DNA of 59,839 bases from Bacteroidota bacterium. GTDB lineage: Bacteria; Bacteroidota; Bacteroidia; Flavobacteriales; Flavobacteriaceae. Both the position numbers and the translations under genes were made by a program. Shown in pieces: positions 1-59,839 of the stretch (within the stretch, counting starts at the first letter, position 1; the number at the start of each line of letters is the position of its first letter). The DNA lies in assembly GCA_947450355.1 (NCBI GenBank), contig CANFVB010000002.1, positions 1 to 59,839 of the forward strand, given 5' to 3'. The notes beneath the pieces were generated by a model that saw only the letters and a list, made by a program, of their open reading frames with translations, was not told the origin of the DNA and searched no databases.

Positions 1-66
1 AACGAATACAACCTCGTTATAGTGTGTAGAATACGATATATTTGAATGTATTAAATAAAATCTACT

Positions 67-3000
67 ATGCGCAAACAATCTTGGCTCTTTTTATTGTTAT
101 TTTTCATCGGAATCACAACCGTTTCGGCTCAAAAATCCGCAATTTACACGCACGATTTAGAAGCGTTCAATAATGCACTTTCATTATATAATAATGGGCA
201 ATATTTATCTGCTCAGATTATTTTTGACAAAGTGAAATTAGAAAATAAAAGTAGTGAAGTGCAATCAGATTGTGCTTATTATAGTGCAAATTGTGCCATT
301 CGTCTCAATCAATCGAATGCAGATTTCTTGATGGAAAATTTTGTTTCTGATTACCCAACAAGTACCAAAAGAAACCAAGCTTACATTGAAGTTGCAGAAT
401 ATTATTTTGAACAAGGTAACTATCCAAAATCTCTAATTTGGTTTGATAAAGTAGATGAAAGTTCCTTGGATTCTGACGATATTGATAAATTTAATTTCCA
501 AAAAGGTTACGCTTTTTTTACTGCAAAAAACAAAATTGAAGCTACACCGTATTTTAATAAAGTGCTTAATTCACCAAATTATGGTTCGCAAGCCAAGTAT
601 TATTTAGGTTTTATGGCTTATGAAGGCGATGATTATAAAAATGCAACTAAATATTTTGACCAAGTTTCTGGCGAAGAAAAATACAAAGAAAAACTTTCTT
701 ATTTTCAAGCGGATATGAATTTCAAATTAGGAAATTTCCAAAAAGCAATTGATTTAGGTTTGGTTGCAATGGCAAAATCCAATGCTTTAGAGAAATCAGA
801 ATTGAATAAAATCATTGGCGAAAGCTATTTTAATTTGAATCAATACGAAAAGGCCATTCCTTTTTTGAAAGAATATAAAGGTAAAAAAGGAAAATGGAAC
901 AATACCGATTTTTACCAATTGGGATTTGCTTATTATCAACAAAATGATTTTGAAAATGCAATCACCCAATTCAATAAAATCATTGATGGCAAAGACTTTG
1001 TTGCGCAAAACGCCTATTATCATTTAGGTCAAAGTTATTTGAAAACCGATAAAAAACAACAAGCTTTGAATGCTTTTAAAAATGCATCTGAGATGGTATT
1101 TGATATAAAAATTCAAGAAGATGCCGCTTTAAATTATTCAAAATTAAGTTATGATATTGGAAATTCATATCAAAGTGTTCCAGATGTATTGTCCGCTTTT
1201 TTAGATAAATATCCTAATTCCCCAAGCAAAACAGATATTGAAACGTTATTGATAAATTCCTTTATTACATCAAAAAATTATAAAGGCGCATTAGAATTAT
1301 TAGAAAAAAATAAAAGTTTTGCTAACAAACAGGCGTATCAAAAAGTGACTTTTTATAGAGGTTTAGAATTATATACTGATGGAAATTACCAGGAAGCATT
1401 AGCAATGTTCAAGAAATCTATTGGTGAACAAAAAGACCCGAAATTTACCGCTCGTGCTACTTTTTGGAAAGGAGAAACAGAATTTGTTTTGGATAGTTTC
1501 AATGAATCATTATTGAGTTTCAAGCAATTTATAGGTTTTGCAGAAGCTAAAAACACTACCGAATTCAAAAATATAAATTACAATATTGCCTATTGCTATT
1601 TCAAATTAAAAGAATACGAACAAGCAGGAAATTTTTTCCAAGCTCAAATTGATGCTGTAAAAGACGATAAAATCAGATTGAACGATTCTTATTTGCGTTT
1701 GGGTGACAGCCGTTTTGTATCGACAAAGTATTGGCCAGCAATGGATGCGTATAATAAAGCGATTGATTTGAAAAGTATCGATGCCGATTATGCGGCTTTT
1801 CAAAAAGCAATTAGTTACGGATTTGTATCTAAAAATGATAAGAAAATTGAGGATTTGAATAAGTTAATTGCAACGTATTCAAAATCGCAATATCGTGACG
1901 ATGCCTTATTTGAATTGGGAAATACGTATGTTGCTGAAAAAAAATCGGATTTGGCAATTAAAACCTACGACCAATTGATAAGCGAATTTAAAAATGGTTC
2001 GTATGCTTCAAAAGCAATTTTGAGACAAGGATTAATTTATTATAATTCTGAAAAAGACGATTTGGCGATTGGAAAATTCAAGAAAGTGGCTGCTGAATAT
2101 CCTAGAACGCCAGAAGCTTTAGAAGCCGTTTCAACCGCCAGAATTATTTATGTAGATAATGGAAAAGTGGATGAATATGCGACTTGGGTGCGAACTTTGG
2201 ATTTTGTTTCTGTGACCGATGCAGAATTAGATAATGACACTTATGAAGCTGCTGAAAAACAATATTTACAGAATAATACCAAGCAATCTATTTCGGCATT
2301 TAGCAGTTATGTTTCAAAATTTCCTAATGGAAATCACGCTTTGAACGCTAATTTCTACTTGGCACAATCTTATTTTGCCGATGGATTAGAATCGAATGCA
2401 GTTGCCAATTATGACTTTGTAATTTCGAAACCAAGGAATGAATTTACGGAACAAGCCTTGGCAAGATTGGCTCAAATTCATACTAAATCAAATGATTTTG
2501 AGAAGTTGATTCCAATTTTAAAACGTTTAGAAACAGAAGCTGATTTTCCTCAAAACATCACATTTGCACAAGCCAATTTGATGAAAACGTATTACGAACA
2601 AAAGGATTATGTGAACGCCGTAGTTTATGCGGATAAGGTTTTGATTAACCCCAAAACAGATGATAAAGTAAAAAGTGACGCACAAATCATCGTAGCTCGT
2701 TCGGCTATAAATTCTAATGATGAACCTAAAGCACGTCTGGCTTACGCCAAATTATTAACACTCGCAAAAGGGGAATTGGCTGCTGAAGCGTTGTATTATG
2801 ATGCTTATTTCAAAAATATTGATGCGAAATTTGAAGAATCCAATACCGTAGTTCAAAAATTAACCAAGGATTATTCTGGCTATAAATATTTTGGTGCAAA
2901 AGGATTGGTCGTTATGGCAAAAAACTTTTATGGATTGAAAGACAGTTTTCAAGCGACGTATATTTTGGATAGTGTCATTAAGAATTTCACTGCATTTCCG

Positions 3001-3081
3001 GATGTTGTAGAAGAAGCACAAAAGGAATTGGATGTTATTAAAACCGAAGAAGCTAAGACGAATTCGTCTATAATTAAATAG
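67..3081 (+). CDS. Tetratricopeptide-repeat protein with signal peptide
   Basis: 1004-aa ORF, N-terminal signal peptide (MRKQSWLFLLLFFIGITTVSAQ), many TPR-like repeats. Confidence 0.9.
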   Translation: MRKQSWLFLLLFFIGITTVSAQKSAIYTHDLEAFNNALSLYNNGQYLSAQIIFDKVKLENKSSEVQSDCAYYSANCAIRLNQSNADFLMENFVSDYPTSTKRNQAYIEVAEYYFEQGNYPKSLIWFDKVDESSLDSDDIDKFNFQKGYAFFTAKNKIEATPYFNKVLNSPNYGSQAKYYLGFMAYEGDDYKNATKYFDQVSGEEKYKEKLSYFQADMNFKLGNFQKAIDLGLVAMAKSNALEKSELNKIIGESYFNLNQYEKAIPFLKEYKGKKGKWNNTDFYQLGFAYYQQNDFENAITQFNKIIDGKDFVAQNAYYHLGQSYLKTDKKQQALNAFKNASEMVFDIKIQEDAALNYSKLSYDIGNSYQSVPDVLSAFLDKYPNSPSKTDIETLLINSFITSKNYKGALELLEKNKSFANKQAYQKVTFYRGLELYTDGNYQEALAMFKKSIGEQKDPKFTARATFWKGETEFVLDSFNESLLSFKQFIGFAEAKNTTEFKNINYNIAYCYFKLKEYEQAGNFFQAQIDAVKDDKIRLNDSYLRLGDSRFVSTKYWPAMDAYNKAIDLKSIDADYAAFQKAISYGFVSKNDKKIEDLNKLIATYSKSQYRDDALFELGNTYVAEKKSDLAIKTYDQLISEFKNGSYASKAILRQGLIYYNSEKDDLAIGKFKKVAAEYPRTPEALEAVSTARIIYVDNGKVDEYATWVRTLDFVSVTDAELDNDTYEAAEKQYLQNNTKQSISAFSSYVSKFPNGNHALNANFYLAQSYFADGLESNAVANYDFVISKPRNEFTEQALARLAQIHTKSNDFEKLIPILKRLETEADFPQNITFAQANLMKTYYEQKDYVNAVVYADKVLINPKTDDKVKSDAQIIVARSAINSNDEPKARLAYAKLLTLAKGELAAEALYYDAYFKNIDAKFEESNTVVQKLTKDYSGYKYFGAKGLVVMAKNFYGLKDSFQATYILDSVIKNFTAFPDVVEEAQKELDVIKTEEAKTNSSIIK

Positions 3082-3164
3082 ACGAAAAGATAATAGACAG
3101 ATAGATAATAGACAGTTAGAAATTGAGAAAATGTTTTTTAATTTAAGGTAGATACAAATAAAAT

Positions 3165-3530
3165 ATGAGCGAATTTAAAAGACATAATTTTAAAAAACTA
3201 AAGATTTGGCAAATGGCAATGGAATTAGCAAAGGAAATTTTTAAGATATCAGCGAGTTTTCCAAGTTCAGAAAAATTTGGATTAGCGAGTCAAATGAATC
3301 GATGTTCTGTTTCTATGCCATCTAATATTGCTGAAGGTTCAAGCCGGACAAATAAATCTTTCAGTCATTTTATCGATATTTCATTAGGTTCGTCATTTGA
3401 ACTTCAAACGCAATTGATATTGGCAAATAGTCAAAAATACATAACGGATGAATCATCTCAATATATTGAGAATAAAATAGAAGAATTTCAAAAAGCAACA
3501 ATGTCATTTCAAAATACATTAAACAAATAA
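3165..3530 (+). CDS. Four-helix-bundle protein (S23 / 23S rRNA-IVP / Avd-like family), copy 1
   Basis: KIWQMAMELAKEIF...FPSSEKFGLASQMNRCSVSMPSNIAEGSSR motif typical of the family. Confidence 0.88.
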   Translation: MSEFKRHNFKKLKIWQMAMELAKEIFKISASFPSSEKFGLASQMNRCSVSMPSNIAEGSSRTNKSFSHFIDISLGSSFELQTQLILANSQKYITDESSQYIENKIEEFQKATMSFQNTLNK

Positions 3531-3533
3531 TTT

Positions 3534-5348
3534 ATGTCAAAAAAAACCATATTTACCAGTCCATTATCTCTTCGTCTATCATCTTTTAATCTTTCTCTAT
3601 TGAGTCTATCATCTCTTCGTCTATCATCTCTTCGTCTTCCTCTATTATCTTTTAGTCTCATTTTAATTTCTCAAATTGTTCTCGCACAAAAGAAAGATGA
3701 AAACATAGGGACTGAAGTTGTAAACGTGGTAAAACCATACACGCCAACAATTTCAGATGCTTTTAAAGTTAAGGAAACACCCGCTTTAGAGGATGAAGAC
3801 AATACTAAAAAGGAAGTGATTAAATATTCGATTTTTTCTTTTCCGGTGGCTTCTACTTTCACGCCTTCAAAAGGTAGGGCTGCAAATGTGGACAAATCAG
3901 AATCGGAGAAATTATTCAAAAATTACCTGACGTTGGGTTTTGGAAATTATACCACACTAAATGCGGAACTATTCGTGACAGAAAACATAAGCGATACAGA
4001 ATATGTAGGTGGAATGTTGCGCCATCTTTCGTCTCAAGGCGGAATAAAAGGCGTTGATTTGGATGATAAATTTTACACGACTTCTTTGGATTTAACGTAT
4101 GGAAATCAACAGAAAAATTTGACTTGGAATGCCGATTTAGGCTATCAAAACCAAGTGTATAATTGGTACGGTTTACCCGAGAATTTTTCTTCAACTATAA
4201 TTGACGGAATCAACCCACAGCATACGTTTCATAATTTTTATGCAGGTGCAAAATTCAGTTTAAATGATAGTTTTTTTAAGGAAGGAAGCGTAAAATACAA
4301 TCGCTTTTGGGATGCACGAGGTTCGTCTGAAAATAGATTTTATGTAAAACCGTCTTTTGAATTTGATGCATTTGATGAAAAAATTAAAACCAATTTTATA
4401 GTTGATTATTTAGGAGGAAGTTTTGAAAAAGACTTTTTTACAACGAATGCTATAAAATACGGATATACCAATTTTGGAGTTCATCCTAGTGTGGTAATCA
4501 ATAAAAATGATTGGTCTGTGAATGTTGGAGCAGCAGTTTTTTATAGTATTGACAATGAAAATAGTAAAAATAAATTGTTCGTTTATCCACAAATAAACGC
4601 ATCCTTGAAAGTAGTTGGTGATTTTATGATTTTCTACACAGGGGCAGAGGGAAGTTTGGATCAAAATTCTTATCGTGATTTCTCAAATGAAAATCCATAT
4701 ATTTCACCAACATTGGTGATTGCCCCAACCGACAAACAATACGATATTTTTGCTGGATTGAAAGGAAAATTAGCAAGTGCGGTGAGTTATAATATTCGAG
4801 GTTCATTTCAAAACGAGAAAAATAAAGCGTTATTTAAAAGCAATAACTTCACTGAAAATAGTGCCAATGAAGATTACGAATTCGGAAATTCTTTAGGAGT
4901 TGTATATGATGATATGAAAACGGTGCGTTTTTTCGGGGAATTAAATGCTGATTTTTCAAAGAATGTATCCTTCGGAATTAACGGAACTTTTAGCAGTTAT
5001 TCAACTCATTTTCAGGAAGAAGCTTGGAATTTGCCTGCAATAAAATTGGGTTCTAATTTAAATGTAATAATAACTAAAAAGTGGTATGCTGGTGCAAATG
5101 TGTTCTTCGTTGGTGAAAGAAAAGATTTGCAAGTAAACACGGATATTTTGCCTTTAATTGCGCCATCCCCAATTACGATTTCCAGTTATTTCGATGCAAA
5201 TTTAAACGTTGGATACAAACACAGCGAACGTTTAACAGGATTTTTGAAATTGAATAATATTGGAAATCAAGCTTATCAAAGATGGTTGAATTATCCAGTT
5301 CAAGGATTTCAAGTGATTTTAGGAGCGAGCTATAAGTTTGATTTTTAA
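3534..5348 (+). CDS. TonB-dependent receptor-like / outer-membrane beta-barrel protein
   Basis: 604-aa ORF, signal peptide ending LAQ, aromatic beta-strand pattern, C-terminal F (ASYKFDF); N-terminus contains a repeat-encoded S/L/R-rich stretch. Confidence 0.8.
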   Translation: MSKKTIFTSPLSLRLSSFNLSLLSLSSLRLSSLRLPLLSFSLILISQIVLAQKKDENIGTEVVNVVKPYTPTISDAFKVKETPALEDEDNTKKEVIKYSIFSFPVASTFTPSKGRAANVDKSESEKLFKNYLTLGFGNYTTLNAELFVTENISDTEYVGGMLRHLSSQGGIKGVDLDDKFYTTSLDLTYGNQQKNLTWNADLGYQNQVYNWYGLPENFSSTIIDGINPQHTFHNFYAGAKFSLNDSFFKEGSVKYNRFWDARGSSENRFYVKPSFEFDAFDEKIKTNFIVDYLGGSFEKDFFTTNAIKYGYTNFGVHPSVVINKNDWSVNVGAAVFYSIDNENSKNKLFVYPQINASLKVVGDFMIFYTGAEGSLDQNSYRDFSNENPYISPTLVIAPTDKQYDIFAGLKGKLASAVSYNIRGSFQNEKNKALFKSNNFTENSANEDYEFGNSLGVVYDDMKTVRFFGELNADFSKNVSFGINGTFSSYSTHFQEEAWNLPAIKLGSNLNVIITKKWYAGANVFFVGERKDLQVNTDILPLIAPSPITISSYFDANLNVGYKHSERLTGFLKLNNIGNQAYQRWLNYPVQGFQVILGASYKFDF

Positions 5349-5477
5349 AAGGTTCAAAGGGGCAAAGTTGATAGAGGAATATGTTTGAAGTAATTTCTTC
5401 ATTGTTCATAACGTTTTATCCTCAAAGATTAGAAACCTTTGTACCTTTGCAACTCAAAACCGCTGCACCTAAAATAA

Positions 5478-5927
5478 ATGACTCTCAAACGAAAAATCCA
5501 TCAGCATTATATCCAACAAGTCCAAGACAAAATAGATGTTTTTCGGGATATGATTTCGGCATTGACCGAAGATTCTAAGAATGATGCCAAAGGTTCTGCG
5601 GGCGACAAACACGAAACCGCATTGTCGATGATGCATATAGAACAGGAAAAACTCAATTATAAACTCAAAGAAGTTTTAGAGCAAAAAGCAGTTTTAGATA
5701 AAATAGATTCCTCTTCAATACATACTACAATTGCTTTGGGAAGTTTGGTTCAAGCCAATGGAATCTATCTTTATGTGAGTTTGGCGCTCACAAAAATCAA
5801 CATCGAACAAGTGAATATTATCGCTTTATCGCCACAATCGCCACTGGGAACTAAATTAATGGGGAATAAAGTGGGTTTTGAATTTGAAATTAATACTACA
5901 AAGTACCACATAGAAAGCATTTCATAA
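5478..5927 (+). CDS. GreA/GreB-like C-terminal domain protein (putative)
   Basis: 149 aa; C-terminal ...ALGSLVQANGIYLYVS...IALSPQSPLGTKLMGNKVGFEFEI resembles GreA C-terminal domain. Confidence 0.5.
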   Translation: MTLKRKIHQHYIQQVQDKIDVFRDMISALTEDSKNDAKGSAGDKHETALSMMHIEQEKLNYKLKEVLEQKAVLDKIDSSSIHTTIALGSLVQANGIYLYVSLALTKINIEQVNIIALSPQSPLGTKLMGNKVGFEFEINTTKYHIESIS

Positions 5928-6091
5928 CCCTGATTTTTTACAGTCTGTAACTTCAAATATAGATTTTAATTACTTTTACTTTCATATTTACATAAAAATA
6001 CAAATCTATGTTTATTATTATAACTAAATAATTCTATTTGGTTTTAATAAGGAATCATTATGCTCAAATTTGCAGAAGTAAAAAATATAGT

Positions 6092-7708
6092 ATGTGTGGA
6101 ATTTTAGCCATTATTGGAAAAGGAAAAGAAGAAGAGTTAGTAAAAAAACTTTCTAAAAGAATGTCGCATCGCGGACCAGATGAAAGTGATTTGCATATAA
6201 CTGAAAACGGACATATTTTGAGCCACGAACGCTTGTCGATTATAGATTTGCATTCTGGAAGACAACCAATTCAAGGGTCAAAAACGGCTTGGATGGTTCA
6301 CAATGGTGAAGTTTATAACCACCAAGAATTGCGTGATGGGATTTTGAAACACCATACTTTTAGAACCAAATCAGATTCGGAAGTTATCGTGCATTTATAT
6401 GAAGAATTTGGATATGATTTTTGCAATATGTTGGATGGAGATTGGGCATTTGTAATTGTTGATGGCGACGATTATATCGCAGGTCGTGATCCAATGGGCG
6501 TGAAACCGTTGTATTATGGTTTGGACGAAAGAGGCCGTACTTATTTTTCATCTGAAATGAAACCAATTGCCGATCAATGCAAAACGTTCTCTACATTTCC
6601 CCCAGGGCATTACTACACAGAAAAAACAGGATTTGTAAAATATTACAATCCAGAATATGAAGATTATTTAAAAGCAGATCACGAATTGGATTTGGATTTA
6701 ATCAGAACTTCATTAACAGAAGCTACTCGCAAAAGATTAATGAGTGATGTGCCAATTGGTGTATTGCTTTCGGGAGGTTTGGATTCGTCACTGACATCGG
6801 CAATAGCCTCAAGATTATTAGCGGAAAGCGGCAAAAAATTACATTCTTTTTCAATTGGTTTAGATGAAAATGCACCAGATGCAATGGCGGCGAGAAAAGT
6901 TGCTGAATATTTAGGAACGGAACACCACGAAATCCATTTTACAATTGAGCAAGGAATTGAAATTTTAGACAAGTTGGTTTGGCATTTAGAAACCTATGAT
7001 GTGACTTCAATTCGTGCCAGTACGCCAATGTATTTCTTGTCAAAAGCAATCACTGATTTGGGAATAAAAGTGGTTTTATCTGGTGAAGGTGCCGATGAAA
7101 TTTTTGGAGGTTATTTGTATTTTAGAAATGCACCATCAACGGTAGATTTTCAAAAAGAAACCATTGAAAGAGTTCAAAAATTATTCACTGCCGATTTGTT
7201 AAGAGCTGATAAATCTACAATGGCACACGGATTAGAAGCGAGAGTTCCATTTTTAGACAAAGAATTTTTGGATGTTGCAATGTTAATCAAAGCAGAAGAA
7301 AAGCAACCGAAAACGTATGACGGAAAAGAAAAATACATTCTAAGAAAAGCATTTGACACACCCGATAATCCATATTTGCCAGCTGAAGTTTTGTGGAGAC
7401 AAAAAGAGCAATTTTCAGATGGAGTAGGGTACAACTGGATTGATCAATTAATTGATTATTGTTCGTCAAAAGTTACCGATGAAGAATTGGAAGCTGCGGG
7501 TTCTTTGTTTTCATACAACACACCAACAACCAAAGAAGCGTATTTTTACCGAACTATTTTCCATAAATATTATCCACAAGTAAGTGCGGCGCAAACCGTT
7601 AGAAAATGGATTCCAAAATGGCAAGAAAACCAAGACCCAAGCGGAAGAGCGAATGCTGCTCACGTTAAAGCGGATACCGATATAGCAAAAACAAATGTTG
7701 TAATTTAG
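6092..7708 (+). CDS. asnB: Asparagine synthase B (glutamine-hydrolysing)
   Basis: Start chosen at ATG 6092 so that catalytic Cys follows Met (MCGILAIIGKG); LSGGLDSSL PP-loop motif. Confidence 0.95.
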   Translation: MCGILAIIGKGKEEELVKKLSKRMSHRGPDESDLHITENGHILSHERLSIIDLHSGRQPIQGSKTAWMVHNGEVYNHQELRDGILKHHTFRTKSDSEVIVHLYEEFGYDFCNMLDGDWAFVIVDGDDYIAGRDPMGVKPLYYGLDERGRTYFSSEMKPIADQCKTFSTFPPGHYYTEKTGFVKYYNPEYEDYLKADHELDLDLIRTSLTEATRKRLMSDVPIGVLLSGGLDSSLTSAIASRLLAESGKKLHSFSIGLDENAPDAMAARKVAEYLGTEHHEIHFTIEQGIEILDKLVWHLETYDVTSIRASTPMYFLSKAITDLGIKVVLSGEGADEIFGGYLYFRNAPSTVDFQKETIERVQKLFTADLLRADKSTMAHGLEARVPFLDKEFLDVAMLIKAEEKQPKTYDGKEKYILRKAFDTPDNPYLPAEVLWRQKEQFSDGVGYNWIDQLIDYCSSKVTDEELEAAGSLFSYNTPTTKEAYFYRTIFHKYYPQVSAAQTVRKWIPKWQENQDPSGRANAAHVKADTDIAKTNVVI

Positions 7709-7737
7709 TTAGTTTTTTTATTTCTATTTGTTTCAAG

Positions 7738-7766
7738 AGCGCTTACTTTTAGTAAGCGTTTTTTTA
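7738..7766 (+). terminator. Rho-independent terminator after asnB
   Basis: CGCTTACT-ttt-AGTAAGCG stem followed by T-run. Confidence 0.75.
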
Positions 7767-7831
7767 TTGGTATAATAATAAGGAGTAATTAACCGATATA
7801 TGTTAATAACTTACACTACTAAAACGAGTGA

Positions 7832-9847
<2,016 letters not shown>

Positions 9848-9850
9848 TTG

Positions 9851-10840
9851 ATGAAAAAGTTAGTCTTTTTATTTTTATTAGTTTCAAATATTTCGTTTTC
9901 TCAAACAACACAAGAGTTGGAAGATTTGGGTCATCTTATAAATGATGCTTTGTTTTTTTCTAATAAATATATTACTCCAGCTGCCGATGCTGCAATATAT
10001 CAAGCAACATCGGGTTGGATGACTTCTCCGAAAAAACGAAAACTTTGGGATGTAACTTTAGGAATTCATTTTAATGCTTTTTTAGTTCCCAATAAGGACA
10101 GACAATTTGTAATTAATAATTCTGATTTTACATTTTTTCATATAGAAAATGCGAGTTCGGCAACAGTTCCAACGGCTTTGGGAAATAACGACCAGGTCAA
10201 TTTGATTGGGCAAATAGGAACAACGCCTGTGAGCTTAAAAACTCCTGAAGGTGTAAATGAAGAGGTTGTTTTATACCCACATTTTTCTGGTTCGGTTGCA
10301 CTTTGGTATGGAACGGAGTTGGTTGTGAAATATGCGCCAAAAACGAATTTAAAAAAAGGCGATTATCAAGTTTATGGATTTGGTTTCAAACATAATTTCG
10401 ATCAATATTTCAAAGCATTGCAGGCTAAAAAGATTAATCTTGCTGGATTAGTTTGTTATTCAAATGAAAATATTAGCTTCGATTTTATTGATCCTCAAAC
10501 GAGTATTGGAACATTGGGAATTAATAGAATTACAGGATTAGTAGATACGTGGCAATTTCAATTCAACGCTTCGAAAGAATATAAAAGATTTGAAATTATT
10601 ACAGGAATTATTGCGAATGTGAGTGATGTAAAATACAAATTCACGGGCGATGTTCCGCCAAATCAAGCAATACCAACACAATCGTTATTCAACGAGAGTT
10701 TAAAAGAAATTTACAAAACAAGAACCAACTTTTTAGGAGAAATATCTTGTAGGTATAAAATTAACAAAATGTATTTACAATCTACCTTCGCTTTTGGTAA
10801 ATTTGTAAATTCAAATGTAGCATTACAATACGAGTTTTAA
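9851..10840 (+). CDS. Outer-membrane protein of unknown function (DUF6588-like)
   Basis: Signal peptide MKKLVFLFLLVSNISFSQ, beta-barrel-like C-terminus ALQYEF. Confidence 0.65.
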   Translation: MKKLVFLFLLVSNISFSQTTQELEDLGHLINDALFFSNKYITPAADAAIYQATSGWMTSPKKRKLWDVTLGIHFNAFLVPNKDRQFVINNSDFTFFHIENASSATVPTALGNNDQVNLIGQIGTTPVSLKTPEGVNEEVVLYPHFSGSVALWYGTELVVKYAPKTNLKKGDYQVYGFGFKHNFDQYFKALQAKKINLAGLVCYSNENISFDFIDPQTSIGTLGINRITGLVDTWQFQFNASKEYKRFEIITGIIANVSDVKYKFTGDVPPNQAIPTQSLFNESLKEIYKTRTNFLGEISCRYKINKMYLQSTFAFGKFVNSNVALQYEF

Positions 10841-10861
10841 CATATAATAAAAAACAAAAAA

Positions 10862-11797
10862 ATGAAAGTTACAATAGTTGGAGCAGGGAATGTGGGAGCA
10901 TCTTGTGCAGACGCAATTTCATACAGAGGAATTGCAAGTGAAGTAGTATTATTGGATATCAAAGAAGGTTTTGCTGAAGGTAAGGCTATGGATATTATGC
11001 AATGTGCTACCAATACTGGTTTTAATACAAGAGTTTCGGGAGTTACAAATGATTACTCGAAAACTTCTGATAGTGATGTAGTGGTAATTACTTCCGGGAT
11101 TCCAAGAAAACCGGGAATGACTCGTGAAGAATTGATTGGGATTAACGCTGGAATTGTAAAAACAGTAGTTGAAAATGTATTAAAGTTTTCACCAAATACT
11201 ATTGTAGTTGTGGTTTCAAACCCAATGGATACAATGACTTATTTGGCTTTGAAAGCTACAGGTTTGCCAAAAAATAGAATTATTGGAATGGGTGGAGCTT
11301 TAGACAGTTCTCGTTTTAGATTTTATTTATCACAAGCTTTGAATACACCTTCAAATGATATTTCAGCAATGGTTATTGGTGGTCACGGTGATACAACTAT
11401 GATTCCACTAACTCGTTTGGCATCTTATAATGGTATTCAAGTTTCTGAATTTCTTTCTCAAGAAGAATTAGATAAAGTAGCGGCTGCAACTATGGTTGGT
11501 GGTGCAACATTAACGGGGCTTTTAGGAACTTCAGCTTGGTATGCGCCGGGAGCTTCTGTGGCGTATTTAGTAGATAGTATTTTGAATAATCAACGAAAAA
11601 TGATTGCTTGTTCGGTGCTATTGGAAGGTGAATACGGTCAAAGTGATATTTGCATTGGTGTTCCGTGTATTATAGGTAAAAACGGAATTGAAGAAATTTT
11701 GGAAATCAAATTAAACGATGCCGAAAAAGCATTATTTGCGAAAAGTGCCGATGCAGTTCGTAATATGAATGCCGATCTTAAGTCGGTATTAGCATAA
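10862..11797 (+). CDS. mdh: Malate dehydrogenase
   Basis: KVTIVGAGNVGASCAD Rossmann motif, VVVSNPMDTMTYLA, GGHGDTTMIP. Confidence 0.95.
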   Translation: MKVTIVGAGNVGASCADAISYRGIASEVVLLDIKEGFAEGKAMDIMQCATNTGFNTRVSGVTNDYSKTSDSDVVVITSGIPRKPGMTREELIGINAGIVKTVVENVLKFSPNTIVVVVSNPMDTMTYLALKATGLPKNRIIGMGGALDSSRFRFYLSQALNTPSNDISAMVIGGHGDTTMIPLTRLASYNGIQVSEFLSQEELDKVAAATMVGGATLTGLLGTSAWYAPGASVAYLVDSILNNQRKMIACSVLLEGEYGQSDICIGVPCIIGKNGIEEILEIKLNDAEKALFAKSADAVRNMNADLKSVLA

Positions 11798-11818
11798 ATA
11801 TTTATACAACTTTGAAAG

Positions 11819-11848
11819 AAGACTGCAAAAAAATGCAGTCTTTTTTTT
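11819..11848 (+). terminator. Rho-independent terminator after mdh
   Basis: AAGACTGCA-aaaaaa-TGCAGTCTT followed by T-run. Confidence 0.85.
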
Positions 11849-11890
11849 AGATTAATCATCAAATAAATTGGTTAATCTCATTGATAATTA

Positions 11891-11898
11891 TATATTTG
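11891..11898 (+). promoter_or_regulatory. Candidate Bacteroidetes -7 box upstream of secDF
   Basis: TATATTTG (TAnnTTTG) with a TTG about 20 nt upstream. Confidence 0.4.
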
Positions 11899-12021
11899 TC
11901 AGCTAAAAAATATTGAGCATAAATAAAGTTGTTGTTATTTATTTAAAATAATAGAAACTTTATTTGTTTTTAACATTTAAACAACTAAAAACAGAATAAA
12001 AATTAATTAATTATAGTAATA

Positions 12022-14991
12022 ATGCAGAATAGAGGACTTATTAAATTTTTCGCAATTTTATTTGCATTGGTAAGCATTTACCAACTTTCATTCACTTTCG
12101 TATCTCACAAAATAGAAAGTGATGCCAAATCGTATGCTAACGGTAATTCTGAAAAAGAATTAAAATACTTAGATTCCATTGGAAAAGAAAAAGTATTTAA
12201 TCTTGGTTTTTCAGATTTCACATACAATGAAGTAAAAGACAAAAAAATCAATAAAGGATTAGATTTAGAAGGTGGAATAAATGTTCAGCTTCAAATTTCT
12301 GTAAAAGACATTATCAAAGGATTATCTAATAATTCTAAAAATCCTGTTTTCAACCAAGCATTGGCGGAAGCAACTAAAAACAGACAAGGAAATCAAGACT
12401 ATTTAGATGTCTTTTTTGCTGAATTTGAAAAAGCGGCTGATGGAAAAATAAAATTATCTTCACCAGATGTTTTTGCTAATAAAATATTAGGTGACGAGGT
12501 AAACTTCAAAAAAACCGATGATGAGGTTAAGAAAGTAATCAGAAGAAAAGTTGATGAGTCTATCGAAAGTGCTTTTGAAGTATTGAGAAAACGTATCGAT
12601 AAATTTGGTGTAACACAACCTAACATTCAAAAATTAGGAGAATCAGGAAGAATCTTAGTGGAACTTCCAGGTGCTAAAGATGTGGATCGTATCAAAAAAT
12701 TATTGCAAAGTACAGCGCAATTAGAATTTTGGGAAACCTACAAAATTGATGAATTAGGTAATTTCTTAATGGCAACTAATAATGCTTTGAAATTAACTGA
12801 AAAAGGAGCGATTAAAGTAAAAGAAACTGCTAAAACAGGAATTGATACTTTATTGACTGATAAAGCTAAAGATACTGTTGCTGATAAAAAAGGAAGCAAT
12901 CCTTTGTTAGATAAATTTGTATCTCAAGGTGGCGGACCAGTTTTAGGAGTTGTTGCCCCAAAAGATACTGCTGTAATTAACAGTTATTTCAAAAGACAAG
13001 ACATTAGAGTTTTATTGCCTTCAGACAAGCGTTACGCTAAATTTGTATGGGGAAAACCATCGACTACAATTGATGAAAAAACCAAAAAATCAGTTGAAAC
13101 TGTTGAATTATATGCACTAAAAGGAAACAGAGACAACCAAGCGGCTATGAGTGGTGGAGTTGTAACTGATGCTAAAGATTCATTTGATCAATTAGGAAAA
13201 CCATCTGTAACGATGCAAATGAGTGGTCAAGGTGCAAAAGCTTGGGAAGAATTAACAGGGAAAGCATTTACACAAAAAAGCAATATTGCAATTGTATTAG
13301 ATGATGTTGTTTATTCAGCCCCAGGAGTTTCAAGCGGTCCTATTTCAGGAGGAAGATCTGAAATTTCAGGTGTGTTTGATGTTACAGAAACTAAAGATTT
13401 AGCCAACGTATTAAGAGCAGGTAAATTACCAGCTTCAGCAGAAATTGTACAATCAGAAGTGGTAGGGCCATCTTTGGGTCAAGAAGCTATTGATAACGGT
13501 ACAAACTCAGCAATTATCGGTTTGTTAATCGTATCGCTTTGGATGATGGTTTACTACGGTAAAACTGGTTTATATGCAAACATTGCTTTAGCAATCAACT
13601 TACTTTTCTTATTTGGTATTTTAGCAAGTTTAGGTGCTGTTCTTACTTTGCCTGGAATTGCCGGTATCGTATTAACAATGGGAACTGCGGTAGATGCGAA
13701 CATCATTATCTATGAAAGGGCGAAAGAAGAATTACGTGCAGGAAAATCAATTGATGAAGCGATTAAAGCGTCATTTGGTTGGAAAGGTGCGATGCGTTCT
13801 ATTGTTGATGCGAATGTAACGCACGTTTTGACAGGTGCAGTTTTATTAATTTTCGGAACAGGACCAATTCAAGGTTTTGCAACTACATTATTAATAGGTA
13901 TTGCAACATCTTTATTTACTTCAATTTTCATCACAAGAATATTATTGGATTGGAGCGTTAATAGAGGTAATAAATTATCTTTCGTTACTGGTTTCTCTAA
14001 AAACTTCTTTACAAACTTCCATTTTGATTTCTTAGGTGTAAAAAAATACACGTATATCTTTTCAAGTTTAGTTGTAATTGTGAGTATTATTTCACTTTCT
14101 ACAAATGGATTGAATCAAGGTGTTGACTTTGTTGGAGGAAGAACCTTCCAAGTACGTTTTGAAAAACCAGTTTCTGCTGAAGAAGTTAAATTAGAATTAG
14201 TAAAAGTATTTGACGGAAGTGCTGAAGCCAAAATATTTGGTAAAGACAACCAGTTGAAAATTACTACAAAATATAAAGTTGCGGAAGCAGGTACAGAAGC
14301 GGATAAAGCGGTTAACCAAATTTTATATGATAACTTGAAAAAACATTTTGATGCCAATATGACTTACGATAAATTCGTTAACAGTTATGATGGTAAGAAA
14401 TTAGGAATTCTTCAAGCTTCAAAAGTAGGGCCTACAGTTGCTGATGATATCAAAACTAACTCGTATTGGGCTGTAATTGGTGCGATGCTTATTGTTTGTT
14501 TGTATTTATTTATCAGTTTCAGAAAATGGCAATACAGTTTGGGAGCGATTGCTGCCGTTGCACATGACGTTATTTTCGTATTGGGTATTTACTCTTTATT
14601 ATGGAAATATATGCCTTTTGGAATGGAAATCGACCAACACTTCATCGCTGCGATTCTAACAGTAATTGGATATTCTATGAATGATACCGTTATTGTATTT
14701 GACAGAGTTCGTGAATATTTAGGTGGAAAAGCAAAAGGAAATTTCAATTCTATTGTGAACCAATCTATTAATTCTACAATGTCAAGAACTATCAATACCT
14801 CATTAACGATGATTTTAGTATTGTTGATTATGTTTGTATTTGGTGGAGAATCTATCAGAGGATTTATCTTCGCCATGTTGATTGGTATTGTAGTAGGAAC
14901 GTATTCTTCATTGTTTATTGCAACTCCAGTATTAGTTGATACTATTTCTGATGCAGAACACAAAAGAATTGAAGAAGAGCACAACTCGTAA
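12022..14991 (+). CDS. secDF: Fused protein translocase subunit SecDF
   Basis: 989 aa, SecD (GLDLEGGINVQLQ) plus SecF (GVDFVGGRTFQVRF) domains. Confidence 0.95.
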   Translation: MQNRGLIKFFAILFALVSIYQLSFTFVSHKIESDAKSYANGNSEKELKYLDSIGKEKVFNLGFSDFTYNEVKDKKINKGLDLEGGINVQLQISVKDIIKGLSNNSKNPVFNQALAEATKNRQGNQDYLDVFFAEFEKAADGKIKLSSPDVFANKILGDEVNFKKTDDEVKKVIRRKVDESIESAFEVLRKRIDKFGVTQPNIQKLGESGRILVELPGAKDVDRIKKLLQSTAQLEFWETYKIDELGNFLMATNNALKLTEKGAIKVKETAKTGIDTLLTDKAKDTVADKKGSNPLLDKFVSQGGGPVLGVVAPKDTAVINSYFKRQDIRVLLPSDKRYAKFVWGKPSTTIDEKTKKSVETVELYALKGNRDNQAAMSGGVVTDAKDSFDQLGKPSVTMQMSGQGAKAWEELTGKAFTQKSNIAIVLDDVVYSAPGVSSGPISGGRSEISGVFDVTETKDLANVLRAGKLPASAEIVQSEVVGPSLGQEAIDNGTNSAIIGLLIVSLWMMVYYGKTGLYANIALAINLLFLFGILASLGAVLTLPGIAGIVLTMGTAVDANIIIYERAKEELRAGKSIDEAIKASFGWKGAMRSIVDANVTHVLTGAVLLIFGTGPIQGFATTLLIGIATSLFTSIFITRILLDWSVNRGNKLSFVTGFSKNFFTNFHFDFLGVKKYTYIFSSLVVIVSIISLSTNGLNQGVDFVGGRTFQVRFEKPVSAEEVKLELVKVFDGSAEAKIFGKDNQLKITTKYKVAEAGTEADKAVNQILYDNLKKHFDANMTYDKFVNSYDGKKLGILQASKVGPTVADDIKTNSYWAVIGAMLIVCLYLFISFRKWQYSLGAIAAVAHDVIFVLGIYSLLWKYMPFGMEIDQHFIAAILTVIGYSMNDTVIVFDRVREYLGGKAKGNFNSIVNQSINSTMSRTINTSLTMILVLLIMFVFGGESIRGFIFAMLIGIVVGTYSSLFIATPVLVDTISDAEHKRIEEEHNS

Positions 14992-15010
14992 TTCAATAGA
15001 TTAGTATATA

Positions 15011-15046
15011 AAAATGCCTCGCAATTAGCTTTGCGAGGCATTTTTG
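15011..15046 (+). terminator. Rho-independent terminator after secDF
   Basis: 14-bp perfect stem AAAATGCCTCGCAA-ttagct-TTGCGAGGCATTTT plus T-run. Confidence 0.85.
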
Positions 15047-15076
15047 TTTTAAACCAATAGTTTGTAATTTTTATAG

Positions 15077-15139
15077 TTAGTCAACGCTTAAAAACAGATT
15101 AACAATCAGACTGTTAATGTGTTTTTAAGCGTTGACTAA
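15077..15139. repeat. Long inverted repeat / hairpin
   Basis: TTAGTCAACGCTTAAAAACA (15077-15096) with perfect reverse complement at 15120-15139; nested ATTAACA/TGTTAAT arm inside. Confidence 0.9.
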
Positions 15140-15142
15140 ATA

Positions 15143-15337
15143 CTAGTGATAAATCCCTCGATTATTGTCGATGATTTGTATAATCGATTGTATCCTGAAT
15201 TTGGCAAATCCGAATTGTTGTCGATAAGTTCTCGAAACTTGATTTTTATAAGAATTTGGCTCAAAAAAACCACTCCGACCCAGGGCGTAATCTATTTGCT
15301 GGTATAGTAAATATCGAAGTTCTTGGTTGAAAATTTT
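15143..15337 (-). pseudogene. Possible decayed coding remnant of unknown family
   Basis: Open minus-strand frame without start codon: IFNQELRYLLYQQIDYALGRSGFFEPNSYKNQVSRTYRQQFGFAKFRIQSIIQIIDNNRGIYH*, ends beside the 15077-15139 hairpin. Confidence 0.3.
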
Positions 15338-15381
15338 CTAATGCTTAGGCATTAAGAATTAGAAGGCTAATTTAAACTATT

Positions 15382-16500
15382 TTATATAATGCGTATTTGA
15401 GTAAAATAAATTTCTCTTTTTAAAACTGAATTCCATTGCTTCATAATTGCCTCAATCTCATATTTATTGACAGAAATTTTAGCCTTATTTCCCATATCAA
15501 TTCGAAGGTTTTCATTTTCAATCAAATTTTCTAACGTTTGAATAAATTGTTTTTCGTTTCCGTCTTCAATTAAAAAACCATTATTATTGTTTTCGACAAT
15601 AGCTCTTGGACCGCAAGGACAATCGTAAGCAATACACGGCAATCCCGATGCCATAGCCTCAATTAGCACCATTCCGAAACCCTCAAATCGTGATGTCATT
15701 AAATAAATTGATGCTTCTAAATATTTCTCTTCAATGTTTTTTTCAGGTTCGTGAAAAGTAATATTATTTTCAATATTTAGTTTTTTTGCCAATGCAACTA
15801 AATCAAAATCGGGATTTGATTTTCCATAAATAGTTAAGTTCCAATCGGGGTGTTTTACGATTACTTTTTTCCAAATTTCGAGTAATCTATCGAATCCTTT
15901 TTCATACACGTGACGACCAACAGCAATTACATTTTTTTGAGACAAATCGGATTTTATATCTGTTGAAAACCATAATGGATTTGGTATTACGATACCCTTT
16001 TTGAGTTTCCACTCTTTAATACTTTCTTGAGTTTCTACAATTACTTGATTGAATTGAGAAGCACCAAATTGCTTATATAAACAAATCAATTTAGATTTTA
16101 AACTAGGTAAAAATGTGTTTTTACGTTTGCTTTCTTCGATGAACAACGAACTATGAATTTCAAGGAATAGTGAAATTTTAGGATTTATAATAAAAGGTAT
16201 CAAAAAAGCCTTTAAACCATTATCACAAATAATAATTCTATCAGGTTTTATCTCGTTAATGGCACTTTTTAATTGATTTCTGAAGGAGTTAAAGAATTGA
16301 AAAATAGTTCCATTTAGCTGCATATCATAAAAAGCTATGCTTTTATTAAAATCATAAAACAAACCTTCGTTTCCCTTATTTTGCGTAAGAATTGCAATTT
16401 CATAACTATAATATTCAATGAGATAATTCGCCTTAATGGCAATAACTCTGGAGATTCCATCTCCATTATTGATATTTGGAACTACATATAAAATTTTCAT
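15382..16500 (-). CDS. Glycosyltransferase family 4
   Basis: AVGRHVYEKGFDRLLEIW..., SRFEGFGMVLIEAMASGLPCIAYDCPCGP GT4 signature. Confidence 0.88.
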   Translation of the reverse strand: MKILYVVPNINNGDGISRVIAIKANYLIEYYSYEIAILTQNKGNEGLFYDFNKSIAFYDMQLNGTIFQFFNSFRNQLKSAINEIKPDRIIICDNGLKAFLIPFIINPKISLFLEIHSSLFIEESKRKNTFLPSLKSKLICLYKQFGASQFNQVIVETQESIKEWKLKKGIVIPNPLWFSTDIKSDLSQKNVIAVGRHVYEKGFDRLLEIWKKVIVKHPDWNLTIYGKSNPDFDLVALAKKLNIENNITFHEPEKNIEEKYLEASIYLMTSRFEGFGMVLIEAMASGLPCIAYDCPCGPRAIVENNNNGFLIEDGNEKQFIQTLENLIENENLRIDMGNKAKISVNKYEIEAIMKQWNSVLKREIYFTQIRII

Positions 16501-16901
16501 TATTTTGTTCTAAAAAATTCATTATAATCTCGTATATAATCGGTTTCTTCAAAAACATCTGAAGCTAAAACAAGACAAACTGCCCCTGAAGAAAAATTCT
16601 CTAATTCACGCCAAATCCCAGTTGGAATATGCAACCCAATATTAGGCTTATTTAATAAATAGCTCTTTTTATCTTTACCATCATTAACAGTGACTTCAAA
16701 GCTTCCAGTTAATGCTATTAAAATTTCGTGTTGGTTTATATGGGAATGTCCACCACGAAAAGCAGTACTTGGAACATCAAAAAGGTAATAAATTCTTTTG
16801 AATTCAAATGGTAAAATATCATTTTGAACAAATGCTAAATTACCTCGTAAATCTTCAACTGTTGGAATTTGAATCAGTTGTAAATCGCTAATTTTCGTCA
16901 T
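16500..16901 (-). CDS. WxcM/FdtA-like sugar 3,4-ketoisomerase
   Basis: Cupin; DLRGNLAFVQ..PFEFKRIYYLFDVP....RGGHSHINQHEILIALTGSFEV. Confidence 0.85.
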   Translation of the reverse strand: MTKISDLQLIQIPTVEDLRGNLAFVQNDILPFEFKRIYYLFDVPSTAFRGGHSHINQHEILIALTGSFEVTVNDGKDKKSYLLNKPNIGLHIPTGIWRELENFSSGAVCLVLASDVFEETDYIRDYNEFFRTK

Positions 16902-16904
16902 ATA

Positions 16905-18011
16905 TTAATTATTAATTTGCATTAAATCCAACCATTGTTTCCCAATATTTTCTATTGAAAAATGACGGATACTTTGAAACGCATTTTTTTTACAAAACGT
17001 ATATAATTCATAATCCTCAACAAATAAATTCATTGCTTCTGTTAGTTTTTGAACATTCTGATTTTCAACTAAAAGTCCATTTTGTTTGTCCAAAATCATT
17101 TCGCTAGGTCCAGATAAACAATCAAAAGAAACAACAGGGGTTCCGCAAGCCAATGCTTCTAAAATTACATTTGGCAAACCTTCATTTAAACTACTTAAAA
17201 CAAAAAATTTAGCATTTTTTAAATACTTATAAGGGTTTTCTTGAAATCCTAAAAAATGTACTTTTTCTTCAATATTATTTTGCTTAACCAATGATTTTAA
17301 TATTGAAATTCGTTCGCCATCGCCTAGTAAAATAAGATGAATGTTTTGATTTGGCAAAATAGAATTTGAATAGGCTTCTATTAATTTATCAAACTGTTTT
17401 ATGTTAGTTTCCATTTGGCCAATTCCAATTATATAATCAAAATTCACATCAATTGCTGCAATCGATTTAGACTGAATTTCTTCGATATTTATAGGATTAT
17501 AAATCGTTTGAACGTTGTTTAAATGATGTTTAAATTCAATTAATTCTTTTGCTTTATTTGTGATTACAACCATTTTATAACAATCTTGGTGCATAAAACG
17601 AGTTAAAAAAGACCAATTTGGCATATAATTATCAATCAAATAACTGTGAACAGTGAAAATCGTTTTAGATTTATAAAGCCATTTTGCAATCAATAGTTCT
17701 TGAATTGGGTTGATTCGGAATCTAAAATCAATGATAAAATCAAATTTATTTTCATTAAGATACTTATTCAAAAATAGCAAGCGACACATTTTATTAAATA
17801 TTCCATTACGCTTGTTTTTTAGTAACCCTAAATTAACTAATTTTCCTGAAAAAGGATACGAAACAACATCCAATACAATAATATTATGAACTTCGATTCC
17901 TTGCTTTTCAAAAAAAATAGACAAATTTGCCATCACTTTTTCTGCGCCACCAAATCCTAATCGGTAACCAATGAAAGCGATTTTATATTTTTTATGCGGA
18001 ATTATCATCAA
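16905..18011 (-). CDS. Glycosyltransferase family 4
   Basis: GFGGAEKVMANL..., SSLNEGLPNVILEALACGTPVVSFDCLSGPSEMI. Confidence 0.88.
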   Translation of the reverse strand: MMIIPHKKYKIAFIGYRLGFGGAEKVMANLSIFFEKQGIEVHNIIVLDVVSYPFSGKLVNLGLLKNKRNGIFNKMCRLLFLNKYLNENKFDFIIDFRFRINPIQELLIAKWLYKSKTIFTVHSYLIDNYMPNWSFLTRFMHQDCYKMVVITNKAKELIEFKHHLNNVQTIYNPINIEEIQSKSIAAIDVNFDYIIGIGQMETNIKQFDKLIEAYSNSILPNQNIHLILLGDGERISILKSLVKQNNIEEKVHFLGFQENPYKYLKNAKFFVLSSLNEGLPNVILEALACGTPVVSFDCLSGPSEMILDKQNGLLVENQNVQKLTEAMNLFVEDYELYTFCKKNAFQSIRHFSIENIGKQWLDLMQINN

Positions 18012-18054
18012 CGTTTTCTTATTTTCGTATCAAATATAACTCTTTTAAAAAAAT

Positions 18055-18948
18055 ATGCAAGAAAATCCGCTTGTAACGATAATTTGTTTGTCTTATAATC
18101 ACGAAAAATTTGTAGTGGAAACATTGAATTCAGTGGTGAATCAAAACTATTCGTCAATTGAACTTATTATTGTGGATGATTGTAGTTCGGATGCTACAAA
18201 ATCAATAATTGAAGATTGGCTACTTTCTCATTCTGATGTTCGTTTTATTGCCAATGAAGTTAATTTAGGAAATACAAAATCGTTCAATAACGCCTTGAAA
18301 ATTGTAAAAGGAAATTATATTTTAGATTTGGCAGCCGATGATTTATTAATGCCAAATGGAATTAAAATGCAAGTGGAGGCGTTCCAGAAAAGCACCTATA
18401 AAAATCTTGGAATTGTATACGGAAATGCCGAAATAATCAATGAAAATGGCAGTTTTAATTCTTTCTATTTTCCTGTCGATGCAAATGGAACCGTGATTAC
18501 CAAAAGAAAAACTGGCGACATTTACGCAGCTGTTTTGTCAAGTGGCGATAGTATTTGCTCGGTTTCAACATTGATTAAGAAAGATGTTTTTGACTTTCTT
18601 GGTGGTTACGATGAAACACTTGGTTATGAAGATTTGGATTCTTGGATTCGAGCTTCTAGGGTTTATGAATTTGATTTTATTGATGCAGTTTTGATAAAAA
18701 AAAGGATTGTTTCTAACTCTTTGGGAACTCATTTTTTTAAGAAAAATAATAAAATTAATATTTCTACTTATAAAATTCTAAGAAAAGCATTGAAATTAAA
18801 TCAATCAAAAAAAGAAGATTTAGCACTTCAAAAAAGAGTTCATTATGAAATAATTCATTCCTTTAAGAATAGAAGTTTCAACTTATTTTTGAAAAATTTA
18901 GGACTTAGAATTGAGATTTCTTGGAGAAAAAACTTTAAAAAGTATTAG
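18055..18948 (+). CDS. Glycosyltransferase family 2
   Basis: VTIICLSYNHEKFVVETLNSVVNQNYSSIELIIVDDCSSD. Confidence 0.88.
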   Translation: MQENPLVTIICLSYNHEKFVVETLNSVVNQNYSSIELIIVDDCSSDATKSIIEDWLLSHSDVRFIANEVNLGNTKSFNNALKIVKGNYILDLAADDLLMPNGIKMQVEAFQKSTYKNLGIVYGNAEIINENGSFNSFYFPVDANGTVITKRKTGDIYAAVLSSGDSICSVSTLIKKDVFDFLGGYDETLGYEDLDSWIRASRVYEFDFIDAVLIKKRIVSNSLGTHFFKKNNKINISTYKILRKALKLNQSKKEDLALQKRVHYEIIHSFKNRSFNLFLKNLGLRIEISWRKNFKKY

Positions 18949-18951
18949 CTT

Positions 18952-20019
18952 TTAATTAATGTTTTTCCGAATTATCTTATTTAAAGGGCTTTCTAAATAT
19001 AAGTATAAAATTACTGAAATAACATTTAAAGCAATGAAAATAAATCCTTGATTACTTGAAATTATATTCAAAATAGTCACGAAAATTCCGAGATGAATTA
19101 GGTAAAAAATATACGAGCTTTTACCCAAAAGTAGTATGATTTTGGTGCTAAAAAATTGTTGCAATATCGTCTTTTCTTTTATTAACCCCAAAAACAAAGG
19201 TGCAATTCCAAAAACAGGAAGAAAAAACGTGTTTATGACTTTTCCTGATAGCGTATCCACACCAAAACCAGTTCCAACTTTCAAAGAAACCAAAGCACAA
19301 ATACTTAAAATAATTCCAAAAAAACCGAGGTAAGTAAATCCTTGATATTTCAAATTAAATTTATTATTTCTAATAAGTAAAGCAAGTGCAATTCCAACAA
19401 AAAATTCAGTTACCCGTCCGAAGAAGGTAAAATCTAACATAAAATTAATTGATTTCATAAAACCGTAGCAATCAATTCCATTGAAAATTGACACTAATAA
19501 AAGTCCGAATCCAACAAAAAATAGTGGCGTAATTAATAGAAAGAGTTTGTTCTTTTTAATTAAAAGAAAGAAAATTGGTGCTAATAAATAGAAAACTTCT
19601 TCGACTGTCAAAGACCAACTTTGTGCTATTCCAGTGAATTTCAAATCGTCTGAAAAACCTTTTAATAAAGAAATATTAAAAAAATAATTTTTCAAATCTA
19701 TTACATTGGTTTGAGAATGAAAAATTGCAAAAAATAGAAATGTAAATGTTGTTAGCAAGAAATACATTGGATAAATCCTTGCAAAACGCTTGATGAAATA
19801 GTCTTTGAAACGGAAATTTTGTTCTTCATAATAGCGATTGCAAATTAAAAAACCACTCAAAACGAAAAATATGGTAACGCCAATGTGAAATTCACTGAAA
19901 AAATCGTGACAATATTGCCCGAAAATTGCAACTGAAAACGGATTATAATGATGAATATAAACCATAAAAGCGGCAATTGCACGAATACCTGTTAATGCAG
20001 GAAAATTGACTTTATTCAT
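18952..20019 (-). CDS. Acyltransferase 3 (OafA-like)
   Basis: FPALTGIRAIAAFMVYIHHYNPF..., multiple TM segments. Confidence 0.88.
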   Translation of the reverse strand: MNKVNFPALTGIRAIAAFMVYIHHYNPFSVAIFGQYCHDFFSEFHIGVTIFFVLSGFLICNRYYEEQNFRFKDYFIKRFARIYPMYFLLTTFTFLFFAIFHSQTNVIDLKNYFFNISLLKGFSDDLKFTGIAQSWSLTVEEVFYLLAPIFFLLIKKNKLFLLITPLFFVGFGLLLVSIFNGIDCYGFMKSINFMLDFTFFGRVTEFFVGIALALLIRNNKFNLKYQGFTYLGFFGIILSICALVSLKVGTGFGVDTLSGKVINTFFLPVFGIAPLFLGLIKEKTILQQFFSTKIILLLGKSSYIFYLIHLGIFVTILNIISSNQGFIFIALNVISVILYLYLESPLNKIIRKNIN

Positions 20020-21523
20020 TACGCTTGAATTTATTTTTAATTTTCAAATAATAGGAAAAAAGATCAATTCTTTTGTCTAATTCTTTGTAGGAATAAAACG
20101 CAGATAAAATAAAAATACTTCCAAGTGGGTAATAAGCATAGGGGTAATCAATTGTGAAAGTTATTATGCAGGACGCTAATCCAATAAAAAAACAAACCCA
20201 AATTATTTTAAAAGTGTCTTTTCTAATAGCAAAATCGAACTTTTTATTTAGGATATTTATGATGTAGAAGGCATAAATAATAAATTGAAAAAGGCTCGCA
20301 ATTCCGATTCCTACCAATCCAAAAAAATGATATAAAACTACTGTTGAAATAAGCAGAAATAAATCACTCAAAATTTCTTGTTTGAAATACAATTTAGTAT
20401 CTCCTTTTGCTAAAATTATAAAAGCCAAAGGCCAAATTATTGCTTTAATAATTACTGCAAATAATGCCGCTTTCAAAATCAATAAAACGCCTAAAAATTC
20501 TTTTGTATAAAGCGTTTGAACTAATAATGGTGCACAAAAATACAGAAAAGTAATCGCTGGCGTAATTAATAACAAACCAATTTCTATTTGATCGTTTACT
20601 AAATCTTTTATCTTGGAATTATCACTTTGGATGGCAGTAATTCTTGGATAAAAATCGGTTCCCATAGCATTGAAAATCATTCCTACATAAGAAATTAATA
20701 GCACAGAACTCACTTCAAAAAGCCCTAAAATATCTGTTGTAGAACCACTTCCGCTTAAATATATTTTAATTAAATAACTGCATATTTGACCAACAATAAC
20801 ATTTATAGATAAAAGAAAACCCATTTTTAATAAAGGAATTCCTCTTTGAAATGTTTCCGAAATTGGAATCTTAATTTTGTTGATTTTTATATTTCGAGTG
20901 AAATAGATATTTACCAAAAAACTGATTAGAGTTGACACCAAAATAACGGTAACTATTCCATCAAATCTAAAAAAATAATAAATTGGAACTGTAAAAAGAG
21001 TGATTAAAACAGAAGACAAAACATTAGAAATAGCAATTGATTTTATCATACGAAAACCTTGCAAAAGCGCAATTCTACACGAAGTTAAACTTGAAAAAAC
21101 AAAATTTACGGATAAAATTACAAACCAAAAAAAATAATCCGAGGTGCCAAAAGTCCATTTACTTAATAATTTTGAGAAAACAATAGTTACTATGGCGCCA
21201 AATAAACCAATTAAAAATGACCATCGTTGGAGAACAATAAAACGTTCTGAAAACTTGATTTCGTCATTTTCAGCATTTGCCAAACTAACTTCTCGAACAC
21301 TTGTAATAGTAAGTCCAAAACTCGTTAATGAGCTAATAATTGCAATTGTATTGTTCAATAATCCGACAGTTCCTATTCCAATTGGACCTAAAAAAATTGC
21401 CACACATTTAGAACCAATAACTCCAATAATCATTTTCATCGCTTGAGCAAATCCAAAGATACCAGTGGCTTTGATGATTGTTTTATGTGAGTTTTCGTTG
21501 TCTTTTATTTCCATTTTAATCAA
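20012..21523 (-). CDS. O-antigen/polysaccharide flippase (Wzx-like, MOP superfamily)
   Basis: 503 aa, about 12 TM segments, GFAQAMKMIIGVIGSKCVAIFLGPIGIGTVGL. Confidence 0.85.
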   Translation of the reverse strand: MIKMEIKDNENSHKTIIKATGIFGFAQAMKMIIGVIGSKCVAIFLGPIGIGTVGLLNNTIAIISSLTSFGLTITSVREVSLANAENDEIKFSERFIVLQRWSFLIGLFGAIVTIVFSKLLSKWTFGTSDYFFWFVILSVNFVFSSLTSCRIALLQGFRMIKSIAISNVLSSVLITLFTVPIYYFFRFDGIVTVILVSTLISFLVNIYFTRNIKINKIKIPISETFQRGIPLLKMGFLLSINVIVGQICSYLIKIYLSGSGSTTDILGLFEVSSVLLISYVGMIFNAMGTDFYPRITAIQSDNSKIKDLVNDQIEIGLLLITPAITFLYFCAPLLVQTLYTKEFLGVLLILKAALFAVIIKAIIWPLAFIILAKGDTKLYFKQEILSDLFLLISTVVLYHFFGLVGIGIASLFQFIIYAFYIINILNKKFDFAIRKDTFKIIWVCFFIGLASCIITFTIDYPYAYYPLGSIFILSAFYSYKELDKRIDLFSYYLKIKNKFKRNE

Positions 21524-22532
21524 TTTTGCAGCCGAAAGATATATATTGATTTTTAAATGCTTGCACCCATTTTTTCCATTCTGAAACTTGCGCTAATGGA
21601 TTATTACTTTTAATGAGTAATTCTTCTATTTTTTCAGAATTTAAATCATTTGGATAGTTCACCATTGCATCAAAATCATTGTTAAACCAGGCTTCATTAA
21701 TGATTTTATTGAAAGCAAACATATCAATAGCAATATTTTTAAACGCTTTATTTTGATTGCTTGCAGAAGATAAAAAGCCAGTTTTCATTAATTCATTATT
21801 TGAAAATCCGAAATTCGAGCTTTTCTTCTTTTTATTAATAAATTTAACCGCATTCAATAATTGAAGTCCTTCATCAATAGAATTTTTATGGTTTTTCCAT
21901 AAATTAAGAAAATATTTCTTTTTAAAAACAGCACCCGAAGTGGCGTAAATAGTATAATATTTCAAAAATCGTTCTTCACTATAAAATTTCAAAATAGTTA
22001 GAATTTTTCGGATTTTAAAGCGGTCAATTCTAAATATTAAATTAAACAAATAAGGGTTTTCAGTGTATAAATTTGGACTGTAAATAGAATATAAATTATT
22101 ATTAGAAACGGTTTTTTCTGGTAATAATTTAGAATTTCCAAGCCAACATAATTTCAACATTTTAATCTTATCTGTTTCTAAATTCAATCTGAATTTCTTT
22201 AAATTAAAAGATTTCGTAAACCAAAAATCATCCTCGATTAATAGAAAATAATTCGATGCGTTTTTGGCGGAACTAATCCATAAATCAATTGGAATTTTTG
22301 AATTAATATTTTGGATGTCATTTGCAATAGCATTTGACTTTTCATCATATAAATCAGATTTTAAAATTTTAATTTCAGGATATTTATCCAATAATTTATT
22401 CAAGTATTTTTGTGGTGTTCCATCATCTAAAATAACAATTTTATAGTCTGAATTTAGGCTGTTTAAAACTATACTTTGAATGCATCTGTCCAAATAATAC
22501 GGACGATTAAATGATTTTATTAAGATGTCCAT
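21516..22532 (-). CDS. Glycosyltransferase (GT2-like N-terminus)
   Basis: [22 protein letters not shown]...[10 protein letters not shown]. Confidence 0.65.
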
Positions 22533-23617
22533 AAATTCAATTTTTGGATAACAAAATCAACTTCATCGGCTGTCATAATTGGACTTATTGGCAAACTTAA
22601 AACCTCATTATGGATTTTTTCGGTAATTGGAAACGACAAATTATTCCAATTTTCAAATGCCTTTTGTTTGTGTGGTGGAATAGGATAATGTATCATCGTT
22701 TCTATTCCGTTTTCTTTTAAATAATCTTGTAATTCGTCCCTATTTTCAGTACGAATTACGAATAAATGAAACACGTGATTATTTGAGAAATCCCAAAATG
22801 GCAACGTTAATTTATCGTTTTTAATTCCTGACAAATAGCGTTTTGCAATAGTTCTACGTTGTTCATTATCGGCATCTAAATTGGGTAATTTTACGTTCAA
22901 AAATGCAGCTTGTAATTCATCCAAACGAGAATTTACTCCAATATAATTATTGTGATATTTTACTTTAGAACCATAATTTCTTAATGAGAACAACGCTTTT
23001 GCTAATTCCTCATCGTTAGTAATTACTGCACCTCCATCGCCCAAAGCACCCAAATTTTTCCCAGGATAAAAACTAAAAGCTTGTGTGTTTATTGATTTTC
23101 TATTTTCACTTAAGAAAGCCCCGTGAGATTGTGCAGCATCTTCAACAACAATCAAATTATTTTGAATTGCAATTTCATTAATTTTATCAATTTCAGCTAA
23201 TTGACCGTAAAGATGAACCGCTAAAATTGCTTTTGTTTTTGAAGTAATTTTATCTTGAATCAAATTGGGATTTATGTTGTACGTTTCTAATTTTGGTTCA
23301 ACCAAAACAGGAACTAAATCTGCTTGCAAAACAGACAAAATTGTTGCGATATAGGTATTTGCAGGAACTATAACTTCATCGCCTTTTTGTAATTTTCCTA
23401 ACTGAATATGAGCTTTGAAAATTAAAGTTAACGCATCTAATCCATTTCCAACACCAATACAATGGCTGGCTTTGCAATAATCGGCGAAATTTTTCTCAAA
23501 TTCTTGAACTTCATTGCCCAAAACATACCAACCTTTATCCAAGACACTTTTCAATTTTTGCTGAAAAGCATTTTCGTAAATGGCATTTATTTTTTGCAAA
23601 TCGAGAAATTTAATCAT
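22520..23617 (-). CDS. DegT/DnrJ/EryC1/StrS sugar aminotransferase (FdtB-like)
   Basis: [12 protein letters not shown]..., [45 protein letters not shown]. Confidence 0.92.
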
Positions 23618-24591
23618 ATCAAAATAGTAGCTAAATTATTGTAATTCTTGGTTTCAATCTCATAATAATCCTGAACTGTTGTTTTGGCACCAAAACTTTC
23701 TTTCCAAAATAGAATTCCTTCATTAATTTTTAATCCATTTTCTTCGTGTGAAGGTCCAAAATCAAAATACATTTTATCTTTAAAAACAACTTTTATCAAA
23801 TAATCGTATAAATAGTCTAAACTTCCCAATTCATTTTTTTGATTATTACCCGAAATATATTGTGGATGTGCAACGTTTTCTGAAATAAAAATAGTAGTTC
23901 CTGCAACAATATTATCCCCGTCATAAACATTAAAATGCTGAATATTATCAGGGAATGCAATTTGTAATTTTGTCATTTCTTCTATAGAATGAACTGGTTT
24001 TGCATTGTGTTTTTTATCCAAATTAGGAATTAAAATTTTATTCCAAAACAACTCAAAATTAAGTTCTTCTTTTATAATCAAATTATTTTTTAAACCTCTA
24101 CGAATACTTTCTTTTCTTGTTTTTGAAATTGAAAAAGGTTTCGATAAATCTAAAACTGACAAACAATCTCTTCGTATTAATTGCGCTTTTAAAAGAAATA
24201 AAGAATATTCGATTTCTTCCGAAAAACCATTGCAATATATGGACGGAATCAACTTTAAATTGAATTTATCAATCTGATTTTCATTTAAATAAATAAGAAT
24301 ATCGCGAAAAACAGCAATTGAATTACCCAATTTAATGTTTGTTTGAAACACCAACCCGCCATAAGTTAACCCTTGATGCGAATAAATTGTAGCTCCTACT
24401 CTATTCGCTGGCAAAACAGAAACCAACTTATCTTCCTCATAAATCATCAATGAGAAATCTTCAAATCGGTCACTTTGGTACTCCATAAAGTCCCTATTGA
24501 ATAGGAATGTGGCGTTTTTGGCAGTGCTAATAAAAGCATTCCAATCGCTGTGATTTTTAGTTTCGTATCTTTTTACAATGTACTTTTTCAA
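23614..24591 (-). CDS. GNAT/FemAB-like acyltransferase
   Basis: [48 protein letters not shown]. Confidence 0.7.
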
Positions 24592-24808
24592 TATCGTGTT
24601 TTAAACATTGGAAAATTAATCATTTATTTAATAAGAACATTATTTTTTTATAAAATTAGATTTATAAAATTAATTGATTAATTCTAAATCGTTTATAAAA
24701 CTAAAGCGGAACGGGTTATTTGTTAATTCGGTTATTCGGTATTGCGTGACGTTTTGTATTCGCAATTTTTCATTCTTGCGTATTTGTTATTTGTTATTTC
24801 ACATACAT

Positions 24809-24955
24809 AAAAAGGAATTTACTATGCGTAAAAAGGAATTTAACATGCGTAAAAAGGATTTCATGGTACGTCAAAAGGAATTTACCATGCGTCAAAAGGA
24901 ATTTACCATGCGTCAAAAGGATTTCATGGTACGTCAAAAGAATTTACAATGACAC
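24809..24955. repeat. Intergenic tandem array, seven 21-nt units in x-x-y-x-x-y-z order
   Basis: x = aaaaggaatttaccatgcgt(c), y = aaaaggatttcatggtacgt(c). Confidence 0.95.
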
Positions 24956-24963
24956 TACACTTA

Positions 24964-25025
24964 AAAGTGTGTAAGTAAAAAAAATGAAGGTTTGTACAAA
25001 CCCTCTTTTTTTACTTACACACTTT
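24964..25025. repeat. Very long hairpin (20-bp outer stem plus inner 14-nt palindrome)
   Basis: AAAGTGTGTAAGTAAAAAAA ... GGTTTGTACAAACC ... TTTTTTTACTTACACACTTT. Confidence 0.9.
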
Positions 25026-25079
25026 CTGATATAATACTAGTGCGGTAGCACTTTACTTTTTGCTTTTTACTTTTTACTT

Positions 25080-25791
25080 TTATTTTTGTAAATCTGTAAA
25101 TTTTAGTTTTACGAGTGCTTTGTAATAGGGTTCGCCAGCTGTTCCTAGAGATTTTACGTAGGCTTTGATTTCTCTCATGAGTTGAATTATGTTTGTATCG
25201 TTGAAATATAAAATATCATTCCGGTTTTTTCGTGCTGTAATTAGTGCGTTTCCTGCCGAGTTTACCATACCGCTTAATGTGGTTAGTCTTTGGTGGTACG
25301 TTTGTAAACTTGCGATTTGTATTTCTGTTTCGTTTGGTACATATTCTGGGTGTGATGCTAATTGACTTGTATAGGTATCAAGATTTGCAGAAACTCATTT
25401 GAGAAGTTGATATTGCATCGCCTTCGGCGGTGTCGGGGTTTAACACTTTTGGTTTTTGGTCTCCACGAATTTTTTTTGCTTGACTTGCTAAATTGGCTTT
25501 GTCTGTTGTTGAAATATTCAAAGATTTTGCAAAGTTTAACGCTTTTGTCGCTATTATTCCGAGTGGTGCAATTTCAATTTCTCGGTCTGCAACTGCATTT
25601 TTGTAAATTGGTTTTTTGTCGTTTAAAACTGTAATTACTCCTGCAAGTGAGACTTTTATAGGTTCCAGATTTGTCAATTGTAAATTTGAATTTGATGGAT
25701 TGTAAAGCGTACCCATTTCTTCTAAAATTTGATAACCCGAGCTGAAGTTTGCTACATTTTTAGCATTTCCTGTTTCTGATGTTGATGCCAT
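25080..25791 (-). pseudogene. Frameshifted conserved hypothetical protein
   Basis: ORFs 25378-25791 and 25080-25268 join across a single frame change near 25375; bridging peptide NLDTYTSQLASHPEYVPNETEIQIASLQTYHQRLTTLSGMVNSAGN is open in the second frame. Confidence 0.75.
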
Positions 25792-25855
25792 AATTGATTT
25801 TTTTATTGGTTAATTTCGTTAATTGTTAATTCTTTATTTGTTAATTCGGTTAATT

Positions 25856-25885
25856 GTCATTGCGAGGCACGAAGCAATCACATTG
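25856..25885. repeat. REP-like palindrome 1
   Basis: GTCATTGCGAGGCACGAAGCAATCACATTG, ATTGC/GCAAT stem. Confidence 0.75.
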
Positions 25886-25902
25886 TTTTTTCTTATTTTT
25901 TT

Positions 25903-25932
25903 GTCATTCCGACGTAGGAGGAATCACATTAT
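25903..25932. repeat. REP-like palindrome 2 (overlaps 3' end of GIY-YIG remnant)
   Basis: GTCATTCCGACGTAGGAGGAATCACATTAT, ATTCC/GGAAT stem, similar to palindrome 1. Confidence 0.75.
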
Positions 25933-26269
25933 TTATACAGAACCTACTATTTAAAAACTCAAAATTTTCATTAAATGATTTAATCAAATCTAACTTTTTT
26001 TCTCTTCTCCAACCCTTTAGTTCTTTTTCTCTTGCTATAGCAAGTTGTACCCATGTGAATTTTTCATAATAAACTAAATATTGAATAGTATATTTTGAGG
26101 CAAAAGTTTTAATTCCTTTTTCAATGTTTTCTTTATGCTGTGGTAATCTTAATTCCAAATTATTTGTCATTCCTATATAATAGTTGAACTGTATTTATTA
26201 GTAATGATATAAACATAATAAGTTTGATGTCCTTCGTTATATTCAATCATTGTGTTATTCATTTTTATT
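25904..26269 (-). pseudogene. GIY-YIG endonuclease family protein, frameshifted
   Basis: N-terminal MNNTMIEYNEGHQTYYVYIITNKYSST in one frame, YIGMTNNLELRLPQHKENIEKG...FCINNVIPPTSE in another. Confidence 0.75.
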
Positions 26270-26274
26270 TATTT

Positions 26275-26973
26275 TTAAATTGCGTTCCAAATCACATCAT
26301 TTGGGGTAGGGGCAACAATTTCTATATTTTCTTTAGAAACAGGATGCACAAAAACTAATTTTCTGGCGTGAAGATGTATGCCGCCATCGGGATTACTCCT
26401 CTCAAAACCATATTTCAAATCTCCCTTTATCGGTGATCCAATTGCGGATAATTGTGCTCTAATTTGATGGTGTCTTCCTGTGTGAAGATTTATTTCTAAT
26501 GCAAAATAGTTTTGAAGTGTAGCAATAATTTTATAGTCTAAACTTGCCAATTTACTATCGGTAACCTCTTTAAGATGTGCTTTTGAAGTATTATTTTTCT
26601 CATTTCTTTTCAGAAAATGAACCAATTTATCTTCGGTATTTATTGGTTTGTTTTTGACAATTGCCCAATATGTTTTTTGCGTTTCTCGATTGCTAAAAAG
26701 TTCATTCATTCGGGTCAAAGCCTTACTGGTTCTTGCAAAAACTACAATTCCAGTTGTTGGTCGGTCCAAACGATGAACCACTCCAAGAAATACTTCGCCT
26801 GGTTTGTTATATTTAACTTTGATGTATTCTTTCACAACTTCAGACAATGGTTTGTCGCCCGTTTTGTCACCTTGCACAATATCTCCAACACGCTTATTAA
26901 TCACAATAATATGATTGTCTTCGTGAAGCACTTGCAGGTTATTTTTATCGGAAATTATTTTCAAAATAGACAA
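26275..26973 (-). CDS. RluA-family pseudouridine synthase
   Basis: VVHRLDRPTTGIVVFARTSKALTRMNELF..., LHTGRHHQIRAQLSAIGSPIKGD. Confidence 0.93.
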   Translation of the reverse strand: MSILKIISDKNNLQVLHEDNHIIVINKRVGDIVQGDKTGDKPLSEVVKEYIKVKYNKPGEVFLGVVHRLDRPTTGIVVFARTSKALTRMNELFSNRETQKTYWAIVKNKPINTEDKLVHFLKRNEKNNTSKAHLKEVTDSKLASLDYKIIATLQNYFALEINLHTGRHHQIRAQLSAIGSPIKGDLKYGFERSNPDGGIHLHARKLVFVHPVSKENIEIVAPTPNDVIWNAI

Positions 26974-26974
26974 A

Positions 26975-27004
26975 TTAGAATATTAGATTTATAGACTTCT
27001 TAGA
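26975..27004 (+). repeat. Left terminal inverted repeat flanking four-helix-bundle gene 2
   Basis: ttagaatattagatttatagacttcttaga, exact reverse complement at 27400-27429. Confidence 0.95.
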
Positions 27005-27005
27005 T

Positions 27006-27356
27006 TCAAATTAAATCAGCTCTGAATTTTGAAGTCATTTTTATTATTTCTTGTAATAAAGTATTTATTTTCAACGTGTTTTCGGATGTAATAAATCCCA
27101 AATCGAGTGCAATTAAAAGTTGAGTTTCGACTTCATAAGCTGAACCAATGGCAATTTCTAAAAATCGAGAAAAGTCTTTATTTGAATGTCTTGATGAGCC
27201 TTCTGCAATGTTTGATGGAATTGAAACCGATGCACGACGAAGCTGATTCGTTAATCCAAATTTTTCTTCAGTTGGAAAATTTGATGTTGCATTATAAATC
27301 TCAGAACAAAGAATTCTACTTTTTTTCCAAATCAATAATTCTTTAAACTGGTGCAT
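27006..27356 (-). CDS. Four-helix-bundle protein (S23 / Avd-like family), copy 2
   Basis: ELLIWKKSRILCSEIYNATSNFPTEEKFGLTNQLRRASVSIPSNIAEGSSR. Confidence 0.9.
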   Translation of the reverse strand: MHQFKELLIWKKSRILCSEIYNATSNFPTEEKFGLTNQLRRASVSIPSNIAEGSSRHSNKDFSRFLEIAIGSAYEVETQLLIALDLGFITSENTLKINTLLQEIIKMTSKFRADLI

Positions 27357-27399
27357 TTATTTATATTTAAATGAAAAAATAGTACGTCAACTCTTAAAT

Positions 27400-27429
27400 T
27401 CTAAGAAGTCTATAAATCTAATATTCTAA
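27400..27429 (-). repeat. Right terminal inverted repeat flanking four-helix-bundle gene 2
   Basis: tctaagaagtctataaatctaatattctaa; first part is repeated in tandem to about 27440. Confidence 0.95.
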
Positions 27430-27439
27430 GAAGTCTAAT

Positions 27440-28258
27440 TTAATATTGCTCATTCGCATTAGGAAAATCACTCGATTTTACATCTTTCACATATTGACCA
27501 ATTGCGGAAGTCATTTGTTCATATAAATTCAAATAGCGTCTCAAAAATCGTGGACTAAATTCGTTATTCATACCCAACATATCGTGAATGACAAGTACTT
27601 GACCATCAACTCCACCACCAGCACCAATTCCAATAACTGGTATCGAAATACTTTGTGCTACTTTTGCAGCCAAATGAGCAGGAATTTTTTCTAATACCAA
27701 TGCAAAACACCCAATTTTTTCAAGCATTTTAGCGTCTTGCATTAACTTTTCAGCTTCTTCCTCTTCTTTAGCACGAACGGTATAACTTCCAAATTTGTAT
27801 ATTGATTGCGGTGTTAAGCCTAAATGCCCCATTACAGGAATTCCAGCGTTTAATATTTTCTTTATTGAATCTTTAATTTCGCTGCCACCTTCTAATTTCA
27901 CTGCGTGTCCACCACTTTCTTTCATTATTCTAATTGAAGAACGCAAGGCTTCTTTTGGGTCTGATTGGTAGCTTCCAAAAGGTAAGTCAACCACAACCAA
28001 AGCTCTTTCGATGGCACGAACCACACTTGAGGCGTGATAAATCATTTGGTCTAATGTAATTGGTAATGTAGTTTCGTGACCCGCCATTACATTTGAAGCA
28101 GAATCTCCAACAAGAATTACGTCAATTCCTGCAGTATCAACAATTTTTGCCATAGAATAATCATAGGCTGTAAGCATTGAAATTTTTTCGCCATTGGCTT
28201 TCATCTCAATAAGTGACTTGGTAGTTATTCTTTTATAATCCTTTTTAGCTACTGACAT
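27440..28258 (-). CDS. panB: 3-methyl-2-oxobutanoate hydroxymethyltransferase
   Basis: [48 protein letters not shown]. Confidence 0.95.
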
Positions 28259-28487
28259 TATGACTTTGAATTATGGTTTATGTAAATAATTTAGGCAAAA
28301 ATAATCAAATTTGTTTGATTAAATAGATAATTATGCGGAGGTTTATTTTAGATTTATGATTTCAGATTTTAGATTTTTAATCTGTGTAAAACATTCATAT
28401 TAGTCGAAAAACCTTTAAACAATTAACCGATTCAACGATTAAACTTTTACTTTTAAACGATTAACCGATTAAACTTTTACCTTTTCC

Positions 28488-29915
28488 TTAACAATCCGCC
28501 AAATTCACTGCAATTGCCAATCCACCTTCGGAGGTTTCTTTGTATTTATTATTCATATCTTTTGCAGTTTGCCACATCGTATCAATAACTTTATCCAAAG
28601 GCACTTTTGCATTTTTAGGATCTGTTTCTAATGCTAATTCGGCAGCATTTATTGCCTTTATAGCTCCCATTGTATTTCTTTCGATACAAGGAATTTGAAC
28701 CAAACCGCCCACAGGATCGCAGGTCATTCCCAAATGATGTTCCATTGCTATTTCGGCTGCCATCAAAACTTGTTCTGGAGTTCCGCCCATTAATTCGCAC
28801 AAAGCAGCCGCTGCCATTGATGATGAAACACCAATTTCTGCTTGACAACCACCCATTGCTGCGGAAATAGTAGAGCCTTTTTTGAAAATACTGCCAATTT
28901 CTCCCGCAACCATCAAGAATTGTTTGATTTCTTTTTCGCCAGCGTTGTGATTTTCTATTACTAAATAATACATCAAAACGGCTGGGATAACGCCTGCACT
29001 TCCGTTTGTTGGGGCAGTAACGACACGTCCTAAAGCAGCATTTACTTCATTTACCGCAAGGGCAAAACAACTTACCCATTTCAAAATTTGACGGAATTTA
29101 ACTTCAGTTTTTCTGATTTCTTCCAGCCAAGTTTGAGGTGAATTATAATTTGCCAAACCAATTAAATTTTGATGCATATCAAATGCTCTTCGTCTTACAT
29201 TCAATCCTCCAGGGAGAATTCCTTCGGAGTGGCAACCGATGTAAATGCATTCTAACATCGTATTCCAAATTCGCATCAACTCATTATGAATTGTTTCTTT
29301 GGAACGCATTGACTTTTCATTTTCATAAACTATTTCTGAAACCTTCTTATTTTCTGTGGTACAATAGTCTAAAAGTTCGGCTGCATTTGCAATTTGAAAC
29401 GGAAAAGCACATTTTATTTTCAGTTTTTGTTTTGCATTTTCGCGTTCTTCTTTCACGACAAATCCGCCTCCAATAGAGTAAAATGTTGATGAATATTCCG
29501 AATCATCATTGGCGAAAGCCGTAAATTTCAAACCATTTGAATGAAAAGGAAGGAAGTTTTTATTAAAAACAATATCTTGAAGAAAATAAAATGGAATTGG
29601 CATTTCGTTTCCTAAAAGAATCTCGTTTTTATCTTCAATAGATTTTATAATTTTAGATATATTTTCGATGGGAATATATTCAGGATCTTGACCGCTCAAA
29701 CCAAGCATAAGTGCGGAATCTGTGGCGTGTCCTTTGCCGGTTAAGGAAAGCGAACCGTATAAATAGACTTTAATTCGTATGGTTTTTTCAAATATATTAT
29801 TAGTTCGTAATTCTCCAAGAAAACGCTCTGCTGCTCGCCAAGGGCCTAATGTGTGGGAACTCGAAGGACCAACACCGATTTTTAGCATATCGAAAACAGA
29901 GATACATTCTTCCAT
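28488..29915 (-). CDS. sdaA: L-serine ammonia-lyase
   Basis: [45 protein letters not shown]. Confidence 0.93.
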
Positions 29916-30117
29916 AATTTAGTCAGATTTATTGTGGCAAATATAAATTAATGTAATTAAATAATAGATTTTATCTGCTAAAATTATGAATTTGACAGTA
30001 AAAGCATCTTTTTTTATAATTTATTTCAATCACTTATAGTATTACTGTAAATTTGAAATCTTTAATTTCACAAGTTGATTTTTAAATGTTTTATTCATTA
30101 TAAGTATGAATTAGATA

Positions 30118-30858
30118 TCAACAACCCCAAATTTTCCACGCTTTTTCCGCTTGAAAAACTAACATTTCTAAACCGTTTTTGATTACAGCTCCTTGTTCTT
30201 TTGCCTTTTGAAGAAATAAGGTTTCAGCAGGATTGTAAATCAAGTCAAAAGCAATGTGATTAGAAGTGAAATATTGATATGGAATTTCAGGGCAAATATT
30301 GGTATTAGGCGAAGTTCCTAATGGCGTACAATTGATAATTATTTGGTATTTTTCAAATGTTTCGGCGGTTATTTGGCTGTAGCCAATGGCGTTTCCTGTC
30401 GAAGTTCTTGAAACATAAGTAGTAGCAATCCCCATTTTATTTAATGAATATGCTACTGCTTTTGAAGCGCCGCCAGTTCCTAATAACAATGCTTTTTTGT
30501 GATGTTGTTTCAATAGCGGTTCGAGTGCTTTTTGAAAGCCATAATAATCGGTGTTGTAGCCTTTTAATTTCCCTTTTTTAGTAAAACGAATTGTGTTTAC
30601 AGCACCAATTTCTGCTGCTTTTTTAGATAATTTATCCAAGTAGGGAATAATCGCTTCTTTATAAGGAATTGTTACGTTTAAGCCTTTTAAATTTGGATTA
30701 TTTTTTAGAAAATTAGGCAATTTTGAAATGTCTTGAAAGTCTATGTTTTCGTAGGAATAATCCAATAAATTTAGTTCTTCAAATTTTTTTGTAAAATGTG
30801 CTTTTGAAAATGAATAACTGATGTTTTTTCCAACTAAACCAAATTGGTGCTTTGCCAT
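30118..30858 (-). CDS. aroE: Shikimate dehydrogenase
   Basis: FGLVGKNISYSFSKAHFTKKF, GLNVTIPYKEAIIPYLD, GAVNTI. Confidence 0.93.
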   Translation of the reverse strand: MAKHQFGLVGKNISYSFSKAHFTKKFEELNLLDYSYENIDFQDISKLPNFLKNNPNLKGLNVTIPYKEAIIPYLDKLSKKAAEIGAVNTIRFTKKGKLKGYNTDYYGFQKALEPLLKQHHKKALLLGTGGASKAVAYSLNKMGIATTYVSRTSTGNAIGYSQITAETFEKYQIIINCTPLGTSPNTNICPEIPYQYFTSNHIAFDLIYNPAETLFLQKAKEQGAVIKNGLEMLVFQAEKAWKIWGC

Positions 30859-30866
30859 TTAGATTT

Positions 30867-32261
30867 TTATTTTGACACTTTATTGATTGCATTTTGAACC
30901 ATTTTTCGTGCCCAAACCACAGGAAATAACTCTTCAAGAAGCGTTTTGTTTTTGAAACTCAATCGAAGTCCGTTGCTTAAATGAAATTTTGCTTTTTTGT
31001 CATCGTGAATCATAAAGTACAATCCTGCCAAACGATATTCAACTTGATATTCTTCTGGGAAGTATTCTGATGCTTGTAATAATGTTTGAATTGCACTTTC
31101 AAATTCCCCTAAAAATTGAAGAATATCAACCCAAAACAACCACGTGTCCAATTGATAATCGCCAAATTCAACTGCTTTTCTGTATCCAAATTCTGCTTCT
31201 TCAAAAAGATTTAATTCTTTGTTTATTGTTGCAAATCGTTTCCAATACAAACGATTTTGATTGTCGATGCTCAAGGCTTTGTTTACATAAAACAAGGCTT
31301 TTTGGTATTTTTTTTGACGAACGTAGAAATCAGTAATTGCAATCCAACCTTTGTCTAAAAGCGGGTCTTCGTGTACGGTTTTATTGAAATATTTTAGCGC
31401 TAAAACTTTGTTTCCAATTTTCTCGTAGCATTTCCCCATTCGAAGTAATGCGTATGAAGTAGCGTCGTCCAATTCAATAGTTCGTGTGTAGCTTTCAATG
31501 GCTTCTTCGTATTTTTTTAGCCTTTCTAATGCTTTTGCTTTTTCCATAAAAGCGCCTAAAAATTCATCGTCAATTAGGGTTGCAAATTCAAAAGCACGAA
31601 GCGCATCTTCATATCTTTTTAGTCCGTAATTTAGCCTTCCGACTTGGTGCCAAGCGATTTCGCTATATGGATTTCTGTCGATATATTTATTAAGATAAAC
31701 GATTGCATCTTCGTTTTGATCTAAAAATTCAAAACAATACACCACGTTATATAAGGCTGCTTGGTCTTCGGTATCTTCTTCAAGACATTTCATAAAATTG
31801 TCTTTCGCCAATTCTAAATTGTCCATAAAAAGGTATTCCATTCCAATTAAATTATAGACATCAGCGAAATCATCGGTATATTTCAGTGCGATTTGCAATA
31901 ATTCTACCGCTTTTTCGTGATTGTCTCTTTTGGAATATATATTTGCTTTTTGGATGTATATTTCCTCGTTTGTAGGTTCGATGGCATACAACTCATTTAG
32001 CAATTTTTCTGCTTGTTCGAGTTTATCTTCATAGACCAACATTTCTACTTGAACTAATTTTAATCCAGTTGATTTTGGGTGTTGTTCAAGCGCTAATTTC
32101 AAGGCTTTTTTAGCCAAGGCAGCTTTTCCCATATCGAGGTAATGAAGAATAATTTCTTCAAATTCTTCGGAATCAAAAAAGAGAACTTTGTTGGTTTTCA
32201 ACATCGACTCAAATTTCGATAAGGATAAGTTGTAGTCTTCTTCGTCGTCGCTTATGTGCAT
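30867..32261 (-). CDS. Tetratricopeptide-repeat protein
   Basis: Repeated TPR motifs across 464 aa. Confidence 0.88.
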   Translation of the reverse strand: MHISDDEEDYNLSLSKFESMLKTNKVLFFDSEEFEEIILHYLDMGKAALAKKALKLALEQHPKSTGLKLVQVEMLVYEDKLEQAEKLLNELYAIEPTNEEIYIQKANIYSKRDNHEKAVELLQIALKYTDDFADVYNLIGMEYLFMDNLELAKDNFMKCLEEDTEDQAALYNVVYCFEFLDQNEDAIVYLNKYIDRNPYSEIAWHQVGRLNYGLKRYEDALRAFEFATLIDDEFLGAFMEKAKALERLKKYEEAIESYTRTIELDDATSYALLRMGKCYEKIGNKVLALKYFNKTVHEDPLLDKGWIAITDFYVRQKKYQKALFYVNKALSIDNQNRLYWKRFATINKELNLFEEAEFGYRKAVEFGDYQLDTWLFWVDILQFLGEFESAIQTLLQASEYFPEEYQVEYRLAGLYFMIHDDKKAKFHLSNGLRLSFKNKTLLEELFPVVWARKMVQNAINKVSK

Positions 32262-32377
32262 ACTGTTTTCTTTAATTTATCCTGATATAAAGGTAAGGAT
32301 TTAATTTTATTTTGTGAAGAAAGTGCTTTTTTTTGTGAACAATTTAATTAACAAATAATCGTCTTGAAATCCCGAAT

Positions 32378-32464
32378 GCCCTAGCCCTGATGGAAGGGAA
32401 AATCCCGCTTTGTTGCTCGGCACGAAGCAACAAAGCGGATTGGAATGACAGCAGGAATAGCTCC
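32378..32464. ncRNA. Candidate structured intergenic element (flavobacterial gccctagccc...aggaatagctcc type)
   Basis: GCCCTAGCCCTGATGGAAGGGAAAATCC, perfect 12-bp stem CCGCTTTGTTGC/GCAACAAAGCGG, then GATTGGAATGACAGCAGGAATAGCTCC. Confidence 0.45.
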
Positions 32465-32472
32465 AAAAAAAA

Positions 32473-33660
32473 CTAATTTTCGTTTAAAATTTCGTCCATT
32501 GCTTCGAGAATTATCTTACAGCCTTCTTCAATTTCTTGGTTAGAAATAGTTAGCGGCGGTGTGATTCTGATGGCGCAACTTTCAAAGAGTAACCAAAACA
32601 ATATCAGACCTTTATCCTGACATTTGAAGATTACTTTGTTGGTTATTTCGGCGTTTTCGGTCATTGCTGCCAACATTAATCCTTCGCCTCGGATTTCCTT
32701 GATTAATGGGTGTACCAAAAGCGTGCGAAAAAGTTTTTCTTTGGCTAAAGTATCCCTCATTATTGAGGTTTCGGTCAATTCTTGCAATGTTGCCAAACAC
32801 GCTGCGGCGATGACGGGGTGGCCGCCAAAGGTTGTGATGTGCCCTAATTTGGGGTTGTCGCTCAATAAATCCATATTTTTTTGAGATGCTGTGAAACCGC
32901 CAACTGGCATTCCGCCACCCATTCCTTTGCCCATAATTACGATATCGGGAACGACGTCGTAGTTTTGAAAACCGAATAATTTTCCGGTTCTTCCAAAACC
33001 GGGTTGGATTTCGTCGAGAATCATAATGGCGCCAACTTCGGTGCATCGGGCGCGTACTTTTTTGAGAAATCCGTCGTAAGGTTGAATAAATCCAGCTCCG
33101 CCTTGAATGGTTTCAAGAATTATTCCAGCAGTTTTTGTAGTAATTTTCTGTAAATCGTCTTCGTTATTGAAGGTGATAAAATCGACATCGGGAACTAATG
33201 GACGGAAGATTTGTTTGCGTTCTTCAAATCCCATTACGCTCATCGAACCCATTGTATTGCCGTGATAGGCGTTGTGGCACGAAATTAATTGGCTTCTGCC
33301 GGTGATGCGTCGGGCTAATTTTAATGCGCCTTCGGTGGCTTCGGTTCCTGAATTGACCAAATAGGTTGTTTCTAATGGAAACGGTAGGTGAGCGGCTAAA
33401 AGTTTGCAATATTCGACTGCTGGACTTTGAGAATATTCTCCATAAACCATTACGTGCGAATACTTATCCAACTGATTTTTGATGGCATTATTCACCCGTG
33501 GATGTTGATGTCCTAGTGTGCAAGCGGAAACGCCAGCCACAAAATCCAAGTATTTATTGTTGTTGGTGTCGTAAATGTAAGAACCAATGGCGTGTGAAAC
33601 CTCCATTCCGAGCGGATAAGGTGACGTTTGGGCTTGGTATTTTAGGAAATCGTTGTTCAC
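32473..33660 (-). CDS. Class III aminotransferase (acetylornithine/4-aminobutyrate aminotransferase-like)
   Basis: FVAGVSACTLGHQHPRVNNAIK, LDEIQPGFGRTGKLFGFQNYDVVPDIVIMGKGMGGGMPVGGF. Confidence 0.9.
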   Translation of the reverse strand: MNNDFLKYQAQTSPYPLGMEVSHAIGSYIYDTNNNKYLDFVAGVSACTLGHQHPRVNNAIKNQLDKYSHVMVYGEYSQSPAVEYCKLLAAHLPFPLETTYLVNSGTEATEGALKLARRITGRSQLISCHNAYHGNTMGSMSVMGFEERKQIFRPLVPDVDFITFNNEDDLQKITTKTAGIILETIQGGAGFIQPYDGFLKKVRARCTEVGAIMILDEIQPGFGRTGKLFGFQNYDVVPDIVIMGKGMGGGMPVGGFTASQKNMDLLSDNPKLGHITTFGGHPVIAAACLATLQELTETSIMRDTLAKEKLFRTLLVHPLIKEIRGEGLMLAAMTENAEITNKVIFKCQDKGLILFWLLFESCAIRITPPLTISNQEIEEGCKIILEAMDEILNEN

Positions 33661-33688
33661 GGTTGTTATTCAGATTTGTTAATTTTTC

Positions 33689-34603
33689 TTACGTCCAGTA
33701 ATTTTTATTTTCAAAAAGCCAATTTCGTATTAGTTCTATATTATTAAGCCCATTCTCAACCTCAATAATTTGAGTATCAAATTCTCTAGTTCTATCAATT
33801 TTACCAGAAAAAATACGTAATGAAAAACTTTTACTATGTTTTATCAATGTAGTATTTTCGGGTAGAATCTCTCTGATTTTGAATTCTATTTTTTCTGAAA
33901 AACCTCTAAAAGAAGCGTCAATATTGCCTTGTCCCAATTTATGATAGAATATTACATCTTTTAATTTATCATCATGTAAAATTGGCCAATCACTATTATG
34001 AGGAACAATTCCAGGTTGTTTCATAGATAAACTTGGGTGTTTCAATTCTTTATAATTCCAGTAAGACTTCCAAAATTTTTGTACAATTTCAGAATTTATG
34101 GGTTGATATCCTCTTCTTAATTTTTCAACTGCAATATTCAACAATTCATTTTTAAATATATTCCTTTTAGTTCCAGTAAATAAAAGTCTTTTGCCAATTG
34201 TTTCGTACGAAATATAATTATCAAAATAATTTTGATTTTCACAATAAAGATTTGGAGCCGTTAAAATGCAAAATGCTTCATCGCATCTGGACTTATCAAT
34301 ATATAGTTTTGCTCTTTTTTCATATCTGTAAAATTGGTCTAATTGAAATGTTGCATCTAATTTATTTTCAATTAAAACAAAAATTCTTTTTTCATTTGAA
34401 TTATATGAAAATAGAATATCAGTTTCACCTAATCCAAAAGCTGAAATACTTCTCCAAGCTCCATTTGCTTGTGTAAAGTTCGGAAGATTTAATTCCCGAA
34501 CAAACCATTCGCAAAAAGAATTATCTGTCGATAATTCTTCAAGAAGAATTAAATCAATATCTCTTTCCTGAATTGATTCAATTGGTAAAATTGTGTTTTC
34601 CAT
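33689..34603 (-). CDS. PD-(D/E)XK nuclease superfamily protein
   Basis: ETDILFSYNSNEKRIFVLIENKLDATFQLDQFYRY: E..D..(x)..ENK core. Confidence 0.7.
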   Translation of the reverse strand: MENTILPIESIQERDIDLILLEELSTDNSFCEWFVRELNLPNFTQANGAWRSISAFGLGETDILFSYNSNEKRIFVLIENKLDATFQLDQFYRYEKRAKLYIDKSRCDEAFCILTAPNLYCENQNYFDNYISYETIGKRLLFTGTKRNIFKNELLNIAVEKLRRGYQPINSEIVQKFWKSYWNYKELKHPSLSMKQPGIVPHNSDWPILHDDKLKDVIFYHKLGQGNIDASFRGFSEKIEFKIREILPENTTLIKHSKSFSLRIFSGKIDRTREFDTQIIEVENGLNNIELIRNWLFENKNYWT

Positions 34604-34671
34604 CTGATTTGTTTCTAGATTTTATAACTAATTTGAGTTGTTATCTGAACACTGTGACTGCAAACTTTAAA

Positions 34672-36294
34672 CTATTTCGTCTCTTTATATTCCAATGTCT
34701 CTTTTCGGACTTTCATTGGAACATCTGCTTTGGCTTTTTTGGCATTACTTTCCTTGATGATTTTGTCGTTCATTTCGTTTTCTTCCGCTGTAAACAAATC
34801 CTCTTTTGTTTTTATTCGTTCGTCGCCACGCCAAATAAATCCTCTTAATTTCCTTGCATTTTCAGGCAAATCTTTTTCGGGATAAATATCGCTATCAGGT
34901 TTTTCAAATAATGTTAACGTGTCAATTCTGTTTTTATCTAATGTCAAATTTATTTTGCTACAAACACTTTTATTGATTCCAATGAGTTCCTGATCGTCAT
35001 TTCGCATATAATAAATGACTTCGGTATTCTTCACAATATCAACATTATCAAGATTTTTATCTTTGAATTTTCCATATAAATTTTGCCCTTTCACCTGATT
35101 GTATCCCGTTCCAATGGTGTCTTTTGAAACGATAAAAGCATTGTTTAATACCTTCAAAGAATCGAGTTGTTGGGTTTTATTATTTCCAATGAGATGCATC
35201 AAATCGCCTGTCATTTGGTTTTCAAAATTCCAAAGAATTGGTTTGCCAATGAGTTTTGTCAGCGCTATTTTCTGGTCGGAATGAATAGAATCGCACTTGC
35301 CGCTTAAATTTAATTTGTAGAATTTTGCGTCTTTGAAACCTCGAATAATTCGGTTGTTTTCTTTTCCGGTAATCATCAATTTTTGTGCGTGAATATACAC
35401 GGAATCTTTTTCGACAAGGCTAATTGCCAAAGCTCTTTTCGTCACATAAACCGAATCTTGAAACTTATAAATTTCAGCGTAATGACCCTTCACAATAATT
35501 TTGTTGATGGTATCGGTGATTTTTACATTATTTGTTGCCGATGCGAAACCTGTTTTTTTATTATAAAAGATGCTATCGCCTTCTATCAAACGATTGTTGT
35601 ATTCTATTTTGGAATTTCGTTGCAATCGGGCAATGTCTTTTTTGGTATCGTAAAAACCATTTTCTGTATAAATTTTATTGTCTTTTCCGTTGATTGTTGA
35701 AGGTCCCAAAAGATACGAATGCCCTGAATTTGTATAATAATCCAAATGATTCGATTTGATTGTATTTTCAGGTGTTTTTACGGTTACAGCAGTTAGAAAC
35801 TGGTATTTTTTTTCGGCAACATAATATTTTCCCGACTTGCTTTTCAGCGTATTTCCTTTATTGGTAATCAATCCGCCTGTGGAATAAAAAGCCTCTTGAC
35901 TGTTTCTGTTGAAATTCAAAGTATCTGTGACCAATGACATTTCTGGTGATTTCAAAATTACATTGCCAGTTGCATACGCTTGTTTAATATTTCCGTTGTA
36001 TTCCGCATATTTACTCGTCATTGTGAGCGTGTCACCTTGAATAATTTGAACATTTCCAAAGGCTTTTATGTAGTTTTCTTTTTGAAACCAATAGGCTTTA
36101 TTGCACGTCAAAATGGCGCCATCGTGGTTCACTCGAACATTTCCAGTAAGCAATGCGGCATCGGGAATTTGTAGTTGGTTGATGTCTGCAAAATCGGAAT
36201 GCTCAATGATAATTTTCTTTGGTGTTTGTGCCAATACCGTATTGAAACTGAATAGAATGATACAAATATTGATAAGAAATAGGTGCTTCTTCAA
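34672..36294 (-). CDS. OstA/LptA-like organic-solvent-tolerance protein
   Basis: Signal peptide; repeats of LTGNVRVNHDGAILTCNKAYW..GNVQIIQGDTLTMTSKYAEYNG. Confidence 0.85.
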   Translation of the reverse strand: MKKHLFLINICIILFSFNTVLAQTPKKIIIEHSDFADINQLQIPDAALLTGNVRVNHDGAILTCNKAYWFQKENYIKAFGNVQIIQGDTLTMTSKYAEYNGNIKQAYATGNVILKSPEMSLVTDTLNFNRNSQEAFYSTGGLITNKGNTLKSKSGKYYVAEKKYQFLTAVTVKTPENTIKSNHLDYYTNSGHSYLLGPSTINGKDNKIYTENGFYDTKKDIARLQRNSKIEYNNRLIEGDSIFYNKKTGFASATNNVKITDTINKIIVKGHYAEIYKFQDSVYVTKRALAISLVEKDSVYIHAQKLMITGKENNRIIRGFKDAKFYKLNLSGKCDSIHSDQKIALTKLIGKPILWNFENQMTGDLMHLIGNNKTQQLDSLKVLNNAFIVSKDTIGTGYNQVKGQNLYGKFKDKNLDNVDIVKNTEVIYYMRNDDQELIGINKSVCSKINLTLDKNRIDTLTLFEKPDSDIYPEKDLPENARKLRGFIWRGDERIKTKEDLFTAEENEMNDKIIKESNAKKAKADVPMKVRKETLEYKETK

Positions 36295-36378
36295 AGGTTT
36301 AATTTTTTGCCAAATTTAAGAAAAAGGATGCAATGCTACTGCAAATTATGATTTATTTATTAATTGAAGTAATTGCCA

Positions 36379-37521
36379 TTATTTATTTGGTTTCAATGTC
36401 AATTTTAAAATAACAAAACCTGTTATTGCTGCAATGAAAGAGGCGATTAAAATTGCAATTTTAGAATTTACAATATCTGAATCAGTATCAAATGCCAAAA
36501 GTGTAATGAAAATGGACATTGTGAAACCAATTCCTCCTAATATTCCTGCTCCGAAAATGTTTTTCCATTGCAATCCTTTTGGTAAAACGCAAAGTCCTAA
36601 AGTTACTCCCAAATATGAAAGAAGCCATATTCCCAAAGGCTTTCCGATGATTAAACCAAGAATAATTCCGATGCTATTGGAATGTGTTAAACCTTCATAC
36701 CAATTGGAATTTATTATAATACAAGTATTCGCTAATGCAAATAAAGGTAAGATTAAAAAAGCGACAGGTTTATGCAGAAAATGTTGTAATTTATAGGAAA
36801 TATTGTTTTTTTTTCCATCACCGAAAGGAATAACAAATGCTAATAAAACTCCCGTAATTGTTGCGTGAACTCCAGAATTTAGCATAAAATACCACATCAA
36901 AATTCCTCCAATTATATATGGAAAAAGAGAATTGACTTTCAATCGGTTCAGCACAAATAGAACTCCCATTATTCCCAAAGCAATTCCTAAATTCAAGAAT
37001 GAAATTGTAGAAGTATAGAAAATGGCAATAATTATAATTGCGCCCAAATCATCAATTACGGCAAGGGCGGTAAGGAATATTTTTAGAGAAGTTGGCACTC
37101 GATTTCCCAAAAGTGATAAGATTCCAATTGCAAATGCAATGTCGGTTGCCATTGGGATTCCAGCTCCAGATTGCGTTGAAGTTCCGAAATTAAAATACAA
37201 ATAAATAAGTGCTGGAACGACCATTCCGCCTAAAGCTCCAAATAATGGTAATGCCGCTTTTTTTAGTGTAGAAAGATCACCGATATAGACTTCTCTCTCT
37301 AATTCTAAACCAATTAAAAGGAAGAAAATAGTCATTAAACCGTCATTAATCCAATGAACAAGGCTATGATTTCCAATTTCTATGTTCCAAATTTGAAGGT
37401 ATTCTGTTTGAAAGATAGAATTTGCTAAAAGCAATGAAAATAAAGTGGCGAAAATTAAGATAATTCCGCCTGCTTTTTCACTTTCAAAAAAGGATTTGAA
37501 TAAATTGGTCTGTCTCAGCAT
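36379..37521 (-). CDS. nhaA: Na+/H+ antiporter NhaA
   Basis: IWNIEIGNHSLVHWINDGLMTIFFLLIGLELEREVYIGDL, GIPMATDIAFAIGILSLLG. Confidence 0.95.
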   Translation of the reverse strand: MLRQTNLFKSFFESEKAGGIILIFATLFSLLLANSIFQTEYLQIWNIEIGNHSLVHWINDGLMTIFFLLIGLELEREVYIGDLSTLKKAALPLFGALGGMVVPALIYLYFNFGTSTQSGAGIPMATDIAFAIGILSLLGNRVPTSLKIFLTALAVIDDLGAIIIIAIFYTSTISFLNLGIALGIMGVLFVLNRLKVNSLFPYIIGGILMWYFMLNSGVHATITGVLLAFVIPFGDGKKNNISYKLQHFLHKPVAFLILPLFALANTCIIINSNWYEGLTHSNSIGIILGLIIGKPLGIWLLSYLGVTLGLCVLPKGLQWKNIFGAGILGGIGFTMSIFITLLAFDTDSDIVNSKIAILIASFIAAITGFVILKLTLKPNK

Positions 37522-37540
37522 AATTTTTTTTCTATTAATT

Positions 37541-37568
37541 TAAAACGCTTTGATTTCTCAAAGCGTTT
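37541..37568 (-). terminator. Rho-independent terminator after purA
   Basis: AAACGCTTTG/CAAAGCGTTT stem immediately 3' of purA, T-rich on the minus strand. Confidence 0.65.
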
Positions 37569-37574
37569 CTTAAT

Positions 37575-38846
37575 TTATTTTGTAATTGTTTGCTTTCTAT
37601 CAGGACCAACAGAAACAATTTTTATTGGCACTTCAACTTCTTTTTCAATGTAATCGATATATTCTTTTAACTCAACTGGCAATTCGTCATACGTTGTCAT
37701 TCCTGTTAAATCAGCTTTCCAACCTTTGAATTCTTTGTAAATTGGAGTTACATTTTCAGGTTCAATATTATAAGGTAAATGACTTATTTTTTGACCTTTA
37801 TATTCGTATTCTGTACATACTTTCAATGTTTCAAATCCAGACAAAACATCGCCTTTCATCATCATCAATTGTGTTACGCCATTCACTTGAATTGCATATT
37901 TTAAAGCCACTAAGTCCAACCATCCGCAACGTCTTTGTCTTCCTGTAACCGAACCAAATTCGTTACCAACACTTGCCATTGTAGCGCCATCTTCTTCGAA
38001 ATCTTCCGTAGGAAATGGACCGCTTCCAACTCGAGTGGTATAGGCTTTGAAAATTCCGTAAACTTCTTTTATTTTATTTGGTGCAATTCCTAAACCAGTG
38101 CAAGCTCCCGCCGCTGTTGTGTTTGATGAAGTTACAAATGGATACGTTCCGAAATCTACATCCAATAACGAACCTTGCGCACCTTCACATAAAATAGATT
38201 TTCCTGCTTTTTGAGCTTGGTGCAAATATTCTTCGCTATCAATAAAGGTAAGTTTTTTCAAGTCTTCAATGGCTTCAAAAAACTCAACTTCTAATTCGGC
38301 TAAGTTGTATTGAATGGCAACATCATAGAATTTTATCATTGCTTCGTGCTTGTCAGCCAAGGCTCTGTAGCGTTCTTTGAAATCTTCCAGTTCAATATCG
38401 CCAACACGAATTCCATTTCTACCCGTTTTATCCATATAAGTTGGTCCAATTCCTTTCAAGGTAGAACCAATTTTAGCTTTTCCTTTTGAAGCTTCAGAAG
38501 CTGCATCCAATAAACGGTGGGTTGGTAAAATTAAATGTGCTTTACGAGAAATGATTAATTTGTTTTTTATGTCCAAATTAAATTGTGCCAAACCTTCAAT
38601 TTCTTTTTGAAAAACTACTGGGTCAATTACAACTCCATTTCCAATAATATTTATTGAATTTTTATGAAAAATCCCAGAAGGAATAGTTCTTAAAACGTGT
38701 TTGATACCATCAAATTCTAAAGTATGACCTGCATTTGGACCACCTTGAAAACGGGCAATTATGTCATATTTTGATGTAAGTACATCTACAATTTTTCCTT
38801 TTCCTTCATCGCCCCATTGTAATCCTAATAATAAATCTACGGTCAT
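37575..38846 (-). CDS. purA: Adenylosuccinate synthetase
   Basis: LLGLQWGDEGKGKIVDVLTSKYDIIARFQGGPNAGHT. Confidence 0.96.
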   Translation of the reverse strand: MTVDLLLGLQWGDEGKGKIVDVLTSKYDIIARFQGGPNAGHTLEFDGIKHVLRTIPSGIFHKNSINIIGNGVVIDPVVFQKEIEGLAQFNLDIKNKLIISRKAHLILPTHRLLDAASEASKGKAKIGSTLKGIGPTYMDKTGRNGIRVGDIELEDFKERYRALADKHEAMIKFYDVAIQYNLAELEVEFFEAIEDLKKLTFIDSEEYLHQAQKAGKSILCEGAQGSLLDVDFGTYPFVTSSNTTAAGACTGLGIAPNKIKEVYGIFKAYTTRVGSGPFPTEDFEEDGATMASVGNEFGSVTGRQRRCGWLDLVALKYAIQVNGVTQLMMMKGDVLSGFETLKVCTEYEYKGQKISHLPYNIEPENVTPIYKEFKGWKADLTGMTTYDELPVELKEYIDYIEKEVEVPIKIVSVGPDRKQTITK

Positions 38847-38894
38847 TATGTGTGTTGTTTGTGTGTTGTTTTTTAATTTTATTTGGAATAGTTC

Positions 38895-39359
38895 CTATGT
38901 TGTTTTTTTGGAACCATATAAATATAAAGAGTGATTGTGCACTTCTATATCAAATATTTCTTCGATTGTTTTTTTAATCATTTGAATTCTTGGATCGCAA
39001 AATTCAATTACTTCGCCAGTGTCTGTCATTATTAAATGATCGTGTTGCTTGTCAAAATAGGACTTTTCATAGTGCGCCTGATTTTGACCAAATTGATGTT
39101 TACGAACCAATCCGCAATCCAATAAAAGTTCAATTGTGTTGTAAAGTGTGGCTCTACTCACACGATAATTTTTGTTTTTCATCTTCACATAAAGATGTTC
39201 TACATCAAAATGCTCTTCACTTTCATATATTTCTTGAAGAATTGCATAGCGTTCAGGTGTTTTTCTGTGCCCTTTATTTTCAAGATACAATGTAAAAACA
39301 TTTTTTACAATTTCTTGATTCTTACTGTTATCAACGGATATTAGTGTCATATTATGCAA
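38895..39359 (-). CDS. Fur family transcriptional regulator
   Basis: [56 protein letters not shown]. Confidence 0.92.
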
Positions 39360-39411
39360 AGATAAATTATTATTTTAATTATTAAATGTTTCAACTTGAA
39401 TGTTCAAAACT

Positions 39412-41631
39412 TTAATTTTTATAAACGCGTGTTACTTTATCAATACCGTCAATTTTTCTGATTTTTGCCATCATTTTTTCAAGAATTGCATTGTTTTTTA
39501 CAATTACTGCCACTTTTCCATTGAATAATCCCGCTTCTGTTGTCAACGAAATACTTTGGATATTGATGTTCATATTACTCGAAATAACTTTTGTAAGTTC
39601 ATTGGTAAGCCCCAAAAAGTCCATTCCAGTAATTATCAAAACGGCTTTAAATTCCTGTTGAGACGAATCAATCCATTTTGCTTTTATAACCCGGTACGCA
39701 TAGTTAGATTGCATACTCAAAGCATTTGGACAATCTTTTTTGTGAACTTTAATTCCTTCATTTATAGTAATAAAACCAAAAACTTCATCGCCAACAATTG
39801 GATTGCAACAGGCTGATAATTTATAGTCTAATTTGTCTTGCTCGGCACCAAAAACAAGTAAATCATAATTGGTATTGATTTCTTCCTTGTTGATATGCTC
39901 TGTTGAAGCTGAAGGAGTTCTTTTGATTTTATTCTTAAAGAAATTGATAATTGAATTGCTTTTTAACGCTGCAAAATCTTTAAGTTGTTGGTTTTCTATA
40001 GAGCCAATTCCAACTTTATAAAATAAATCTAAACTTGTTTTAAGTTTGAAATAAACCACTAATTCATTGATAGTTTTCTCATTTAAGGCAACTTTAAGAT
40101 GTCGTAATTTTCGAGTTAAAAGTTCCCTTCCGTCTTCAGCAACTTTTTTCGTATTTTCATTTAAGACATTCTTAATTTTAGTTTTTGCACGGGAAGTGGT
40201 AACATAATTCAACCAGTGCGGCGTTGGTTTTTGATTTACAGAAGTAATCACTTCAATTTGATCGCCACTTTTCAATTCAAAATTTAGCGGTACCAATTTT
40301 CCATTTACACGAGTTCCTCTTGTATGAACCCCAATTGCAGAGTGAATACTAAACGCAAAATCGAGTGATGTAGCGCCTTTCGGCAATGATTTTATTTCTC
40401 CAGTGGGTGTAAAAACGAAAATTTCTTTGGAATAAAGATTCATTTTAAAATCTTCAACAAAGTCAACCGCATTTTTTTCCTGATTTTCTAATGCTTCCTT
40501 TAATAGATTCAACCAAACATCCAATCCGCTTTCTTCCGTTGCCCCTTGTTTGTATTTATAATGTGCAGCATATCCTTTTTCGGCAATTTCATCCATTCGT
40601 TCACTACGAACTTGAACTTCAACCCAGCGTCCTAAAGGTCCCATAACAGTGATGTGAAGTGCTTCATAACCTGTTGATTTTGGGGAAGAAATCCAATCTC
40701 GCAACCGACTTGGACTTGGTCTGTAATGATCTGTTACAATCGAATAAATCTTCCAAGCGATAAATTTTTCATCGTGTGGATTTGATTTATAGACAATTCT
40801 AAGTGCAAATTTATCATAGACTTCATCGTAACTCACATTTTGAGCTTTCATTTTTCTACGAATAGAATAGATTGATTTTGGTCGCCCTTTTATAACATAT
40901 TCAATTCCCTCAACATCCAAAGATTTCTTTAAAACTTCAGATATATTTTTTATATAGGCGTCTTGTTCCTCTTTTGTTTCTTTAATTTTATTGACAATAT
41001 CTTTATAAACAGCAGGTTCGGTATATTTTAAACCCAAATCTTCCAACTGTGTTTTTATATTATACAATCCCAATCGGTGGGCAAGAGGAGCATAAATATA
41101 TAAGGTTTCCGATGCAATTTTTGTCTGTTTGTATTCTTCCATCGAATCCATAGTTTGCATATTATGAAGACGGTCTGCCAATTTTATCAAAATTACTCGT
41201 ACATCATCATTCAATGTAAGTATCATTTTCCTAAAATTCTCGGCTTGCATCGAAGAGTTTAAATCCTTCTGAATTTTAGAAATTTTCGTCAATCCTTCCA
41301 CAAGTTGTGCTACTTTTGGATTGAACATTTTTTCAATGTCTAAAACGGTGATTTCGGTATCTTCAACAACATCGTGCAATAAAGCTGCAGCAATTGAAGT
41401 GGCTCCCAAACCAATTTCTGAAGCTACAATTTTTGCGACAGCAATGGGATGAAAAATATAGGCTTCCCCTGATTTTCTTCGTTGTTCCTGATGCGCATCA
41501 ACAGAAACATCAAAAGCTTTTCGGATTAATTTTTTATCTTCAGGAGTTAATGTTTGATAACTTATTCGGAGAAGTTCTTTATATTCTCGGGCAATAGCCT
41601 TGTTTTCTTGTTCTATTTCAATTTCTGTCAT
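39412..41631 (-). CDS. Bifunctional (p)ppGpp synthetase/hydrolase RelA/SpoT
   Basis: HD, synthetase, TGS and ACT domains; ALLHDVVEDTEIT, RVILIKLADRLHNMQTMD. Confidence 0.95.
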   Translation of the reverse strand: MTEIEIEQENKAIAREYKELLRISYQTLTPEDKKLIRKAFDVSVDAHQEQRRKSGEAYIFHPIAVAKIVASEIGLGATSIAAALLHDVVEDTEITVLDIEKMFNPKVAQLVEGLTKISKIQKDLNSSMQAENFRKMILTLNDDVRVILIKLADRLHNMQTMDSMEEYKQTKIASETLYIYAPLAHRLGLYNIKTQLEDLGLKYTEPAVYKDIVNKIKETKEEQDAYIKNISEVLKKSLDVEGIEYVIKGRPKSIYSIRRKMKAQNVSYDEVYDKFALRIVYKSNPHDEKFIAWKIYSIVTDHYRPSPSRLRDWISSPKSTGYEALHITVMGPLGRWVEVQVRSERMDEIAEKGYAAHYKYKQGATEESGLDVWLNLLKEALENQEKNAVDFVEDFKMNLYSKEIFVFTPTGEIKSLPKGATSLDFAFSIHSAIGVHTRGTRVNGKLVPLNFELKSGDQIEVITSVNQKPTPHWLNYVTTSRAKTKIKNVLNENTKKVAEDGRELLTRKLRHLKVALNEKTINELVVYFKLKTSLDLFYKVGIGSIENQQLKDFAALKSNSIINFFKNKIKRTPSASTEHINKEEINTNYDLLVFGAEQDKLDYKLSACCNPIVGDEVFGFITINEGIKVHKKDCPNALSMQSNYAYRVIKAKWIDSSQQEFKAVLIITGMDFLGLTNELTKVISSNMNINIQSISLTTEAGLFNGKVAVIVKNNAILEKMMAKIRKIDGIDKVTRVYKN

Positions 41632-41730
41632 AGCTATTTTTCATTCAATTTCTAAAATTATGAATAAGTAACGAGATGTGCAAACGATGAATTATAATTG
41701 TGATATAAATGCCATTTAAATCTTGAAAAA

Positions 41731-42519
41731 TTAAAATCCTCTTTGTCTTTTTGCTTCAAATATTAATATGGCTGCGGCAACCGAAACATTCATAGAATCG
41801 ATTTCGCCTTGCATTGGAATAATGATGTTTTGTGTCGCTGCATCTCGCCATTCTTGAGTCAAACCTGTTGCTTCAGTTCCAACAACCAAAGCCGTTGGCG
41901 TGGTATAATCTTGCGTATGATAGGACGTTGAATTTTGTAATGTAGCACAATAAAAATTGATTTTTCGCTCTTTCAAATACGCAATAATTTCAGATGTTGT
42001 GCCTGTTGCAATTTGATTGGTAAACAAACATCCAACGCTGGAACGCACCACATTTGGATTGAACAAATCGCCTTTTGGATTGGCAATAATCACAGCGTCA
42101 AGATTGGCGGCGTCTGCGGTTCGCAATAAAGCACCAATATTTCCAGGTTTTTCGGGTGCTTCAGCTATCAAAATCAAAGGATTGTCTTTCAGTTTTAAAT
42201 CTGATAATTTCAAATTTTTACTTTTTGCAATTCCAATAATTCCTTCGGTTGTATCTCGATACGCCAATTTCTCAAACACTTCTTTATTGATTTCAATCAA
42301 ATTGAATGGCTGCTTTGACAGTTGATTTATTTCAATTTCAGAAATCAATTCAGGGTAAAATAAAATCGTGTCAATTTCATATCCGCCTTTTATTGCCAAA
42401 GAAATTTCGCGTTGTCCTTCAATCAAAAAAGTTCCCGATTGTTTTCTGGCTTTTGCTTTTTCCTGTAAAAGTACCAGCGACTTTATATATGGATTTTGTA
42501 CGGATGTGATTTGTTTCAA
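41731..42519 (-). CDS. TrmH/SpoU-family RNA methyltransferase
   Basis: EAPEKPGNIGALLRTADAANLDAVII..., VGTEATGLTQEWRDAA, IPMQGEIDSMNVSVAAAILIFEAKRQR. Confidence 0.93.
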   Translation of the reverse strand: MKQITSVQNPYIKSLVLLQEKAKARKQSGTFLIEGQREISLAIKGGYEIDTILFYPELISEIEINQLSKQPFNLIEINKEVFEKLAYRDTTEGIIGIAKSKNLKLSDLKLKDNPLILIAEAPEKPGNIGALLRTADAANLDAVIIANPKGDLFNPNVVRSSVGCLFTNQIATGTTSEIIAYLKERKINFYCATLQNSTSYHTQDYTTPTALVVGTEATGLTQEWRDAATQNIIIPMQGEIDSMNVSVAAAILIFEAKRQRGF

Positions 42520-42591
42520 AATAGTAGGTGTTGAAAAATTATGCTACAAATATAATGAGAGAAATTGATGTGAGTTATTTTTAGTGAAAAA

Positions 42592-44427
42592 CTATCGCGT
42601 TAAATACAAATATCCTGTTAGTGCTTCGCTATAATCAGGGTCATTTAAATCAATTATATAAAAATAAGTTCCCGCAGGAATTTCTTTATTGTCAAGCAAA
42701 ATTCCATTGGTCGCAAAACCGTCCCATTCTTGAGTAGCGCTATTTCCTGTCCAAATTAAAGTTCCCCAACGGTTGTAAATGGAAACTTTGTATTTCAGGA
42801 AAATGCCTATCAATCCGTCAATATGAAAAGTGTCATTTTCACCGTCGTTATTGGCAGAAACAAAATTATGAACTATAGGAGGACAGTTTTTTGTTTCCAA
42901 TATAAATGAAGTAATATTGGAACAATGCGCATTTTCTAAACGAATATAAATTGTTTTTGGAGTTGATAATGCAACAAAATTGGAAGTATTAAAAATTGGA
43001 TTTGTGTTGTTTTGAGCATTTAATAAAGAGTCATAAAAACGAACAGTGTCGCTAGGATTTACTTTTACTAAATTTTCATAATCCGAAAAATTGAAAGTTC
43101 CTTTGCCTGAGCCTTCATTACAAGCTTGATTATTTGGCAATAAATTGAACAAAGGAGAAACTCTTAGAACTACTGGAACAGAAAATTTATTATTGATTTC
43201 GCTAATTTCTGTAACAATTCCAACACCTGAACCATTATCATCAACTACAAATTTCAAATCGAAACTATCAGCTATTGTATTTGGAATTAAAAGTGTTACT
43301 TGCCCGATTTCATTTCCATCAATTGGTATGATTGTTTGCGTGAAAAAAGTTCGAATAAATACATTATTTGCATAAATTGAAATTGGAGTATTCAACGGTA
43401 AAACAGCCGTAGAATTGTAATTAGAAACCTTAAAATCAGCAATAATTGTTCTCGAATCGCAAGTTGTTGCAACGTTATTAATTGCCACAGTTGCATCGGG
43501 CAATTGACTGTTTAATTTGGTTACAATGGCATTTATCATCACGAAATCTTGCCCGGAAGTAAGTTGAATTTGTGCAGAAGTATCACCAATATTTATGTTG
43601 TTTTGAATTGGATATACATCCAAATCCATATTGTATAAAGTGGAAGAATTTGTCAAACTATTGGTACCGTTAAATGCATTATCAACAGGGTTTAACGGTG
43701 GATTTCCAATTGGATTTCCATTAATTCGAAGCGTTTCATTTACGGCAATTCCAGAATCGCCTTCCCAAGCCAAAAAACCAATTTTTGCATCTACATTATC
43801 AATAACATTCAAACTGTTAAGGGTAATGTTTATTTCGTCAGGAACTGCTTGCATTCCGTCATAAACATTCAATTGATTTAGGGGTAAATTCGGATTTTTA
43901 TAAACAACAATTAGCGCCCAACCAGCAAAATTCGTACTTCTTTGAGCGTGAAATTCAATAAAACTAGAAACATCAAGATCAGATATGGTATAAGTTCCAT
44001 TTCCAGTGGCTTGAACTTGAGCAGTTATATCTTTGAAAGCACTGAAATAATCAAAAACCAAACTTGAAAAAATTCTTTGATGGCTAAAAGTTCTGTCAGG
44101 TGTGATTGCTTGACCGTTTAATTTCACATCAAAATCGCCCGTTCCGCAACCCGCCCAATACAAATAGGCTTTTTCAATTACATCGTTTGGATTTAGGGTC
44201 AAATCTGCAGAAGAAGTTGTAAGAACTTCCACCGTACTTTGATAGGAATTTTCAATTGGATTTAAGGTATTTCCAACAAAAACAAAGTCATATCTGCCAT
44301 TAAATTGTTGAAACAACGAAATATCTTGCCCAAAAATGACACTTGAAAAAAGTATAATAGTTCCAAAAAGTATGTTTTGAATGCGCTGTTTCATTTTTAG
44401 TTTTATAATCGATTTAAAATTAGTCAA
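42592..44427 (-). CDS. Secreted protein with T9SS type B sorting (gliding-motility C-terminal) domain
   Basis: C-terminus FVSANNDGENDTFHIDGL...YKVSIYNRWGTLIWTG...GTYFYIIDLND..ALTGYLYLTR. Confidence 0.88.
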   Translation of the reverse strand: MTNFKSIIKLKMKQRIQNILFGTIILFSSVIFGQDISLFQQFNGRYDFVFVGNTLNPIENSYQSTVEVLTTSSADLTLNPNDVIEKAYLYWAGCGTGDFDVKLNGQAITPDRTFSHQRIFSSLVFDYFSAFKDITAQVQATGNGTYTISDLDVSSFIEFHAQRSTNFAGWALIVVYKNPNLPLNQLNVYDGMQAVPDEINITLNSLNVIDNVDAKIGFLAWEGDSGIAVNETLRINGNPIGNPPLNPVDNAFNGTNSLTNSSTLYNMDLDVYPIQNNINIGDTSAQIQLTSGQDFVMINAIVTKLNSQLPDATVAINNVATTCDSRTIIADFKVSNYNSTAVLPLNTPISIYANNVFIRTFFTQTIIPIDGNEIGQVTLLIPNTIADSFDLKFVVDDNGSGVGIVTEISEINNKFSVPVVLRVSPLFNLLPNNQACNEGSGKGTFNFSDYENLVKVNPSDTVRFYDSLLNAQNNTNPIFNTSNFVALSTPKTIYIRLENAHCSNITSFILETKNCPPIVHNFVSANNDGENDTFHIDGLIGIFLKYKVSIYNRWGTLIWTGNSATQEWDGFATNGILLDNKEIPAGTYFYIIDLNDPDYSEALTGYLYLTR

Positions 44428-44458
44428 TTAATTTTATAAATCTAATTTAATCAAAAAT

Positions 44459-44716
44459 AAAATTATTGCTACACTTCAAAACTATTTTGCATTAGAAATA
44501 AATCTACACACGGGAAGACACCATCAAATTAGAGCACAATTATCAGCAATTGGTTCACCAATAAAAGGAGATTTGAAATATGGCTTTGACAGAAGTAATC
44601 CAGATGGTGGCATTCACCTTCATGCCAGAAAATTAGTTTTTATCCATCCAGTTTCTAAAGAAAACATAGAAATTGTTGCTCCAACTCCAAATGATGTGAT
44701 TTGGAATGCTATTTAA
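44459..44716 (+). pseudogene. 3' fragment of a second RluA-family pseudouridine synthase gene
   Basis: 85 codons KIIATLQNYFALEINLHTGRHHQIRAQLSAIGSPIKGDLKYGFDRSNPDGG...NDVIWNAI* match C-terminus of 26275-26973 product with 2 substitutions. Confidence 0.95.
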
Positions 44717-44796
44717 TTTAAATTAAATTTCATAAAGAATAATTAAAAAATGAAAATTACACGCATTCATAATTAATTTATAATAATTAAATACTG

Positions 44797-44804
44797 TATT
44801 TTTG
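44797..44804 (+). promoter_or_regulatory. Candidate -7 box upstream of rimO
   Basis: TATTTTTG (TAnnTTTG). Confidence 0.4.
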
Positions 44805-44835
44805 CAAAATTCCTAAAGTATAAGGATTACACTAT

Positions 44836-46140
44836 ATGAGAACAAAATCGTTAAAGAAGAATAAAATCAATGTGATCACTCTTGGGTGTTCCAAAAATGT
44901 GTATGATAGCGAAGTACTTATGGGGCAATTGCGCGCCAGCGGTAAAGACGTAGTACATGAAGAGGAAGGGAATATTGTTGTCATTAATACTTGCGGGTTT
45001 ATAGACAACGCAAAAGCAGAATCTGTGAACATGATTTTGGAATATGCCGATAAAAAAGCACGTGGAATTGTAGATAAAGTTTTTGTTACTGGCTGTTTGT
45101 CAGAGCGCTACCGCCCCGATTTAGAAAAAGAAATACCAAATGTAGATCAGTATTTTGGAACTACAGAATTGCCCGCACTGCTAAAAGCTTTGGGTGCTGA
45201 TTATAAACACGAATTGTTGGGGGAACGCTTAACGACAACTCCAAAAAACTACGCCTATTTGAAAATTGCCGAGGGTTGCGACCGTCCGTGTAGTTTTTGT
45301 GCCATTCCGCTGATGCGTGGAAAACACGTTTCACAAACCATTGAAAAATTGGTTAAGGAAACAGAAGGCTTGGCGAAAAATGGCGTTAAAGAATTGATAT
45401 TAATTGCTCAAGATTTGACTTATTATGGTCTTGATATTTATAAAAAACGTAATCTTGGCGAATTGCTGGAAGCTTTAGTGAAAGTAGAAGGTATTGAATG
45501 GATTCGTTTGCATTATGCTTTTCCAACTGGTTTCCCAATGGATGTATTGGAAATTATGAAACGAGAACCTAAGATTTGTAATTACATTGACATTCCGTTG
45601 CAGCACATTTCTGATTCTATTTTGAAATCAATGCGACGTGGAACCACTCAAGAAAAAACGACGAAATTATTGAAAGATTTTAGAGCTGCAGTTCCTGGAA
45701 TGGCAATTCGTACGACATTAATCGTTGGTTATCCTGGTGAAACACAAGAAGATTTTGAGATATTAAAAGATTTTGTACAAGAAATGAAATTCGACAGAAT
45801 GGGTTGTTTTGCCTATTCTCACGAAGAAAATACACATGCTTACTTACTTGAAGATGATGTTCCTGCCGAAGTAAAACAAGCTCGTGCCGAAGAAATTATG
45901 GAATTGCAATCGCAAATTTCATGGGATTTGAATCAGGAGAAAGTAGGACAGGTTTTCAAATGCATCATCGACAGAAAAGAAGGCGGTCACTTTGTGGGAC
46001 GTACCGAATTTGATAGCCCTGATGTAGATAACGAAGTTTTGATAGATGCTACAAAACACTACGTAAAAACAGGTGAATTTGTAATGATTAAAATTATTGA
46101 AGCAACGGAATTTGATTTGTACGGGGAGCCTGTTAAATAG
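44836..46140 (+). CDS. rimO: Ribosomal protein S12 methylthiotransferase
   Basis: INVITLGCSKNVYDSEVLMGQL, KIAEGCDRPCSFCAIPLMRGKH radical-SAM Cys motif. Confidence 0.96.
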   Translation: MRTKSLKKNKINVITLGCSKNVYDSEVLMGQLRASGKDVVHEEEGNIVVINTCGFIDNAKAESVNMILEYADKKARGIVDKVFVTGCLSERYRPDLEKEIPNVDQYFGTTELPALLKALGADYKHELLGERLTTTPKNYAYLKIAEGCDRPCSFCAIPLMRGKHVSQTIEKLVKETEGLAKNGVKELILIAQDLTYYGLDIYKKRNLGELLEALVKVEGIEWIRLHYAFPTGFPMDVLEIMKREPKICNYIDIPLQHISDSILKSMRRGTTQEKTTKLLKDFRAAVPGMAIRTTLIVGYPGETQEDFEILKDFVQEMKFDRMGCFAYSHEENTHAYLLEDDVPAEVKQARAEEIMELQSQISWDLNQEKVGQVFKCIIDRKEGGHFVGRTEFDSPDVDNEVLIDATKHYVKTGEFVMIKIIEATEFDLYGEPVK

Positions 46141-46265
46141 TCGAAAGTCAAAAGTCTTAAAGTCGAAAGAAATAGTCACTGATGCACAGATTTAAAAATA
46201 TAAACACAGATTTCACAAATTAGCACAGACTTGAACCAACAACCAACAACTAACAACCAATTTAT

Positions 46266-46745
46266 ATGAAAACACTAAAAATTATTACTTCATTACTTTT
46301 ATTATTTTCAATGCAAACACTTTTGGCTCAGTATGGACAAGGTGGTTACGGACAAGGTGGTTACGGACAAGGTGGTTATGGTAGTAATCGAATGGGGGGA
46401 CAAAACCAACAAATGGGTAATCAAAGCAGACCCGTTGCCGCAAAAGAACATCCAATTGAAGAAACTGTAAATAAAATAGTTGACAAACTAAAAACACAAC
46501 TCACATTAGACGAGCTTCAAGTAATTGCTATTAACAATATCATTACTGAAAGCATGAAAAAGCAAAATGCAGTTATGAAAAAAGAAGGCGGAAACGATGA
46601 CAAAATCAGTGAAATTAAGGCTATTTCAGAAAAAACTGACCTTGATATTATGATTTTGTTAAATAAAGATCAAAAAACAACTTATAAGCTTTTATCAGAG
46701 GATACAAAAAAACAACACGAAGCTTCAGTGAGAATGGGAAGGTAG
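46266..46745 (+). CDS. Secreted protein with YGQGG repeats
   Basis: Signal peptide; QYGQGGYGQGGYGQGGYG repeat; helical C-terminus. Confidence 0.7.
   Translation: MKTLKIITSLLLLFSMQTLLAQYGQGGYGQGGYGQGGYGSNRMGGQNQQMGNQSRPVAAKEHPIEETVNKIVDKLKTQLTLDELQVIAINNIITESMKKQNAVMKKEGGNDDKISEIKAISEKTDLDIMILLNKDQKTTYKLLSEDTKKQHEASVRMGR
46333..46380 (+). repeat. Tandem 15-bp coding repeat (GQGGY)
   Basis: ggacaaggtggttac repeated three times. Confidence 0.9.
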
Positions 46746-46749
46746 TTTT

Positions 46750-47110
46750 GAAAAATTAGTCGAAAGTCTTATTTCCAAACATTCATAATTCATAATTTAT
46801 AATTCATAACTCATAATTAATTTACCTTTGCGTAATCCTTAGCGCTCTTTGCGGTTAAGAAAAAGATAACAGACTAAAAAAATACGAGATAATTCGTGAC
46901 CCGAGACCAGAGGTCGAACAGACGAAGTAAATTCCTGGCAGGAAAAGTTTAAATTTAGATTCGGATTATACTTATTTCCAAATATTCATAATTTATAACT
47001 TATAATTCATAACTTATAATTATACCTTTGTGCCCCTTGTGTAAAACTTTGTGAACTTTGCGGTTAAAAAAAATCAGTCGAAAGACATAAAGTCTTAAAG
47101 CCGAACGAAC
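46750..47110. repeat. Composite degenerate intergenic repeats, two related copies around a unique core
   Basis: (tta)tttccaaa(c/t)attcataat...cataattcataac...acctttgyg...ctttgcggttaa at about 46768-46866 and 46971-47070. Confidence 0.8.
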
Positions 47111-47249
47111 GTTTTGGTTTCCAATTGGACACTATCCAAAACAGAAAATACCAAAATAGTACCACTTATTCCGATATATGACCACTTATTACTTGGTCTT
47201 TTGTATATCGAAAAAATAACATCAAGTTTGCATCATATTAAAACATTGT

Positions 47250-47891
47250 ATGATGTGTAATCTAAAATTTATTGTAACTCTTTTCACTTTTCTGATAACT
47301 TCAGTTGGTGCTTTAGCATACAATAAAGAAAATGGCAATCATGAGAATGACACAATTTCTATAAAACCTTTGACGGATACCAACTTAAAAGGATTTGTTA
47401 TTTTTGATAAATCTAAATTTTCGGCTGTTGCCAATACCCTACACGTAAAAGGCACTATCACTATTATCAATACTACTAAAAACCTACCACTTCAAGAAGC
47501 AATTTCCGACATAAAAATTACCGCTGTTCCATATTGTAAAATTCAAAGTCGCAAAACTACAAAAAACATGTTTTCAACTATCAAAGTTAAAACAGTAGCA
47601 ATTGTGAAACCAAAAGCAACTTTCTCGAGTTTACCTCTTGAAAACTCTAGCTTTGCCTCCTTATTTGGTATTGGGATAGATAAAATCGTAATTGGTTCAA
47701 ATACAAATTTAAAAAAGAGTTTCAACCCAACTAAAAACTCCTATTTTACTACAATAACAAACTTTTATTTAACCGATAAAAAGTCTCAAAAACGGAAATC
47801 TACTAAATTCCAATATCCGTTTGTTACTCCCGTATTTATTTACGGAAGTAACGAATGGGCAAATCGACCTCCTCCTACTCTTACTTGCTAA
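47250..47891 (+). CDS. Hypothetical secreted protein
   Basis: 213-aa ORF with signal peptide-like N-terminus. Confidence 0.55.
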   Translation: MMCNLKFIVTLFTFLITSVGALAYNKENGNHENDTISIKPLTDTNLKGFVIFDKSKFSAVANTLHVKGTITIINTTKNLPLQEAISDIKITAVPYCKIQSRKTTKNMFSTIKVKTVAIVKPKATFSSLPLENSSFASLFGIGIDKIVIGSNTNLKKSFNPTKNSYFTTITNFYLTDKKSQKRKSTKFQYPFVTPVFIYGSNEWANRPPPTLTC

Positions 47892-47993
47892 TACAATTGC
47901 TTGATTGGTAAATTACAAAACTTCTCAAACTAAAATTTTATAAGCAACACACTACAATTCTTATACTAATGCTGAAGTACAAGCAGCTTTACT

Positions 47994-48776
47994 TTGTACA
48001 AAACAAATAAATATACAATGAAAAAAATATTTTTAACCCTTACTTTAGTAGCTAGTTTTATAGCTACAGCACAAGTGAAAATTGGAACAAGTCCAACAGT
48101 CATTGATGGTAATTCATTACTAGAATTAGAAACTACAAACCAAGGGCTTTTATACCCACGTGTTGCATTAACAAGTACAACTTCTTATTTGCCTTTAAGT
48201 GATACACTTCCTAACATTAAACAACCAGGGATGACTGTTTACAACACAGCAACTACAATTACAGGAACAAACGATGTTACTCCAGGTTTGTATGTAAATG
48301 ATGGATTTAATTGGATTCGAGTGACACCGACTGCTCCTAAAACTTTATATACTGACAACGCAGCTATTACAAGCGCTAGAACGGTTACCTTGAACAACAA
48401 CGACCTTACTTTTACAGCAGGAGTTGGTGGAACTGGAAAAACAGTTGTGGCAAGTACTTTTAAAACAGGTGGTGCGGTTTATGGGAATTATAGAGCATTT
48501 AATGGAACATTAAATTCAGCAGCTTGGCTTGATTCAGACTATGCAATAATACACACTGGATCAACAACTACAGGTGAATTAATAAGTTTGCCAAGTGCTT
48601 TAGGTAATTTAGGTCGGATAATATCATATACAAACCAAAATACTGTTACAAAAACTTATATTACAGGTCCTACTAATGCTGACTTTAGACCTCTAAATAC
48701 ATCTAATATAGTTGCTGGAAAAGGACAGCTTATGATTGCAACTTCAACTGGTTGGCAAATTATTGGTGGAAATTAA
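47994..48776 (+). CDS. Hypothetical secreted/surface protein
   Basis: ATG about 48018 likely (MKKIFLTLTLVASFIATAQVKIGTSPTVIDGNSLLELETTNQGLLYPRVALTS). Confidence 0.65.
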   Translation: MYKTNKYTMKKIFLTLTLVASFIATAQVKIGTSPTVIDGNSLLELETTNQGLLYPRVALTSTTSYLPLSDTLPNIKQPGMTVYNTATTITGTNDVTPGLYVNDGFNWIRVTPTAPKTLYTDNAAITSARTVTLNNNDLTFTAGVGGTGKTVVASTFKTGGAVYGNYRAFNGTLNSAAWLDSDYAIIHTGSTTTGELISLPSALGNLGRIISYTNQNTVTKTYITGPTNADFRPLNTSNIVAGKGQLMIATSTGWQIIGGN

Positions 48777-48795
48777 TTTAAATAAATAAGAAAAA

Positions 48796-49587
48796 ATGAA
48801 AAAATATATATTTACAATAGCAATAATTTTTAGTATTGGTAATCATGCAAAGGCACAGATAAACTTACCAGCAGACCCATCATATACTATATTAAGCGAA
48901 CATGCTTTTATTGATGCATCTGATTATGGCAGGACTGCACCAAATAATGAACAAAAAGGTTTCAATTTCCCACAAACAGATTTAACACAATGGGTTTTTA
49001 AAGTTGATTTTGCAGGTACATTGTTTTTAACTGCTTATGATGGAATGATTGTTTACAATACTGCTACTGGATCTACTTTAGCACCCGACCCGTTTGGTGG
49101 AAATGAAATTTTACAAAAAGCAAATAATGGTATTGTTACTACAGTAGCTCCTGGATTTTATTATTTTTATAATCCTACTACTTTAGACGAATTTGGAAGT
49201 CCTATTACAGGAATTATTGAAAATGGTAAATGGTTACCACTTGGAAGTGGTGGTTCTGGAGTTGTTACTTCACCAGTAAAATCATATAATAATCTTACTG
49301 AAACTTCAACTGGAATTTCAATTGATGGTAAAATAGTATATGCCATCACTGGAACATTTACAACTTTGGGTGTTAACGCACTTATAACTATTGCAAAACC
49401 TTTAGGAATGACGGGTTATTATAAAATGACAACCTACCAAAACGGAAGAACATTCAGAAGTGAAATATCATCTTTTAACATTGATCCTTTAGTACTTACA
49501 AACAATGTAGTTACAGGTAGCGGTTTGTTCTCTGAGGTGTATCCAGTAGGAACTTACACGTATACTTTAGAGTATTTTAAATCGTAA
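48796..49587 (+). CDS. Hypothetical secreted protein
   Basis: MKKYIFTIAIIFSIGNHAKAQINLPADPS signal peptide. Confidence 0.65.
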   Translation: MKKYIFTIAIIFSIGNHAKAQINLPADPSYTILSEHAFIDASDYGRTAPNNEQKGFNFPQTDLTQWVFKVDFAGTLFLTAYDGMIVYNTATGSTLAPDPFGGNEILQKANNGIVTTVAPGFYYFYNPTTLDEFGSPITGIIENGKWLPLGSGGSGVVTSPVKSYNNLTETSTGISIDGKIVYAITGTFTTLGVNALITIAKPLGMTGYYKMTTYQNGRTFRSEISSFNIDPLVLTNNVVTGSGLFSEVYPVGTYTYTLEYFKS

Positions 49588-49618
49588 TACGTTTATAAAA
49601 ATACTTTATTATTTCAAT

Positions 49619-49651
49619 GAAAAGCTGTTCTTAATTGAACAGCTTTTTTTT
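49619..49651 (+). terminator. Rho-independent terminator
   Basis: AAAGCTGTTC-ttaatt-GAACAGCTTT followed by T-run. Confidence 0.85.
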
Positions 49652-49679
49652 ATGACACTATCCAAACTGCGGATATATT

Positions 49680-49847
49680 TATGCTTACTGCATTTGTAAT
49701 TATGCTTCCCGCATTTAGAATTATGCTTACCGCATTTAGAATTATGCTTACCGCATTTAAAATTAAACTTCCCGCATTTAAAATTAAACTTCCCGCATTT
49801 AGAATTATGCTTCCCGCATTTGTATTTATGCCTGTATGACTTATATT
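49680..49847. repeat. Intergenic tandem array, seven 21-nt units plus one degenerate unit
   Basis: tatgcttaccgcatttagaat unit with inner ATGC-ttacc-GCAT dyad. Confidence 0.95.
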
Positions 49848-49953
49848 TGTAAACTTCTATTAATAGGTGATTATGATTCTAAAATAATAAATATTCGTGT
49901 AACAAAATTAATCCTTGATCGTCTTCCTTTTATAATAGCCTAAAAACAAGTCA

Positions 49954-50463
49954 ATGAATCAAAATGAGTTTGTAAAGTCCATTACGCCATTCAAAGACAA
50001 GCTCTTTCGTCTTGCCAAACGATTGTTGGTAAGTACAGAAGAAGCTGAAGATGCAACTCAAGAAATACTATTGAAATTATGGAATAAGAATGATGATTTA
50101 GGGAATTATAATAGTTTAGAAGCTTTTGCAATGACAATGACTAAGAATTATTGTTTGGATCAATTGAAATCGAAAAGAGCGGGGAACTTAAAATTGGTTC
50201 ACGACAATTATAATGACAGAGAACCAAGTTTACAACAAAAATTAGAAGATAAAGACAGTTTGAACTGGGTTGAAAAAGTCATCAATCAATTACCAGAACA
50301 ACAACGAATGATAATTCAAATGAGGGACATTGAGCAATATGAGTTTGAAGAAATTGCAAAAATATTGGATATGAACGAAACGGCAATTCGAGTAGCCTTG
50401 TCAAGAGGACGGAAAACGATACGAGCGTTTATGTTAAAAACACACGATTATGGAATCAAATAG
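49954..50463 (+). CDS. ECF RNA polymerase sigma factor
   Basis: RLAKRLLVSTEEAEDATQEILLKLW, LPEQQRMIIQMRDIEQYEFEEIAKILDMNETAIRVALSRGRK. Confidence 0.93.
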   Translation: MNQNEFVKSITPFKDKLFRLAKRLLVSTEEAEDATQEILLKLWNKNDDLGNYNSLEAFAMTMTKNYCLDQLKSKRAGNLKLVHDNYNDREPSLQQKLEDKDSLNWVEKVINQLPEQQRMIIQMRDIEQYEFEEIAKILDMNETAIRVALSRGRKTIRAFMLKTHDYGIK

Positions 50464-50905
50464 AATAGAAATAATTTTAGAAAAATACTTTCAAGGCGAA
50501 ACAAACAGTGCCGAAGAATTAGAATTAAAAAAATACTTTTCTTCATCCGATGTTGCGCAGCATTTGGAGCATTACACGCCTTTATTTGTTTATTTCGCTG
50601 AAGCAAAAGAGCAAAAGTCTTCGCATAAGTTACCACTACAAACTAAAAAACGTAATGTTATGTGGTTATCAATTGCGGCTTCTGTTGTAGTTTTGCTTGG
50701 AATTAGCACTTTTACGTATTTTCATTCGCCAACTGAAAAAGAAGATTTAGGAACCTATGAAAATCCTGAAGCGGCTTTCGCAGCAACTCAAAAAGCGTTG
50801 GCTTTATTGTCTGAAAATGTAAATGTGGGAATAGAAAGTGTGAAATATATTAACGAGTACCAGTACTCAAAAGACTTAATTTTTAAAAATAACTTTAATA
50901 AATAG
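50450..50905 (+). CDS. Putative anti-sigma-like membrane protein
   Basis: Overlaps sigma gene; single TM VMWLSIAASVVVLLGISTFTYF. Confidence 0.65.
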   Translation: MESNRIEIILEKYFQGETNSAEELELKKYFSSSDVAQHLEHYTPLFVYFAEAKEQKSSHKLPLQTKKRNVMWLSIAASVVVLLGISTFTYFHSPTEKEDLGTYENPEAAFAATQKALALLSENVNVGIESVKYINEYQYSKDLIFKNNFNK

Positions 50906-50910
50906 AAATA

Positions 50911-51441
50911 ATGAGAAAATCAATAGTAGTATTCGTAATTATGTTATTGCCAACGTTCTTTTTTGGACAAGCAGCATTTGATAAATTTGACGGTCAAGAC
51001 GACGTAACATCAGTTATTGTAAACAAGAAAATGTTTCAGATGATGGGAAGTGTCAAAATGGATAATAAAGACAAAGATACCCAACAATACTTGGACTTAA
51101 TCAAGAAATTGGATAATTTGAAAGTGTTTACAACGAACAGTACGAGAGTTACGGCTGAAATGAAAGCAACTTCAGAAAAATATATGAAATCTGCAGGGTT
51201 GGAAGAATTAATGCGTGTGAATGACAACGGTAAAAACATTAAAATATCAGTAAGATCAGGTGCTAAAGATTCGCAAATTAAAGAATTATTGATGTTTATG
51301 GAAGGGAGTTCTAAGGGAAATCAAACGGTTTTGATGTCCTTAACAGGTGATTTTGATTTGAATGAAATTTCGGTATTAACCGATAAAATGAAAATTCCTG
51401 GTGGTGACGAATTGAAAAAAGCAACAAAAGGTAAAAAATAA
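50911..51441 (+). CDS. DUF4252-containing protein
   Basis: FDKFDGQDDVTSVIVNKKMFQMM; operon context. Confidence 0.75.
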   Translation: MRKSIVVFVIMLLPTFFFGQAAFDKFDGQDDVTSVIVNKKMFQMMGSVKMDNKDKDTQQYLDLIKKLDNLKVFTTNSTRVTAEMKATSEKYMKSAGLEELMRVNDNGKNIKISVRSGAKDSQIKELLMFMEGSSKGNQTVLMSLTGDFDLNEISVLTDKMKIPGGDELKKATKGKK

Positions 51442-51446
51442 TCAAG

Positions 51447-51983
51447 ATGAAATACATTTATAGTCTTGCCATAATTGGAAGTATTTTATTGTCAAGTTGC
51501 AATAACGAACCCACTCTACAAAAGTATTTTGTAGAAAATACAGAAAATAAGAATTTCATTGCCTTGGATTTATCGCCAAGCATTTTGAATATTGATGCTA
51601 CGAAATTATCTGCGGAACAAAATACTGCATTGAAATCTTTTGATAAAATGAATATTTTAGCATTCAAATTAAATGATAAAAATAAAGCAGAATTTGAGGT
51701 AGAACGCGCTAAAGTAAATGAGATTCTAAAGGATGAAAAGTACCAACAATTGATGAAATTTGGTTCTGGAAAAGAAGGTGCTTCTGTAAGTTTTGTTGGA
51801 AGCGACGAACATATTGAAGAGTTTGTGTTGTTTGCCAATAAAAAAGAAAATGGTTTTGCTGTAATAAGAATTCTAGGAAAGGATATGAATCCAACGGGTA
51901 TTATGACAATGATGTCAGTACTTCAAAAGGCAAATATTGATTTGGAACAATTGAAACCGTTACAGCAATTGCTTGAAAAGTAA
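51447..51983 (+). CDS. DUF4252-like lipoprotein
   Basis: Lipobox LLSSC; similar context and length. Confidence 0.6.
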   Translation: MKYIYSLAIIGSILLSSCNNEPTLQKYFVENTENKNFIALDLSPSILNIDATKLSAEQNTALKSFDKMNILAFKLNDKNKAEFEVERAKVNEILKDEKYQQLMKFGSGKEGASVSFVGSDEHIEEFVLFANKKENGFAVIRILGKDMNPTGIMTMMSVLQKANIDLEQLKPLQQLLEK

Positions 51984-52016
51984 ATTCAAAAAACTTAAAT
52001 TTTTGGGAATAAAAAC

Positions 52017-52051
52017 AAAAAAGGAGATTATTTTAATAATCTCCTTTTTTG
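52017..52051. terminator. Bidirectional terminator between convergent genes
   Basis: AAAAAGGAGATTATT/AATAATCTCCTTTTTT. Confidence 0.85.
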
Positions 52052-52063
52052 TTTTTTAAAGTT

Positions 52064-53434
52064 TTAAAAATCTCTATTTATGTCAAAAGCTTCTAAATAA
52101 TCGGCTACACGTTTTACAAAACTTCCTCCAAGAGCACCATCAACAACTCGGTGATCGTAACTGTGAGATAAGAACATTTTGTTGCGGATACCAATGAAAT
52201 CGCCTTCTGGAGTTTCAATTACGGCAGGAACTTTACGAATTGCTCCAAGTGCTAAAATACCAACTTGTGGCTGATTGATGATTGGTGTTCCGAAAACACT
52301 ACCAAAAGTACCCACGTTTGTAACGGTATAAGTTCCGCCTTGTGTATCGTCTGGTTTTAATTTTCCGGCTTTTGCACGGTTTCCTAAATCGTTAACGGCT
52401 TTTGCCATTCCCACTAAATTCAACTGATCGGCATTTTTTATTACTGGAACAATCAAGTTTCCGTTTGGCAAAGAAGCTGCCATTCCAAGGTTTATATTTT
52501 TCTTTTTGATGATATAATCGCCATCAACTGAAATGTTCATTCCTGGGAAATCTTTCAATGCTTTGGCAACTGCTTCCATAAAAATTGGTGTGAAAGTAAG
52601 CTTCTCCCCTTCTCTTTTTTCAAAAGCATTTTTATTTTTCTCACGCCATTTCCAAATATTGGTAACATCCACTTCTATAAACGATTGCACGTGAGCAGAC
52701 GTGTTTATTGACGCCATCATATATCCAGAAATCAGCTTGCGCATTCTATCCATTTCCACAATTTCGTCACCATTGGAAAGCCCCCCAGCCCCCAAAGGGG
52801 GAGCGGGTTGTGGCTTATTTATAGTGGTATTTTGTTGGATAATTCCATTCGGAGTTTTTACTTCGTCTTGGATGACCCCCGATTTGCCTCCGCTTGGAAT
52901 TCCCCCTTTGGGGGCTAGGGGGCTTTTTATATAATTCAAAATATCTTCTTTTGTAACGCGTCCTTCTTTCCCAGAACCGTTTATAGATTCTAATTCGGAA
53001 ATTGAAATCCCTTCTTGTTTGGCAATATTTTTCACCAAAGGAGAAAAGAATTTATCGGAAAGCCCACCAGCCCCCGAAGGGGGTGTGGAAACAATATCAG
53101 TAGATTTTGCAATGCTACTTTCTATGCTTTTTACCGATTCAGAAATATTTAAGTTTACCTCGCTTTGAGCTCCCCCTTCGGGGGTTGGGGGGCTTTCAGT
53201 TTCTATAATTGCAATAGTTTGACCTACTTTTACAATATCATCAACATTGAAAAGTATTTCTGATAAAACTCCAGAAACTTCAGATGGGATTTCACTATCG
53301 ACTTTATCCGTAGCGATTTCTAACACGGCTTCGTCAATTTCGATTTTTTCACCTACTTTTTTCAACCAATTGGTAATTGTTGCTTCTGCAACGCTTTCTC
53401 CCATTTTTGGTAATTTCAATTCAAACTTTGCCAT
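52064..53434 (-). CDS. 2-oxoacid dehydrogenase E2 component (dihydrolipoyl acyltransferase)
   Basis: Lipoyl domain (EIATDKVDSEIPSEVSG), peripheral-subunit-binding domain, catalytic domain (SHSYDHRVVDGALGG). Confidence 0.95.
   Translation of the reverse strand: MAKFELKLPKMGESVAEATITNWLKKVGEKIEIDEAVLEIATDKVDSEIPSEVSGVLSEILFNVDDIVKVGQTIAIIETESPPTPEGGAQSEVNLNISESVKSIESSIAKSTDIVSTPPSGAGGLSDKFFSPLVKNIAKQEGISISELESINGSGKEGRVTKEDILNYIKSPLAPKGGIPSGGKSGVIQDEVKTPNGIIQQNTTINKPQPAPPLGAGGLSNGDEIVEMDRMRKLISGYMMASINTSAHVQSFIEVDVTNIWKWREKNKNAFEKREGEKLTFTPIFMEAVAKALKDFPGMNISVDGDYIIKKKNINLGMAASLPNGNLIVPVIKNADQLNLVGMAKAVNDLGNRAKAGKLKPDDTQGGTYTVTNVGTFGSVFGTPIINQPQVGILALGAIRKVPAVIETPEGDFIGIRNKMFLSHSYDHRVVDGALGGSFVKRVADYLEAFDINRDF
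52777..52804 (+). repeat. REP-like palindrome a (inside E2 gene)
   Basis: AAAGCCCCCCAGCCCCCAAAGGGGGAGC. Confidence 0.85.
52897..52926 (-). repeat. REP-like palindrome b (inverted relative to a)
   Basis: Reverse complement reads AAAAGCCCCCTAGCCCCCAAAGGGGGAATT. Confidence 0.85.
53059..53086 (+). repeat. REP-like palindrome c (inside E2 gene)
   Basis: AAAGCCCACCAGCCCCCGAAGGGGGTGT. Confidence 0.85.
53168..53196 (-). repeat. REP-like palindrome d (inverted relative to c)
   Basis: Reverse complement reads AAAGCCCCCCAACCCCCGAAGGGGGAGCT. Confidence 0.85.
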
Positions 53435-53517
53435 ATTCTTAAACTAAAGTTGTTTTTGTGTATTCAATTTGCAAAATTACTATTTATTTTAAATATTAAC
53501 TGCATTAAATGTATTTT

Positions 53518-54678
53518 TTAATCAATTTTTATAACCGTTCCTTTATCATTACTATTGTTGCTGCCAATCATAAAAAAAGTATTTTTAGGAATAATTTTAA
53601 AGGTAAAACCTTGATTTTTATTCACTTCTAAAAAAGAAATGATTTCCTTGAACGATAAATTAGTATTGTCTAATAGGATTTCTATTTGCTTTTTATTTAA
53701 AATACTAAGCGAAAATAATGTATTTCCTTCAATTTTTGATTGCCAATGTATTTTTTTATGCAACAGCAATTCTAATTTATTTTTCAGATTTTCATCTTTT
53801 GAGAATAAAACATATTCCTCGGCTTGCAAAGGTTTTAGTTTGCTTTGATTTTTCTTTACCAATGCAAAAAAGAAAGCACCAATTTTCATAAAAACATCAA
53901 ATATTAAGGAACTTTTAAAATGTTTTTTATAGAAAAATTGCATTGCTTCCCGAAAGCGTTTCATATACAATCCGTCTTTTACAGTACTTTCGCCTTTGTA
54001 ATGAATTACGGTTGTTTCGTGATAATAGTAATTTGATTTTCCTTTTTTCAATGTCCTATACGACAAGTCAATATCGTCAGAATACATAAAACAATTTTCG
54101 TCAAAACCACCAATTTCGAGATACAAATCCCGTTTCATAACCATAAAAGCACCAACAAGAATATCGACTTTTCCAGTTTCATTTTCCGATAAATGTTGGG
54201 CATAATACCGATTAAAAAGAGTTGTTTTTGGTAATAATTTATATAATCCAAAAATTTTGGTAAATGCCACAAATGGTGTTGGAACGCCACGTTTGCTTTC
54301 TGGTAGAAAATTCCCAGTTCCGTCTATGAGTTTGCAACCTACAATTCCGATATTTGTTTGTTTTTCAGAAAATGCGAGAATCTTTTTAAACGTATCTTCG
54401 GAAACAACTGTATCAGGATTTAAAATGCAAATATAATCGCCTTTGGCTTGTGCTACTCCGATGTTATTTCCTTTTGGAAAACCAGAATTCGCAGTGTTTT
54501 CAATGAGTTTCACGTTTGGAAAACGAGATTTCATCATTTCGCAACTATCATCCGATGAATTATTATCGACAACAATGATTTCGCCATCAATGTTTGAAAG
54601 CGCTTCTTGAACACTTGTCACACATTGCTCCAAAAAGTAGCGCACGTTATAGTTAAGGATAATTACGGATAATTGCAT
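53518..54678 (-). CDS. Glycosyltransferase family 2
   Basis: LSVIILNYNVRYFLEQCVTSVQEALSNIDGEIIVVDNNSSDDS. Confidence 0.9.
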   Translation of the reverse strand: MQLSVIILNYNVRYFLEQCVTSVQEALSNIDGEIIVVDNNSSDDSCEMMKSRFPNVKLIENTANSGFPKGNNIGVAQAKGDYICILNPDTVVSEDTFKKILAFSEKQTNIGIVGCKLIDGTGNFLPESKRGVPTPFVAFTKIFGLYKLLPKTTLFNRYYAQHLSENETGKVDILVGAFMVMKRDLYLEIGGFDENCFMYSDDIDLSYRTLKKGKSNYYYHETTVIHYKGESTVKDGLYMKRFREAMQFFYKKHFKSSLIFDVFMKIGAFFFALVKKNQSKLKPLQAEEYVLFSKDENLKNKLELLLHKKIHWQSKIEGNTLFSLSILNKKQIEILLDNTNLSFKEIISFLEVNKNQGFTFKIIPKNTFFMIGSNNSNDKGTVIKID

Positions 54679-54782
54679 TTGACAAATATAAATAGAAAAT
54701 TTATCAATTCAATACGTTCTATTTGGCATAATATAAATAATATAAAATGATTCTAATCATCAATTAAATCAAATTATTCCAA

Positions 54783-54897
54783 GAATTCCGCATGAAGGGT
54801 GGCAGCGGAAATCCTCTGTGGAACGAAGTGGAACAGAGATTGCAGCGAACGACCTGACCCGAAGTTTTTACGTAGGGGCATGCCCAAATAAAAAAAT
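54783..54897. ncRNA. Candidate structured intergenic element (gcatgaagggtggcagcggaaatcc...gattgcagcg...cctgacccg type)
   Basis: Conserved-looking arms around CTCTGT/ACAGAG hairpin; same AATCC-[hairpin]-GATTG layout as 32378-32464. Confidence 0.4.
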
Positions 54898-54973
54898 TCT
54901 TAACGATAGATTAACAATTTAAAAGTGAGGATTTACTGATAATTTCATCAATTTTGCAAATCAATTTTATTCT

Positions 54974-57349
54974 ATGATTTCAAAGAAAATTATTACTGTG
55001 TTGACGCTGCTTTTTTTGGTGGTTTTTAGCAGTTTCTCCCAAGAAAAAGTTACGCTTAGCGGTGTTGTTTCTGCTGCAAATAGTAATGAAACTATAATTG
55101 GCGTAAATGTGGTTATCCCTGCAATACCAGCCTATACCACTACCAATGAATACGGTTTTTATTCCATAACTATTCCAAAAGGAAGCTATAAAATCGCTGT
55201 TAGTTCAATCGGTTTTCAAACCAAAGAAGTTACGCTGGATTTAACCAAAAACACCAATTACAATATTTCATTATCCGAAAGCGGTGAAGAATTACAAGAG
55301 GTTATCATCACCGAAAAAAAGACTACAAACACGCAAAAAGCAGAAATGAGTGTGAATAAACTCTCGATTGCAACCATAAAAAAAATGCCTGTAGTTTTGG
55401 GTGAAGTAGATGTTTTAAAATCAATTTTATTGCTTCCAGGGGTAACAAATGCTGGTGAAGGCGCATCTGGATTCAATGTTCGAGGCGGTGGCGCAGACCA
55501 AAATTTAATACTTTTGGACGAAGCTACGATTTTTAATTCGTCACACGTATTTGGATTTTTCTCGGTTTTCAATCCTGATGCCATTAAAGATTTAAAATTA
55601 TATAAAGGAGGAATTCCTTCTCGTTTTGGCGGAAGAGCAAGTTCGGTTTTAGAAATTTATCAAAAAGATGGGAACTCGAAAAATTATCATATCAATGGTG
55701 GAATTGGATTAATTTCAAGTCGCCTTTTAGTTGAAGGACCACTTGTTAAAGACAAAGGTTCGTTCATAATTGCGGGGCGAGGTTCTTATGCGCATTTGTT
55801 TTTAAAACTTACAGATAACAAAAATTCCGCTTATTTTTATGATTTAAATACCAAACTGAATTACAAACTCAACAAAAATAATAGTTTATTTGTATCTGGA
55901 TATTTTGGTCGTGACGTGTTTAATCTAGCAGGAAGTTTTACAAATATTTATGGAAATGCAACTTCAAATTTGAGATGGAATCACTTATTTTCCGACAAAT
56001 TATTCTCTAATCTTTCCTTGATTTATAGTGATTATTATTATGGTTTACAATTGGATTTTGTAGGTTTCAAATACGATTCAGGAATTAAAAACTATAATTT
56101 GAAATATGATTTTAAAAACTATGTTTCCGATAAAATCAAATTGAATTATGGAATCAATGCTATTTACTACGATTTCAATCCTGGTTCCATAAGCCCGACA
56201 ACTGCTGAATCTGGGATTAATTACAAGCAATTAGAAAAAAAATATGCGTTTGAACCTTCCATTTATCTTGAAGCGGAACATAAAATTACCGATAAATTAG
56301 AATTAATGTACGGTTTGCGATACAGTCAATTTTATAGATTGGGTGCGTCAACAGTAAATATTTATGAAAATAATGAAGCCGTAACGTTCAATAATGATTT
56401 GAAAATTTATGAAAAAGGAATCCCGATTGGAACTAAATATTACAACAATAACAAGGTAATTGCTTCATTCGATAATTTTGAGCCACGGTTTTCAGCTTCC
56501 TATTCATTGGATAAAAATCAATCTATAAAAGCGAGTTACAACCGAATGACGCAGTATTTACAATTGATTTCCAATACATCCTCACCTACTCCATTGGATG
56601 TTTGGACGCCAAGTGATTCTTTTATTAAACCACAAATTGCCGATCAAGTTGCGTTAGGATATTTCAAGAATTTCAATGATGATGCGTATTCTCTTGAAGT
56701 TGAAACATTCTACAAAAAAGTAAAAAACAGAATTAATTATATTGACGGAGCCAATTTAATTGCCAACGAAGCATTGGAACAAATAATTTTAAACGGACAA
56801 TTGAGAGCCTACGGATTAGAGGTTTTGTTGCGAAAAAATACAGGTAAACTAAACGGCTGGATTGCCTACACACTTTCTCGTTCCGAACAACAAACTCCTG
56901 GAAGAACTGCCAATGAAATAGGGATAAATAATGGAAATTGGTATAAATCCACCTATGATAAATTACACAATATTGCCGTTACAGGAAGTTACAATTGGAA
57001 TGAAAAATGGTCGTTTGGCGCTAATTTCACCTTACAAACTGGCCAACCCGTAACGTATCCAAACGGGCAATACCAATACCAAGGAATTACCGTTCCGAGT
57101 TACGGCTTACGCAATGAAAATAAATTGCCAACCTACCACCATTTAGATATTTCGGCAACTTACACTCCAAAACCTCTGAAGAAAAAAGGGTGGCAAGGAG
57201 AATGGGTTTTCAGTGTTTACAACCTCTACAACCGACAAAATGCAGCTTCTATAAGTTTCCGACAAAATCAAATATCAGGAAGTAATGAGGCGGTTCGGTT
57301 TTCAGTTTTTGGTGTTGTTCCCGCAGTGAGTTATAATTTTAAATTCTAA
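54974..57349 (+). CDS. TonB-dependent receptor with carboxypeptidase-like regulatory domain
   Basis: Signal peptide, VTLSGVVSAANSNETIIGVNVVIP, plug GFNVRGGGADQNLILLDEATIFNSSHVFGFFSVFN. Confidence 0.93.
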   Translation: MISKKIITVLTLLFLVVFSSFSQEKVTLSGVVSAANSNETIIGVNVVIPAIPAYTTTNEYGFYSITIPKGSYKIAVSSIGFQTKEVTLDLTKNTNYNISLSESGEELQEVIITEKKTTNTQKAEMSVNKLSIATIKKMPVVLGEVDVLKSILLLPGVTNAGEGASGFNVRGGGADQNLILLDEATIFNSSHVFGFFSVFNPDAIKDLKLYKGGIPSRFGGRASSVLEIYQKDGNSKNYHINGGIGLISSRLLVEGPLVKDKGSFIIAGRGSYAHLFLKLTDNKNSAYFYDLNTKLNYKLNKNNSLFVSGYFGRDVFNLAGSFTNIYGNATSNLRWNHLFSDKLFSNLSLIYSDYYYGLQLDFVGFKYDSGIKNYNLKYDFKNYVSDKIKLNYGINAIYYDFNPGSISPTTAESGINYKQLEKKYAFEPSIYLEAEHKITDKLELMYGLRYSQFYRLGASTVNIYENNEAVTFNNDLKIYEKGIPIGTKYYNNNKVIASFDNFEPRFSASYSLDKNQSIKASYNRMTQYLQLISNTSSPTPLDVWTPSDSFIKPQIADQVALGYFKNFNDDAYSLEVETFYKKVKNRINYIDGANLIANEALEQIILNGQLRAYGLEVLLRKNTGKLNGWIAYTLSRSEQQTPGRTANEIGINNGNWYKSTYDKLHNIAVTGSYNWNEKWSFGANFTLQTGQPVTYPNGQYQYQGITVPSYGLRNENKLPTYHHLDISATYTPKPLKKKGWQGEWVFSVYNLYNRQNAASISFRQNQISGSNEAVRFSVFGVVPAVSYNFKF

Positions 57350-57353
57350 GACT

Positions 57354-58175
57354 ATGAAAAAACTACAACTGTTTTTCCTTGTAATACTAACTATTTTAGT
57401 TGCAAGTTGCGAAAAAGTAATCGATGTTGATTTGAATACAATGGCACCAAAATTAGTAATTGATGCCACTATAAAATGGCAAAAAGGTACACTTGGAAAC
57501 GAGCAAACCATCAATTTATCAACGACAACTTCCTATTATAGCGATCAAATTCCAACAGTTTCCGGCGCAACTATTTATATTACTGACGCTGCAAATAATG
57601 TCTTCAATTTTGTAGAAACCGCTGGAACTGGAAGTTATATTTGTACTAATTTTACTCCCGTTTTAAATGGAAACTACATTCTAACTGTACATTTAAATGG
57701 GGAAACTTATTCTGCAACCGAAACTTTAAAATCAGTTCCACCAATTGATTTTATTGCACAAAAAGACAATACAGGGTTTTCAGGAAAAGACACCGAAATA
57801 AAGACTTTTTACACTGATAATGGTGCTACAAATGATTATTATTTGTTTAAATTCAAACCAAGCTTTTCCGTAATTCCAATTTATTTTTCTCAAGAAGACC
57901 GCAATTTTCAAGGCAATCAAATATTTGGTTTATTCCGAAGTGACAAATTAAAATCAGGACAAAACTTTGATGTTACTCTTTCTGGAATTTCAAAACAGTA
58001 TTTTAATTATATGCGAATTTTGGTTAGTATCGCTGGGAATAGTAGCGGAAGTCCTTTTCAATCACCGTCTGCAACTGTGCGTGGAAACATCATTAACACT
58101 TCAGCAGAAGCAAATTATCCTCTTGGATATTTCAGTTTGTCGGAACAAGATAGTAGAAATTATATTGTGAATTAG
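57354..58175 (+). CDS. DUF4249-family lipoprotein
   Basis: Lipobox VASCEKVIDVDLNTMAPKLVIDA; follows TonB receptor. Confidence 0.88.
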   Translation: MKKLQLFFLVILTILVASCEKVIDVDLNTMAPKLVIDATIKWQKGTLGNEQTINLSTTTSYYSDQIPTVSGATIYITDAANNVFNFVETAGTGSYICTNFTPVLNGNYILTVHLNGETYSATETLKSVPPIDFIAQKDNTGFSGKDTEIKTFYTDNGATNDYYLFKFKPSFSVIPIYFSQEDRNFQGNQIFGLFRSDKLKSGQNFDVTLSGISKQYFNYMRILVSIAGNSSGSPFQSPSATVRGNIINTSAEANYPLGYFSLSEQDSRNYIVN

Positions 58176-58293
58176 TTGTTGCTTTTGCCGTTCCTAATAT
58201 CTATAATTCTATAACAAACAAAACACTAAATTATATTGACTATATAATTTGTTAACCGATGCTATTTTAATATTACACCGTTGGAATTTTATA

Positions 58294-58381
58294 AATGATG
58301 TATGGCTTTTAATAAAAAGATGTACGGCAATTACATAAAAGATGTACGGCAATTACATAAAAGATGCACGTGTTTATCATT
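58294..58381. repeat. Intergenic tandem array, about four 22-nt units
   Basis: aaagatgtacggcaattacata units, outer ones degenerate. Confidence 0.9.
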
Positions 58382-58483
58382 ATTCGTACTGATAAAAAAA
58401 AATTATAGAATGGAACATGGTGCTTAGTCTGCTTTTGTTCAATGAACAATATTAAAGCAAAAAAAATCAAGCTTATTCGTTTA

Positions 58484-59839
58484 TCATTTGTTAGATTGAA
58501 AATTTTCAAAATAGCGACCCAATTCATCAAAAGAATCAAATTTGGCTATTATTTTTTTATTATTATCAAGTGTAATAAATGTTGGAGTTGCTACTACATT
58601 GAATTCTTTTACTGTTGCTCCTGACCATTTTTTATAATCACAATGGTGTATTAAATTAGTAAAGTTTTTTATTGTTTGTTCATAAAGTAGTTTATCATCA
58701 TCCAAACTAATTGCAAGCACTTTACTGTTTTTATTTGATTTAACCCATTCATTTAATTTTGGCATTATTTCCATACAATGTGGGCACCAAGAAGCCCAAA
58801 AAACCAAAATTATAATTGGAGATTTTATTTTATAAAGTTCTTGAACTTTGTTTTGGTCATCAATCCAATTAATATTTGGGGCAAGACTTCCTCTTTTTAT
58901 TTTATTATAACCTTCTAATCGGCTTTCATAATCTGATTTTCCTATTGTAGAATTAGAACATTGTTCTAACAATTTTTGATATTTTAAATCCAAATACTGC
59001 AATACTTTTTCATTTCCGATTTCTTTAAATCCTAATTGCAAATATTTTAAAGCAAACTGTTTCATCACTTCATTCTTACCAAATTTATCTAGGATTATAT
59101 CAACACTTTTGATAAAACCTGAATTCATTTCATTTTCATCAAAATGCATTTTGGGATTCATATAATAACTTAGATAGTCAAGTATGTGATTGGTGTATAA
59201 TGGCGTATTTATTAATTCTGGTTCATTGGTATTTATTAAATCCCAATAATGCTCTTTTCGTTCATAGTCTTGAATTTTTACATCGTCATTTGAATTTACA
59301 AAATAGAAAGGATTATTTTTTATCATAATTCCAGACAAAGACGTGGCGTTTTCGGTTGTAAATTTTGTAAAATTAGTCGTGTAAATTAGCTTTTCGGAGT
59401 CAATAGCGGTGTGAATTTGCTTTACAATTGTATCTATACTATTTGGATATACTGGAATGAATTGTTGCAAAACTGATATTTTTTGAATTTGAGATTGACT
59501 TTCTTTTAAATAGGAATACCATTTTCTATTTTCCTCAGATTTTATAAAAACAATTGATTCTGATGGATTACTTACTACTAATTCAAAATTAATTTCTTTT
59601 TCTTTTCCATCAATAATTATATCTACATAACCGTTTTCATTACTTTGACTGTATTGAAATCGATATATTCCTACTTCGATTGTAGGGGGAAATTTAAAAT
59701 TAAACACTTCCTTATTTATTGGAACTGCAGCATAATCTTTCAAACCAATCTCAAATTTTTTAACAACAACTTTTGCAAATTGAGTGTTTCCTATGAGTCG
59801 TCCAGTTATGCAAATACTATCCTTTTTTTGAGCAATAGC
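58484..59839 (-). CDS. TlpA/thioredoxin-like lipoprotein, partial (5' end beyond window)
   Basis: FWASWCPHCMEIMPKLNEW thioredoxin motif; frame stays open to the window edge (...AIAQKKDSICITGRLIGNTQFAKVVVKKFEIGL). Confidence 0.88.
   Translation of the reverse strand, partial: AIAQKKDSICITGRLIGNTQFAKVVVKKFEIGLKDYAAVPINKEVFNFKFPPTIEVGIYRFQYSQSNENGYVDIIIDGKEKEINFELVVSNPSESIVFIKSEENRKWYSYLKESQSQIQKISVLQQFIPVYPNSIDTIVKQIHTAIDSEKLIYTTNFTKFTTENATSLSGIMIKNNPFYFVNSNDDVKIQDYERKEHYWDLINTNEPELINTPLYTNHILDYLSYYMNPKMHFDENEMNSGFIKSVDIILDKFGKNEVMKQFALKYLQLGFKEIGNEKVLQYLDLKYQKLLEQCSNSTIGKSDYESRLEGYNKIKRGSLAPNINWIDDQNKVQELYKIKSPIIILVFWASWCPHCMEIMPKLNEWVKSNKNSKVLAISLDDDKLLYEQTIKNFTNLIHHCDYKKWSGATVKEFNVVATPTFITLDNNKKIIAKFDSFDELGRYFENFQSNK

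Follow-up and report, generated by a model that had tools for sequence, protein, structure and literature searches.

Why is a small four-helix-bundle (FHB) gene, lodged between the genes of a TPR-repeat protein and a putative beta-barrel protein, bracketed by inverted repeats, and do those repeats belong to the site or to the gene that they enclose? The FHB gene (3165-3530, + strand, 121 amino acids; ORF call and profile searches with PF05635/TIGR02436) lies in a 59,839-nucleotide stretch of DNA that we call the window. The upstream TPR-repeat protein gene (67-3081, + strand, 1004 amino acids) was identified by ORF call and profile search; the downstream gene (3534-5348, + strand, 604 amino acids) was identified by ORF call, and its product, which the earlier note called a beta-barrel, had no Pfam or NCBIfam match in profile searches. 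The left arm (3077-3120, + strand) is made of tandem 7-8-nt words of the ATAGACGA/AGATAAT type that pair with the right array, and the right arm (3558-3660, + strand; inverted-repeat, word and tandem-repeat searches) is an array of the reverse-complement word (GTCTATCATCTCTTC). Tandem Repeats Finder places the arrays at 3077-3120 and 3558-3659 with a period of 15 nt (7+8) in both, and left array, FHB, and inverted right array together span some 480-500 bp.

The earlier note had seen inverted arms around this gene, and we find the same: ATAGACGAAAAGATAAT (3078-3094) and ATTATCTCTTCGTCTAT (3563-3579) are complementary at 16 of 17 positions, and longer pairings between the same arms include a 30-nt pair at 83% and a 34-nt pair (3080-3113 with 3604-3637) at 82%. 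The word GTCTATYATCTVTTCGTCTA has 5 matches in the window at up to 3 mismatches, all of them inside the arms of this FHB, against a chance expectation of 0.01. The arms also intrude on both neighboring genes: the TAG stop codon of the TPR gene (3079-3081) sits within the word that opens the left arm, and the last codons of that gene (3063-3074, TTCGTCTATAAT) carry the word reversed, in right-arm orientation; at the other end the right arm encodes residues 9-42 of the downstream protein, including SLRLSSFNLSLLSLSSLRLSSLRLPLLSFS, in keeping with the note, which had assigned this array to the signal peptide of the gene that follows. The end of the TPR gene (3063-3074) and the start of the left arm make a small palindrome, and L020 has a similar sequence.

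A second FHB gene in the window (27006-27356, - strand, 116 amino acids) lies between a ketopantoate hydroxymethyltransferase gene and a pseudouridine synthase gene. In the sense of the FHB, its left arm (27400-27441, - strand) reaches the end of the former and its right arm (26963-27004, - strand) overlaps the start of the latter; the two arms form a 42-nt pair that is 90% complementary. At the same score, spaced inverted repeats in the 60-kb window are confined to the two FHB loci and a few exceptions (self-complementary terminator-like hairpins, a GC-rich CCCCCTTTGGGGG element, and one 20-bp match pair at 57257/58126), and inverted repeats made of AT-rich word arrays occur solely at the two FHB loci. 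Several other repeats are present. Free-standing period-7 arrays at 46781-46818 (ATTCATA) and 46984-47028 (ATAATTCATAACTT) resemble the arms of the L006 FHB of the same genome; a GC-rich inverted element, AAAGCCCCCCAGCCCCCAAAGGGGG, is repeated at 52776-53197; and two arrays with a 21-bp period (24796-24951, TAAAAAGGAATTTACCATGCG; 49679-49831, TTATGCTTCCCGCATTTAGAA) bear no obvious relation to FHB words.

The FHB protein matches PF05635 ("23S rRNA intervening sequence protein") in Pfam at 119.2 bits (cut-off 33.8) and TIGR02436 in NCBIfam at 103.8 bits (cut-off 24), and does not reach the Avd models (PF22296, 34.8 versus 40 bits; NF033474, 29.6 versus 80 bits). Profile searches of both collections returned only four-helix-bundle families, and no catalytic domain able to mobilise anything. 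S23p/IVS four-helix-bundle proteins have no known function (PMC4990558). Relatives in the PDB are 2GSC and 2RLD; for XCC0516, the protein of 2GSC, a homopentameric assembly of four-helix bundles is reported, as cited in PMC10053308 and PMC4990558. The source assembly holds six FHB copies, with word arrays visible beside all six, and FHB-type genes are present in 90 of 118 sampled genomes of the phylum. Substitution rates for four same-site FHB orthologues (dN 0.05-0.15, dS 0.70-1.67) indicate that the gene is under purifying selection. Three public MAGs titled Rhizobium, Rhodobacteraceae, and Bifidobacterium (L182, L209, L242) carry FHBs 61-81% identical to that of the window, and are probably mislabelled or contaminated bins.

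Inverted arms are a general property of FHB genes. We aligned the 300 bp upstream of each of 97 same-genus FHB genes, taken from the best-scoring profile hits, to the reverse complement of the 300 bp downstream, and counted arms at a score of at least 28. That threshold was reached by 72% of the 97 genes, as compared with 4% for flanks paired across different FHBs and 3% of 421 control positions, so that the shared layout with locus-matched inverted repeats proposed in the note was borne out; within genomes the difference was 70 of 97 for arms in cis versus 3 of 192 (1.6%) for mismatched flanks. The note's further claim that the repeats are tied to the FHB family is likewise supported. Values were lower in a phylum sample of 26 genes (42% with arms versus 0.9% mismatched); arms thus went undetected for about 28% of the genus genes and 58% of the phylum sample. 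The arms have a median length of 34 nt, their autocorrelation peaks at lags 7 and 8 (0.50 and 0.42, versus about 0.27), and G exceeds C in 56 of 70 left arms. With neighboring genes taken as open frames of at least 70 codons, an upstream frame lies on the same strand as the FHB in all 97 cases, and a downstream frame with an ATG within 200 nt in at least 89. The left arm begins a median of 0 nt after the upstream stop codon and the right arm ends a median of 5 nt before the downstream ATG, whereas the right arm of the window copy lies just inside the ORF. Many unrelated gene pairs host the 97 FHBs, 81 of which belong to recurrent sites with conserved neighbors. At L127:1030-1286 an inverted pair of word arrays stands between two ORFs with no gene inside, like a miniature version of the cassette.

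To whom, then, do the repeats belong? The FHB tree clusters by site (15 changes versus a shuffled mean of 60), which rules out a fresh independent insertion at each site. Ownership by the site is ruled out in turn by site 3, where the downstream protein begins MKTAYIVKAYRTAVGKAP and two FHB clades carry two different words, and by relocated copies. Among FHB pairs at different sites in different genomes, the word is common to all 6 pairs of at least 80% identity and to 86% of the 22 pairs at 70-80% identity, in both classes in the same orientation only, and to 1-5% of pairs below 60% identity; the pairs that share a word are not independent, and amount to about six separate relocations (s16/s3, s18+s20/s2, s21/s13, s24/s25, s11/s15, and s19/s1). 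Over all pairs from different sites, a Mantel test gave no significant correlation between the similarity of words and that of proteins (rho 0.065, with 88 of 1000 shuffles as high); because words saturate, the coupling is limited to pairs above about 60-70% identity, and the binned comparison is the informative one. Thus close FHBs keep the word even when they lie elsewhere, and distant ones may differ in it even when they share a site, so the word is a property of the FHB lineage, and the earlier view of the repeats as locus-specific gives way to one in which they are lineage-specific.

The relocated copies also delimit what moves. In L002/L118 and L105/L095 homology stops within the arms, and arm, FHB, and arm are therefore delimited as a unit; L115/L117 is no clean relocation, as similarity continues through both flanks. 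The comparisons show that arm-FHB-arm is a single unit whose word belongs to the FHB lineage, and that this unit is inherited vertically at many sites and occasionally turns up at a new one with its word carried along. In public genomes, window-type FHBs share the TPR/beta-barrel junction in L185-L187; in F. frigoritolerans, F. succinicans, Kaistella, Chryseobacterium, and Epilithonimonas they separate a thiolase-like gene from an acyl-CoA-dehydrogenase-like one, and in L190 the FHB precedes a dehydrogenase-like gene, these neighbors being named from sequence rather than by profile search; most of the public copies have a TAGACGAATAGATAATAGA word. FHBs about 60% identical to that of the window have the related words AGAGAATAGAAAATAGA and AAGAAGCAAGAAGC, and further clades have others (TTGTATA, GTATTAAG). 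Two FHB copies on contig 17 of G040 (L040, L067) are 97% identical, 3 kb apart, and share a word; their sequences point to a recent local relocation or duplication.

The two arms change in concert. Over the range of FHB identity from above 0.9 down to 0.5-0.6, the score between arms of different copies at the same site (trans) drops from 40 to 19, which is background, while the score between the arms of one copy (cis) holds at 31-41; among independent nearest pairs cis exceeds trans in 26 of 42 (p=0.008). The alignments show the arms preserving their mutual match even as the word changes in the course of FHB descent. Any one of three processes would suffice to maintain the match in cis: copying from arm to arm, a single recogniser of the two, or selection on their pairing. 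L250 and L255 have an unrelated CCGCTGCGCTG-like insert in both arms, mirrored, as if copied into both.

At the site of the window copy, the element has a visible effect on a neighboring protein. In beta-barrel orthologues that lack the element, the signal peptide ahead of QKKDEN is about 22-23 residues long, whereas carriers have about 35 (L020, L023), 43 (L010), or 51 residues (window); in the window, the right arm thus extends a signal peptide of about 23 residues to one of 51 and provides the bulk of it. G035, in which the beta-barrel protein is 72% identical, has neither FHB nor repeat segment. The case that the note had named as evidence against its own reading, an orthologue without the FHB but with the repeat-coded N-terminus, exists: sister L008 (G014) has no FHB and keeps a shorter repeat-coded N-terminal segment, which differs by about 19 residues between the window genome and this 95%-identical sister. 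It does not follow that the repeat is independent of the gene, because FHB and arms occur together at this site in L010, L020, and L023, from more distant genomes, and in the public records L185-L187; we prefer, as the simplest reading, that the sister lineage lost its FHB and that the translated arm would be what was left behind. A sequence similar to the AAAGCCCCCCAGCCCCCAAAGGGGG element occupies the FHB-less gap of L008; in L021 and L028 this gap contains inverted word arrays but no FHB.

Words are also found away from the genes. A free-standing array in the window (28411-28485, no strand assigned) consists of CGATTAAACGATT/CGATTCAACGATT, the word of the L003 FHB element of the same genome; that word has 44 genomic copies, most of them not near an FHB, where its reversed pattern has 0, and the word of the window FHB has 25 in its own genome at up to 2 mismatches, against 3. 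A search of seven free-standing-array loci found no FHB remnants. Among 61 genomes, the four with the window FHB clade have 25, 21, 9, and 6 copies of the word and the other 57 a mean of 1.2 and a median of 0 (p=3e-5, a value that overstates independence because the four genomes are related). Among genomes with no window-type FHB, G014 has 33 copies, G056 has 8, and G030 has 6; the outlier G014 is the sister that lacks the FHB at this site, and since its assembly is 88% complete an FHB may lie elsewhere. By these counts, genomes with the matching FHB are richer in free-standing arrays of its word.

We think it fairly probable, the biochemical step being the conjectural one, that the element is an intercistronic cassette resembling a 23S rRNA intervening sequence (IVS), whose oligomeric FHB protein recognises the cassette's own ends. 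The cassette spans the interval from the stop codon of one gene to the start codon of the next, both co-oriented; the FHB protein, which probably assembles into a toroidal pentamer as does its relative XCC0516, would recognise the word arrays at the two cassette ends; once transcribed, the arms would pair as a stem around the FHB frame, as in 23S rRNA IVSs, a predicted fold that might then be processed; free-standing arrays would be by-products or satellites of the cassette; and here the right arm has landed in the next reading frame and become the bulk of a signal peptide. We advance more tentatively, and would not be surprised to see fail, the wider proposal that FHBs are sequence-specific recognition proteins, with a word of its own for every lineage, and that copying tied to them writes matched arrays at the cassette ends and scatters free ones, which would make the cassette a selfish element of co-evolving protein and word without a transposase, and IVSs and TAACTGA arrays special cases of it. 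The coupling of word and FHB could be explained by joint descent alone. The favored reading is also weakened by the lack of any FHB domain that could mobilise the cassette, by the wobble counts given below, by the share of FHB genes whose arms went undetected, and by the word copies in G014, G056, and G030.

The strongest competitor, doubtful in our judgment, treats the cassette purely as RNA: the arms would form a double-stranded stem cut by RNase III to excise the FHB frame, and the word would be irrelevant and unbound by protein. The sense orientation among co-oriented genes and a predicted panhandle stem surrounding the entire FHB frame (z = -2.1) agree with this, as does the RNase III-excised Coxiella IVS, whose protein belongs to this family, whose length of 428-444 nt is similar, and whose ends form a 28-bp stem (PMC4990558). 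In the arms, however, G-U pairs do not outnumber A-C mismatches (the genus set has 47 of the former and 122 of the latter, a second set 51 and 53), and selection on sense-strand RNA pairing is therefore not seen; nor does excision alone account for the often one-sided free arrays that accumulate in genomes with a matching FHB. Somewhat less likely again is a regulatory role, in which the FHB would bind word arrays as operator-like sites and control the flanking genes and itself, at translation or transcription. Right arms do stop a few nucleotides ahead of the next start codon, MacGregor proposed translational regulation for TAACTGA arrays just 5′ of starts (PMC4679880), and the FHB is under purifying selection, but FHBs sit between many unrelated gene pairs, the same junction is FHB-free in related genomes, the arms are inverted rather than one operator, and the right arm of the window copy lies in a coding region. 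It is improbable that the arms are neutral minisatellites, functionless slippage repeats of the spacer copied along with FHB genes, since, for all that array length changes fast (about 19 residues between window genome and sister) and free-standing arrays are common in the source genome, neutral drift predicts loss of the cis match at the between-species rate and would not explain its upkeep while trans is lost, and the inverted layout and position around the FHB recur.

The cassette that we favor can be set beside four known systems. i) The 23S IVS of Coxiella burnetii is excised by RNase III; it ends in inverted repeats that form a 28-bp stem, and it contains an S23p ORF with tandem GACAGAT heptamers directly 5′ of it (PMC4990558). 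Like the IVSs of Coxiella, Leptospira, and Brucella, the cassette encodes an S23p-family protein, and it shares a size of about 430-500 bp and terminal inverted repeats, with a stem of about 30 bp enclosing the ORF (here a predicted fold); unlike them it lies between two protein-coding genes rather than in the 23S rRNA gene (helix 25 or 45), and we therefore speak of an IVS-like element and not of an IVS. It differs further in having several copies per genome, tandem word arrays in both arms, a word common to close FHB relatives at different sites, and an FHB under purifying selection; for the S23p of Coxiella, by contrast, reductive evolution is described (PMC4990558). ii) REPIN/RAYT systems pair a protein gene and its lineage-specific flanking repeats with dispersed non-autonomous copies (PMC3116915). 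Copies of the FHB's flanking repeat are likewise dispersed in the same genome, but the FHB is no REP-associated tyrosine transposase, no catalytic activity is known for it, and its words are tandem 7-8-mers where REP sequences are palindromic; REPIN/RAYT is, by analogy, the closest counterpart in logic, with an unrelated protein. iii) The Avd protein of diversity-generating retroelements is a related four-helix bundle (the below-cut-off PF22296 and NF033474 models), but the FHB's neighbors are a TPR protein and a beta-barrel-like protein, with no reverse transcriptase. iv) TAACTGA direct repeats, taken up below, are tandem intergenic 7-mers, mostly right before start codons and in one orientation, that also occur in Bacteroidetes (PMC4679880). 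No description of FHB-cognate word arrays was found among the open-licence papers searched. The coupling of gene to word gives S23p/IVS proteins a candidate ligand, offers an origin for orphan heptamer arrays, and connects rRNA intervening sequences with intercistronic elements; the window copy adds a signal peptide made from an element's end.

The arms of the FHB family resemble TAACTGA arrays as tandem 7-8-mers ending just ahead of start codons; neither a protein partner nor paired inverted arms are described for the latter (PMC4679880). TAACTGA arrays occurred in 26 of 396 genomes scanned, and among the loci fetched from these an FHB adjoins the array in the expected orientation in 2 of the 26 (L266, L282), which is suggestive of a general link; L282 has arms on both sides of the FHB, and L266 a right array only.
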